From: Inonotus obliquus
Lineage: Eukaryota; Basidiomycota; Agaricomycetes; Hymenochaetales; Hymenochaetaceae
NCBI GenBank assembly: GCA_032164295.1
Contig: JAJHTX010000005.1
Span: 1,922,001 to 1,986,000, forward strand
Direction: 5' to 3'
Length of the DNA stretch: 64,000 bases
Of this stretch, positions 1 through 64,000 are shown piece by piece. Under the pieces are notes generated by a model. That model saw nothing but the letters and a program-made list of their open reading frames with translations. It was not told where the DNA came from and did not search any database. The translations under genes and the position numbers were made by a program. How positions within the stretch are numbered: the first letter of the stretch is position 1; each line of letters opens with the position of its first letter.

Positions 1-1959
1 AAAGTTTGCTGCCACTACTATTCCTATCACCGATTCCATTATTGATCTCACTGCTATTGCCGCCATGGCCGTTAACAATACCATTTTGTCGTACCCGGGA
101 TGAAGAGGAAGATGGCAATCCTGGTGATGGCGTTCGTTGCTTCCTTTTGTCATTATTATCCCTTTGTGTTATATCTGCGGCGGCAGATGGCATGATTGAC
201 ATCAATTCTGCGAGAGCTTCTGCATTTCCTGGTTGGATCTTAAGTACAGTCCGCAAATCTAATAACGGTAATAATATAAGTGTAATGATGAGCTTGTGTG
301 ATACGACGTCCAGAGACAGACATATTTATCGTGCATACCTTTGACGGCTTCAACGGTACGTCCTTGCATGCGTCGGGCTTTGGCTCTACGCCAGTAGCCT
401 TTTCCACTTCTATGCTGTACAAGCGCTTTGTTGCATGCCTTTTCAGCGGCTATCCAGCTTTGATACTCAAAATCAGGACACCGTCAATACACGAATCAGA
501 AAACAGACTGACTTCGAAAGTTTGAGATGAGCAGCAGCAAGGTTAAGCTGATAATGAGGGAGTTCAGGCTCGATATCGTAAGCGGATTGGTACTGTTTGA
601 TAGCGGTTTCGAAGTCACCGTTCCGGAAAGCCTTATTACCCTGAAAGAAGTTGAAGGCTCAATGATACATAATACATAATAGAAAAGCGTACGAGTTCTT
701 TTGCCTTCTCTGCTTTAAAATAGCGCCACTCCATTAATTCGCCGATAGTCATTTCTGGATCGAGACCTTCGCGTTCGTCGACTTCGATACCGCCAAAGTC
801 TAGTTCCATTTCCCATATGTCTTCTTCTTCTTCAGTTTGCCAGCCAAACACCCCGCTCCCTAGGCGTGGAAAGTATATAAGGAAAATTGACGACCATTAA
901 AGATGCTTCCAATTAACTGACCTCTTCCGTCCCACTCCTTCTCCTTGCCCGAACGAATTCCCGATTCCTCTTCATCCTCCCTGACCGTCCGCTCGCATAC
1001 CTCGCCAAGGTGATCAGTCGAGCACCCACAATCACACCACTTGGTCGTGAGCTTCTCGCGAAGGACAAGTCCGTACCCGCGCACGTCAAATTCCTTGCTG
1101 ACCTGCCAAAGCGTATCAACAAGTCGCTCATACCCGATTCGAACCTTCGATTTCCAATCATCCCAAGCTGGACTGCTTCTTTTCTTCCGAGTCAAGTCGT
1201 CTTCGAGAAATTCCAGGCTTTCTTCAACGGAGGGAAGATGTGTGGGTTTCGCAAAGGAGGCCACTGGCATGGCCTCCAAATTATCAAGATGCGCTTTCAG
1301 GGATTGAAAGTGAGGTAGAAGGCGGAGCGAGTGCAGGCCCCGTTGTTTGCATATCGGAACGTTATTCGATAGGGCCTTTGGCAGCTCTTGTCAGTTTCAT
1401 GTCATGTCATGAATGATAAGGCGTGCGCTCACGAAATGCCGCAAAGCTGTGTATGACCATAAGACGCTCTTGGTCGCAACTCGTTCTCCAGCCTGACGGA
1501 GATCCATTGCGATGGCACTTCGGAAGAAATCCTTGACCTCATCGCAGTCTGCATTAGCGGCAACCCACCCGGGCGATGTCAGATCAATGCAGTCAAACAT
1601 AAGCTTCGGAAGGAAAATAAGAGCAACATTGTGCAGACGAGTCGAGTATAGCCTGCAAATATCGTGTTCATAGCGCAATAACAATATCCGAGAAATGGCC
1701 CGCTCGAGATCTGAGACGGCAATAATTGTCTAGCACCAGAGTGGCAGATTAGGCGGTACCTGTGGAGTAGTTCTCAAGAAGAACGGCTTACCGCGCTCAT
1801 CGTTTGGGTGATTGTGCGGTCAAGATGTGGATTCGGATTTCGGTGAGCATGGCCATGGCCGTTGAACATGGAACCATTCTTTTGCGACGAAGAGCCGCCT
1901 TTGCGGGCTGGGTCACGCACATTCAATCGCTTCTTCGCGTGCGAGTACTTTGCGGGCAT
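1..1959 (-). CDS. TPR-domain protein, function unknown, truncated at left edge
   Basis: Spliced minus-strand gene; exons 1792-1959, 1433-1729, 922-1384, 693-859, 513-640, 339-457 and from 258 past the window edge. All have GT-AG ends and phases match. The N-terminal ~350 residues match nothing I recognise; they include an acidic stretch just before the repeats (near 790-830). Exons at 640-200 encode tetratricopeptide helices, with motifs such as GNKAFRNGDFETAIKQYQSA, then LNLAAAHLKL and GYWRRAKARR, ending in DLRTVLKIQPGNAEAL. A Ser/Pro-rich tail follows to the edge. Tandem TPRs of this kind act as protein-interaction platforms, often chaperone partners; that role here is inference. An open stretch ending at 860 and one starting at 851 look like two genes but join cleanly across a 62-bp intron (860-921). 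Start ATG at 1959. Confidence 0.75.
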
Positions 1960-2795
1960 ACTGGCAGTTGGTGGTTAACCCGGGTAGTTGCAGCGCTTGT
2001 TCTTGTACTTGGACGAGCGTCACCTTGGAGATCAGAAAGTCGGGTCGAGGTGAATAAGATGGGGTTGCGGGCTGTGTATGATGATCTGTAATTATAGCTA
2101 TCATAAAGTTGCCGGACCGTGTGCGCATACAACTGTACAACACATACCCCAATGGCCAACAAGAACAATTTATTGAAAAGTACGGGCAGGCGCAAGCAGA
2201 ACGCCTCTCTGAGCGAGATGGCAATCAGCGCGGGTGATGAGAGATGGGATAGAAGGGGCCGAGAGAAGAAGGGGACACTTGTCCACCCACACTGAGGGGA
2301 CGGAGCTGTCCTTGAAACGCGTGACACCGACACGACGCGTGAACAGTCGCGTCTTCTACAATTTGTCCGTCACTACCATCGCAGATACATAACTTGGCTC
2401 CCATCTCATGCATATCCTCGACTTGTAGCGCTCTTTCTGTAAACTTGTGCTTTCAATCTCGCTATCTGCATTACTCTCAGCAAATTCTCGCTTCCTGCTT
2501 TCTTGTCCCCTTGTGCCACCCGCTTTGTTCTCATGGCCCTCTCTGCACCTCTTGTTGATCATGATAATCCGCTTTATTGTCCCGAAGTGACAGCTCACCA
2601 GGTGTGCATAAAGCCACCGAATCAAAACCATTATGTTACTGAAATAATTTACAGTACTTGTCTAGTATTCGCCTATTCCAAGCCTCGGTGGCAGATGCCT
2701 CTAGGTTCCCTTATTTCCACCGCTTGTGCAATGCTTTCACGGTCAACAACCTCCAGAGCTCTCCGGACTTTCAACAGCCAAGTCGCTTATTCTCT
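1960..2795. other. Intergenic, divergent promoter region
   Basis: Non-coding stretch between the divergently transcribed TPR and leucine-rich-repeat genes, so it probably holds both promoters. Short open stretches on both strands here lack ATG starts or protein-like composition. The part near 2430-2530 is pyrimidine-rich on the plus strand, as is common upstream of fungal start sites. No clear TATA box could be assigned. Confidence 0.5.
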
Positions 2796-4369
2796 ATGGT
2801 CCAGCAAGAACAAGACGGATGTAACAACGAGCAATGCTCTGCAAATACAGCCTCCAAGAATCGGAAACGACGCTCCCACAAACTTTCATCCAGCGTATCT
2901 GATGCCTTTCAAAGACGCCCTCTGAAGAAGCTCAAGCGATCATCAAGTCACGTTGATATGTCCTTTGTGCTCTCCGCTAAAGCTGAATGTCTACGGTTTT
3001 CTGATAAGATTACTCAACTATCTTCTTCTGGCATTAAATTCCGCCAAAATACTGGCCGCTCTCTCGCCGAAGAGCTTTTCTGGCCGGATGAACTGAAAGA
3101 GAACATTAATTATTTAGCACTGGAAGAGTCTGGTATCGCATCAAGTCCTGAGGGAGGGAGAACAACCAAAGGTGATAGGATTACTTGCATCGCTCTGACA
3201 CTCTCTAAAGAACGTGCTTTCAACTGTGGCATGTCTCTCTTCGGAACCTTGATATGAACCCGCGACAGAAGGCGCGAAGACGATCGGATCTGAAGCACCA
3301 GCGAGTGTCTTAGAATTACTCGGTCGTCTTGAGAAGCTTTTGCCCGGTGTGCGACTCCAAGGTCAGCTTGACGCGTCTACAGCAACATATCAAGATGTAG
3401 TCAATCTGCTTGGGCTGAGAGGTACCAACTACATTCCTAGGCATTTTCTGCGTGCTTCATGATTGTCCTTGCAGGTCATCTCAATCCTAGAACCCTATCG
3501 TTATTTCACCACACGCAAATACAATCGTTAACACTGACAGAATCCATGGCCGATGCTGACGGGCTTAATCTGTTGAGATATGATACCCTGAAAGGTCCGA
3601 CTTCTGGAACTCGCTCTACAGAAGAGTCCGATGACAGTTATTCAGTGCTCAATAATCCTACCAGTTTCCTTTCCCTCCGATCCGTTATTCTTTCCGACGT
3701 CCCGTTGGATGACGACGACTTGGCCTGCATGGGCAATCTCCAATCGCTTGAAACTCTTTTTCTTGACGACACACGGATAGGCGACATAGCGCAAGTCATT
3801 CACACTGTCATCATCGTATTTCCTAAGCTATTTTTTGCAGAGTAATGCACCTCATTCATCATAGGAGACGACTCAGTCATCTGGAGCTGTCGTGGAACGA
3901 CAGGATAACGGACGATGCAATACCCACCCTGTTCAGCCTCTCAAGCCTTAGCTTTCTTTCCCTGAAAGGTACAGGAGTTACAATGAAAGGACTTCGGAGA
4001 CTGGCTTGTTCGGCCAGGGACAGGGAAAAGAAAATCAGCATTATACTACCTTCAGATTGCGAGGAGTATATGTGCAGTGAGTCTACTCTCTTTTACTAGC
4101 TCCTTTGAAGTAAGGCGACGTCTTATTGCGCAGACCTACACAACGAATACGAAACTGTTCTAGTCCCACCTCTGGTACACGACCCGAATACTTGCCATAC
4201 ACTCACAAGCGCAGCTCTTAAAGAGAATCTCGACGTACATGCCGCGCACAATCCTACCGTAATGACGGTGGGCACAAGAACCGAGCTAGAAAGACAGCTA
4301 AGGAAGATATTGCTACGAAGACAGAAAGATATGATTGTCCAGGGCTTTATGCTACAAGGATTTGCGTGA
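2796..4369 (+). CDS. Leucine-rich-repeat protein
   Basis: Exons 2796-3171, 3269-3421, 3475-3790, 3841-4076 and 4134-4369 give 438 residues. The N-terminus is basic and Ser-rich (KNRKRRSHK, RRPLKKLKR), which suggests nuclear location. The C-terminal half carries leucine-rich repeats: LRSVILSDVPLDDDDLACM, LQSLETLFLDDTRIGD, LSHLELSWNDRITDDAIPTL and LSFLSLKGTGVTMKGL, the RNI/AMN1-like type. Such repeats form curved binding surfaces; no F-box or catalytic domain is evident. The third intron (3791-3840) can only be spliced in frame with a GC donor (GCAAGT). The start is the first ATG in frame; upstream in-frame sequence begins with a non-ATG codon. Specific function unknown. Confidence 0.8.
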
Positions 4370-5116
4370 TCAAGCGACACATGTTGGTTCTCCCGTTAGT
4401 TTATATGGTTTAAGAAGAACGGATGTATACCTTGCGACACCTCAGAATGCCAGTGAACCTGCCCTTCTAACAGAAATAATGTAGTATTCGACGCATCATT
4501 CAGTGATCCGGGGAGCTCGCATCAAATTGAAAGACAATCAAGTTTACAAAGACTTGTTGTATTTTTCACTGTTGCGTGATGATGAACCAATGGGGTGTGG
4601 GGTGGTTTGTTGATCACTGCTTGCTAGTGCTTTACATAATAAAACGCCTGCGTCCAAATTGCTTCCTGAGCATATCTGGCTTTCCAACCAACTTCATCCT
4701 CTAGATACACCCACATTTCTACTTGCTCCGTGGATAGGACTTATGGTTGTATGAGAGCGTGATCAGAAGTTGCCTTGCATTGCGCCTCGTGTTCTTACCG
4801 CGTTTTCCCCCCGTTCCGATATAAAGTCGACCAGATGAATCCAAGCCATCTGAATTAGTAGCAATACTTAGTCCTTCCTCCCTCTTATTAGTTGCCTTCT
4901 TTCATTTCGATCGCTCACTGTGCTCTTTCTCACCCGTCGGCGTTTAGGTGAGGCTATACAAACTACATTAAACGCTTTTGATGGTATAAACTGTACTGAT
5001 CGGACCGCTTTTAAGCTTGCAGATCGTGCTTCTTTCCCTTCGGGCCACGATATTCCCCGACTCACTCTCACTCTCTTCCCTTCTCCGGGGCCTTCTTCTG
5101 TGGGTCCACATCCTCC
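4370..5116. other. Intergenic region
   Basis: Contains the 3' flank of the leucine-rich-repeat gene and the 5' region of the forkhead gene. The run to 5116 is pyrimidine-rich (near 5035-5110), typical just upstream of a fungal transcription start. No supported gene. Confidence 0.5.
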
Positions 5117-7340
5117 ATGAGTGCCGACAGAGGCACACTCGAGCCTCGCTTTCGGCACTCCGTCTACGATGCACGCGACGGTACCGACACTTCGGCAAAC
5201 GGTGATAACAATAACTTTTCTCTCATTCTTCGGCCCGCCGATTTTGATGATGAGCCTCACGACGCGTCTCGCCCGGATACTTTACTCGACCCAGCATTGT
5301 CGTCCTCGCGCATGTCGCGTTCGCAGAGCGTGTCAAATCAACCAAGAAGCTCGGCGAAACGAAGGGAGCACTCGGAACACCCCAGTGAGTCCTTTATGCA
5401 CGACTCGCAAATCCATACCGGTGCTTTAGACGAGCAAACCCGACGGAGGCAAGATGTCTACTCAACCTTTGACGATGGCGGACGGCGGATCGGGCTTGAT
5501 CACCCTCAGAGTGTGGCTGAATCCAATGGATATTATCGCAAACACGTGCACGAGTACGACAACACGCGGGGTGGACCTCTGCATCTCCCCTCGCAAATGC
5601 CAGCTCAAAGCAAATACCCCGAACAGGGACCTCTTCCTCCAGTGTCTGCCGTGATCGCTGGAATTCCTCCTGATCCTCACTATGGCGTCAGTTCGTTCTC
5701 GCATATCCAGAACAGACCTCGGACTCCCCACGAGATACTGGGTCTGCCAGCAGGCGCGCCACTTAATCTCTGGAGCTTGGCAGATCCTGACGCGCCCGAC
5801 GCAAAACCCCAATATAACTACCACGTCCTTGTGAAGCTTGCGATTCTTGGTAACAAGGGGCAGAAGGCAACATTGCAGGACATCCTTAGGGCTATTCGAA
5901 TGCGTTTTCCGTACTATGCTAATTTACCAAAGCAGGAAGCTATTGCGTTTAGCGTGTGTTACCTTTCTTTCGTCACTTATTATCGCAGTCGCTGATTCTA
6001 TTTCATCCTTATTGGGCATGTTACTTTGTCCGCTGTAGAACTCCATTCGTCACTTGCTATCTCTCCTCGCGGCCTTTGTGCGAGAGCCTAAGCCCGTCAC
6101 AGAACCAGGTAAAGGTTCTTACTGGAAAGTCGATTTCTCGAAAGGGGAAGGCAACAAGCGCGTACGAAAACGCAATAAACCTCAGAAAAAGACTGCGGAT
6201 GGTCAGCCTGGCGCTAGCAAACAGGATGCACGCGGCAGCAACGAGAAACCGGATAACGGATCCGAAACCGAGGACTCGCAACTTTGCGCTTCAACGGAGA
6301 CACCGATTGACTCTCCGATCTCTGCGTCACCTGTAGAAAATCCACCGCAAACGCCAAAGCCGAGAGGTTGGGGGAAAGGTGGAAGAAAACCGGCACCGAA
6401 GAATCTGGTCAACACTCCGAATGGTGGAACGGCGACCGTCTCGACTTCATTAAGTAGAACGCGAGATAATTTCGACGAACGCCCCGATCCCATGTTTGTA
6501 GACAACATGATGCGAGATCCTGGCACGGTATCGCACTCGAGTTCTGCACCTGATCTGTATATGCAGGCGCATTCGGGTAATATCGGTGCTCATCGCGGTC
6601 GTGTTGTACGTGGGGCGGTGCGAAACTCACCATACCCACCGACAGTTGTCACATCACGGAGTGCATCTGTGTCTAGTTCTTCCGAACGTGATTATCAGCA
6701 AGTATCCATGTCACCTGTGGATATGCGTTATCAGAATGGACATTATCCGGGCGTCCAACCAGTGAATAGAAGAACACCCTCGTTGCATGAACAACAAGAA
6801 AGGCATAGTCCGCAACTTGCCCATGGAGTCGCTGCTTACGCAAACCATGGGAGTAGCGCATACACTCGACAATATACTCTCAACAATAATGAAGGATATG
6901 ACAGTGTTTCATCGCAATCACCAATGTCAGATCAGTCTATCCTATCCCCTATCGCTAATACGCAGTCGCACCTCCCGTTTATCAATACGTCGTCGCAGCA
7001 GCAGCAGGCGCATCATCCTAACCATTTCATTCGTAACGACTCATCGGCATCTCCTGCATCTGCCACTTATAGCAATCATAACCTTGCATATTCTGATCAC
7101 GGAACAACGTCGAACTCTATTCCCAGCAGTAGTTCCACATCGGCTCCTGCGATGTCTAACGCCGTCTCATATGGGTTCATGCCTTACGTCAATGGTGCGC
7201 GTCAAAATGCTAGCGCTACAAACGCAACGAACCTCACGATGCGAATCCAAGGCCGACATGGCGACAGTCCTCAGTACGCGAACTTCGTCGCTTGGAATCC
7301 CCCTCGCAATCAAGCCGAAATAACAGGCCATCGCCACTGA
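5117..7340 (+). CDS. Forkhead (winged-helix) transcription factor
   Basis: Two exons, 5117-5953 and 6039-7340, give 712 residues; the 85-bp GT-AG intron splits the forkhead domain. The domain spans about residues 230-320. It starts KPQYNYHVLVKLAILG, continues with LQDILRAIRMRFPYY, reads NSIRH at the start of the recognition helix, and ends TEPGKGSYWKVD, the conserved wing-1 segment. A basic stretch follows (KRVRKRNKPQKK), probably a nuclear localisation signal. The flanks are long, Ser/Asn/Gln/His-rich and presumably disordered activation regions. Forkheads bind DNA as monomers and regulate cell cycle or development in fungi; the target set here is unknown. After the conserved RH the helix reads LLSLLAAF, where most family members have N/S-L-S-x-N-x-C-F. 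Confidence 0.9.
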
Positions 7341-8517
7341 TTAGCTTCGCCGACTTCTAGCTCTCGCAGCACATTTTTTCTTTACTTTTTGGTTTTTCTG
7401 GTATTCTTCTTTGCTGTATTTCGCTTTTTTCTGTTGGATATATATGGTGCTCTAAAAGCAACCCAAGTATTCACATTCCACTATCCCGAATTCGAAATTT
7501 GCTTTCAACTCACAACCTACCCCCTTTTCATTCCAGTTTGTTTTCACATGCAAGGATGTCTTGGTCCATTATCATGCCCCTCGCGTTATTGTGACTTTCG
7601 GTTTCTTACACGATTCGGAAGCAACACTAATGTAGACGACCAATTAACCAACTAACCGACTGACATGCACTTCCCCTTCTATCATTGCACTTAGCTCCTA
7701 TCCTATTTCCCTCTATTCTTACAATAAAAACCTTCACATTACAATTCTTGTATATACCTTCTATTCCTATTCCTCCCTCTCCTCGTCCCCTTCCCCCTAT
7801 CCACCCACCCACATTTCTGATTTTATCATGTTGTGCTATTATCTCCTTTGCCTTCCATTTTCGTTTTTTCTCCTCCATCTTTTCCGGTAACTGATTTGAA
7901 AGACCTAACTTGCTATCGTATTGCTTTCCTGATTATTTCCTTCCCCTTGCTTTTGCTCCTTGCTTTGTTCTACTACGTTTCTGGGCAATGTTTTCATCTC
8001 ATCGTGATATCATGAGATGTGGAACTTTGCCTGGATGTAGTAGGTGCTATCGTCTATCGTCTATCGTCTTTGCTTTCGAAAAATTGCTGTCGTCACATAA
8101 TTTCATTTCACTCCAATTATTTGCTATCACATAACAATGATCACGCCGGCCGTACGTACTATACTTCGTGACAAGATGTTTGTTTTTATACTTTAGTTCG
8201 TCAATGCCTTGTCGTAAGCTTACAGGCGTAGCTCTAAATTATACTCTATAATGTACATATTTTCATCTACCATTTTGGGGTCAGAACAGAGTGAGAGCCT
8301 GTAGAGTACAAGTAGAGAATAGCACGCTGAACACAGTCCCAATCGTTATTTCGTTTCGTTGATAACTGTTCCACTGAACTAGTCAGCGTTCAACTGTGAG
8401 AAGCAGACACCAAGAATTGCCAGAGCATTGAAAAGGTTCGTAGTCGCATAGCAGACGAAGGGCATGAAAGCGAAAAGACAGACCGGACAGAAGGAGCGCG
8501 TCAGTAGTTATCAGTGA
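7341..8517. other. Intergenic region between convergent genes
   Basis: 3' flanks of the forkhead gene (+) and the Ecm11-like gene (-). Strongly pyrimidine-rich on the plus strand from about 7650 to 8000. Short open stretches are low-complexity Leu/Phe/Ser/Pro and not credible proteins. Positions 8047-8068 hold a short tandem repeat of the unit CGTCTAT. Confidence 0.5.
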
Positions 8518-10246
8518 TTAGGAGGTTCCACCAGTTGTTCCGCCTAGAACAGTGCCAGAATCCTTTACGAGCTTTTCCTGCACGCTCTTGAGCATCGTCC
8601 TGCGCTCGCCGAGGGTAACTTTGTGTTGTGCAACCTTATCGTGAAGAGTCGCGTAGAGTGTGAGCTTGGTACTGTCATATTTATGAGCACATGCTTGCAA
8701 GGAAGCAATAATCAGGAGGAGATCTGTATGCAACGTACGTCATATGCTGCTTGACCTGCGAAAATGTCAGTGGATAGTAAAGACTTGATGAACGATACTC
8801 ACAAAATCAACAAGCTTGCTAAACTTTCCCGAGATCTCTATAAAATCGATTCATATAAACGCATGAAAACATTCCTTCGTCACAAACCTTCTGCACCAGC
8901 CTTCCATTCTTCCATTGTGCAGCTGGTCCAACGTTTCTTGGCGGCTTCGTACTGTTCAATGTGTTCCGCTAGATACTGATCTAGTTCAATCCCGAGGAGG
9001 CGATAAAGTGCCTGATTTTCCTCGCCAAACCGCGCTGCATTTTGAACGTATGTATTTGGTTGCGAGTGAGGTCCAGGCTCAGTATGATGAGAGTTGAAAG
9101 GATCAATCTGGATATTGGGAGTCTGATAACGGCGCGTGGGAGTCGAGCTTCTGGATGGACGAGCCGGATGCTCGTAGGTCAAGTCGTCATGTTGTTCGAT
9201 CACCAGCTATTTCCGTCAATTCGTACCAGAGTGATATCCAAGAAGCCACACACCTCCTTTGAGTGCATGTCAAGCTTAGTACGTTTCCCTTCTCTATTCA
9301 ATACACAATCGTCAGAATCATGTTGACCAATGCGTTTTGTGGCGCGACGAAGCACACGTTGATCGTGCTTATGAGATACGGCCTCCGTATCTTCTTCATC
9401 ACCATTATCTACATTTATGGGAGCCTGATAGTCGTAGGATCGATTTTCTCTGAAGAACTGATGAGGTGAGGGCGGAGACAGAGAATTGAATGTATGCGCC
9501 TCTTCTGCCTGTTCTTCATTGGTGTTTCTCATGGGAAAGACCTCACGCCTTGCAGGTTCCAGAGGTTCGCCGTATGATGTACGTGATGTAGGAGGAGAAA
9601 ACCCGTTCATGAGGGATTGGTCGGGCGCAGCAAAAACGTTTCCAGATAAAGCAACTGGGGCGCGGATATGCCTCGCGCCACTGGGCGACAAGTGGGCGGC
9701 TGAAAGGTGTTGAAGACGCGTTGACTGCTTCTGAACAGAAAGCGACGGCGTAGACTGATCATCTAATAGAAGAGGTGCATTTGAAGAATTGAACAAGTGG
9801 GGCTTTGTAGAGCCAGAGTTTTGCAATCGACGAGGAGACATAGGAAGAGGCCTCGGCGAGCGAATGCGGGATAAAGGCTCGTTTTCTTTGAGTCTATCCA
9901 CCATTGAATTCTTGTCTCTCTTGTTCTGAGAGTCGGTAGCCTTCTTTGGTTTTGCGCGAGTAAGAGAGCTTATATTGAGAGGCTTATCAATGCCTGACAT
10001 GGCGGAAGCTGGTGGTTGCATCGCAGCAGTAGTTGGCACACCACATCCATTTTCGTTCTTGTTGTTGTGGGTTTTGCTTCTCACGGACTTGCGTTCTGGA
10101 CGCGGGGAGTTTGATGCATCTTTGAGAGCAACAGGTTCTTGTCTATCAGTTGTTGACTGGATACCTGATTCGGTGGCACCAGCATCAGTGGACTTAGATG
10201 GAGTCGACTTTGCGGTAGCAGAGAAGAATTGCTGACGTGCACTCAT
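8518..10246 (-). CDS. Candidate Ecm11-like C-terminal domain protein
   Basis: Exons 9254-10246, 8888-9206, 8803-8837, 8739-8755 (a 17-nt microexon) and 8518-8671 give 505 residues; all introns are GT-AG and 47-67 bp. The first ~330 residues are Ser/Pro/Lys-rich and probably disordered. The last ~120 form a helical segment with an early MEEWKAG motif, then KFSKLVDFVKQHM, then KLTLYATLHDKVAQHK and a terminal helix with ERRTMLKSVQEKL. This layout (disordered protein ending in a W-x2-AG helical module) resembles the Ecm11 C-terminal family, whose founding member is a meiotic synaptonemal-complex component in yeast. That assignment is a resemblance from memory only. A longer in-frame start at 10312 is TTG, so 10246 (ATG) is preferred. 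Confidence 0.6.
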
Positions 10247-10681
10247 CCCTGTCGGTGCCGTTGAAGAGTCGACGACGAAGAGACGAGCAAGAGCAGGGCT
10301 GCACTTAGCCAATCGAGGCGTCTACGATCACGTGTTTACCACGCGTGGAAAGTTGAACTTGATCGAAGACGCGACTTCCACGCCTTGGCGGCATTTTGCC
10401 AGTCCAAGCCTTCTCTTCTCCCCCCATATCTCTCGAACTAGCTCTTGGATCATAACGACTGTACACGATATTCACGAGACTCAGTACAGACTGTATTAGA
10501 ACAGAAAAAAAGCTTCCGTCTAGCGTTATTCGGCGATACCGCACCCTTCCAGACTCTGGTCCGTACGGCCGTTCATTTACCTCCGTTAATCAATTGGTGC
10601 TAATCGCACCTATAGATATCAAAAACCCACATTCTTTATTAACGATTTTGTTTTCTTCTAGCGAGACCTGACCCCCCAACC

Positions 10682-13538
10682 ATGGCAAGTCAGGCTCTAC
10701 CGAGTTACCTGACTGCGTCCTCGTTCACAAGTGTTGTCGATGGCACGACGCAGACAGGCATTGCGACTGTTGTTGTCACCTCAGTGCTACCAACACAGGA
10801 GCTGCCCTCCTATCTCTCTGCGTCACCTTTTACAACTACTGTTGATGGAGTGGAGATCACAGGAACGTCGATTGTCCGAGTTCCATTGACCTACATCGGG
10901 CCCAGCGTGAGTAGCCTGGATCCCGGAACTCCTATAGGCTCACAAGGTACTTATGAAGTTGCATTCATGTAGATACCACTCGGGTCTGACGGTGTCTGGA
11001 CATTCTTAGGCTCGACGACTCCTGCCTCTCTCACTTCAACTTCAACTGCGACACCTTCCCCCAGTTCCACCGAAACATCTTCTATCACTACTTCGACCGC
11101 GTCAAGTTCGGTTCCCACTTCAAATGGGTCCGAACCAAGCGCTTCACCAACTACCTCCTCAACAGAGCCCGAAAGTACGCCAACTGCTGGTGCAGGTGCA
11201 GTGAGCGGATCAGGCCTCACTACTGGGCAGCTGATTGGAGTTATCATCGCTGCGTCAATTGTGGCCCTAGTTATTAGTTTGCTCATTATACTCTGCTATT
11301 ACCGCCATCGTCGCCGCAGAGCCGGATATACGCATCCGAACATAAGTGAGTTCGTCATCGTTGACTCAGAAGGACAAGTCCGTCTCGCGGGCGAGGGAAG
11401 TCCGCGTCCAACAGGGGAAGAAGAAGATTCGTTCCTGAGGGGAAGTAGAAGCGGTGAAACGACCAATGAAATGCGCGAAATTAGCCCAACCGCACGGCTA
11501 GTGCAGAATCCTAGTCCCACGGCTACCGAAAGGACAACAGGGACTACTGTGCCGCCAGAAGGTGTTGTTCCTACTGCGTTGAAGACGCCCCCTGACTCGC
11601 CATCACATTCATCAGGACCAAAATTGCCTAGTCCATTCTTTCATGCATCATCTTCTTCGCTATTCTTCAACCCATCACGAGGGCCTGATCAGTCTCTAGT
11701 CGGTGCAGCTGTCGGTGCAGCAAAGCGAGACAGCGCCAGCACACGAGGTTCATCTGCTTCCACGGGCCCTCCCAGTCCTGCAAATGGAAATGCGGGTAGA
11801 ATCATTTCGCCTCAGCAGCTAATGCAGATGGACAATGACTGGCGTGGAGACTTCAATGGAGGCCGGGGCGGTGCTGCCGCTCTGCGTCGCGGTCCATCAG
11901 AGCTTGGTGAACGGGCGGGCTCTCCGCTTCGTCCGCCAAACGTGTACGACACAAGTTCCTCGATGCAGGGCAGCTCCATGCGCACCATGGGATCACATCC
12001 CGATGCAGCCGTCAGTGACGGTGATGAGCGAACAACGCTATTGATGGCTCATCGATTCAACATGAGCGAAGGTGGGCCGGCTGTTATGGTGCAATCAGAT
12101 GATGAGACATCCAGCCCTTCGAGCTGGCGATCAAGTTTGGCTTTTGGTTTGCAAGGTTTACGACTAAGTAGACTCAGTTGGTTTCAGCGCATGAACGAGA
12201 ATCGGGCGCATTCACCCAGCAGCGCAATGCCCATACCTCGATCCGGGACACCAAGTCAATTACCGACTCGCCCACCAAGCCATTTGCTTCGCTCAGTTGA
12301 CACACAAGCTAGTCTAAATGTCCCACGTCCTGTATCACACCTGACGACGTCAAGTACAGGTGACACACTATACTTTGACGCGCCTTCAGGTCCTTCGACG
12401 ATGTCTACTCGCTCTGCCAATGAATATAATCGAAGCCTTTCTCCTCCAAGGCCCACATCTATGCCACCTCTCCCTCCCCGTTCCATAGTAACTCCTGATG
12501 CCGCTGGCCCCAGTAGTGCACCGCAGACACCGCAACCCCAGTTTGACAGCGGGAGCGAAAGAAGCAGCGGTTTCAATCGTCCCGCTCTCCTATTGCTGGA
12601 TCCACCTTCTGGATCTGCTCCCGGTAGTCCACGTTTCCCGACGCCTCCTCCGATGCCGAGGCAACTACCACGCGAAGACACTCGCGCCGAGGCGCGCTTA
12701 GACCCTGCAGACATTCTTGATACGCCGGTACCACCTCGGGCAGCTGTTTCCCCATTTTCAACAACTTCAACGCGCAGCGGCCCTGTACTCCCTCCAGGCT
12801 TGGAAAATCTTGCGAACATTCGCTCCTGGAGAGACTCAAGCTCGGATATGCCTTCTTCTGCCACGTTCGGAACGCATAGCGATCGAGACGTGAATGTGGA
12901 TGTTATAGGCAGTGGTGGTGATATACTTGAAGAAGCACCTCCAAGGCCAATGTCGAATTGGACGCAGCTCCGTGCGGTCACTGTTGCGGATGCAATTGCA
13001 TCTCAAAGAGGTCGAAGAACATTGGGCCAGGTAAGTCAAATTTTCCGTCTAGCGTGCAGGAGAAGTTCCGACATTATCGTTCCAGGTCGAAATTGAAGAC
13101 CCCGTAGACGATGTGCATAGTGTAATGGCATCATTACATTCAATCCCGGACCGTCTCAGCCCACTATCACCTTTGGGCTCGGGCTCTAACTCTCGAGCTC
13201 CATCCCGAGCATATAATTCATCTTCCCTAGGCTCAAGTTCATCACAGCTGCACGGAAGAAACGGCAGTGGAAATGGTACATCCGGATCATCACGTTCACA
13301 GCTCGGACATTCAAACTCAATCACGTCTGACGGACGTCGGAGACCAAGACGCGAACCAGGAGAACCAGCACTAACACCAGCAAGCTCCGCTCATTTCCAT
13401 CGCGCTAGATTAAGCGCGATTGGTGGACACCGGACGCCTATCACATCGCCGCAGCGAAGTCCAGCTGCGGACGCAACATTCGCTCAAAGCAGCGGGATGA
13501 ATGAAGGCACCGGTGCACTCATTGGACGAACGACATGA
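10682..13538 (+). CDS. Single-pass membrane protein with Ser/Thr-rich ectodomain
   Basis: Exons 10682-10906, 10973-13030 and 13086-13538 give 911 residues. There is no N-terminal signal peptide. The ectodomain has two copies of a ~50-residue unit beginning LPSYL(T/S)AS, then a Ser/Thr-rich stalk likely to be O-mannosylated. One transmembrane helix follows (LIGVIIAASIVALVISLLII, about residues 185-207) and then RHRRRR, the usual cytosolic stop-transfer charge. This predicts a type III, N-outside topology. The cytosolic tail of ~700 residues is Ser/Pro-rich with proline-rich SH3-type ligands (PPLPPRS, PTPPPMPRQLP). This layout recalls fungal cell-wall or stress sensors of the Mid2/Wsc kind, but no WSC domain is visible. 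Function unproven. Confidence 0.8.
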
Positions 13539-13862
13539 ACTATACAACCGATAATCCCATATCTTGTAAACGTCCGACTAGCTCTGGACGCATAGAATGT
13601 GTTGGACTGTTGGCTATCTATCAAACTCTTTGTGTACATACTTTATGTCATAGGCTTAAATTTCATGACATGCATTAGTGAACATTTTCTCCCCAACTTT
13701 GTATGGCAAGGACAACGTCGGAAGAGTGATATTGAAGGATAAGAGCTACACGCAAAACATCATCTCCTATCAACATACATGACATGTTTCGTAACGAACA
13801 GAAGCCAGACGGTTCATTGTCCTTCAGCATGCAACATAGCAAAGCCGTTCGAGAACTCGATG

Positions 13863-13879
13863 AGGGGTAATTGATTTTC
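13863..13879 (+). repeat. 17-bp direct repeat, copy 1
   Basis: Sequence AGGGGTAATTGATTTTC; an identical copy in the same orientation lies 876 bp downstream. The two copies bracket the gene relic. Confidence 0.7.
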
Positions 13880-14049
13880 CAAAAGCGCCGACGGCGCTCG
13901 GCAACAACCTGTCGCCCTGTGAAACTCTTTGTTTTATGAACCTTTAAGTAATCTCCAACAAAGACAAATCGGATGCCTGCAAAAATATCAAGTCTTCCGG
14001 GTCACTACACCCGCGATCTCGTGGCGGTCGACAAGCCTCCTTCGGTAGA

Positions 14050-14330
14050 GACTGAGGGTTATTTAATTTTGAGGGGCACCTCGTGCTGAATCGAACAATA
14101 TTGTACCTTTTGCGATAGCGCCATGCGGTGGGTATTCGAAGACTGGTTGCGACCGATAACGACCAACGGGTAGGGCGTGGTCGACGAAATAAACCGAATC
14201 AACGAAAATCGCGTCGAAACAAAGCGCGTCAAAGCCTGCATGGCAATCGCGGTCTCTTGTTGTTCTTCAACACCAGGTGATAACTGGCAGACAATCTGCC
14301 TGCACCAGTCATGGATGACGTAAAAGTCTT
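14050..14330 (-). pseudogene. Probable gene relic, family not recognised
   Basis: One minus-strand frame stays open for about 90 codons and reads like protein (FYVIHDWCRQIVCQLSPG, then MQALTRFVSTRFSLIRFIS). It has no start and is closed upstream by an in-frame TAA after LRAAWSDILL near 14360. No splice sites repair it convincingly. It may be a decayed gene or an exon of a gene I could not assemble. No family recognised. Confidence 0.3.
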
Positions 14331-14738
14331 CCGTACGGTCCCACGATTACAACAGGATATCCGACCATGCTGCTCGTAGGCGTGTAAGATGTTCTCTTTG
14401 AACAGCGCGGCTATCGGTGTCGTCGCGGCAGCGATGGAGTAATGGTATGATACGGACGATACCAGTGGCGCGTAACAAGAAGAATTGCGACCACTGTTTT
14501 TTAATGAGTCACAGTTGCAGACAAGCGAATGCAACCTTACTGGACAAGTTCTTAACGCATATCATTGCCAACTAATCGATGCCAAGTTAAAGCGGCGACT
14601 CGTCAAGCCACAGGGTTCCACACGGCGTGAAGGGCCAGCGCGAATGTCTATCACAGTCGCTCACACCAGCCCAGACGTGGGAGGTTCCCATCCGACGAAT
14701 ACGATACGAAGGGCGTAAAACTTCGCTAGACAGGATAA

Positions 14739-14755
14739 GGGGTAATTGATTTTCA
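14739..14755 (+). repeat. 17-bp direct repeat, copy 2
   Basis: Second identical copy of AGGGGTAATTGATTTTC, 21 bp before the long hairpin. See copy 1 at 13863. Confidence 0.7.
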
Positions 14756-14776
14756 CGTATACCGAGACCACCCAGA

Positions 14777-14828
14777 GTGCAAGACCGCTCTGCCTTCGCG
14801 ATGAAGCGAGGGCAGAGCGGTCTTGCAC
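14777..14828. repeat. Long near-perfect hairpin, 23-bp stem
   Basis: Left arm 14777-14799 begins GTGCAAGACCGCTCTGCC; right arm 14806-14828 is its reverse complement except for one position that becomes a G-U wobble in RNA. The loop is six bases (14800-14805, GATGAA). It lies in non-coding sequence upstream of the amino acid permease. It could be a structured RNA or small-RNA precursor, a terminator-like fold, or a remnant of a miniature inverted-repeat element; no target duplication was identified. Confidence 0.85.
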
Positions 14829-15066
14829 CCTTGCTCGGGGAGACCTCTGACACCGACGGAGTGGAGGAATCAGAAGAGGGACAAACGCATCTCATCAATA
14901 TATAAAGAGAAAATTTAAACTCAGAAACTCCGACTATTCCCGCCCGCTGCTTCATCATCAAGTACAGTCACCACGTGTTCTGCTTCGTTACTAACGAATA
15001 TTTTGAGCCAGAGGTATGCCGTTTAGTCTCCAGGAGAACGCTGTCAATGACTGCTGATATTCAGAG

Positions 15067-17402
15067 ATGGAAGGCGAGGAGCTCTCTACCACTCAAGAGG
15101 AGTGTCAAGGACCTTCTCGGAATGGTGAAAGTGATCCATTATTGGGAGCTCCAGTAGAAACGGTATTTAGCTCGTCGTTAAGATTATAATCTCGAAGACC
15201 TCTCATCAATGATGATATCGAGATCAATCCGCTTGGCCGTGAAGTCGGTTTACTGTCTTGCGTGATGCTTAACCTCGGCGAAATGCTAGGGTCCGGTATC
15301 TTCTCAATTCCTGGAATCGTAATGAACTCTCTGGGATCCGTAGGCATGTTTATGCTGGCATGGGTCCTTTCTCCAGTCTTCATACTCGGTGAGCTTCCAT
15401 CGGACTGTATAGTTCACCGACTGATTGAGCTTCACTGGTAAATTTCTCTCTAGCTGGTTTATCGTTGTACTCGGAACTTGCTAGCATGTTCCCCAATAGA
15501 TCAGGAGCTGAAGTCGTGTACTTGGAGCAGGCATATCCGCGTCCACGATCCTTGGTCCCGGTTTCTTTCGCAGTGACGACAGTCCTCTTATCGTACGCAA
15601 ACTCCTTCCCTTCCCCTTATCAGAGCTCGACATCAGGTTGCTATGCAGTTTTAGTGCTACGAACTCCATAGTGTTTGCGCAATACTTCATGGAGTTCTTC
15701 GACCTCCCACGTACAGCGGGAAGACAGACCCTCCTCGCGCTCTCCATGGTCACTGTCGCCTTATCAAGTCAGCTCTTTCGGTAATACCTGCGAATTGACA
15801 CCCAATGACTCACAGACAATTATTACCAGTACCTGCTATTTCGACGAAATGGTCATTGAGGGTTGTCAATGCATTGACTTTTGTAAAGATTCTAGAACAA
15901 CTCCTGTAAGTGCTCCGGTCGTTGGTTGGGGAGTCTCCTTCTAAGAGGGCCCCAAGCCTTATTCTCGGTGGGATAGCCGTTCTCGCAGGTCTCACGCGCG
16001 TGCAAGACCCGTGGTCTAATTTCTCCGATCCATGGTCCGGGACAACATCTAACGGTAATGCACTCGCCACCGCCTTCGTAAAGACACACTTCGCTTTCGT
16101 TGGGTGGAACAACGCATTCAATGTCCTCGCTGAAGTGAAAGGCCGAGACCCTGTCAAGACTGTCCGCAACGCAGGGCGCATTTCCCTTTCGCTTGTCTCG
16201 CTGCTATTCCTCCTCACGAATATCGCTTACATCTCCGCCATTCCTAAGGAGGAGATTCGTCATTCAGGACAGCTTATTGGCGCACTGTTCTTCCAGAAGG
16301 TCTTCGGAAGGTCGTGGGCGGCGAAGTTGCTGCCTGCAATGGTTATGTTCAGCTCTCTCGGGAATGTTGTACGTACATCATTTAGCAACAATTATCACCG
16401 CTGATTTAACTTCAGATGGCTAGTGTAAGTATGAACCACCTTATCATCTGTTTGCTCACCAATTGGCCTTTAACCAGGCCATCGGAAAGGCCCGTATCAT
16501 TCGAGAAATAGCGCGTCAGGGTCTTCTCCCGTGGCCCGAGTTTTTTGTCTCCACAAGACCTTTCGGAACGCCTCTCGGCCCATTACTAATGAAATATGTG
16601 CTTACGATCTTCGTCATTCTCATCATACCGGCAGGCGATGCGTTCAGTTTCCTCCTTGATCTGTTTTCGTACCCGCACCTTGTGAGCAACTATTTAAATG
16701 ACTAAGTCCACGTAACAAACGAGATTGCTTTCTTCTCCAGTTCTTCTCTGCGGCGACAGCTTTTGGAGTGTGGATTCTTCGGAAGCGAGAAACTGGTCTC
16801 GGGATGCCAAAGGCATCGGCTAAGTATAGAGCATCAAACCCATCGGTTATTCTGTATCTTTCGAGCTGCATATTCCTTATTGTCACTCCCTGGTTCGTCT
16901 CTGTTCGTCGATTCTCTGAAGTATTTCTAACCTAAATTATGTAGGATACCTCCTGAGAAAGGCCAGTCCGATGTCTCGTTCTGGTACGCGACGTAAGTAA
17001 CATTCATTGCTGTAAACCATTTTTTGCCATTCTTATCATTTTTCCCCTCTAAGATACTGCATTGTCGGAATTCTTATCCTAGTTGTGAGGCTCATCATTC
17101 CAACCATCTCTCCGGAGAAATGCCCTAACATTTTGTCCAAGGCATGCGTTATATACTATTACGTCTGGATTGTGCTCTTACCATGGCTGGGCGGATACGA
17201 AGTCGTAGAGGAGGTTGAAGAGCTAGAAGGGGGTGCGCGCCTCGCTCGGCTTGTGCGCAAATATCCTACCATTGTGACCTCTTCTGCCTGTCTGGATCAA
17301 AGAGGCGGAAGAGGAGTAAACTACGATAGCAGCCCCGGGGAAACCAATGATGCAGAAAGATGGAAGAGGCAGAACCACGATGAACGTGATCCGTTACTAT
17401 AG
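15067..17402 (+). CDS. L-type amino acid / methionine permease (APC superfamily)
   Basis: Eleven exons: 15067-15162, 15223-15388, 15454-15592, 15649-15767, 15830-15905, 15948-16368, 16416-16424, 16478-16681, 16741-16892, 16945-16992, 17054-17402; 592 residues. The protein has about 12 hydrophobic helices. Family signatures of LAT/MUP-type permeases are present: MLGSGIFSIPGIV in helix 1, the FVGWNNAFNVLAEVKGRDPV segment, and MASAIGKARIIREIARQGLLPWP. Such proteins import neutral amino acids, methionine in yeast Mup1, across the plasma membrane. The short acidic N-terminus before helix 1 is typical of these carriers. The 9-nt exon 16416-16424 encodes only Met-Ala-Ser but restores the conserved sequence. 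Substrate is inferred from the family only. Confidence 0.88.
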
Positions 17403-18535
17403 ACCATGCACATAACGCATACAACACATACAGCATACTCATACCAGGCTCATTGTCTGAATGTTCGCACAGTTAGCGGCTTGTGTGAGTTTCAGTGGTT
17501 CCTGAAAGGTCGATACCCTTCAGGAAAGGCTACAGCAGAGATTCGACAACATCCTCCGTTCATACTTTCTGTTTGTATCCCCACGCGCACTCGCGGATCA
17601 GGAATGAAACGAGCAAGTGCATTAGCTTTGCGCGGTAGATCTCAGGAAAGTGAGGATGATACCATGGGATGTGCGTTGGAGGGGGGAAAGGTGGTGGGGC
17701 GGAGAGCACGATGGGACGTCCTCTTATATCGTTGTGGACTTGCTGGCACGTTATGGTTCGTTGACTGAGATGTAGTCTGGTCTGCCACTAGAACGTGATA
17801 CGAATGGCGACCCGGGCGGGATGTAGCAACAGTGGTCGCTGGCACGCATTTACCCTGCGTTATGGTATACGAAGCAGTTCAGTAGCTGCGTGATCGGCTG
17901 TGATCGGCCGAGAGTGGCCTTTATTGACGCGTTATTGTTCTTTGCTGTTGTCTGTTGACGCGTTCGGTTGCGACCCTGATCATGTGTCTCTCATAGGGGT
18001 TTTGTGTTGTGGTGTGTCTTGTTGGCACTGTCAGCACGAACTTCTATGCAGATACACGGTTTGGATATGGGCATCGCTTCCATCTGGACTATGCTTTCTC
18101 CGCCTAATGCATATGAAACCCTGTCGTGTCGGTGTTTTGTACTTTCAGGCGGCATGTACGAAAATCAGCACCCTAGACGCGTTATGCAATTCGAATGGAG
18201 AAGCAGCCCATCCATTGTATATTTGCCTACGAACAGGCTTCGAGGATCGGTCATTCATTTACACTTGACGCTTCGGAACGGGCTATCCAGCCCGGCTCGC
18301 CCTGGGCATATTTAATCCGTCCATTGGACACGGAGAGACAAGTCTTGTAACGGCCCTCGAAGCCTCCGGGTGTTTTATGGCTGAGATTGAGTTCACCACC
18401 GAAACTCAATATCTCTGGACAATTGGAACACATCGCTCGAGGGAAAGCTCTCCACACAAGACTATACCCTGACATCCAATCGCTTTTATAGAGTCCTTTA
18501 CAAACAAATTACGGTTTTATCGACCATGAGCCATC
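17403..18535. other. Intergenic region between convergent genes
   Basis: 3' flanks of the permease (+) and the oxidoreductase (-). No coding frame is convincing. Near 17914-17966 there are two ACGCGT hexamers within TTGACGCGTT, a context also found at 30945-30970. Confidence 0.5.
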
Positions 18536-19986
18536 CTAACCCTCCAACGCAAGGTCTGAGATCTTAACAAAGCGGCCAGTTTTGAAACTCTCATTCGCGG
18601 CAAGTCCGACAGCAAGCGCATTGGTACCGTCATGAACACCGGCCTTTTGCTTCGTCGCATCGCCTTTGTCCATTTCCTCGCCCGGACGCGGTCCGAAGAG
18701 AACACTGAGCATACGCGCGTCCCCGCCGCCGTGTCCCGCGTGTTCGTACTCGACGGGAATTTCGCGCGGCCTCTGCCACAGCGGATGAACACTGATACGT
18801 ACACCACCAGCGTTCGCCATTGCCTCGGTACCGTGTACCATACCGCCTGTGATCTGCGGTCCTGCTGGTTCTCGAAACCGTGACTCTACCACTTCAAGCT
18901 CGAGGCGTCCTTGTGATCCATTGAACATCACATGGTAGCCTTCCCAAGGTGAGTATGCGGTGAGATGATAGGTCATTGTCGCGCCACTATCGTAGCGCAC
19001 GATCAGGGCCATGTCATCTTCAATGCCTATGTCCGGCGCAAAGACCTATCAAATAGTCAATCAAGGTATCGGACCCAAATTCGCATCGGACTCACGTTCT
19101 GGTCTCTGTAATATCCATCAACGTTCTCCGCTTCCGCGTAAAGACTCTTGAGTGTGGGTTCATCATCAAGGTGCAAAGCAAATGGGTCCCCTTTTGCTGC
19201 GTCGCTCCCGCGGGCGCGTTCGTAGTCTCTTGCCCAGCCAAATCGTTTGCCATTCTCAGCGCCGTAGAATGCAGTTCGTCCCATGCCGGCAACCTCCACT
19301 GGATTTGCGTCGAGCCACCAATTGACAAGGTCGAAGTGATGGCCAGACTTGTGGACCATTAATCCGCCGCTATTCGACTTTGAGCGATGCCAGCGTCGGA
19401 AGTAATCAGCGCCATGGACGGTGTCAAGGAGCCACTCGAAATGGACAGAGAGAACGGTTCCAATCTCTCCGCCCGCGATGAGGCGTTTGACCGCTTCGTG
19501 CACTGGATTGTAACGATAATTAAAGGTGACCGTAAGGTCACCATTAGTGCGTTTGGCTGCTTGGTTAATCGCACGGCACTTCTCGATGTCTGTTGTCATC
19601 GGTTTCTCGGAAATGACGCGTACTGAGAGGGAATGAATTCACAAAGTAGCAGCACGAAAGATGCAATAATCAATACCTCCTGCCTCAAGAGCAGGCACGA
19701 TGTACCTGTCGTGTAGGGCGTCGATACAAGTGATAACGACGACATTAACCCGTTCCTTCGCGAGCATTTCTTTGAACTGTTCCGGGGGATAAACAGGCAC
19801 GCGAGGTTGCTTAAGGCTCTCGAGGTGGTCGTTGTAATACTCAGCTCTGATGGAGTTCGGCTCGCATAACGCTGCGATAACCATACTAGGACGCTGAGCA
19901 ACCCCATTCACGAACATGAGTCCACGGGAGCCGGTGCCGACGATTGCAACGCGCCCGATAGTAGGAGTGCTGACTGTGGGTGCCAT
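18536..19986 (-). CDS. Gfo/Idh/MocA family NAD(P)-dependent oxidoreductase
   Basis: Exons 19677-19986, 19096-19622 and 18536-19045 give 448 residues with introns of 54 and 50 bp. The N-terminal Rossmann fold has VAIVGTGSRG near residue 12. The conserved catalytic Lys motif is VISEKPMTTD. The second domain carries the family pattern GGLMVHKSGHHFDLVNWWLD with the expected Asp and His. The family oxidises or reduces sugars, inositols and related polyols with NAD(P). Length suits the larger, ~450-residue fungal and bacterial branch. The gene shares a 368-bp promoter region with the divergent Dal5-like permease, so co-regulation in uptake and catabolism of one substrate is a reasonable inference. 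Substrate unknown. Confidence 0.9.
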
Positions 19987-20354
19987 GATTTGCAGTCCAC
20001 TCGTTACATCTCGCGATACCTTCCTGGTCTTTAAAAGAGATTGGATTTGACCAAGCGGCCCGCTTCTCCTCCCAGTCATGTGACCACGATCAATGGAAAA
20101 TTGTTCCACCCTCGGATACTCTCCGCCCGGGTTGATCTTTTGCCTCAGCCACCCCCGCATGGTATTGGGAAGCCAGGAACATGAACCAAATTCTATGTAA
20201 ATGAGTTGATAGAAGTCGACGACCTGCGTGCCCGCGGCCCGGCGTTTGGTCACATTTCTGGATGCCCTGTTCGTTGGTATTTATACGACAGGACCGCAGG
20301 TGCTGAACGACCCGATCTCCTCCCTCACCTTGTTCATCAGAGATCGTCTTTTCA
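19987..20354. promoter_or_regulatory. Shared divergent promoter region
   Basis: 368 bp separate the ATGs of the oxidoreductase (-) and permease (+). It must hold both promoters, which favours joint regulation. No individual operator could be named with confidence. Confidence 0.5.
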
Positions 20355-22224
20355 ATGGTTCAGCGACGCACTCTCTCGATTACGGATGAGAAGGGGTCGT
20401 TAGCTCACGAGGAGGGTGTTCAGTCGTCTCTCGCAATCAGCCCGAGCGACTACGACAGGTCGAAGATTCAGAACCGCGATAAGGCTGCAGAAGTACTCGC
20501 TGAAGTGACTGAGCGCGTGCTAGTCACTCCTGAAGAAGACCGTCGTATTCTGCGCCGAATTGATCTCAACGTTTTGCCGGTCATGCTTCTCGTTTACTTC
20601 CTCCAGCAACTTGACAAGTCCTCCCTGTCGTACACCTCCGTCTTCGGGATTGTCGAAGAGGCTAACCTTGTCGGAAGCCAGTATTCCTGGCTTTCTTCTA
20701 TCGTCTACGTTGCGCAGCTTGTATTTCAGCCCCTCTCTTCCTATGCTATCGTGCGTCTGCCTGTAGGGAAATGGGTACGCTTCAACGGTGTTGTATCCTT
20801 CTGCTCACAGCTGAGTAGAATCTCGCCAGATATTCTTCAACACGATGTGCTGGGGTGCGGTCGTCGCGGCGTCTGCCGCGGCGCGCAACTTTAGAGGACT
20901 ACTGGCTGCACGTTTGTTACTTGGTATCTTCGAGGCATCTATCGCCCCTGGATTTATTACGATCACCCAGATGTGGTGGCGTCGGCGAGAACAAACTTAC
21001 CGTACGGCTACTTGGAATGCTTCCAACGGCGCCTGTGCCGTATTCGGATCGCTCGTCTCCTATGGCATTGGTCACATCAACAACGAAAATTTGAGACCAT
21101 ACCAGGTTCGTTACCACATCTCGAGTAGACAGTGGTTTCTCGGTTAACAATCCCATTCGCTCCAGGGCATCTTCCTTTTCTGCGGCTGCCTTACGCTTGC
21201 GTGCACGCCACTCATATGGTTCTTCTTGCCTGACTCCCCAGTGACTGCCAAGTTCCTGAAGGGAAAGGATCGTGTGGTTGCGATTGAACGGCTGCGCGAC
21301 AACAATATGGGCACAGAGACCAAGGTTTGGAAGTGGGATCAATTCTGGGAAACGTTCCGTGACTTGAAAACGTATCTTTGGTTCTCAATGCTCTTCCTGG
21401 CTGCCTGCCCCTCCGGCGGTATCGGTGCTTTTGGAGCTCTCATCATCCAAGGTTTCGGATTCAATTCTTTTCAGTCCATTCTGTTCAATATGCCCTTCGG
21501 TGTCCTCACTGTCGTTGCAATCGTCGTTGGTGCATATCTCACAAACAAGATCAAGCTGAGGTTCCCAGTCATCATGTGTGTCTCACTCTACTCTTTCTCA
21601 AGAAGGTGAAGCTGACACCAGCCACAGTCTATTGTGTTTGTTCCCGATTGCTGGTTCAACAGCTATGCTCAAGCTTGGCCGTGGGCCAGAGTATCGTGAT
21701 AGGCTACTAGCTTCCTATTATGTTCTAAGTGTCATGGGGGGTATACAGCCAATGCTTTACGCCTGGGCCCCGCTTAATGCATGCGGACATACCAAGAAGG
21801 TCACAACCACTGCTATATTCTTCGTGGCGCAATGCGTTGGAAACGTACGTTCCCTATTCTTATCACCTTCATCCATGATATAACTCATAGCATTATCCTT
21901 TGTATGCAGATCGTTGGTCCGCAGGTTTACAAGACAGATATGAAACCACGGTATGCGCAAGGTCTTGTGACTGATCTAGCCTGTTGGATCGCTCTTGCAG
22001 TGCTAGCTGGATTTACCGCCCTCTATCTACATTACCTCAACCGCCGGCAGGCCGCGAAGCGCGTGAGAAGGGGAAAGGCGTCAGCTGTTGTCGACACCAG
22101 CATCCTCACGATCGAGGAGGCCGTTCTCGCTCGTGAGAGGAACGAGAAGGTCGGCGAGACGAACGACCAAGCATTCGATGATCTCACCGATTTCCAGAAT
22201 GAGGACTTTGTATATGTTCTTTGA
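20355..22224 (+). CDS. MFS permease, Dal5/allantoate (anion:cation symporter) family
   Basis: Exons 20355-20774, 20830-21105, 21166-21575, 21628-21844 and 21910-22224 give 545 residues. The protein opens with a long hydrophilic N-terminus, then RRIDLNVLPVMLLVYFLQQLDKSSLSYTSV, the signature first helix of the family (split here as RRIDLNVLPVM and FLQQLDKSSLSY). Further marks are LLGIFEASIAPGFI, MWWRRREQTYRTATWNASNG and the MPFG loop. The last third has HTKKVTTTAIFFVAQCVGN and VGPQVYKTDMKPRY. Fungal members carry carboxylate or amide anions such as allantoate, nicotinate or pantothenate into the cell. The third intron places cleanly only with donor 21576 and acceptor 21627. Its substrate may match that of the divergent oxidoreductase. 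Confidence 0.9.
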
Positions 22225-22527
22225 AGTTCGACACGAGGGGAATCTGGTTGAAACTTGAATCGACATTCTTCTCCACTGTTATAAGTTTATCCAACGACGA
22301 AAATTTCATCAACAAAACTCATTCTTGTATAATGTACCAACTGTACCGGTCTCTGAGTAGAATTAAATGTACTAATAAATATATATATCGTTAGTTGCAC
22401 TTATCGTTCTATTTCTATCAATTGCGAGGTGATCGGTAACTGCCGAACGCCAAGAGTAAGAAACAGATTAGTGACACGCGCGACGCGCTTCATGCCGTCC
22501 ATTGCACAAACAGGTTGTTCAACTACA

Positions 22528-24298
22528 ATGGCGACCAAATCTACTTCAATCGCACCAGGTCCAAGCAAACCACGGCCTACTTTGGCTCAACAAGCTAATT
22601 CTTCTGACGCGGATGATGAATTTGTTCGTACAAAGATTCTGCTGCTAGGCCTCAGACGGTGAGCACCAATGCATCACGTTGAGGTAACTTATGATTGAGC
22701 TGCACGTAGGAGTGGGAAGACTAGTATACGACAGGTTCTGTTTGAAGACCTGAGTCCAAAGCAAGCATTCTTTGTCGAGCCGACGACGAAATTAACGAAA
22801 CATAAAGTTGAGTACGTGTGGTCTGGGATTCCTGACTGACGGTACACCGTCTAACAATCTTCACAGCTCATTCATCCCCCTCGAAATCTGGGATTTTCCG
22901 GGAACTGTAACGACAGAGACGCTTGGCGTTTCACTGGCTATATTCACAACAATAATATTCGTTATCGACATTCAGGATTCGTATCACAATCCTATTGCAC
23001 GACTCATCGACTTCCTGATCACTGCCTTTCAAGAAAATCCCCACGTCAATTTCGAAATCTTTGTTCATAAGGCAGAAGCTCTGCAAGAAGAGTATCGGAC
23101 TGGCAAGTCTTTCATGTCGCTTACCACACGTGATTCTGACGTGTTTGTATGTTTCTCCTAGAGAGTTATCGACACCTTCAGACTCGCCTCTTGGAGGAAC
23201 TAGCAGATATTCCACCCTTAAGCATCAACGTTACCTCTCCGGTGTCATCAAGTCCACCTTCTCCCTCCGGGACCCTTGATCCAATGCAAATTCCATATTT
23301 GTTCCATCTAACCTCCGTCTACGACCATTCTCTGCAGGAAGCGTTTTCCCGCGTCTTCACACGTATCTTGGAATCTGGATCACTTCCTTACTTGGAAGAG
23401 CTCCTCAACGCTTTCATCTCAACCTCATCCTCCAGTAAGGCATTTCTCTTCGATACGAAGGCAAAAGTATTCGTTGCGACAGATAGTTCTCCCGTGGACT
23501 CTGTAACACTCGGTTTATGCTGCGATTATGTGCACATGCTCAATCAGTTTGGCAATCTCTATAAGTAGGTCCTGCTTCTTTCTTTTCGCTAACGTCTAGC
23601 TGACCCATTTCAAAGATCCATAAGTGCGTCACCCGGTACTCATCCCCGCCGGCGCGAAGAGGTCTCGACTTCTCCCAAACCTTTGTCACCCCTTTCAACT
23701 CCTAATGTTTCCATGCCATCAAGTCCTAAATCTACAAAGAGTCGTCCAGAACAGAGTCCCCAGACGACTTCCGGCGCTGCCTCACGCGCACCCACGCCTA
23801 CTCACACAGGTACCACAAGTAACACGGATTCCAAATCACCTTCTCCCGGAATCTCCAACGCGCGTTCTCGCTCAAGTACAGGGCCTACCCCTTTCGCTCC
23901 TGAAGAATCTCCGGGAACGAACAATACCAGGAACTCACACCGGCCAAAAGAGATGTTCCATCCATCATCATCATCGAGCTTAACGCCCTATACAACACTC
24001 ATTTTTCACGCAGTCGCGCCTCGTCTTGCGTTGGTTGCTCTTCTCCCTACAACTGTTTGGGAAAGCAAGCGCGGTCTAGTAGAATACAACATCGTATATT
24101 TCCGGTACGTCTCTTTGGTCAAATTTCATGAGTAGTCAACTCATACTCCCGATTCAAATCTACATCCACTTCCTTGGACTCAACAGAGAAGGCGTTCAAG
24201 AGATCTTTGACCTTGAACAAGAAACTCGACGGAGGAAGAAACGACGCGCTCCCGAGTCTGCTCAGTCCACCCTTTCGAGGTCGTCAACCCGAAAATGA
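22528..24298 (+). CDS. GTR2: Rag-type GTPase Gtr2 (RagC/D orthologue)
   Basis: Exons 22528-22658, 22710-22811, 22867-23106, 23166-23564, 23616-24104 and 24187-24298 give 490 residues. The G1 loop is GLRRSGKTS, and IWDFPG matches the Rag switch II (DFPG). The guanine-specificity motif reads HKAE where canonical members have HKxD. The C-terminal roadblock-like half has the typical FHLTSVYDHSLQEAFSRV, then AFLFDTKAKVFVATDSSPVD, and ends with GLVEYNIVYFREGVQEIFDLE. With Gtr1 it forms the heterodimer on the vacuole that signals amino acid sufficiency to TORC1. Unusually, about 110 Ser/Pro/Thr-rich residues (23620-23970) interrupt the C-terminal domain. The exon 3/4 junction (23107-23165) was chosen because it restores the conserved NYR. 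Confidence 0.9.
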
Positions 24299-24946
24299 TT
24301 GCGTAACGATCTTCTACATGCTATGATTGATTGATTTCATGTTGCACATTCGAGTGACTTGATTGATCCCGGCCGGTGCACTTACGAAATAATAGACTGT
24401 AAAACTGACGATCCTGTACTGATACTAATCCTTTTTCTCTCGATAAATACATTTAATAGAGCGCGATGGCATAGCATTGAATGTAACATACATACTGTAT
24501 CGCAACCATTATGAAAGCGGTTTACGATTGCAGTGAGAATAATCCATCATTTAGCGCGGTGCGTACGAGACACTTCATTGATTGCGAGGCCAGCTATAAA
24601 GCATGCTTGGTGACCGCCGACGGCCTGGCTTCGAGCAAGTCCCATCTGCAAATACCGGCGCTCTCAGTCTTCTCGCACCGCCGCCACTCGCGGTTCAAAT
24701 GATGATCTGCAGGCTCCGACCTGTCGATGACCATCATGGCATTTGCAGTCGGCAATTCGAATCAGAATGGCGAGGGTCGATTGAAAGATGATACTTTTAT
24801 GTTGGTTGACCTGTTACTGGCAGCGGTCACTCGCCTGGATGGCTTGCTCATCTGCTTTTCTATGCGTCGCCGGCCTTGCCACCGAGCGAACACGATTGTC
24901 ACTCTGGACCTCTCGACGGCCTTTCCGCCCCCACTAGCAAAGAATC
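24299..24946. other. Intergenic region upstream of retrotransposon
   Basis: 3' flank of GTR2 and the insertion site of the copia element. Open stretches at 24511-24957 are weak in protein character and have no partner beyond the element. No gene appears to be broken by the insertion. Confidence 0.5.
24942..24946 (+). repeat. Target-site duplication, left copy
   Basis: GAATC directly before the 5' LTR, matched by GAATC at 29931-29935 directly after the 3' LTR. A 5-bp duplication is the size made by copia integrases. Confidence 0.85.
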
Positions 24947-25208
24947 TCTTAAGATAATGACTACCTAGTACGGAACAATAGAACGAGAACAATAGGACGA
25001 GAACAATAACGACGAAAGACAATAAGAACGAATCACATGTGATCACAATAGAACGTGTATTATTAGATTCAAACGGCGCTTAAATTATCTTGTACTTTAG
25101 TATATAAGAACGGCCTCTGGCAGGCAAAGAATATAATGATTTTGTGAACGTTCTACGCCTCCTGTCTGAGTTCATCTCATTCTCTCTGAGGATTCACTGT
25201 GTCTAAAA
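24947..25208 (+). repeat. 5' LTR
   Basis: 262 bp, starting TCTTAAGATAATGAC and ending GTGTCTAAAA, so the usual TG...CA ends are absent. A TATA motif (TATATAAG, 25101-25108) marks the U3 promoter. The first third holds imperfect 13-14-bp tandem units of the type AACAATAGGACGAG. A palindrome TCACATGTGA lies mid-LTR. Confidence 0.95.
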
Positions 25209-25223
25209 GGTTATGAGCCTTGC
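25209..25223 (+). promoter_or_regulatory. Primer binding site complementary to half tRNA-iMet
   Basis: GGTTATGAGCCTTGC begins immediately after the LTR. It complements the anticodon stem-loop of eukaryotic initiator tRNA-Met (anticodon CAU in CTCATAACC), not a tRNA 3' end. Copia of Drosophila and Ty5 of yeast use the same internal half-tRNA priming. Confidence 0.8.
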
Positions 25224-25263
25224 TTGACACTGCACGCACCCTCGATCTACGCTCAACATCTTT

Positions 25264-27990
25264 ATGTCTACTGGCTCAACGTCGAACGTCCCTGTAACAC
25301 GCTCTCGAGCATCTGCTGCCGTTAACCCTACTCCACCGACGACTCAAGTCATCGTACCTGCTACTCCTCAACCACCGCCACCATCTCCCTCTAACGCATC
25401 ATCTTCATCTTCATCTAACACATCTACCCCTCCACCAACGAACCCAATGGCAACGTATACGCCAGTCTTTGTTGTTACGAACATAGACAATAGCGATGTT
25501 AACTGCACTTTCGATAAACTCGAAAAGTTGTCGGGCATTGCAAACTACCAAACGTGGAAATTTAGGATTATATCTGGGCTTGCGGCCCTAGGCTTATCCG
25601 ATCATCTGAAGTACGAACCAGACCCAAACGATGCTGAAGAATATCGAATGAATATGTGCATTTATCATGCCATAATAAGTTCAATTCCAAATCATTTACT
25701 TGGAAACTTGCTAACGAAGCAGACGGTCAAAACTATTTGGTCAGCTTTAGCTGATAGATACGATATTCAAACAACGGTTACCGACTCTGCTGACATCTCG
25801 AAACTATTTACGATACGCGGACACGTTACGGAATTTGACAAAACACTCGATAAAGTTCAAGAAAGTTACGCTCAACTCTGCGCACATGGTCATCAACCGG
25901 ACGATAAAACGTACATCAGCGCTATTAACCTCGCAATGCCACCGCCTTACAAACGAATTGCGCTTATGCTTGAAGACCAAATCAAGTATTTTAACGATAC
26001 AATAGCTCAAAACCCCGCGCAACACAAAACATTATCACCTGAAACACTCATTGTGCAACTACGAGCGGCTTTCGCATCCTGGAAGTCGCAATACAAGCCT
26101 TATCACCCCTCTCCCGGACGAGGCAGAGGATACGTTAACAGAGGCAGAGGAACCCCTTACGAACGAGGACGCGGACGTGGATATAAAGGATCAAACTTTA
26201 ACCCGCGTCACACTCCCTATCAAAACCACGATCACTCAAACGCTGCACAGCAAAAAGACATGACGAAGGTCAAGTGCTTTAATTGTAACAGGTTCGGTCA
26301 CTACTCGAAGGACTGCCGATTCCCCCCAACCGACGCTACAAAAAATGCACGCACAAAACGAATCGAAAGCGGAAAGTTGACGTTTAACTCGCCTCAAGAA
26401 GTTATTAATTTTGTAAATCAACAAAACGAAAACAAGAAACAGAAACAACCAATTCCCTCGACATCTACTGCTCGTATTGAAGAGGTTAACATTGCCTCAG
26501 TCGAAGAAGTTGACATTGCGATGAAGGAATACGATTTCAGTAGTTTTATTGATGAACATTATAAGGAATTGGAAAACAACATTGACGTAAGTAAAGTTTA
26601 CGCTATACTTGACTCAGGAGCATCAATCCACTCATCACCACATTTATTCTTAATGCGAAATATTAACAAAAACGCAGTTCCTATAGTAATATCAACGGCG
26701 AACGGATCTTTATTATTCACGAATACGACTGGAGACTTATTTATTCCAATACTGAAAAATGAAAATACAAAAACAGTAAGCATTATACGACTTCAAAATG
26801 TTTACTATCACCCACAATTAACTTTTACGCTAGTCTCTCAATCTCAATTATGTAAATGTGGATATATATGTATCTTTGAAAATGAACATTGTACTATTTA
26901 TGATTCAAAAAATCGATACTGCGGAAAAATTAAGAAAAATCAAACAAACTTATATCCGATACGAATGCAAATTATTAGAACTCCTGAGAAACAACAAATA
27001 AATTCAATCACGTTAGAAGAATTACATAAAAAACTCGGACATGTAAGCTACGATTACATAAGAAAATTATTACATGACTCACCAGATATTATCAACACAC
27101 GTGTTATTGACAATAAAGAAAAACAATGCGAAGATTGTTTAAAGGCGAACATAAAAAGATCAATAATACCAAAAATAAGACAAAGTTCACTATCTGAGAA
27201 ATACGGAGATATATTACATATGGATATATGGGGACCTGCACCAGTAAAAGGATACGGAAATATTGAATATTTATTAACAATAGTAGACGACGCCACACGA
27301 TGGGCAGAAATGATAATGCTAAAACACAAATCAGACGGCTATATAAAATACGTAACTTTTACTACAAAATTATTCACGCAATACGGAATAAAAATAAAAG
27401 TATTACAAAGTGACAACGATACAGTATTTCTATCAAAAGATTTTACAAATTACTTAGAATCACAAGGAACAATACGAAGATTAACAGTACATGATACGCC
27501 ACAACAAAATGGTGTCGCAGAAAGATTACATCAAACAATACTAAATCATACGAGAGCAATGATAACTGCAAAACAAATACCAAAACATTTATGGGCATAT
27601 GTAGCCCAACACGCAGTATTCATTTACAACAGAACACCAAGGGTAGCAATAGAATATAAAACACCTTTCTTTAAACGATATAATGAAAACTTCAAAATAG
27701 ATAACTTATATGAAATAGGAAGGAAAATAATAATACGAAAAGAAAATACGAATAAATTACAAAATAAAGGAATTGAAGGAATATTTATGGGTTACGACGA
27801 GGAAACTAAAGATGGAATATTAACGTATCATGATGGAAAAATAACTACGGAACGAAATATCCAATTTATCGATTTCAAAGAATCTCAAATTGAAGGGGAG
27901 AAAAATACGAGCAGCATAAAAACAAATCAACAAAATAAAGAACAAAAAGACAACGAAGAAAATATAATTAGAAGATCAGAACGAGAATGA
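25264..27990 (+). CDS. Copia gag-protease-integrase open frame
   Basis: 908 codons from ATG to TGA. Gag has a Pro/Ser/Thr-rich N-terminus, an RG-rich segment (about residues 280-310) and a CX2CX4HX4C zinc knuckle (CFNCNRFGHYSKDC, about 337-350). The protease active site is LDSGASIHSS (about 449). The integrase opens with the HHCC zinc segment (LGHVSYDYIRKLL ... CEDCLKA). Its catalytic acids are Asp in HMDIWGP, Asp in LQSDNDTVF and Glu in NGVAERLHQ, forming D,D(35)E. The frame stops at RRSERE-TGA, but the following codons continue the same polyprotein, so this is the front part of a broken gag-pol. Confidence 0.95.
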   Translation: MSTGSTSNVPVTRSRASAAVNPTPPTTQVIVPATPQPPPPSPSNASSSSSSNTSTPPPTNPMATYTPVFVVTNIDNSDVNCTFDKLEKLSGIANYQTWKFRIISGLAALGLSDHLKYEPDPNDAEEYRMNMCIYHAIISSIPNHLLGNLLTKQTVKTIWSALADRYDIQTTVTDSADISKLFTIRGHVTEFDKTLDKVQESYAQLCAHGHQPDDKTYISAINLAMPPPYKRIALMLEDQIKYFNDTIAQNPAQHKTLSPETLIVQLRAAFASWKSQYKPYHPSPGRGRGYVNRGRGTPYERGRGRGYKGSNFNPRHTPYQNHDHSNAAQQKDMTKVKCFNCNRFGHYSKDCRFPPTDATKNARTKRIESGKLTFNSPQEVINFVNQQNENKKQKQPIPSTSTARIEEVNIASVEEVDIAMKEYDFSSFIDEHYKELENNIDVSKVYAILDSGASIHSSPHLFLMRNINKNAVPIVISTANGSLLFTNTTGDLFIPILKNENTKTVSIIRLQNVYYHPQLTFTLVSQSQLCKCGYICIFENEHCTIYDSKNRYCGKIKKNQTNLYPIRMQIIRTPEKQQINSITLEELHKKLGHVSYDYIRKLLHDSPDIINTRVIDNKEKQCEDCLKANIKRSIIPKIRQSSLSEKYGDILHMDIWGPAPVKGYGNIEYLLTIVDDATRWAEMIMLKHKSDGYIKYVTFTTKLFTQYGIKIKVLQSDNDTVFLSKDFTNYLESQGTIRRLTVHDTPQQNGVAERLHQTILNHTRAMITAKQIPKHLWAYVAQHAVFIYNRTPRVAIEYKTPFFKRYNENFKIDNLYEIGRKIIIRKENTNKLQNKGIEGIFMGYDEETKDGILTYHDGKITTERNIQFIDFKESQIEGEKNTSSIKTNQQNKEQKDNEENIIRRSERE

Positions 27991-29655
27991 AAACCTACGA
28001 AACGATCATTAGGAATAAACTTTACAAAAGACGAAGACATATCAATACATTTAACAGAATTTGCTTTTACAAATAATTACAACGACGTACCACAAACGTA
28101 TCAAGAAGCAATAAAAAGTCCAGATAAAAACAAATGGATCGAGGCAATGAACAAAGAAATACAATCACTAATAAAACATAATACATGGGAATACGCTTAT
28201 CCACCACGAAATATACAAAACATTGTTGGATGCAGATTTGTTTACGCAATAAAATACTTATCAGACGGATCAATAGACAAATACAAAGCACGATTAGTAG
28301 CACAAGGATTCAGTCAAAAAGATGGAATAGATTTTTATTCAGACGATTTATTTGCACCAGTAACAAGACTATCAACGGCACGATTACTACTAAGCTGGGC
28401 AGCAACAAACGACTACGAGATACATCAAATTGATGTAAAATCTGCATACCTATACGGAGAATTAAATTCAAACGAAGAAATATATATGAAACCACCACCT
28501 GGAAACTTACTAGGTGATATTAACCCAGGACAAGTATTACGACTAAAGAAAGCATTATACGGATTGAAACAAGCAGGAAGACGATGGTATAAGAAAATAC
28601 AAGAAATATTAGAAAAATTAGGATTAATAAGATCATACTATGATTACACTGTTTTCTTTCATAAAAAGAGAATGAACAATAAACCTGCATTAATAACGTT
28701 TATGCATGTTGATGATATTACGATCATAGGATTAGATAATATAATAATACGAGAATTTAAGAAAGAACTAGCTAAATCTGTTGAATTTACAGACGGAAAC
28801 GAAATCAACTGGTTATTAGGTGTCGAAATAAAAAGAAACAGAGAAGAAAGAACGATCACGTTACGGCAAAAATCATACATTGAAACAATTCTAAAAAGAT
28901 TCAATATAGAACCGCGAGCTTACAAAACTCCGATGACACCAGGGTTAAGATTATTATCAAACAATAATGAAGACGAAATAATAGATCAACAAAAATTCAT
29001 GAGAATGATAGGAAGTTTACGATACGCTACAGATGCAACACGACCAGACATATCATTTGTCGCTGGACAGTTAGCTAGACATTTACAAAAACCAACGATA
29101 TTACATCATCAAACGGCTATTCATGCAATTCAATACTTACATAATACAAAAGAATATTACTTAACATTAGGCGGCAAAAATGAAATAAACATCAGAGGAT
29201 TCTGCGACGCAGACGGTGCAAACACTGAAGGATACCGGTCAATAAACGGTTACGTATTTCAAATAAAAGATGCATCAATATCATGGTCAAGTAAACGACA
29301 AGAACTAGTACCATTATCAGTATACGAAGGAGAAATCCAAGCTTTAGCACACGCAACGAAAGAAGCTATTTGGATAAAACATTTTTATAACGAAGTACTT
29401 GAAGGATACGATAAAGAAATTATACTTTATAGTGACAATCAAGCAGCCATAAAGACTGTAAAAACGGAAGAAATTACTTATAACATACGAACAAAACATC
29501 TTGATAAACGAAAAGAATTTGTAAGATGTTACATTGAAAACAAAACAATTGACGTACGATACGTGCAAACTGAAAATCAACGAGCTGATATATTCACGAA
29601 AGCGCTGAACGTTAAACAAGTCAAACATCTCTCAGACTTATTAAGTCTATCATGA
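27991..29655 (+). CDS. Copia reverse transcriptase-RNase H part, separated by an in-frame stop
   Basis: Same frame as the upstream gag-pol, directly after TGA at 27988-27990; the first internal ATG is at 28147. Reverse transcriptase motifs are KARLVAQGFSQ, DVKSAYLYGEL, the LYGLKQAGRRWY stretch and the catalytic FMHVDDI (usually YVDD). RNase H follows with GFCDADGAN, EGEIQALAHATKEAIW, LYSDNQAAIK and the terminal HLDKRKEFVR and RADIFTKAL. All catalytic acidic residues are present, so only the stop disables translation as one polyprotein unless read-through occurs. Confidence 0.93.
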   Translation, partial: KPTKRSLGINFTKDEDISIHLTEFAFTNNYNDVPQTYQEAIKSPDKNKWIEAMNKEIQSLIKHNTWEYAYPPRNIQNIVGCRFVYAIKYLSDGSIDKYKARLVAQGFSQKDGIDFYSDDLFAPVTRLSTARLLLSWAATNDYEIHQIDVKSAYLYGELNSNEEIYMKPPPGNLLGDINPGQVLRLKKALYGLKQAGRRWYKKIQEILEKLGLIRSYYDYTVFFHKKRMNNKPALITFMHVDDITIIGLDNIIIREFKKELAKSVEFTDGNEINWLLGVEIKRNREERTITLRQKSYIETILKRFNIEPRAYKTPMTPGLRLLSNNNEDEIIDQQKFMRMIGSLRYATDATRPDISFVAGQLARHLQKPTILHHQTAIHAIQYLHNTKEYYLTLGGKNEINIRGFCDADGANTEGYRSINGYVFQIKDASISWSSKRQELVPLSVYEGEIQALAHATKEAIWIKHFYNEVLEGYDKEIILYSDNQAAIKTVKTEEITYNIRTKHLDKRKEFVRCYIENKTIDVRYVQTENQRADIFTKALNVKQVKHLSDLLSLS

Positions 29656-29668
29656 GTTTGAAGGGGAG
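29656..29668 (+). promoter_or_regulatory. Polypurine tract
   Basis: GAAGGGGAG directly abuts the 3' LTR and would prime plus-strand DNA synthesis. Confidence 0.8.
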
Positions 29669-29930
29669 TCTTAAGATAATGACTACCTAGTATGGAACAA
29701 TAGAACGAGAACAATAGGACGAGAACAATAACGACAAAAGACAATAAGAACGAATCACATGTGATCACAATAGAACGTGTATTATTAGATTCAAACGGAG
29801 CTTAAATTATCTTGTACTTTAGTATATAAGAACGGCCTCTGGCAGGCAAAGAATATAACGATTTTGTGAACGTTCTACGCCTCCTGTCTGAGTTCATCTC
29901 ATTCTCTCTGAGGATTCACTGTGTCTAAAA
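29669..29930 (+). repeat. 3' LTR
   Basis: 262 bp, differing from the 5' LTR by four substitutions (three transitions, one transversion) in my alignment. Followed by GAATC at 29931-29935. Confidence 0.95.
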
Positions 29931-29935
29931 GAATC

Positions 29936-31159
29936 GAATATAGACTGCCCAAGAACCCATCAGTTACCCAGACTAAGACCCTCTTTCGAGTCCGTCTGCT
30001 AGGAGGGAGAGCCTTGCACCGGCTTGATCCACATCACTGCGACTCGCGACTAACAGCAATACTACTTGCGCTTCAGTGTCCCGAGCACGACTGATCTGAG
30101 CACGACTGCTGCGCATAGGCGATATGGCGGCATAACCGGCCACACTTGCTCACCACCGTCATTTTGCGTGGTGTAGCGTCTGTTGATATGTGATTTCATA
30201 TTGTTAAATGCATATGTTATAGGTTTCTTCACCGACCAGATGCTTGATTCTTGTAGGGTGCAAATTGTTGGAGAAGAAACCTATCACTTTGTGGAAGTGC
30301 AGGAAATTGTTTGGAAATCCATTCATGTGTTTCCACATTTCTGCTTTCCACACATGACGAGACAGGAGAGTTTTTCTACCTTTCCTGCTACATCACAACC
30401 CTCCTATCCCATGCCGTGGAGTAGGAGGATTCTTTTTCAGTCCTGAATATTGGCGATGGCCGCCAAGCGTGGCATGATAACCCGACAGTGAGATGGTCGA
30501 CACGAGGCGTGCGACACTGTGACGGAGACTACTTGAAGTGGACGTACGTGTGCTCGCTGCTGCTGGTGTGCGGCCATGGAGCGAATATGGTGAAAGACGG
30601 GAGGGTGCGAGGATGCTGTTGCCAGCTTCAATGCATAATGACGATGGGCGAGGAAAGGTAGTTAGATGACTTAGGAAGAAGGGGAGTTGGTGATAAGTAG
30701 TGGGAAGGAAGGAAGGAAGGATGAGGACGAGGACGAGGAGCGCTCTGTAGTGTCGCGGTAGTGAAGCACGTGGTGGCTGGCTGGCAGCGGAAGCCGCAGC
30801 ACATAGTCTACCACCAAATCGCCTTGGAACCGTAGTTTCGGATGGCCGTGAGCAGATATATGCTTCGGACTTTCTGCAGGTAGAGAGGATTGATTGTCAT
30901 ACTTACGGCAGGATGCGATCAGGAGATCTCACTCCTTGATGGACGCGTTATTGTGGTTTATTGACGCGTCTGATACTCTTCACGTGATGAATACTCATGA
31001 AATATTGGAACAGATGATCTATCTCGTGAGTCGTTAAAAAAGTATAGCGAGGTTCTAAATATAGATGCAGACAACGACGATACACAACGATAGCACTAGA
31101 AAACGAAAAATAGATGTGTACAAGCAGACATGACATGCTAACGAAAAAGAGAACAAATA
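29936..31159. other. Intergenic region after the retrotransposon
   Basis: No supported gene. Contains a short (GGAA)n run near 30700-30720 followed by a GAGGAC run, and ACGCGT hexamers at about 30945-30970. The 3' flank of the MYND gene ends the interval. Confidence 0.5.
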
Positions 31160-33422
31160 CTAGCATGGTCCCGATCGCATGCGGGCCTTTTCTCGAACTA
31201 TCACTTCAAGAACCTTGCGACGGATTTCGGACAATTTACCGTCCGAGATCATTTGCGGATTCAAGTCACCACGATACGTGATTTCATCGACTACACTCCA
31301 AGTCCTCTCGAGCGCATGGCCCTCCTCATCCAAATAAGGTGGTACAACGCTTCGCCTCGTTCGCATATCAGAGCACATAGAACCGTAAACTGATGAGAAA
31401 TATGGCGGCGCCCAAAGGAAGTGCTGAAAATGTCTGTCAAAGTCGGGGTTAGCGTTCTTTATGTCGACTATTTCAAGAATGCCAGAGCTGCCATCGTGAA
31501 GGCGAACATCATCGAAGCACAAGTCGTTGAATAGAAGGTTTGCTGCTTCCTTTGTAAGCTGATCGTACGGGATATTATTTTCGTTGGCTAGCGTGACGGA
31601 CACGCGCGGAGGGTAGGTATCGTAAAGAATCTTCGTACACACACATTGCAACGGAAAACACGGAAATTTTTGTGCCGCAATTGTGCGAATTCCGGGCAAG
31701 TGACGTCTTGCATCGTGCGAAGCCAACCTCCTTTGGAATAATGGAATGGCCCAACGAGGAAGCGGACCATCTGAGAAAATATCGTGTCAGTCCACTTGCT
31801 TCAGTACTCGATGAAACGAAGACAACAGTACATTTTCTGTTTTTCAGCCCTTTGCAGTCTTTCTTGTGTTCTTTCCAATGCGACGTTTGACAATCGTTCG
31901 AACAGTACTCCGCATTTCTGCAAGCCCCGCATCGTTTTAATACGATCTTTTTGTCGTCACTAGCAACAAGTCCACACTGAATAGAGTTAGTCAACGCAGT
32001 GAACTCCTTATATTTGTGCATAGTACGTACCTTATAGCAGCCCTTGTGGTAACCAGCAATCTCGAAATAGCAATAGAACACGTACACGTCGAAAAAGCGT
32101 TCCACAAAGGCTACCCAATCGGATGCAAATGCACTGTTCATGATATGCTCGCGGTGCTCGGCAGTAATGGCGAAGAGCGCATTCTCACATGCGAAAATGA
32201 TTTCAGGATCGGTGAGGAGGCACGGGATGGAATAGTATAGAAGCTCTTTTATACGCAGAAGACGCTCGTCAGGGGCTTTGGAAAGCAAAGAGCTTGACAT
32301 AGCCATGCTACGAAATATCGGATATTGTAGAGCTTCCGACATCCAAACTTCTCCACTCGGTAGCTGCGAGTGAATCGAAAAGATACAGATACAAAGGCCG
32401 AATGCATCCGCGAACCGACTGTTCTGATGCTTCTCTGGCGTCATGTCCGTCAATAGACGAAGTCCATTAGCTATGGCTTTCAAACCATTTTTCGCCACGT
32501 ATACGGCGATGGGATGATTCCGTACTCCAATAAACCGACCCAGAATTTCATTGCAGCTGTGCAGAATATCAACCACAGCTCTTCCTTGTTCGACTGTATC
32601 AGCCTCTTTCATCAGAGAGAAAATGGGCTTCAAGAGCGTCTCAGGATCACCATAAGCGGCAGATTGTATGTCGTCAAGCGCCTTCCTGAAGTGACTTGTC
32701 ATGTCGTCTTTTCCGCGTATCATGTGCTCCTCGATGTAGAGGTTGAAGGTCCCCAAGGCTACATTAATGTAATGAAATTCATCGTATTTGCTCGAAAGGT
32801 AAAGGTGCATCGCCAGCTCAAGAACACGTTGATCGGGGGCGGCTGTCTTCCGCAGGCCTTCGTGGCGGTGTTGCGACAATCCAATTCCGTATAAGAACAT
32901 GGTTAAATAAAACCGTGTATCATGCTGATGTTGAGAGAGTCGGTCTCTCTCATGGATATTGATAATGAATCGAGCCTTTGCCCATTCTAAGATTTTGGGC
33001 CAGGTCTTCAGGAGGGGATCGAGAGGTGGATTATCCATTGCGGGAAGAAGCTCGTGGAGTGCAAACGACATGATTGCAAATGCTACCTCGGCAAGCGCGA
33101 ATTTGAGCAGTGGCACTTTACCAGGAGGACAGCTATCTGCAATGAGTTCAGCGACCATCTCCATTACTTCCGTAAGAATCCCAGGGGGGAGTAAATTTGC
33201 AACGGCCGCTTTGCGTATGACCATGCAAGCGGGCAAAGAGCCTTTTCTCGCTTGTTCGATGACCTTGAGTATTTGAAGATGGAAAGATGAGGAATGATCC
33301 TGGATTTGTGATAAAACTCGAGGCTCACGAACATAGCTCGGCTTGGTTTCTACATCACGGAGGATTAAAGCGTATTCTTCTTGGTGAATGAAGGATGATG
33401 CCAGCGATGTATCCATTTTCAT
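31160..33422 (-). CDS. MYND zinc-finger protein
   Basis: Exons 32031-33422, 31832-31976 and 31160-31770 give 715 residues. The first ~450 residues are helical with no recognised domain. The MYND finger follows: splicing out 31977-32030 joins GCYK to CGLVAS and creates the first CxxC, then RCGACRNAEYCSNDCQTSHW and HKKDC complete the C2-C2-C2-HC ligands. MYND fingers bind proline-rich peptides, and basidiomycetes carry many MYND-only proteins of unknown role. The C-terminal ~200 residues after the finger are unassigned. The 54-bp intron has no stop and keeps frame, so retention would insert 18 residues between the first two zinc ligand pairs. It is divergent to the small candidate gene at 33468, 45 bp away. 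Confidence 0.85.
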
Positions 33423-33467
33423 TGCGGTTGCCTATCGTACTGCGACGTTCAGCCGTATCTTCGAGCC

Positions 33468-33756
33468 ATGGATGTCGAGGATGAGTCCATGATTGACTGG
33501 TCAGCCATGTTGCATGAATTACGTAAGGAGTCGGCGTCTCCCTCTCGATATGTACATCATGAGCGCAGCAACACTCACCGAGCCGACCGATCCACTAGCA
33601 GTGCTACGACTCTCATTGGGTGTGAAAGGCACTGGGCTTTCTCTTTCTCTCATGCCTACACAGTTGTGCTTATTGGGTCTAATTTCGTCCTGCCTCGTTC
33701 CTGATGGTTGCAATCTCCCCAGGTTGCCTGTTGCAAAAGATAGCTCCAAACAGTAA
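33468..33756 (+). CDS. Small hypothetical protein, 80 residues
   Basis: Two exons, 33468-33522 and 33569-33756, joined by a 46-bp GT-AG intron (GTAAGG...GCGCAG), give 80 residues. The N-terminus is acidic (MDVEDESMIDWSAMLHEL) and the middle is Leu-rich. The good start context, canonical intron and tight divergence from the MYND gene (shared 45-bp spacer) support a real gene. No family is recognised, and the sequence could be the 5' part of a longer gene whose later exons I could not see. Confidence 0.4.
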
Positions 33757-33998
33757 CCTCTTGCGCCAATAGGCCACGGTTGCCCCTTCTTTGCTCTTAG
33801 CGAACAGCAACTAGTCGAGGATGTCTTATAATTATTGGCTATTTGCGTGTGCTAGCCTTGATGGCATCGGCGGTGCTGAAAGGCCCCGATGCGTTATAAA
33901 CCAAGGACACCGATTCGGGGCTGATACCTATTTTCCCTTCTGTTCTGCACAGATGAACACCTAGCATATCTTCAAGCAACACCTTGCTACTGTAATCA

Positions 33999-36091
33999 AT
34001 GGCTCTCGGCTCTAGATCTCAGTGCTTCGATGGGAGGGTCATCGAGAAATCCGGGGGTAGCACATCGCAAAACCAAGTTTCGAGGGAAGTGCTGGACAAG
34101 GTTCACGCTCTAGTCGACAGTAACGGTAGAGCAGTTGTTTTGCTTCGGGTTTTCAAGTCTTCGTCATGCCCATCTTCGGTGCCCGTCTTCTACGAGGACG
34201 AAAATATTGTCGGCAGCGTTGAGCTCAACCTTTTGAAGCCGGAGCTTGTACAGGAAGTAATACTTTCGGTGCGCCCTAACTTACGACCTCTGGGGCCTAG
34301 GCTAACACCATTCTTTCATTTCAAGATAAAGGGGACGATGAAAGGTTTGACTGGTCATTCGCGAGAATTCATCGAAGTTACAGAGCAACTATGGAGCCCG
34401 AGTGGGGTTGAACAAACCACAAGCCGAGACGCGCAAATCGGACAAATTCTAAAGGGCTCTTTCAGCTGGCCCTTCTGTTTAAAGCTGCCTAGCCATATTG
34501 CCCAATGCGACGGCGTACTGCATAGCGCAACCGACAACCAATTTTTAGGACGTCTGCCTCCTTCCTTCTCAGTACCCAGCTACCATTCAAGCATCATTTA
34601 CAAGCTGTGCGTCACTATCAGAGGAACTCGCAACTTAACGTGAGTAGCCCGTATTGTTGGTACCCAGCGTAGTGTTGACTTGACATATGAAGACTTTCTT
34701 ATCCGTTTAACTATGTACCTACCACGCGCCCTTCTTCCCTTGCGTCGCCTCTGGGATATTCTTGTAATCAAGTAGTGAATGAAGATCGATGGGAAGTCTT
34801 CCGGGCTTTCTCGATACGTGGAATTGCGTTTACCGCGTTCTCGACTGATATATCCTGTACTGTGAGCCGAAGCCACACATCTGTCTACTACGCTTGTTGT
34901 TCACCTAAAGATATTTCTCTTACTAGTTTGCCCTTCCGAAACCCTTGTGCTACACGCGAGGCACACCATTCCTCTGCGCATTGAAGCTGGAGAGCCCTGA
35001 TGAAAATATTTTGGAGTTACTCGGGAATCCCCGCGCTTTACGCGTCCAGCTAAGTCGCCGTGTCGAGGATACAAACTCGGGTCTAGAAACAAAGATTGCC
35101 CGATTTTGGGATGCAATCAAGCAACCAAGCACATTCGTCAGTTCTGCAAGTTGGTCTGTGGCTGAAGCTGGTGATGATCAAAGTAGTGAAACCCGAGCTG
35201 CTCTGCGATTGCTGGGAGAAAGTACAAGAGGTAGTGCACATTCCAAGATACTGATTGGCCGAATACCTCTTGCATCGGACATCACCCCGTCGTTCTCCTT
35301 CGGGAAGATGTCTCTCAAGGTTCGTCCTGTGTCATGCATCATACATACACAGTCAAGCAAACACTGATGAGCATTGCATCATAATTTTGTTGTTGGGCGT
35401 GCAGTACGAGATCCAGATGTTAGCTTTTAAAACAGCAGGATTTGTGCCCGAAGACGGCGAGAAAGCCATTTTCTTCAGAACGGAAATTGGGATAGCTTCG
35501 TCAGCACCGCGCCCGGGATCCGCAGCATCATCGTTTTTATCTCTGTCGCGGTCGAACTCGAGCTCGGGACATGAACGACCGAATACCGCCTCTCAATCTC
35601 AAAATACAAATACTTCGATGCAGACATCAACAAATCCACCGCCCATTCTGTCACACGCACTCGAGGCAACAACTCCGCCGCCTCCACCTCCACCTCCAAG
35701 TCCACCTCAAAATGAAGCAGAATCGTGGCCATCACCGCGTAGCGACCCTGTCCGTTGTAGCTACGATCGTGACCGCCCTCTACCCTCCTTACCCCCCAAC
35801 GCAGACACAGGCTCGTCGGAACCGGATCATCAAGATCATACTCGGTCTCGTACCTGTAATAGTAACAACAACCGACGATTACGCCTCCTGTGCGGAATAA
35901 CGCCTAACGATGAACGACCCGATGTTCCTTCTGTAATCGACCTCAATGAACAAAGAAAGGACTCGAGATCGGAATGTTCTCCTTATTCTATCCTACGCCG
36001 AGCTGCGACGGCACCTCGTATTTCCACTACTACAAGCTCCTCTTCCCTGGATCGGCGCACACCGTTTCCATCTCGACAATATACCCGATGA
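33999..36091 (+). CDS. Arrestin-like (alpha-arrestin / ART-type) protein
   Basis: Exons 33999-34639, 34693-34861, 34927-35319 and 35405-36091 give 629 residues. The N-terminal arrestin fold shows PVFYEDENIVGSVELNLLKP, then QILKGSFSWPFCLKLPSHI and SIIYKLCVTIRGTRNL. The C-terminal arrestin part has FNYVPTTRPSS, then LPKPLCYTRGTPFLCALKLES. The last ~220 residues are Ser/Pro-rich with an uninterrupted Pro8 run. Fungal alpha-arrestins recruit Rsp5-type ubiquitin ligases to plasma-membrane permeases through PPxY motifs; I see no clear PPxY here, so partner binding may differ. The role in permease endocytosis is inferred from the family. Confidence 0.85.
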
Positions 36092-37558
36092 TACGCAGTT
36101 CGTTGTGGGTTGCCCCAAACGGAGAACGTTTTCATTTTGATTTTGAAGTTCGGTTTTAATCGCATTATTGCCAAAGTGTTGATGCGGTGATGAGGCTCCG
36201 ATAGGGACTCCTGGGTCTCTTATCTTCATACCGGATTCCCTCGAGGGAGAGGGGTTTTTGAAATTGAAGATTTCAAGAACCCGGAGTTGGCTTGGTTTGG
36301 CCCTTGCATCCCAGGGAACAGCTTTCCTATCTTTAGATTCCGCGCCTCGACCCCTTTTCTCGAATGTTTCATATCATATACTCCTGTTGTACTGTCTATT
36401 CGCCTTATTACATTTCAGTCCTGTTGTTACGTTGCTACAAAAGTACTCTTCGCCCATTCAACTGATCATTACTACATACACACAGACCCAGTGTAAATCC
36501 CCCCCCCCCCCCTTTTTTTTTAATATTTATCCTTTATATTTCATCCTTTGTTCCGTGTTTCAAAAATATTTATTATATGTAACTTTGCTACTTGCCATGG
36601 TCCTGCCTATCACGTCCACCGTCCAGCGGTACAATGTACATTATGCTGTCTGTTGTTGTTATGCAAATTCAATAGTATGTTGTACTTTCCGTATCAGTAT
36701 CAGACAAGTGTTTTGAGTAAAACGTTCTACGTCCAACAATAAACGTTCAGTGCATTACCGGTCCGTTAGAATACAATAGACATTAAAAATCAAGATTAAT
36801 TCTGGAAGAGAACTACTATAGCTAGCCTAACTAGAGAACAAAACGCATGTATCACAAGTGAATGGAGTGAGGAGCATGGAAGGAGCATGGATGATGGATA
36901 AATAGCATGGGCATGCCTAGATTACTACTACTTCTACTATTGTAATTATAATTGAGACGAGTGCGGAGAACGTCGAAAGGGGAATGGAGAGGGAAGGGGG
37001 ACGAACGACAGAAACAAAACAGATACCCAGTGTCCAAGACAAGCAAAAAGGGGAGTGGGAAGGCACATAAATAAGAAAGGGAGTAAAGTTAGAGAAGAAA
37101 GAAAGGTGAGGTGGATATATGCGAACAATCAGAGGACAGAGAACAGAATAGCTACAGCTACTTGAGAAAAGATACAGTAGCCTGGTCAAGCAAACGGGGA
37201 GTAGCTATAACAACAGAGTCATGCAGACATGCAGAACAACAGTAGCAGCGACAGAAGCAGGCTACGCCCATCAATCATCTTCATCATCATCATTATCACC
37301 ATCATCTTAAACAACTTGAATAAAAAGGAGATTTCGAAGGTCCAAGATGCAGGCTGCAAGGCAAAGGTCGTAGATTAATCGAAATCAAGAAAGAATATAA
37401 CATAACATGAATGAACATGGACGCGCAATCGATACAGGAGAGATACAGAAACAGAAAACGAGATAGATATGCAGGTAAAACGTTTGTCCGAGATCGAGAG
37501 TTTGGAGTTTGAATGAAGGTATTTGAGTTACGAGTCACATGAAACTTCATCGTGGTCA
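36092..37558. other. Intergenic region between convergent genes
   Basis: 3' flanks of the arrestin gene (+) and the G-alpha gene (-). Holds a homopolymer junction, about 12 C followed by about 10 T (36498-36521), and an ATC/ATT trinucleotide tract near 37273-37307. No coding sequence supported. Confidence 0.5.
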
Positions 37559-40500
37559 TCAGACGAGTGAAGCTTCTTGAAGATACCCTCGGAAAATCGA
37601 GTCTCGTACTGTCAAAATAAGAGTGTTGGTCAGCATCAATACCAAAGACCAAGATCCAAGATCAAAACGAAGAAGTCGGAAATGAGAGAAGTTGATGTGA
37701 AATAGATAGGATGGGAATATTCAATGCAGCGAAGCATTACGCATGAAGCAAAAAGGCACTGCCTGCAAAGAGGTAAAAGGAACGAGGGAACAAAAAATCA
37801 CAGAAGCGCAGATAGCAGTATAATATCACCGAAACAGCGCATGATGGTGGTGTTGAAAATATGAATGAACTCGGATAGGACATCCGGTCTGCTGAGTAAA
37901 CAGCTCCATGAAGTGAATGCCGAAAGGAAGAAAGATCATCTCGAACTCACTCCCTGAGAAGCCGCGCAATAGCCATGGATGAATGATGAATGATATAGGC
38001 AAATGTGACTAGCCAGGCTGACTGATGCCCGATGTTGATCCCAACCAAAGAGGTATGTGGGAGATGGGATATGACAGGAGTACATTGCAATCAATGTCCA
38101 CCGTCCACCAAGTCTCCACGACACCCATTTCGCATATCAAGCGCACCATCAGTATCATGATGCAGCGCAGTGCGACACCAAAAAATCCCAAGAAAGTTTA
38201 ACCTTCCGCCAAAAAGCCGAAGGGAAAGGAAAAGTGCAAAAGTGCCTGCACGAACGAAGAAGAAATAATTGGAATGTTGACGAATTTGATGTGATAGATG
38301 CATCACAAAGAGCATTGCATTGTATCTCGCCCTGCCATAACCTTCACTGCTAAACTGCACTGCAACGTATCGTATCGCATTGCGCAGGCAGACGCAAGAA
38401 AGGAACGCAGATACGGAGGGGAGAAAGGGCGGTGGAGTAAAACGAGAAGGGAGCAGAAAAAATAAACCAATGATTTCACTCACCATTACGAATTACACTT
38501 TGTGTCGTACTCGTATCAACAACACTCGTTTGATGCGTGTACAGCACCCGGTGCTCCTCATTATTCTTCCGGTGTACCTGTAGGAAATGCGTTCGGAAGT
38601 AGTCGACGACAGCATCATATGTGTTTGCGCGGTCGCCGTATGATGGAATACTATAGGTTTGATAAATTTTTATCAGAATCGTATAATGCACTGTGGAAGT
38701 ATGGCGGACATACTAGCGTTTGACTTGAATACCCGCGGCAAGCTTTTGTTTGAGTACATCCGTTTTGTCTGCGAAAAGATGATGCCCGTTTAATGGAAGC
38801 ATTACGACAAATGGTATGGAATACTTACTGAGGAAAAGAACAAGATGCACCTTCTTGAGCAATTCGTTCGAGCAAATCACAGTGAATAATTGAAGCGAGT
38901 CATTAATCCGATTCGTCTTGGGCTCTTCCTCAAGGTACTAATCCATCAAGACTTCAGTACCAACAAATTACTATCCGAAAGTATCCCATACCTGGTCGAA
39001 AGCGCTCACGGGGGCCAGAAAAATAATAGCATTCGCATCATCGAAGTACGGTACCCAAGTGTGTCGTTGACCGCGTGCACCACCGACATCATATAAATGC
39101 CAAACAATGCTCTTCCCGGACACTTGTACCATGAATTCATGTGAAGCGATGCCCATCGTCTGGAGACGCACACGGAGAATATCATCCGTAGACGGTGAAT
39201 AGTCTGAGGCGGAGACTCGATCTATGCTGTTCATGAAACTAAAACAAAAATGGAAAAACATCAGATCTATCATTCGTCACAGGTACGCATGTAAACTCGG
39301 CACGCACTGCTCGGCACTCTCTTGGAGGCGAAGCTTCCGTTTGTCGATGATGGCGCGTACAACAGGGTGTGCCCAAAGGGCTTTGACATCGTCCCGACAT
39401 GCGAACAGCAAGTGCGAAGTTTTGTTCAGCTCTTCCTCCACGATGTTAGGTTTATCCGGGTTGTCCTCCTGACCATCTTCGGAATGTCTTCTCTTCTTCC
39501 CGGACAAGCTCATCGTCGTCTGCCAGCCTGAGCGGACATACACGCCACCGCCACGACGGCGCGCGAGAGTTCCCACTTGGACACCGCCGCTCAGTCGATC
39601 CGCAAGGCTCGCTTCCGCGGTGAGTAATGGGCTGAGACGGAGCTTGAGTGTTGCAAGTTCCCTGCGCGTCGTACTTGTAAGAGCAGGCAGTCCACCTTCG
39701 CTTTCAGCTTTTGCCAAGGCATCTTGCTCGGCGAGCTCTGTTTCATTCTGCGCATCGATAGAGTTATCTACTGCCGAGGAAGGACCTGCAACAGCCGAGG
39801 AAGTGCTGGGACCTGCAATATTGGGCAGAGCAACAGATGAACCCTGGGGAGATCCTAGATTGAGTGCATCGAGTGCCTGAATTATGCGCTTGACATTGCG
39901 AACGACGTTGAAGTAGACTACAGCTCGCCAGGATGCGCGTTCCTCATCCAGCGAAGCGGGAGCATAGAATAGCTGAAACTGCTTTTGCAAGGTCGATTTC
40001 CCCGACTCGGCTTGACCCAAGAGAAGTAACTAGAAAGCGTGGATAAAAAAAGAAGAGGCAAACCAAGATCAGTAAGTGCCGGAGAATAGAAGTAAGGGCA
40101 TGAGGTGAGAACGGAAACGAGATCAAGTTTTGGGCATAGTAGGAGGCTTGAGAAGTTGATCTAGCGCAACAGGAACGGAAGCTGGCGTCGTGACACGTAT
40201 GAAACTTCACACCTGTGGATGAAACAAGTGTGAAAGCGGATGCCCAGCGAACAGTTGAGAGAGGCAGGACACAGCGGGTAGATAGGAAAATGACAAAGAC
40301 GAGTGTTGTTTGTTAAACGGAGCCGCGTCTATTGCCAGACAGAGCGCCGTTCCGCGGCAAGGGACGCTGCACCATGATTCTAGTGCGTTCGCAAAGTCCG
40401 AGATCAATTAGAAAAAGATCTCATTTCTCGCGGTAACGAGATTAGGGAGCAGCGAACGCCCAAAAGCAGTGTAACAAGCAGCGAATGATATAAATGGATA

Positions 40501-40773
40501 GCGTGAAGAAGGGCAAGGGAAGCGAAGGAGGCAGAGCTGAACGGTGAGGATGGGGAGAGTACACACCTTTACTTGCATGTTGGCCCGTTTATTTGCTTCA
40601 CGCTCCAGGCGAAGCTCCTCGTCTATCTTGTCCGAGATGCGCTTGGCCTCAAGCTCAGCTGCGAGGCGAATTTCGCGCTCATGGTCAGACTCGAAGGGCG
40701 GTGGTCTGAGGGCAAGAGCGAGAGGGTCGTTTTCTGAGTATATGCTTGAAGTGCGAGTCTGAGTACGAATCAT
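37559..40773 (-). CDS. Atypical heterotrimeric G-protein alpha subunit
   Basis: Seven exons: 40567-40773, 39308-40029, 38992-39238, 38829-38937, 38714-38768, 38484-38650 and 37559-37608; 518 residues against ~350 for canonical G-alpha. The P-loop is LLLLGQAESGKST and switch I is LRVRLQTMG with the catalytic Arg and Mg-binding Thr kept. Switch II reads DVGGARGQRHTW, with Ala where the catalytic Gln of DVGGQ belongs. NKTD and the TSVVDT loop are present. The N-terminus (MIRTQTRTSS) lacks the Gly-2 needed for myristoylation. About 150 extra residues lie in the helical domain, including a Ser/Pro-rich and a KKRR segment. The tail ends GYLQEASLV, without a Cys at -4. Such divergent G-alphas are expanded in mushrooms; receptor and effector unknown. 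Confidence 0.88.
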
Positions 40774-40938
40774 TGTTGAGGACGATGAGGATGAGGGGGA
40801 AAAGAGAGAGAGAGAATGATGGGATGGGATGGGATGTGTGGTTATAAGTATATGTGCCTGTTATGAGACACTTGCTCCCATCACCGAACAAATATATATA
40901 AAAATAAACTATTCTGTAGATCTCTCTCTATAACAACC
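40774..40938. promoter_or_regulatory. Compact divergent promoter, G-alpha / cyclophilin
   Basis: Only 165 bp separate the two start codons. An AT-rich stretch with AAATATATATAAAAATAAAC near 40890-40910 is the likely TATA region for the plus-strand gene. A GA-repeat lies at about 40803-40815. Confidence 0.5.
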
Positions 40939-42214
40939 ATGGTAAGTATCTCATTCATCTCTTCATTTCATCAATTCTAAACATCATTCATAGTCAGTCA
41001 CTCTACACACAACCCATGGTGACTTGAAAGTGCGTATATTCCCAAGTACGCCTTCACAACTTATTCATCATTATTTCACAGATTGAAGTATTCTGCGAAG
41101 CCACACCAAAGGCTGCAGAAAACTTTCTCGCTCATTGCGCCGCCGGAACCTATAATGGCGTAAAGTTCCACCGCAACATCGCAGGTTTCATGGTACAAAC
41201 AGGTGATCCTTCCGGCACAGGAAAAGGTGGCCAAAGCATTTGGGGTAAACCTTTCTCGGACGAGCTCAAAGCCACTCTAAAGGCAAGTCGGTCACTCGGT
41301 TCTTCATAGCCTCGAACTATCGACCAGGCGAACTGCGAACTTTGATGAGCACACTAGTGTGTTTTGGATCCGAGTGTTGCGGTATCGCCGGTTGCTCTTG
41401 TTCTTTTAAGGCAACGAGTCTGAGATGAGGTGGAAATTTGATACGTTGAGGCGATGAATGAATGAAGGAGTCATCGCACAGCATCAACCAACGATCACTT
41501 GTCTCCATCTTTGTCGCGGTGCTTTCTCGCTTTCTGCTGTTCAAAGCTGCCGTTTCTGTTTCCATCATCCCTCCATCGGAAGCCCAAGTAATCCGATCAT
41601 AGTGACAAATCATCCACCCGCCATCCATCTCAACCCCTCTCTCACCTCTCTTCGGTTTCCATCCTTCTTTGACTCAGTATCAATTTGACCTTTACAAGTG
41701 TACTGACTTACAATGCTTTCTTTTCCCTCTGTTTTTTTCTTATGCAGTTCAACGCCCGAGGTATCGTCGCTATGGCTAACTCGGGTCCAGACACCAACAA
41801 ATCCCAATTCTTCATCACCTATTCAAAACAATCACATCTCGATGGGAAGTATACCATCTTCGGCAAGTGCGTCATAGGTTTCTCTCTCAGTCCTTTCCTT
41901 CCTTCCATTCTCTATTCTAGGACTTTTTACTGATTTTTTTGTTCCACACACCTAGGGTAATTGACGGCGCTGACTCAACGCTTGATGCTATTGAACGCGA
42001 ACCGGTCGACGGCAAACACCGACCACTCAAAGAAGTTCTTCTCAACGACGTATGTGCTCCATTTGCCATTACCGAACATAATAATCGGGTTACTAACCAT
42101 TTGGAACTTGACATTCTAAATCTCCACCTCACTGCGATGTCTTTCCCGGTGTTCGTGTTCTTATAGGTAACTATCCACGCGAACCCTATCGCTGATACGA
42201 CGCTGCTCAAATAG
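40939..42214 (+). CDS. CYP10: Cyclophilin-type peptidyl-prolyl isomerase, PPIL3/Cyp10 type
   Basis: Exons 40939-40941, 40994-41029, 41082-41282, 41748-41866, 41956-42049 and 42167-42214 give 166 residues, the usual PPIL3 length (~161). The protein is a bare cyclophilin domain. Motifs are [19 protein letters not shown], then [20 protein letters not shown] with the catalytic Arg in FHRNI, then [20 protein letters not shown] and [18 protein letters not shown]3 isomerises prolyl bonds and is found in spliceosomal complexes of other eukaryotes. The first coding exon is the ATG alone. The third intron (41283-41747) is 465 bp and starts with GC (AAG|GCAAGT); no GT donor keeps the frame. Confidence 0.93.
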
Positions 42215-43001
42215 TACCCGATTGTTCGTTCCATAGCTCCAATTCGTCAAGTGAACGAGAGAGGCGAAGAGTTGGAAAGGGATTGCGCAAAGAAATTGAT
42301 TGATGAATCTTTGCAAGATTGTTCGTTATAATCTTAATGGCCACTGCTTCCGTCCTACGGTATATACATCACAGAGAAGGAATCGGGAGTACCGTTGTTC
42401 TCCTTATAGCGAGGCTCGGTCGCTCGGCAACAGTCGAATCGTCTTGTAGATTTTTTTATTCCTTCAGTCTCATATCCCCATATCTCCGTATCTCATTGTC
42501 CTTCGGTCCAGTTCGGTCTTCGATTGGTCTTTTTTTGGTTTGATCTGACTTGATCCCTTTGGCTTCGAGAATCGGATTCCAGAGGTGAAGAATAGGAAAC
42601 TTGGATTGTGGAACTGGATGGAGAACCTAGCGTCTCTCTATGCTCTTTCATCCTCTTTCATTTCGACATGACATGCACTCGTTCCATAATCATGTTCATA
42701 TCCCTCGCTCGAAAATCTTACAGCGCAGCCTCAACTCGGCCGCCACTCCATCAAAGTACCGAAGCGAAGGGTGGAAATCCTGAGATGGAAGGAACGGTTT
42801 TGAATTTATCGGAGCGGAGGGAATAGACCTGTGTTTGTCGAGAACAAAAGATTGCGATTCAATGCAAATGAAAAAGTCATTGGTACATTCCTTGAAACTG
42901 CCACGTATTAATGCGTCCTTCCATTTCCCTTTGCCACCGCCGACCTACACAACCTTCCATCCAACCCTCCAACACAGCCCCTCCCCTTAAGGTAAAAAAA
43001 A
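42215..43001. other. Intergenic region between convergent genes
   Basis: 3' flanks of the cyclophilin (+) and capping-protein (-) genes. The stretch 42223-42331 has one open plus-strand frame with protein-like text (IRQVNERGEELERDCAKKL) and may be an alternative 3' exon, but the family normally ends before it. Otherwise no coding signal. Confidence 0.4.
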
Positions 43002-44220
43002 TCACTTCTTCATAAGCCCAACAAGCTCCTTCTGCAACTCTCTCTGTTTCCTAGCTTTCTCCAAACTCTCATACGACCTCAATTCGTGTACTACATCCCT
43101 AGTCTTACCAAAATAGACATCTTGTAAAAGGTTACGCATTTTGAGTTCTTGATCTTCGACCATACGACCTGTGTTTGTTATGTGTGTGGATGGATCTGCT
43201 AAGGGGTGGTCTTGTTCGATCTGTTTGTGTCATATGTGGTTGAGACCAGATATATGGGAGGGTAGAAAGACGAATGGAGAATGAATGCACTTGCCTGTCT
43301 CGTCATGCTCCCACTCAAAGTTATCGTCCCTTCACCATTACTCTCCACTCCATCTTTCTCATTCTTCCTCTGCACCTCATCTTTACCACCACTCCGGCTT
43401 TGAGTCGTCAAATGAAGCATGATAGTACTTGTGAGTTTATAATGGGCGTGTCGTCCGCGTTCGGAAGCTTCGAAGACGTGAATGGAGTCCCATGCTCCTG
43501 ATGGTGCCTCGTTTGAGTTTGGGGAGAGGACTGGGGATTGTAGGAACGTAGGGAGAGATGTTAGACATAGGTGAATGGGAGATGAGGTGAAGTGACGGAC
43601 CTTTCTTCAGCACGACGACACCCGCGAATCCACCATCGTCAAGGTCCCAAAGGTATACCGAGGATATGCCGCCTTCAAAGTACCTATCGCACGACAGAAC
43701 GATAAAGTATCATTAGTAAAAGTTATAAGTTTGAAAAGCGGAGAACGTACATCTCACGATAAGTATCAAACGCTTCATTTGCTGCGATCTCAAGTTTACG
43801 CAGTTTTGGTGATGGTGTCGTACCGTCGTCTATTGGTGGGTCGTATTCATTCGACCAAGGTGATCTATAGGTCGATACGATGATAGTATTTCAAGCCGTT
43901 TCATTCCGTGTAATAAGAACAGCAGTGATTGCGATAGTACGCACATTAGAATCACCAAGACACTACCAATCAGCTCCTTGCATAATTCCATGAATCCCAA
44001 CCACATACCGATAGCTCTCCCCATCCCGATTATAATCACACGCAAGATATTCCCTCCCTGTCGCTTTATCAACCATAAGCTTCAACGGCTGGTCGACACT
44101 TCCGAGTAAATCATCAGCGTATTCAGGGCAGATGTTTACCAGCGCATGGACGTTCCCTTCTACATTTGTTGGAGGAAGCCGACGCATTAGGTCAAGCATC
44201 GAGTCTAATAGGTCTGCCAT
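43002..44220 (-). CDS. CAP2: F-actin capping protein beta subunit
   Basis: Exons 44009-44220, 43751-43864, 43601-43683, 43295-43497 and 43002-43220 give 276 residues, the same length as animal CapZ-beta. Conserved stretches are [15 protein letters not shown], then [65 protein letters not shown] and [14 protein letters not shown] tail with [15 protein letters not shown] follows. With the alpha subunit it caps actin filament barbed ends at cortical patches. The region after [13 protein letters not shown] has a Gly/Lys/Glu-rich insertion compared with animal proteins. The last intron (43221-43294) uses a GC donor (CAG|GCAAGT). Confidence 0.95.
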
Positions 44221-44443
44221 TTCGAGATTGTATTTTGAGGAGGAAGAGAGGGAAAGAAGTTATGAGAAGGGCAGTATTCGCAAGACTCAGCTTGCATTGG
44301 AAAGGGTTCAGACGCGTCGAGGAACGCGTCCAGATATTCAATCTCAGCTTCAATTTTCTATTGGCTAGTACAATACGCTCTTTTACTCAGTGTCAAATGA
44401 TAGGCAGAACTGCGGTACACTATCCCAGTATTGTAATTGTCTA

Positions 44444-45824
44444 TCAGTTTGCGAGCTTCTGTTGCGCTCTCAGGATGGCGAGAGCGTATTGCTCAAACTG
44501 ATCCTTTGACATAAAAAGCAAAGCCTGTGAAAGCACAGCTTTGATAATTTGGGCACTCATTCCCTACGCATTCTCAATTATCAATGCAGCCAACCGAATG
44601 GAAAGGGCGCCTCGTACCTGGTACCATCCAACTACCCCGCGCTCTTTCAGGATGCGTGTCAGTAATGCGACCGCACCATCCTTCTTGGTCTTCTTTGAGG
44701 TGCCGGTACTTGTAGTTGGAAGTTCATCAGCCGAGTTCTGAGTTCCAGCTTGTATTTTGACTTTGGCCATGATATACGGATATGTTACCTTCATACGTTG
44801 AATAAGGTGCGATCACTTAGTATCGATATAGGGGAAGGAACTTACCACAGTAGCGAGCGTTTTGCTTAGAGCACCGATGAGAAAGCTTTGCCACGGTGTT
44901 AACTTGGGTAGGGCACCACTTTTCTCCTTCGCAAGTAGGATTAAACTTTTGACTCGTTCGAATACACCATAAGTTATCGCAGGGTTCACAGTCAACACCA
45001 AAGACGGCTTGAGTCCGAGCCATAAGCCTGTCACACCATCAGTTCGGATAATCTCCTTTCCGACAGTTAAGAATGAATTATCGAGACGTGTCTCAGAAGA
45101 CGCAGAAGTGGAAGATCCTGGGTCTGCTACTGAGCTATAGGAGGGCTTGGATGGGGATACTTCGGAAGGTGACGAAGGAGCAGGACCCTTGGTTTCGTGT
45201 CGAAGTTGACCGATTTGCTGTCGTGTTGCGATAACGGAAACAGGAATGGTAAAGATCTGAGCAAGAGCGCCTGCTATAGCTCCCAGCAGAAGCTCCATGG
45301 CTGTTGAGATTGTCGGTGGTTTTGAGCCCTTCGGAAGTCGACTTGATAACCTCTTAAGGTATGATCCTCTAACCAACGAATAGAAGAGGAAGTACGCATA
45401 CTCTGTGACCGAATGGATGCATCAGGATAGCACACCATAAGATAGCAAGGAACTCACGTCCGGAGAACGTGTTTAGCATGCTCGCCCCGAACCCGTTGTA
45501 TAGGCTCGTTATGCCCTCTTCGCGGAGCATTCGGATAAGGAGAGACACTAATGACGGATTGCGTTTCTTGTCCTTCGTCGTAGAGTCCGCCTGAATACGT
45601 GTTTTGACACTAATCACTTATCAGATCTGTCATATATCACAGCAAATCCAGTCACGACACGCACGTATCAAGAGGATAAACCGACCTGAAGGAATAAATT
45701 GTTGGACTGGGCACACGAACGGGATGAAGAATGGGACGTACGCATTACTGAATACTGCTCCTAAAGCCCCCGCCAATGCATGTCCAAAGGGAGTCAACTG
45801 CTCCTGCGGCTTCGACGAGCTCAT
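44444..45824 (-). CDS. ANT1: Peroxisomal adenine nucleotide carrier (mitochondrial carrier family)
   Basis: Exons 45742-45824, 45665-45685, 45458-45609, 44846-45402, 44618-44788 and 44444-44563 give 367 residues. Three carrier repeats are visible. The first signature is YPLDTVKTRIQ and the third is YPYIMAKVKIQ. The second is degenerate (TIPVSVIATRQQ), and the conserved EGI/GLYNGF follows the first. IITVNPAI-type text (LTVNPAITYGVFER) and the peroxisomal-style VTYPYIMAKVKIQ resemble yeast Ant1 and human PMP34. These exchange cytosolic ATP for peroxisomal AMP to feed fatty acid activation. About 60 Ser/Pro-rich residues are inserted in the middle repeat. The 21-nt exon 45665-45685 encodes SVYPLDT, the core of the first signature. 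Confidence 0.85.
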
Positions 45825-46057
45825 GATGGTGGTGGTCGAAGGCAAGAGAGCTGTACAATTTGAGAGCAAATCTCGGGCAAGTGGTTGCCCGAACGCGAGC
45901 CATGTGATAGACGACCAAGACCAGCGAGCGCAAGACGACGCGACTCGGCTGATTATTCGATTTAATTTCTTTTATTTATCTGTACAGACCTCCATGATGT
46001 CTGCCCATCCCAATTTCCCTCAAGGCCTTGACATCACACCCCTAATCTTGGGTATCG

Positions 46058-47107
46058 ATGGGAAAACCTCCTTCAGTGCAGAATCCCAGAGACATGCCAT
46101 ACAGCGGTTTGGTATTGCTGGAAGAATTTGGTGATTCCTCTCCCATCGCATCCGCGCTACCCTTCCAAGCTCACACGCGATTTGTGCACCCAAGGGAAGC
46201 TGCTGAGCTTATTACACGCTATTTCCGTTTGTCTGAGGCATCCGATTGGCAGCTTGACCCGCCTTGCTCGATCATTTGCAGAGAGGAAGAATGGGAACGC
46301 GGACTAGCGATTGTTGAACTAGGTTCAGGGACGGGCTATGTCGGCCTCTCTTTGGCAGAACAGCTCTTGAGACTCGGAAAAAGACAGGATCTTATCGTCC
46401 TGACCGATCTTCCTGATGCGTGCTCGTTGCTTGAAGAGATATTGCAGCGTGAAAAACATACGTGGATAACTTCATACGAATTGTCTGCGGATGCAATTCC
46501 CGTCAAGATACTACCGTTTCCGTGGGGAGATGCCGTAGGAGCTAAGCGTCTCTTCAAATTTCTGTGTGACGAAAGAAATCGTACGGGAAAATCAAGACCT
46601 TTAACTCACATCATCTGCAGCGATCTTGTGAGTCCCTCGTTTTCATCTACCGGACGAAGTTGACTAGACTAGGTATACTTTCCTCATCTGCTCGCACCCC
46701 TACTCAGAACGTTGTTACAGCTCACAGCTCCACCTTTCACCCTCCCGGAGGAAGTGCTTGAGGTTATTATTTCGTACAAGGTCCGGAGCCTTTCGAAAGA
46801 AACGACCTTCTGGTCTGCCTTTGGTCTGTGGTTCACTTTCTCTCCGGTACTTGCTCGCCATGAGATGGTCCGCGCATTCCAGGAATCCGCTATCAGCACA
46901 GATCAAGAACTTCCAGAGGTACAGGACTGGCACGTCCTCGGATCGGAAAGCTTTATTTTTGTCGGACTTAGACGCCCAGAATCGTTCGAATGGACTGTAC
47001 CTGAAAAAGACGATGATCTATTGGCAGGAATTGGCGCGCAAGGTTCAGATTTACCCAAGAACGACGATACATTTGAAACTCTGCTCATTATGCAAATGAT
47101 CGTATGA
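46058..47107 (+). CDS. SAM-dependent methyltransferase, lysine methyltransferase family 16 (METTL21-like)
   Basis: Exons 46058-46627 and 46673-47107 give 334 residues. Motif I is IVELGSGTGYVGLSLA; motif II has the acidic LTDLPDACSLLEEI. The post-II motif is HIICSDLVYFPHLLAPLL, created across the 45-bp intron. These are marks of the seven-beta-strand family that methylates lysines in translation factors and chaperones. Target unknown. Translation could also begin at 45994 in another frame if a very short intron existed, which I think unlikely. It lies 302 bp beyond the 3' end of the repeat-peptide gene, tail to tail. It could be housekeeping or could act on the neighbouring peptide. Confidence 0.8.
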
Positions 47108-47409
47108 GAATGAATCTCTTTCACGTCTGTTCGGTAAGTTCATGACGGTCTAGTATTCAGACCAATGTTAATTCGCATTTTTTCTAGCCATGGAATTGGT
47201 CGTTTCTCATCAATCAAAGCAGATACACGAATTCGTGATAAATCAACCAATCAATCAAAAGTTACATGTCCTTCACCAATGAAACCGAACCGGAATGAAA
47301 GACACGAATACCCAGAAAGTCAAGAGATTTCCTAACTTGCTATCGAGCACTGCGGGACATTCACGAATCATCTGTCGATATTGCATCGATTTCTCTCTAT
47401 TGTCATCAG

Positions 47410-48002
47410 CTAAATTAGGTGAAAGTGCTCACTGTCGCGAATACGGAAAGTTTCGCCCAATGGTGCCCCGGCGCTGCCCTGCCTATCTCTGGGACGAAAA
47501 GTCTCTCCCAACGGTGCACCCTGCTTATCTCTGGGACGAAACGTTTCACCCAAAGGTGCACCATCGGCTCCTGTGTTGGCAATCTGCGTCTGGGCTGGTT
47601 TACTATGGGTGCTGAATGCTTACCGTCTCGACGGAAAGTCTCTCCTAGTGGTGCACCAGCCGAACCTGCATTCGGGACCTTAATTCTGTGCTTTAAATAA
47701 GGCGCAGTCAATCGTACCTTGTCTCGAACGGCGGAAAGTTTCACCAAGTGGCGCTCCGTCGATTCCTATTACCGCTATTCAGGAACCTTGGACAGGCATT
47801 ATTAGACGCGGACACCTCACCACCTCGCAATTTAAACGTCTCTCCCAGTGGCGCGCCATCGATTGCTTTGGGGTTATCAGCACGTGACATCGACGAGTAC
47901 GGCACGGAGACGCTCACCATTGCTATCCAGTTTCTCTACCGGCCCAGGGAGGGCGAGGACGTATGCGAAGAAGACGAAGAGTACAAGGTGAAGGGCAAGC
48001 AT
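47410..48002 (-). CDS. Secreted repeat-peptide precursor, six GAPLGETF repeats
   Basis: Exons 47918-48002, 47821-47865, 47718-47765, 47624-47665 and 47410-47570 give 126 residues. Exon 1 encodes a classic signal peptide (MLALHLVLFVFFAYVLA, then LPGPVEKLDSN). Six copies of GAPLGETF follow, each preceded by short leaders such as AID, GID, GSA or GAD and followed by basic spacers: KLR, RRSRQ, RRD, RPRDKQ, RPRDRQ and RIRDSE. Exons 2-4 each carry one repeat; exon 5 carries three. All four introns are 52-55 bp, GT-AG and phase 1. The octapeptide is invariant although its codons differ at third positions and at Leu CTN/TTR, only on this strand. Basic spacers fit Kex2-type or carboxypeptidase trimming, so this is probably a precursor of small secreted or cyclised peptides. 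No family recognised. Confidence 0.85.
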
Positions 48003-48057
48003 GATGGTGGGATCGTCTTGTGAACTGAGAGGTCCCTTTCAAGCAAGAGAGACGCTC

Positions 48058-48065
48058 CTTTTATA
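48058..48065 (-). promoter_or_regulatory. TATA box of the repeat-peptide gene
   Basis: TATAAAAG on the minus strand, 56-63 bases upstream of the ATG at 48002. A canonical TATA at this distance suits a strongly or conditionally expressed gene. Confidence 0.7.
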
Positions 48066-49528
48066 TTCTGCAGAACATTTGATGCCGTCCTTTAGACTGC
48101 TTTCCACGGTGCTCCATGGTTTTTTTACGGACGAATGATTACAGCACCGCCTCGACACTCGGATTTAGCTTACTCAATCGAAGGAGTGAATGTAGCCGTG
48201 GGACGTGCATTGTAGTGCCGACACTACGGCGCGAATCGAAGCATCCCTAACTGAATTCGCGGAAGCAGAGATGCTACCTCAGGAGTACGGACTTCATAAC
48301 AATTAAGATTCCCTGAGCCACTCGCGCGACATCAACCTCGGCTGCCGTTCCCGTCCCGCGCAGCCAACAAGGACACCGAAAGATATTCCTCCATTGTGTC
48401 CATCACTGATTCCTGGGCAATTCCAATTTACTGCGCAACCGGGTTGGAGTTGCTAGTACGCCACACGCTGTCACCGTATTTCATGTGAACATTACTGTGC
48501 CCATGGCTCTCTGGGTTGGGCATCCGACGTCTATGCATTTCCCATCCCAACCTGGTCGAGCTGATTATATTGAATGCTTGAGTACTTCTGAGAAATTACT
48601 GGCATCTAGCGACCTCATGGATCCCCGCGGTTCTTTTTCCTGCCGCGTTCTCAATCGGGGTTACTCAGGAGTTTGCCGGTCTGTGCATGCGTAATAACAA
48701 CGAGTCTTTCTCCCAATGTTGAGAGTCGTTACTATACAGGCAACTTCGGGGACCGAGGCCTACTCAGCGACGGCCCGTTCTATCGCATTAATCTCCGGAC
48801 GTTATTCGCTATTCGTGGGTGAAGATGTGAGGCGAGATGTATAGTTTTCAAGAAAAACAGAGGCCGATCCCACTGCCCATTGGGATCGCTTCGCAGGGAT
48901 AAATGCTCCCCTTCCCTTCATGGGCAGTTTCTCCGTGCAGCCTTGATATGGTTTGCCTTAGTAATAGTCTACGTATTACTACGGGCAAAGTAGCATTTCA
49001 GAAGTTTAAATAACGAAGAAAGTATGTCCATGTATTCTATAATTGGCTCATACCCCCTAATGCTTCGAATTCAGATAGACGCATCATAAGTGTTCCAGAG
49101 AGAAAAGCTGCGGCTACGGCATTCACTAGTCTCTGTAGATGCTCAATGAACTCTAGTCGCGATAATGGTTGGTCCGAACCGGATGCGGCCCTAAACATCT
49201 AGAACAGTAAGCAAAGTCCGTTCCGGCAGATTTCTATTGATTTTGAGATCCGGACTAGCAGCTTCTATTGATGTAAGTAGATTGATCTTGGACGATATTC
49301 AGTGGCTAGAATTTATGATGTACTGTTTTTATAGGCTCTGGTCTAGACTTGCGATGTGCCGAGCGGACTCGGGCGGACCTCATGTATTGCGTCGGTGGAC
49401 TAGGGTACGACTACATGATAACGATGTTACGTGTATCAGTCAGCTATATAAGACGCACAATGAACTGCAATCTGTTCCATCCTGTCCGATAGCCGTAGGG
49501 TATTTCTGACTGGTCGCACAGGAAGGCC
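48066..49528. other. Intergenic, divergent regulatory region
   Basis: About 1.5 kb between the repeat-peptide gene (-) and the MFS transporter (+), long for this window. Short open stretches (for example 48485-48694) lack protein character. It may hold shared regulatory sites; none could be named. Confidence 0.45.
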
Positions 49529-51658
49529 ATGCTCGAATCTAATGCCCTACCCCAATCCGCGGCGACAACCATCCTAGAGTATCCAACGGAGGCAATACAA
49601 GTCGCAGAGTTTGCTGTCAAGAATGTGGAATCGGAAACTGCAGCTCCGTCGCTGCAGAATCTTCCGTCTGTCGGTCTGCAGACACACCTAGAACCGCTTC
49701 AGATGGTTGATCAAGAGAACCCTGTCTCTCTTCGGACTCAGCGATTGAGAGAGGTATCCTGCTATCTGTGCCTCTACATATCCGGGTATAAGTGAGTCAC
49801 AATACCCACTGGTTCAGGGTATCTCAAGTGCTGATTGTCCATGTTTCCTTGCACTTTAGTTGCGGTGTTACCGGAACTCTACTTCCATCAATAGAAGCAA
49901 CCTATCACCTCAGCTATGCTTCCGTCGCCCTCCTATTCGTGGCATTTTGTCTCGGCTACTTTATCTCGGCATTTGGATCCGGAAAGGTGATAGAAAGGTT
50001 TGTTAGATACCTTGTTCCCCGGTCGCAACCTTTTGACTTTTTAAGATGGGGATTTGGGATGACCTTCATAGGTGCCGGATTGTCGATGATGATCGGGGTC
50101 TGTGCTTTCCAGCGCTCTGGGCCATCGTGAAAAGCTTACCCGAGTGGCCAGATTATAATCAATTGCTCGCAACTTATCTCTTTCCCATTGATGTGTGTTG
50201 CCTTCGTTCTTGTAGGTCTGGGATTTGCAACGCAGGTGAGCTGTATACCTCCCTGCACATCTTGAGCATAATCGGAGGTTATTGACCTTCCTTCCATAGC
50301 TCGGTCTTGCCAATGCCTACTTTGCTACCTTGCCGCAACCAATGCTTCGAATGGGCCTGCTACATGGACTCTACGGTTCGTACTCTAACATCGGCGCTTC
50401 ATCAATGATATTTACTCTCACACTAGGCTTTGGTGCCTTTACAAGTCCCCTGGTCGCTTCTGCCTTCATCTCTCACAATATAAAGGTCCGTCTTGAAGCG
50501 GAAGTTCGCCCTATTCAATAATTGGCCACTGATCCAAGCGTTTATAGATAAACCTGTTCTATCTCACGGCCCTTGGATTGATCATGCCTTCCATAATAAT
50601 AGCATACTTCGCTTTCGTTCATGGTTCTGCGAGGTATGACAGGCTTCCGAGAGAGCCTGTTGTCATAGTAAATCAAACATTGGAGAGATCGGATGCCACG
50701 GTGAAGGAGGTGATGACTAGACCAGAAGTCTGGATATTAGCACTTTTCTTGCTCTTCTACATCGGGTGAGGGTTTTCTTTTCTTTGAAAAAGTCACACTC
50801 ATGGAGTCTGCTTCCTGTTACCAAGGGCTGAGGAGTCAATGTGAGTGGAGCAAATTTTCGTCATGCATTCATTGACTCAATCTTACAAATATAGCGGTGG
50901 CTGGATAGTCTCGTACCTGACTGTCGTAAGGCATGGGACTGCAGGAAGGGCTGCGTGGGTTGCGTCTGGATTCTACCTTGGTCAGTTCTCCTTCGTTCAT
51001 TATGAAAAATAGCTAACAATAATCACACTAAGGCATTGCCGTTGGAAGGGTCTGCCTACCTTTCATTAACCTCCTCATCGGAGAACGCCGAGTAGTCCTT
51101 CTCTACATCATCATCGCGGGAGGGCTCCAGGCTGTCTCATGGGCCGTAAAAAACTTCGATGCAGTAAGTAAACGCCAGAATCCTCTTCGCTTGAGGCGCA
51201 TACCACATATGCAGCAAATCAATCCAACGGCTAATGCACGTTAACCTTCACCGTCTCTCCTCCAGACAGCAGTAGCAACAGCCCTCATCGGATTAGCCAT
51301 CTCAACATTCTACACAGCAGCAATTCACACCGCTTCGAAACTTCTTCCGCGAAGGATGCATACATCCGGTATGACTATGATTTCGAGTATAGGTCAGAGT
51401 GGAAGCGCGATCTTCCCTTTCATCATAGGTAATCCCCTTCTCAAATTAAATTAATTAATCGATCATTCTCCTCCCTCATATATTAATTCTCCCCGCGATC
51501 GTTAATATTGCTGACATGAACCGCCTTTACTTGTATATTCAGGTGTTATAAGCAACAAAAAAGGTATATGGACAGTCCAACCTTCAATCGTCGCCCTCCT
51601 CGCGGGACAATTCGTCTGCTGGTGCCTCGTACCGAGGGTAACGAGGCGTGCCGAATAG
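49529..51658 (+). CDS. MFS transporter, Bsc6/fucose-permease-like
   Basis: Twelve exons: 49529-49767, 49818-49997, 50046-50097, 50152-50235, 50300-50375, 50427-50485, 50548-50765, 50826-50840, 50895-50980, 51033-51163, 51266-51428, 51543-51658; 472 residues. A long hydrophilic N-terminus precedes the helices. Recognisable parts are SCGVTGTLLPSIEATYHLSY in helices 1-2, MLRMGLLHGLYGFGAFTSPL, the half-way AEESIGGWIVSYL and a late SGMTMISSIGQSGSAIFPFI. These match the fungal group annotated as bypass-of-stop-codon 6-like transporters, whose substrates are mostly unknown. The 15-nt exon 50826-50840 supplies AEES. Its position beside the repeat-peptide gene raises the possibility of peptide or precursor export. 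Confidence 0.82.
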
Positions 51659-52878
51659 ATGGCCGAGTCGATAAGAAAACGGAGGAACCAAATGTGAAAT
51701 TATGGATCGGGAATCGGAATCGGAATTCGGGGGATTCGCAAGAGACGGACTTGGCAAGAGAACGCAACGCGTCCCTTTCAGTTAGTCTAAAAATAGATGC
51801 TATGGATAGAGGGAGCAATAGAGGCAACACCATTAGGTGTACGTATACATTGGATTGGAATTCAAACTTGCTATTGTATGTCTTGCAAGGATCTACCGAT
51901 TCAAAATCGTCGTTTGGTTTCGTTCGCTCGTTACAACTGTCCTAATAAGTGATTACAATAGATACATGCTATGCTGATCTTTGTCACGTTCGAAATAGCA
52001 ATGCCAAATGACGACGGACAATGGACGATGGACAACGGACAATGAGCATCTGTCAGTCAGTGAGAGAACTTTCAAGATACGAGAGATGGAACTGCAGTGG
52101 GAACGTACATTATACATAACGGACATGTGCCATATTCATATCCTCGTATCTATATCTGAGCTCCTAACATTCTTTCTTTCAATTATGCTGGTGAGTGAAT
52201 GACCGGCGGGAGAAGGAGTACTGTGTGCAAGTACGTACATCAATAAATATCAATCCGTTCCTATCCTATATTCTGGGAATATTCAATCGTACCAATAAAA
52301 ACAAGCAACAGTACTTACTAGTACTAGTGGGTACAACGGCATCTTACCTCTCTCAAGAACATTCAGGCACACACACACACCTTTCATCGGCACTGTACCA
52401 CTCGCCTTCTCTTCTTCTCTCTATCTCTCCTTCTCGAATAATCGATTTTCCTCTCCCCTATCCCGTTCCCTATCCACAGGTACGCATAGATACGTAAACG
52501 ATCTTATCATCCCTTCATCCCCTCCTCACACTAAGATCGGCAACGGCAACACCCTGCCTTCCTCTTCCCGCTTGTCCAGACCTGACTTGCACATCCCTCC
52601 CTGTACCTGAATCTAAAAGTCCGCGGACAGGTGAGTTTCAATACAATGTGCTTTCCAAAAAGTCCAGAGGTAAACTTCGTCCCTGAACATAAAACCTGAA
52701 GAACCAATTACAGGACCTTGGGTAAAAGTCGGAAATATCTACCCATCCAGAAAGTATTGATAAAGCTCCTATCGCAGTCCGAGTCCTCCACGGCAGAGGC
52801 CACGCGACCAATTTTCAAACGGGAAGGGGGGAACAAAGGAATAAAATTATAGCAAACTTAGAAAGTAAGAGTACAAAA
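51659..52878. other. Intergenic region between convergent genes
   Basis: No supported gene. Contains an imperfect ~10-bp tandem repeat of GGACAATGGAC type (52016-52045) and a (CA)n run near 52370-52382. The 3' flank of RPT2 ends it. Confidence 0.5.
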
Positions 52879-54512
<1,634 letters not shown>

Positions 54513-54802
54513 TTCGTGTTAATTCCTGTTGTTTGCGAGCAAGTGAGATGCTCTGTGAGAGAGGATTTGAAGGACAGTGTGCAAAGGTCAATAGCTGACG
54601 CAAGCGGAAACGCGACGCGTAACCTCAGAGAATTCCGCACGTGATCTGGCATAATTATCACGTGTCAATGTCGCACTTAATACAACAATATTTCTTTCAA
54701 GTCCCACTTGTGGACATCCAAAAATCTATTGAACTCAACGAAGGATAAAATCGATCATTATAGTACAAGCATACAGAGCAGGGAAGAAGTAAATAAGCAA
54801 GA

Positions 54803-56174
54803 TTAGGTTTTGGAAGACGTCTTCCGCATGAATGATTTCATTCTCTCCGCCGCCCTTCTCCTCCGCTCAATATCGTTCAACACACTAGCATTATTGGACC
54901 TCTGGACGGTGAAACTATCACGAGGCGCAACCGTGTATGTGCCAATTGTCGCTGACGGAATCTGAACTGCGTTCTTCCTCACACGTTTATTGTCGTCTTC
55001 GCGCATCTGGGCAAGGATGGTGTTAAGTCGTGCGGGATGTTGTCCGTTCCGCATTCCGACGTCATCGTTGGAAGGCGCTACTGGAATGAGCCTGTCACGA
55101 TACGAAGAGCTGCGCTTGATGATTGGGCGTGACCAGGCTGAGACGAGCTCGTTAGCCATTCGTACAATGGGTGTCGTCACACGCTTGCACTTTGTGTAAA
55201 AGAGGATAACTCGACCAAGACCGGACTCCTTGAGGGAATTTGTATCGATGTACATCTTGGTAAGCTGCTCGAACAAGAACATCTGGATGTTCAGAGCGGG
55301 GAGAGAGCGATCCGGAAGTGGTTCGAGCCACCGCCGAACGCCTTCGAGCAAGTTGTTATCCATAATCGACTGTGCTAGTGAAGACCTGTATACATAAAAA
55401 TTGGACATGAGAGAGAATGCCGCTAGTAGTGCGCAGCAACTCACTTTTGCAAGACTTCTTTGACGCGTGGCAGGAGTCGCAGCTTTGCGGTGGCCGCCTG
55501 CTTCTCTCGGTTCGCCTCGTCGTCATCCGCCGCAGCTTTGAGCATCTCTTCCCGCAACTGGGAGACCTCTTCGTCTGCGAATCGATCAAGTATCTCTTCA
55601 TCGGCGTCCTTCTTCCTTTTCTTCGGCCGAACCGATTTTTTGGACTTGACGATCCCGTCTATCTTGTCCTTAAGTTTCTTTTTCTTCACTGCACATGTAG
55701 ACCAAGAATCAGCTTTCGTCCCTACATAGCGTCATGCAATTCCAACTGAGTACTCACACTCCTCTGGTGACAGTGTCAGGTCCTTATCCGGGTCAGCCTC
55801 ACGCTCACGAACGGCATGTTGTCGCCTCTTTCGTTTCTTCTTCACTTGGACTGGTTGACCCTCGTCATGTCTTCTCACTTTCTTTTTCTTCACGGGCTGT
55901 TCTTGAACGTATTCATCAGCAGTATCATCCGCCGATTCGGACTCGGCTGGGGGTGGCGGCGTGGAAGCCCGATGTCTCTCGGGACGTTCTTCATGAAATT
56001 CTGTTGTCCGGTCAGTTGGTTCTTATTCATTCTAGCAAGGGGTCATTCTAGCACAAACCTTCTTCCTCAGATAATTCCGAGTCAGAGCCACCAAAGATAT
56101 CCCTCTCAAGATGCTGTATACAAATAGGTTAGCTGAGTTTCAACACGTAAGAGTAGTAGACTTGCGTTCGACAT
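54803..56174 (-). CDS. IWS1: Transcription elongation factor Iws1/Spn1
   Basis: Exons 56166-56174, 56059-56113, 55758-56000, 55445-55688 and 54803-55385 give 377 residues. The N-terminus is acidic then Lys/Arg-rich and disordered, as in all Iws1 proteins. The conserved TFIIS N-terminal-like bundle starts around VKEVLQKSSLAQSIMDNNLL, continues with EGVRRWLEPLPDRSLPALNI, and includes SGLGRVILFYTKCKRVT and NELVSAWSRPI. Iws1 binds Spt6 and RNA polymerase II and couples elongation to mRNA processing and histone modification. The first exon is 9 nt (Met-Ser-Asn), joined through an apparent GC donor (AAC|GCAAGT, 56114-56165). The exon 1 choice is the least certain part. Confidence 0.93.
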
Positions 56175-57179
56175 TGTTGCTGTTGTTGGAGGCACAACGA
56201 GTGACAAATGGGAGTGTGGTGTACATAAGCTATAGATTACGTAATAAGTTCACAAGGTCTCATTGAGTCATGCTGTTTTCGGTCAAAGTGTCCGTGATGA
56301 AAGTCAATTTTACAGTACAGCGGGCTGGATAGCCGTCTGCTGAACACCTAACGAATTCTATTTCACCATATTTATACAAGTTATTTCCGATCACCAGCAG
56401 TATTATGAGCGCCGCATTGACGACAAATAGCTGAAACGAGTTTATCAACCCTGCGTGGATTGATCTGCCGTATTTATAGCTACAAACGAAAGAAAGGTAT
56501 CCATCCGGGCCAACGTATTAGAAGATACGCTTTCCAATGGTTGCGCGCTGTTCCTTACGTAGACCAGGGCTATCAATCTACATATCTCCGGTCACCGCTG
56601 ACGATTTGGCAGACCTGGTACCTTGTTAGATGATGAAGGGCGCTGAATTGGCTTCCGCGAAAAGTATAGGTTGCACGTTGTACGAGTTTAGCCTCAGTTC
56701 ACCGCCAAAAGAGACGAGTAAGCGACGAATGGAATTATTGTGAGGGAATATTGAAATGTAAAAAAGCGCCAGGGCGGACCGAAGTGGATATGCCCGAATT
56801 GGGAAGTATGATGCAAGCAATGACCGATCGACTTCGGGATCAGAGCTTCTTGGATTCTTTTGTGTAACCCTAATTTCTCCCTCCTAGACATATGTCGGCC
56901 ATTTTCCAACCTTTATTGCCACAAGATATAATACTTTAATCTGCGTACCGCGCCGGGAATTGATGATGGGGACGATCGAAGGCGTGTTCCGTCATCATCG
57001 CTTCCCTCATTTTGCCGAGTATTGCCGAGTCCTTTTGCGTTTAGCATGCATGACCCCGTAGAAATGCCTCCCAAATCTGTGCAACCGCACTGCGCACTTG
57101 GCTTGTTCCTCATCCCTCCACCTACAGTCATCCTCACTACCTTGGCCAACGCCATTCCCCATTTCCTTCTTTCTACCCG
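56175..57179. other. Intergenic, divergent promoter region
   Basis: 5' regions of IWS1 (-) and the unknown plus-strand gene at 57180. Open stretches on the minus strand at 56260-56448 and 56626-56909 have no splice or start support. No gene called. Confidence 0.5.
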
Positions 57180-59243
57180 ATGTCCGTCGCCGTACAGGCG
57201 ATGGCGGCTCATACGATGCCTCCCGCGAGGCCGACTCATCCTCCGCTCGTGGACCTCGATCAACTCAGCGAGCTCCATTCAGTCCCATCCTTTTCTTCTC
57301 GCAGACCACTGCCCCCGGTTCCCAGCGTTGGTAGAAACTCGAGCGTAATGACTTCGTCGCCACTGACGCACCCCGTCCGCGCGAGCTTCATCAGCAGTGC
57401 TCGCTCTACTGGCCTAGCCACAATATGTGCCAACTCCCAGGTCGTGACGCGTCTTCTCAGTTTTCTGTCTTGGTCAGATTTACACTCGCTCAGCGGGATC
57501 TCTCGTGGAATTCGTCGTGTATTTCTTGACCCAAACGTCAGGGATGCGGTCTTTGTACGCTTTATCCCTGGCTTCCGTATAGCTTCAAAGGAAAGGGACA
57601 GGAGATTATGGGAGGACAATATCAGAATGACTTATGCTGATCTGGGGCTGCTGAGTAAGTATCATCAGTCGTGTTCTCAATGACGGCAGTGCCTGACGTT
57701 TGGTTACTTTAGTTGCCGCACTGGATACGCCTCTGCATCAGTATCCTATGCACGCGTTGTCGGTCCTGTCTAGTGATTTGCCGACTTGGGAGCAGATGGA
57801 CACCACAAAGCGCCTACAAGCATATTCTCAAGTTCACTCTCGCTCTGTACTACTATTGCAAAACTTGGTGCACAGCAGTACACGTCCAATTCCTTCGGAT
57901 CTCGATGCTCCTTTACTTAAAGCGAGTGGATCTCCGACACAAACGCAGCTACGCGAGCTGACCTTCCCTGCGCCTCTTTCATATGCCGACCTCAATGCAA
58001 CGAATACCAGAAACAGTTCCAGTAAGAGCAGGTCGGCGTCCGAGAGCGGTGACATGGCGTCCCATTCTCCTGCTTCCAGCTTGAGGATGGGTGCGACAAA
58101 ACATCCGAAGCGGCATAGTAAAAAATGGGGATCGGAGACTGCACTTCCCGAACCTATCGTACAAACACCCAAACGTGATCGCAGCACTTCTCGTATTTCC
58201 ATCTTCGGAGGGAATCCACGGCCACCGTTGCCACAGCCAGCTGCCGAGCCCGAGGCCCTGCGGTACTATTCTGGGAGGTGGAGACGTTCATACTACGTCC
58301 CACCATTGAGCGAAGACGCTTCCCTGAAGCCGCCCAGACGCAGATTTGTATCGTCGCGCTATTCAAGCAACTCGTCGCTGGGAAGTTCGCCTTCTCCTAG
58401 CTCCAGTAGACAGGCCCCGACCCCGAATGGCAGCTCGTCGCCACATGACCTTTATGCAGCAACAAGCAGAAGTCGAGCACCGATTTTACGTGTATTCGTT
58501 CCCTGTTCAGACCTGACTGATGAAGTCCTTACGGCCTGCGAGGATCAGCTAATTGACGACGGTCTCTGGGAACACATGTCCATCGGCGATGTTGTTTGCA
58601 ACCTTGGTTACGTGCCCCTGGCCGAAGAACCGGAGGAGAATGGTCAAGAAAAAGATCATAGGAGATGGTTGATTTTTACTGGTGAACAGCTAGAAATCTA
58701 TGAACCAACACAATCTCCTCCTATCACGGGAGCAATCAGCCTGCCTTCCCCCTTCTACTACGCACATATTCTCCCCTCCTTCATCAACCCACGGCTTCGA
58801 CTTACCCTCCCACCATTTCGCGCGCAATACTCGCTCGCACCTTGTACCACAAGGGTCTCATCCCCACAGACACCTGGTGGGTACGCACGAGTTAGGACGT
58901 TCGCATGGCTAGCGAGTTTCGACGTGCACCCCTCGCCAAATTCGCCGGTGAACTCAGGCTGGGCCGGTGAATGGGTCCTCCAGGGGGAAGGAACGCCTGA
59001 AGGCAAGATTGCTTTGCAAAGGGCACTCAGAGGCGGTCAGGAGACCGAGCACGAGTACGAGATCGTGCTCGAGAACTCTGGTGGAGGGAAACTCTGGCTC
59101 AGGTCGGTGCCGATGTTCCCGTTTATGCTCTTGGCGTGTCCGTATGCTAACTTTAATTCTATTCTTATCTTCGCCTTCTCAGGATGCTCGGATCTGGCTC
59201 GGACGGACAACCATCATCGGATCACATTGATTTTCGGACTTGA
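57180..59243 (+). CDS. Large conserved-looking protein with possible F-box, function unknown
   Basis: Exons 57180-57654, 57713-59102 and 59183-59243 give 641 residues. Near residue 85 the text VVTRLLSFLSWSDLHSLSGI followed by RGIRRVFLDPNVRDAVFVRF resembles an F-box helix pair. The middle is Ser/Arg/Pro-rich and probably disordered. The last ~220 residues look folded (LRVFVPCSDLTDEVLTACE, IGDVVCNLGYVPL, RRWLIFTGEQLEIYEP, GEWVLQGEGTPEGK). If the F-box is real the protein would recruit a target to an SCF ubiquitin ligase; this is a weak inference. Translation without the last intron would run on to 59613 through low-complexity Phe/Leu-rich text, so the spliced end is preferred. Confidence 0.75.
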
Positions 59244-61557
59244 TTCATGGATAATCAATGGTCTTTTTTTTTTCACACCACACCCATCCTCTCTGCATGC
59301 TGACCACCATGTTCAGCGCCCGATCAACAAACTTAACTTTTTCTTTCTTCTTTCTTTACAGTCTTCCGTCATATACTTGCATTTATCTGACATCCCGGAT
59401 TATATCATTCACATATCCGTTAACTCACATTTGTCAATATTGGTCATGTTCCCCACTAAAATGTATCTTATAATTCTTACCTCTTTCCTCTATTTCAAAC
59501 TTACATATTCCCATTTCACTGCAATAATTCATTCTTCCAATTTCAACGATCATTCGCCCCGAATAGCAATATTGTTCTCGGATACTCGGCTTCAAAGATC
59601 ACTTTTGGTCTAAGGACTATACTAGGTCAAGGACTACTTGCTTCTTTTACTTTAGACTATTATACGTATTTGTAGGTGTACAGCACTCTTTTGTTGTACT
59701 CTAGGTTATAGCAAATGGAGTATGTGTTGTTTATCGAGGCGTCGAGGCTAAGCGCGAGACTACTGTATATATGTTGAGAGAGTACTATGTAGTATGACAT
59801 TCGACATCGGTGCCGACTCGGACTCGGACTCGGAGGAAGACGTGAATTCGAACAATTCGTTTGTCCACGCCACTAGACGCTACTTCATGTCTATGCCTAC
59901 CTTACTATGCTTAGTTAAGACTCATATAATACTACGGTCGCAATCCGTACGGGCGCAACCAGATGCAGATGGCCAGATGGCGGTTTGAGACCGCTGCGTT
60001 TACATGACATGCAAGTTGCATATGGCCTAAATCGGGCGACTCGAACAGGCCGGTCACCGGTCAGTCAGGACTCAGATTGCTCTTACCTTACTGCGCCCAA
60101 CGCCCAACGCCTAACGCGGTCAGATTCAAAGCTACAGTACCAGAATGTAGATTTTGAAATTGAATCGCCGCTCGCTCTTGTGCAATGATGCAACAATGCA
60201 ATAGTGCAATAGTGCAATAACGCGATAACTCAATAACGCAATAACGCAATAACGCAATCATGCGTACGCGTCTTTGTGTTTGCAGCAGCAGCAGGCCTGG
60301 TCCCTGGAGTAGCGGAGCTGTGGAGCTATACCAGAATAGAAGTGCCAGTCAGTGCTTTATAACACGTCAGCGGGCAGTTGCTAGCTAGCCTAAATAGTAT
60401 TGCATGGCTCTTAACGGACGGAAGGGAGTATGCTTGGGACTCGGAGAACCTATGAGTTGTCGTTTATTCTTGGTCTTGGCCTTCAGCACCTGATGAGAGT
60501 CAAAATCCTGATTACGACATGTGGTAACATACCAACTTGAAACTCACATAAAAATCCTATGTCATTGTTGCTCAATATTCCGAGCGAATCCCTTTATCGT
60601 TTCTCATAACTGGTGCGCTCAATTGAAGCCTGTTTGCTATTCTTCCTTTGTTTGGTGCATTGAGTTGACTACGTTCAAGATCAGATAAATCTCTCGCCCG
60701 GGACCTCTGTTATAGAAGGAAGAAACTATCGACTGAACCTTGATATGTTGAAGCCTCTCTGATCTCAATCTTCGCCGTCGGTACTTTGGTACAACATCGT
60801 ATTGCAACAAGAGTCCCATTTGAAGGTAAGAGAGTCAGTCACCCTAATACTGGTAAAGAAGCAGAACAACGTGCTTACAGAGGGCTAGAGCTTGGCATCT
60901 GAGTGGCCCTAGTAGTATTTGGATCCAGTCGCCGGTCTCTAGGTAAGTTCCAGTATCAATTTGTGATGATTATTGTACATAATTATCTTGCAAACAAACG
61001 TTGTGCAATTATTGTAAGAACTGATAAGCTGACTAATCTCGTTACGCTCACTAAGAAGGTCCACAAGCTTAGGCAAGCAATTTGCGTTTTTGCTGATGAC
61101 AGCAAGGTGCACACTAGTACTCTCTTCAATTCTTCGCGGCGTTCCTGGGAGCAATTCGCTATCATCTTGGTCACCTTTCCTCTTTCTTCACCTCCAGGTG
61201 ATGCATTAACACTCCTCGAGATGCCTGCTGATATAAACAAGCTCGACGCAAGGGAGGTGTTTCTCTCCGGCCGCTTCAATACGGGTCGAGTCGATCATGA
61301 TGTCTACTGTGAAGTGGTCAAGAACAACAGCGCAATTTCCAGCACACGCGCCCAAGGCCCCGATTCTGTAAATCAATATTAATGATCTTCATTAATCCCG
61401 GATGTCCATCATGATAAAAAGAAATCCTGTGTCGAATCGTGTACTTCATTCTATATCAAACACGGCGGAGACGCGTCCGCACGTGAAGTGTGCTGAGTAT
61501 TGAGCCGCCAAGTTACCGACAGAGAACTCGTTCAGCTCGTGCAATCATTGCAAAGGC
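59244..61557. other. Long interval without a supported gene
   Basis: Contains a tandem repeat (60181-60258). Around 60600-61400 several frames on both strands read partly like protein (for example minus-strand QERREELKRVLVCTLLSSA at about 61110-61160), but none has an ATG with a consistent exon chain. A decayed or poorly spliced gene is possible. Confidence 0.4.
60181..60258 (+). repeat. 9-bp minisatellite, CAATAACGC type
   Basis: About eight tandem, imperfect copies of a 9-bp unit: first GCAATAGT-like, then CAATAACGC. Non-coding. Confidence 0.8.
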
Positions 61558-62052
61558 TTACGCTTCGAGTTCTATCATCGCATGTCCTGTGAGCTTGGAT
61601 GCGTTTCTCTTAGACCAGACCGGAAGGAAGAAGTTGACATACCTAATGAAGCAACATCACCAAAATTCCGGTTAAAATACACCCTTGGGACAATGGGAAA
61701 CCAGAGAGAGGATGGAGGATCCTCATTCCTGGCGCACAACTCCATTCCACACGGCGGACCTCCCTGGTGCCAGATTCGCCGATACAACAGTGCGCATATC
61801 CTTTCCGTCCGTTTCTGACCGTCACATTCTGGTAGGAGTAAGTATCATATGGGTTCGTACCTCAGCATAGGCCATGGACCGGACGAAGAAAGCTGCCATG
61901 GCTCTCCATGCCATTCTGTCGTAAGTACTCATGTCCCAAGCATCCTTGTATCTCATGCGGACCGAGGAAGAGACCGCACGAAGGGCCTGAACGGTATGTT
62001 GCGTCCCTGGTATAGCTTCAGCACGGTCCCTTAGAGAGCAGGGCCCGAACAA
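61558..62052 (-). pseudogene. Partial or decayed gene, 3' exons only
   Basis: Three minus-strand exons fit: 61861-61986 (probably extending to 62052), 61661-61814 and 61558-61586, with 46- and 74-bp GT-AG introns and matching phases. They encode protein-like text (YKDAWDMSTYDRMAWRAMAA, then RRIWHQGGPPCGMELCARNE, LWFPIVPRVYFNRNF) and end at TAA. No ATG or upstream exon could be joined; the frame is closed by TGA just above 62070. No family recognised. It may be a relic or a gene whose 5' part I could not resolve. Confidence 0.4.
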
Positions 62053-63129
62053 GAAGGCATATGGGCGAGGTCATACCCCTCGTTCCTCCAGCTCTGCAAT
62101 CGTTCAGCAGCCTTCCCCACCTACCAATGCGACCTAAAGCGTGGGTAATCATCCATACAAACGGACGCACGGTTTGCATCCTGAGTCGAAGGGTCGGGAT
62201 AGATTTGATCCCGACGCGGGTCAGACTTAAGCAGTAGCGGTGCTAATCATGGACGTGTAACACATCAGCCCTGACAAACATTCGTCATTCGCGCATGTAT
62301 TCTACAGTACAGAGTAAGTGAGAAGTAGATAGGCCTATGTACCTTTGGACCTTGGGACAAGGGTCCGCCAATTTCGTAGAATACCTGGCAGAGTCCAAGC
62401 GACATTGAGCCTTTAGTCTAAGAAACTCGCCCGACTCTTCGTCACTCTCCTTCGGGGCAGCTGAGCGGTAGGTTGTCTTCGGTCTTCGGTGCTCTCCATT
62501 CTACGGATGGATCGGAAGTAAATGGACCGAGTCGCCGATCAAAGCAGCCAATAGAATGCTTCCGAATCAGGCCACGAAGAGTCCATCACAGTACAGTTTG
62601 AGAGACCACTTGGGATAGTCAGCAGCGCGCAAATTTCGATCACTTGGACCGAAGGGGGGTCTCCTCTCTCGTAAGCTGAAGACATACGAAGGCCAAGCCC
62701 AAAGGTCGAAGCCACATTGATGAATGATCCGCCCCACCAATCCAAATGACCCAAATCTGTTTGCAAATGCGGTGCCTTCCCGCATGTGAGTATCGTGGTT
62801 TGTATTCCGCCGGTGGTGCCAGTGGTGATAGGGGGATGCACGATTCTGAAGAGAAAAACTGATGCCCATTCATAGAGATGTGGGCCACAGCGCAGTGATT
62901 TAACCGTATCGGGATGGTGATGAATGAGAACAATAGAGCTTGGCACAGAACCCGGGCCCTGACTCCTCCTTGTTCCAAATTAGGTCTCCGTACATCAGCT
63001 TCTGCTGGACTCTGCTGGAAAATACTTAAACACCCCCACCCAACGCTCTGTCTCTCCATCAACTTGACCTCCTCTCGTCATCAGCTCTACCCCCGCGCTT
63101 TACCTCGACCACTTACATCCCGTTCAGAG
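62053..63129. other. Intergenic region
   Basis: No supported gene; open stretches on both strands overlap one another and lack starts or splice chains. The last ~100 bases are CT-rich, as expected upstream of the gene at 63130. Confidence 0.45.
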
Positions 63130-64000
63130 ATGTCATACTATTACCCAGATACCTTCACACCCTTTCCAATGTTCAACGTAGGCGATGCAGGCCACGAAAT
63201 GTACAGCAACACGGATCAAGACCCTGCCCCCGCAGTCCCCGTTGCTGCCGAATCAACTGATAACTGGATGCAATATGTGAGCGTGTTTCCTCCATTTCAT
63301 CGCCGCAAAAGCAATGTAAGCTTACAGTTTCAACGTTCGACCAGAACGACAGCTACTAAGTACTATGCACCGGTTCATAACGTACCTGTTGGTGTGAACG
63401 AGCTCTACACGCAGACATTCGGTCAGCAATCGATGCTGGCCACAGGGACAGAGACGAGCCTGGGCTATAACGCGGAACCATCTGTAATCTGTAAGTACTT
63501 CCTCTCCATTCTGGAGACTATTGTGATTAATGGGCCCGTTTAGTCCTCCTCCTTCGCAGGAACGATCCCTGCTCATCACCAAGCTGAACAAGCCTACTCG
63601 GGACACACCGTCGACGGGGTTGCCCCGCTCGACTTGCAACCATCATACTGGATGGGACCGCAGTGCGGCACTGCATCTGCCTGTCAACCTTTCACTCATG
63701 CCGCCGCCGACGGGTATACCAATTGGTTCCCGTCCCTCTCGTACGGGCGCGACGAACACTACAATCAGATGGAGTCGGACATCATCCACCCATCTTATCA
63801 AGAGATGATGACGCCTCCCTCCTTGAGCGGGACTTGTACCCAGGCGGAGTCCCAGGTGTCGCAGAGCTCGGCGTTCGGGCTTTTCGCCCACCTCGATAGC
63901 GCGTACACCGCATGTGGTCAGTCCTTTGGGTACGGCCCAGACACACACAGTACGGCGCCTCCTTTCGAAATCCAGTCCCTGGCCCATCCGCACTATTCTT
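63130..64000 (+). CDS. Ser/Tyr/Gln/His-rich protein, truncated at right edge
   Basis: Starts MSYYYPDTFTPFPMFNVGDA with good context. A first intron (63279-63320, GTGAGC...TTACAG) joins WMQY to FQRSTRTTATKYYAP. A second intron near 63483-63542 leads to an exon open to the edge (AHHQAEQAYSGHTVDG, QPSYWMGPQCGTAS, EMMTPPSLSGTCTQ). For the second junction a GTAATC donor with acceptor TTTAG is the only frame-keeping choice I found. Composition (Tyr, Ser, Gln, His, Pro) is typical of activation domains of fungal transcription factors, but no DNA-binding domain lies in the visible part. Function unknown. Confidence 0.6.

Follow-up and report, generated by a model that had tools for sequence, protein, structure and literature searches.

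The minus strand of the window, by which we mean the whole 64,000-nucleotide stretch of DNA analysed here, carries a small five-exon gene that probably encodes a secreted protein presenting the same eight-residue peptide, GAPLGETF, six times. On present evidence we consider it likely that this protein is a secreted precursor, from which kexin-like cleavage would release linear peptides of about 12 residues that likely act as extracellular signals.

Gene architecture and selection on the repeated peptide

The gene model runs from an ATG at 48002 to a stop codon ending at 47410 and specifies 126 residues (Table 1). The six copies of GAPLGETF start at 47857, 47757, 47657, 47562, 47520 and 47469. 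Exons 2, 3 and 4 hold one module apiece in 45, 48 and 42 nt, all multiples of three with matching phases, while exon 5 alone holds three modules. The distances between copies 1 and 2 and between copies 2 and 3 are exactly 100 bases, and that between copies 3 and 4 is 95 bases, spacings which would fit the duplication of an exon together with its intron. The N-terminus is hydrophobic, with a mean Kyte-Doolittle value of 2.63 over residues 2-18; this hydropathy, together with similarity to the start of the homolog P0003 described below, is the basis for calling it a signal peptide. The initial annotation had placed on this strand a five-exon gene with the layout of a secreted repeat precursor; its coordinates prove exact, with an open frame running across the four GT-AG introns from a signal-peptide-like start through all six copies.

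Table 1. Coordinates of the precursor gene and its elements in the window
Feature	Positions	Strand	Basis and remarks
TATA-box-like TATAAAAG	48058..48065	-	Starts 63 bases upstream of ATG; consensus match only
Exon 1, signal-peptide-like start and short pro-region MLALHLVLFVFFAYVLALPGPVEKLDSN	47918..48002	-	Gene model, P0003 alignment
Intron 1	47866..47917	-	52 bp, GT-AG, phase 1
Exon 2, module 1 AIDGAPLGETFKLRG	47821..47865	-	Gene model; residues AIDGAPLGETFKLRGG align with P0003
Intron 2	47766..47820	-	55 bp, GT-AG, phase 1
Exon 3, module 2 IDGAPLGETFRRSRQ	47718..47765	-	Gene model
Intron 3	47666..47717	-	52 bp, GT-AG, phase 1
Exon 4, module 3 SAGAPLGETFRRD	47624..47665	-	Gene model
Intron 4	47571..47623	-	53 bp, GT-AG, phase 1
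Exon 5, modules 4 to 6, C-terminal tail DSEHFHLI and stop	47410..47570	-	Gene model

On the plus strand, positions 46046-46660 match a Methyltransf_16-type lysine methyltransferase; a further open frame, which may be the next exon of that gene, extends to 47107 and thus ends about 300 bases away from the precursor's stop codon.

Comparison of the six 24-nt core copies shows that 9 of the 24 columns vary, namely all eight third positions and the first position of the Leu codon, with every difference being silent in the minus frame. In the plus-strand frames the same differences change residues, and one frame meets a stop; coding on the plus strand was hence ruled out, the variation being silent in the minus frame only. 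An all-silent outcome was never reached in 200,000 random-substitution simulations, which took copy 1 as the reference and gave each copy as many changes as are observed in it. In pairwise comparisons of the codons for Gly, Ala, Pro, Leu and Thr, the third position differs in 57 of 90 cases (0.63, the expectation at saturation from composition being about 0.70); at the first and second positions of the core 9 of 240 comparisons differ, all of them silent Leu changes. With 300 shuffles for each pair, the similarity of the introns gives z values of 1.9, 2.2 and 1.8 where the introns are neighbours (three pairs) and of 0.3 to 1.0 in the three other pairs; the weak likeness of neighbours may be a trace of their common origin. 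Since the cores are invariant while their silent sites approach saturation and the introns are at most weakly alike, the pattern points to old copies whose peptide has been held unchanged by selection. The same grounds rule out recent duplication or gene conversion, either of which would leave silent sites and introns alike, as the source of the identical cores. The initial annotation had described the differences as all synonymous on the minus strand and residue-changing on the plus strand, and had read in them strong selection on the peptide; the nine variable columns bear out the description, and the near-saturated third positions and the simulations bear out the reading.

The same observations bear on the possibility that the gene is decayed or unexpressed, or that the model itself is wrong. 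The window comes without annotation, and intron 2 has a second possible donor 3 bases upstream (GTGGTG), the use of which would leave one Gly fewer. However, the frame is open after four regular introns of a single phase, a TATA-like box lies upstream of the ATG, the protein cores are invariant over near-saturated silent sites, and P0003 aligns over the join of exons 1 and 2; we regard this possibility as very improbable.

Relatives and the anatomy of the module

The PLGETF motif is found in nine other predicted proteins (P0001-P0009), which together hold 20 complete modules. Four proteins among 1299 candidates were recovered by a search of a very large set of proteins, at least nine among 7991 scored by a profile search, and five among 1307 by a composite query. 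The last included P0010, which was dropped, as it looks like an unrelated bacterial protein with a single chance PLGETF; P0008 and P0009, whose E-values of 4.5 and 8.6 are weak, were retained solely for a full module each. The most informative relative is P0003 (FOMMEDRAFT_151783), an uncharacterised protein of Fomitiporia mediterranea (Hymenochaetales, Agaricomycetes), annotated at 79 residues and bearing two modules: after a similar start, it has a like first module, GPPLGQTFKLRD, and a second, GAPLGETFRAR. Its residues 1-44 align without gaps to the product of exons 1-2 (signal peptide and module 1) with 23 of 44 identical, comprising 11 of 28 over exon 1 (signal and pro-region) and 12 of 16 over the module 1 residues AIDGAPLGETFKLRGG. 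The ten identities over residues 2-28 (Met excluded) were reached by 52 of 100,000 shuffles. This ungapped alignment across the two exons therefore supports both the start and the join of exon 1 to exon 2. The other relatives are likewise short predicted proteins; P0001 and P0004 seem to have been translated through an intermodule intron, which would imply a similar module-per-exon layout. The initial annotation had suggested looking in proteomes for a signal peptide with GAPLGETF-like repeats, and had held that absence of the motif from related genomes would speak against it; the motif is present in other sequences including F. mediterranea, so such an absence does not obtain.

Within the genome itself, a search with the precursor protein returned this locus only (five matches) and no paralog. 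A degenerate DNA pattern gave seven matches, six inside the precursor gene and one at C1:1329009, which reads PFGQTF and was taken as a chance match. The corresponding search with P0003 was insensitive, returning no matches and missing the precursor locus itself. In the viral and prokaryote collections, which gave seven and eight short-pattern matches, respectively, no relative was confirmed.

The repeats of the precursor conform to a pattern, G[A/P/S]PLGETF-[K/R]-x-R, that defines the PLGETF module family, with 26 modules in 10 proteins (six here and 20 in P0001-P0009, counted with a permissive pattern, the most diverged being in P0007). Some of these modules are not independent: two are common to P0004 and P0005, and the longest contigs of P0002 and P0008 are of equal length. 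Over the 26 modules, PLGETF never varies at L, T and F, and keeps P and G in 25 and E in 24; the residue preceding P is A in 16, P in nine and S in one, and D precedes the core Gly in 16. The residue following the core F is K or R in every module, that at linker position x is of 10 kinds, and the third linker position is R in 24 of 26 modules; the remaining two belong to the present gene and carry RR. D or E follows the linker in 18 of 25 modules. From these sequences the family signature may be written as DG[A/P]PLGETF-[K/R]-x-R-[D/E].

Module starts are spaced by 15, 16, 14, 14 and 17 residues in the precursor; in the relatives the spacing is 15 in P0001 (twice), P0002 (twice), P0004 and P0005, and 16 in P0006. 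Counting by eye and taking RRSR as one linker, the spans between linkers are 12, 12, 12, 11 and 14 residues here. Five of six distinct homolog spans, also counted by eye, have 12 residues, the P0005 duplicate and two spans that lack the preceding module's linker (the first of P0004 and that of P0007) being left out of this count. A dibasic pair lies within three residues after the core in two of the six linkers here and in four of 21 homolog modules (one of the 21 truncated), and the whole precursor has just two dibasic pairs, RR at residues 55 and 71. Thus, the spacers that the initial annotation called basic are indeed basic, but they are mostly of the form [K/R]-x-R, two of the six containing RR, and are not ordinary dibasic sites.

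Proposed processing and rival readings

From the sequence we infer that the gene is expressed, that its product is secreted and cleaved, where the mature peptides begin and end and what they do, and we advance the following mechanism. The precursor would enter the secretory pathway through its signal peptide. Golgi kexin-like proteases would then cut after the R of [K/R]-x-R or RR, often directly before an acidic residue, and a carboxypeptidase would remove the basic residues from the cut peptides. This would release linear peptides ending in PLGETF, e.g., GGIDGAPLGETF, QGSAGAPLGETF and DGADGAPLGETF, with DKQGAPLGETF and DRQGSAGAPLGETF as further predicted products here and DVIDGPPLGETF, DNTDGSPLGETF and ESVDGAPLGETF as predicted 12-residue products in the relatives. 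Three of the spans in the precursor start with Q immediately following K or R, and some of the released peptides may bear an N-terminal pyroglutamate; pyroglutamated KEP products are noted in PMC9769878. The peptides would most likely signal outside the cell, either to the fungus itself or to its neighbours.

Several observations touch on the protease. Two loci in the same genome match the kexin P-domain, and three kex2 genes are reported in C. cinerea and other Agaricomycetes (PMC9769878). A study of yeast Kex2 substrates reports that cleaved sites are enriched in acidic residues at P1' and P2' and, to a moderate degree, at P4' (PMC2515848); this preference was seen at the Kex2 sites of yeasts and does not in itself indicate cutting at R-x-R. 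Given the acidic residues after the linker and the D before the core Gly, P1' and P4' would be acidic at many of the predicted cut sites. Further, Coprinopsis precursors expressed in Pichia gave products apparently cut after a single Arg (PMC9769878). Yapsin-type proteases, which are mentioned in PMC2515848, might be an alternative cutter. The Kex2-type processing raised in the initial annotation is supported as a mechanism, but the published KEP rules call for dibasic sites and the linkers here are mostly [K/R]-x-R.

Two features count against a kexin-cut precursor, namely the variable span lengths (12, 12, 12, 11 and 14) and the scarcity of dibasic linkers; a third, the conserved [K/R]-x-R beside the core, would equally be expected within a longer motif that is never cut. 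We therefore weighed an uncut secreted repeat protein, in which GAPLGETF[K/R]xR[D/E] modules remain joined and act together, e.g., as a multivalent ligand, in association with the wall or by inhibiting another protein. That the conserved unit takes in the R of the linker and often the next acidic residue, perhaps as one longer motif, and that dibasic sites are few, speaks for this reading. However, position x of the linker tolerates 10 kinds of residue over the 26 modules while the core is nearly unchanging, some relatives have one or two modules only (being short predictions and maybe incomplete), and the acidic P1' and P4' positions agree with cleaved Kex2 sites (PMC2515848). On balance, an uncut protein appears unlikely, and the cut precursor is the reading we carry forward.

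The initial annotation had also raised a dikaritin-type RiPP, that is, a modified cyclic peptide made by tailoring enzymes. Ustiloxin-type precursors do share the layout of a signal peptide with repeated cores (PMC7329392), and the genome has 13 matches to UstYa-family genes. Yet the closest UstYa/DUF3328 match, at C5:2383749, lies about 414 kb off on the same contig, while the DUF3328 genes that accompany KEPs are on average 3.09 genes away (PMC7329392). Moreover, a Pfam scan of 29 other frames in the window, of which 14 matched something and 15 nothing, found no RiPP tailoring enzyme. The matches were to Methyltransf_16, Mito_carr, MFS_1 (twice, weak and below Pfam's cut-off), a proteasomal ATPase, Med26, F_actin_cap_B, Forkhead, AA_permease_2, GFO_IDH_MocA, Gtr1_RagA, a Copia-like element, zf-MYND and G-alpha. 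We accordingly set the dikaritin option aside as very unlikely.

Some incidental features of these regions may be recorded. UstYa-family genes of this genome occur in mirror-image pairs, at C3:490884 and 494989 and at C5:2383749-2385190 and 2418562-2420005, the pairs being inverted duplicates about 1.15 kb and 2.9 kb long with about 97% identity. Both ends of the C3 UstYa stretch (L023, at about 108-438 and 9716-9901) hold, in inverted copies, open frames that encode short peptides in tandem, TNAGSVDxL in one frame and STEPALV in another; these are possibly a repeat precursor or just a tandem DNA repeat. In the window itself, the plus strand at 25228-29655 bears the frames of a Copia-like LTR retrotransposon (by Pfam for the first frame).

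Novelty and comparison with known systems

Searches of Pfam and the PDB with the precursor protein gave no match at E up to 1. The strings PLGETF, GAPLGE, PPLGETF and DGAPLG had no match in the papers searched, and wider literature searches brought up no description of this core; for the KEP surveys this covers the text, and a listing in a figure or supplementary table there is possible. Within that scope, the remark in the initial annotation that it recognised no described family with this core holds, and the relatives of the precursor suggest that it belongs to a hitherto undescribed family of peptides excised from fungal precursors. Its core is under unusually clear selection and it has relatives in at least one other named species. 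More tentatively, and with less than even confidence, we propose that this is a new family of fungal signal peptides with its own processing code, R-x-R plus an acidic residue, and with phase-matched cassettes of one peptide per exon, and that a hidden class of such precursors may exist. Were this so, cassettes could be gained, lost or skipped without a change of frame, making the number and mix of peptides tunable, and processing would perhaps fall to the several kexins reported in Agaricomycetes. The hidden class might lie in mushroom-forming fungi, because the published screens rest on dibasic sites and annotated proteins: linkers of the [K/R]-x-R type would slip past strict dibasic screens, and a gene divided among several tiny exons, as here, illustrates how a small repeat precursor can escape gene prediction. 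The family thus makes it possible to test directly whether the kexins of Agaricomycetes recognise R-x-R and whether more such precursors hide.

Among the known systems, basidiomycete lipopeptide pheromone precursors have a C-terminal CAAX box, whereas the present protein ends in DSEHFHLI. Dikaritin-type precursors (ustiloxin type) resemble it in their signal peptide and repeated cores; in contrast to them, it has no adjoining UstYa/DUF3328 gene, the nearest match being no closer than the distance given above, and its linkers are mostly non-dibasic. The yeast alpha-factor precursor offers parallels in its repeated peptide, in cutting by kexin, as predicted here, and in the acidic residue directly after the cut, its cut sites being KR-EA or KR-DA (PMC6339444). 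It differs in that the present precursor has no KR and an unrelated core, and the sequences following its linkers (GGID, QGSA, DGAD, DKQ and DRQGSA) contain no XA/XP dipeptide run for STE13.

The closest comparison is with the KEPs, with which the precursor shares a signal-peptide-like start, a short, probably secreted form, several near-identical cores and basic separators (PMC6339444, PMC7329392, PMC9769878). Agaricomycete KEP peptides are linear, some are pyroglutamated and several have a final aromatic residue (W) (PMC9769878). Unlike in KEPs, the linkers here read [K/R]-x-R, in many cases with an acidic residue next, and are dibasic in two of six; the repeats stand one per exon in exons 2 to 4; and the core is unmatched in the text of PMC6339444, PMC7329392 and PMC9769878, their figures and supplementary tables apart. 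Under the published rule, a KEP has three or more repeats, each of 8 residues or longer, set between KR, KK, RK or RR sites (PMC7329392). The present protein has the signal peptide, as judged by its hydropathy of 2.63 and its likeness to the start of P0003, and six tandem copies of eight residues, but with two RR as its only dibasic sites it falls short of this rule. A looser screen, based on two or more sites and three similar fragments (PMC9769878), might catch it. Thus, by analogy, the precursor most likely works like a KEP, yet is none by the strict definition.
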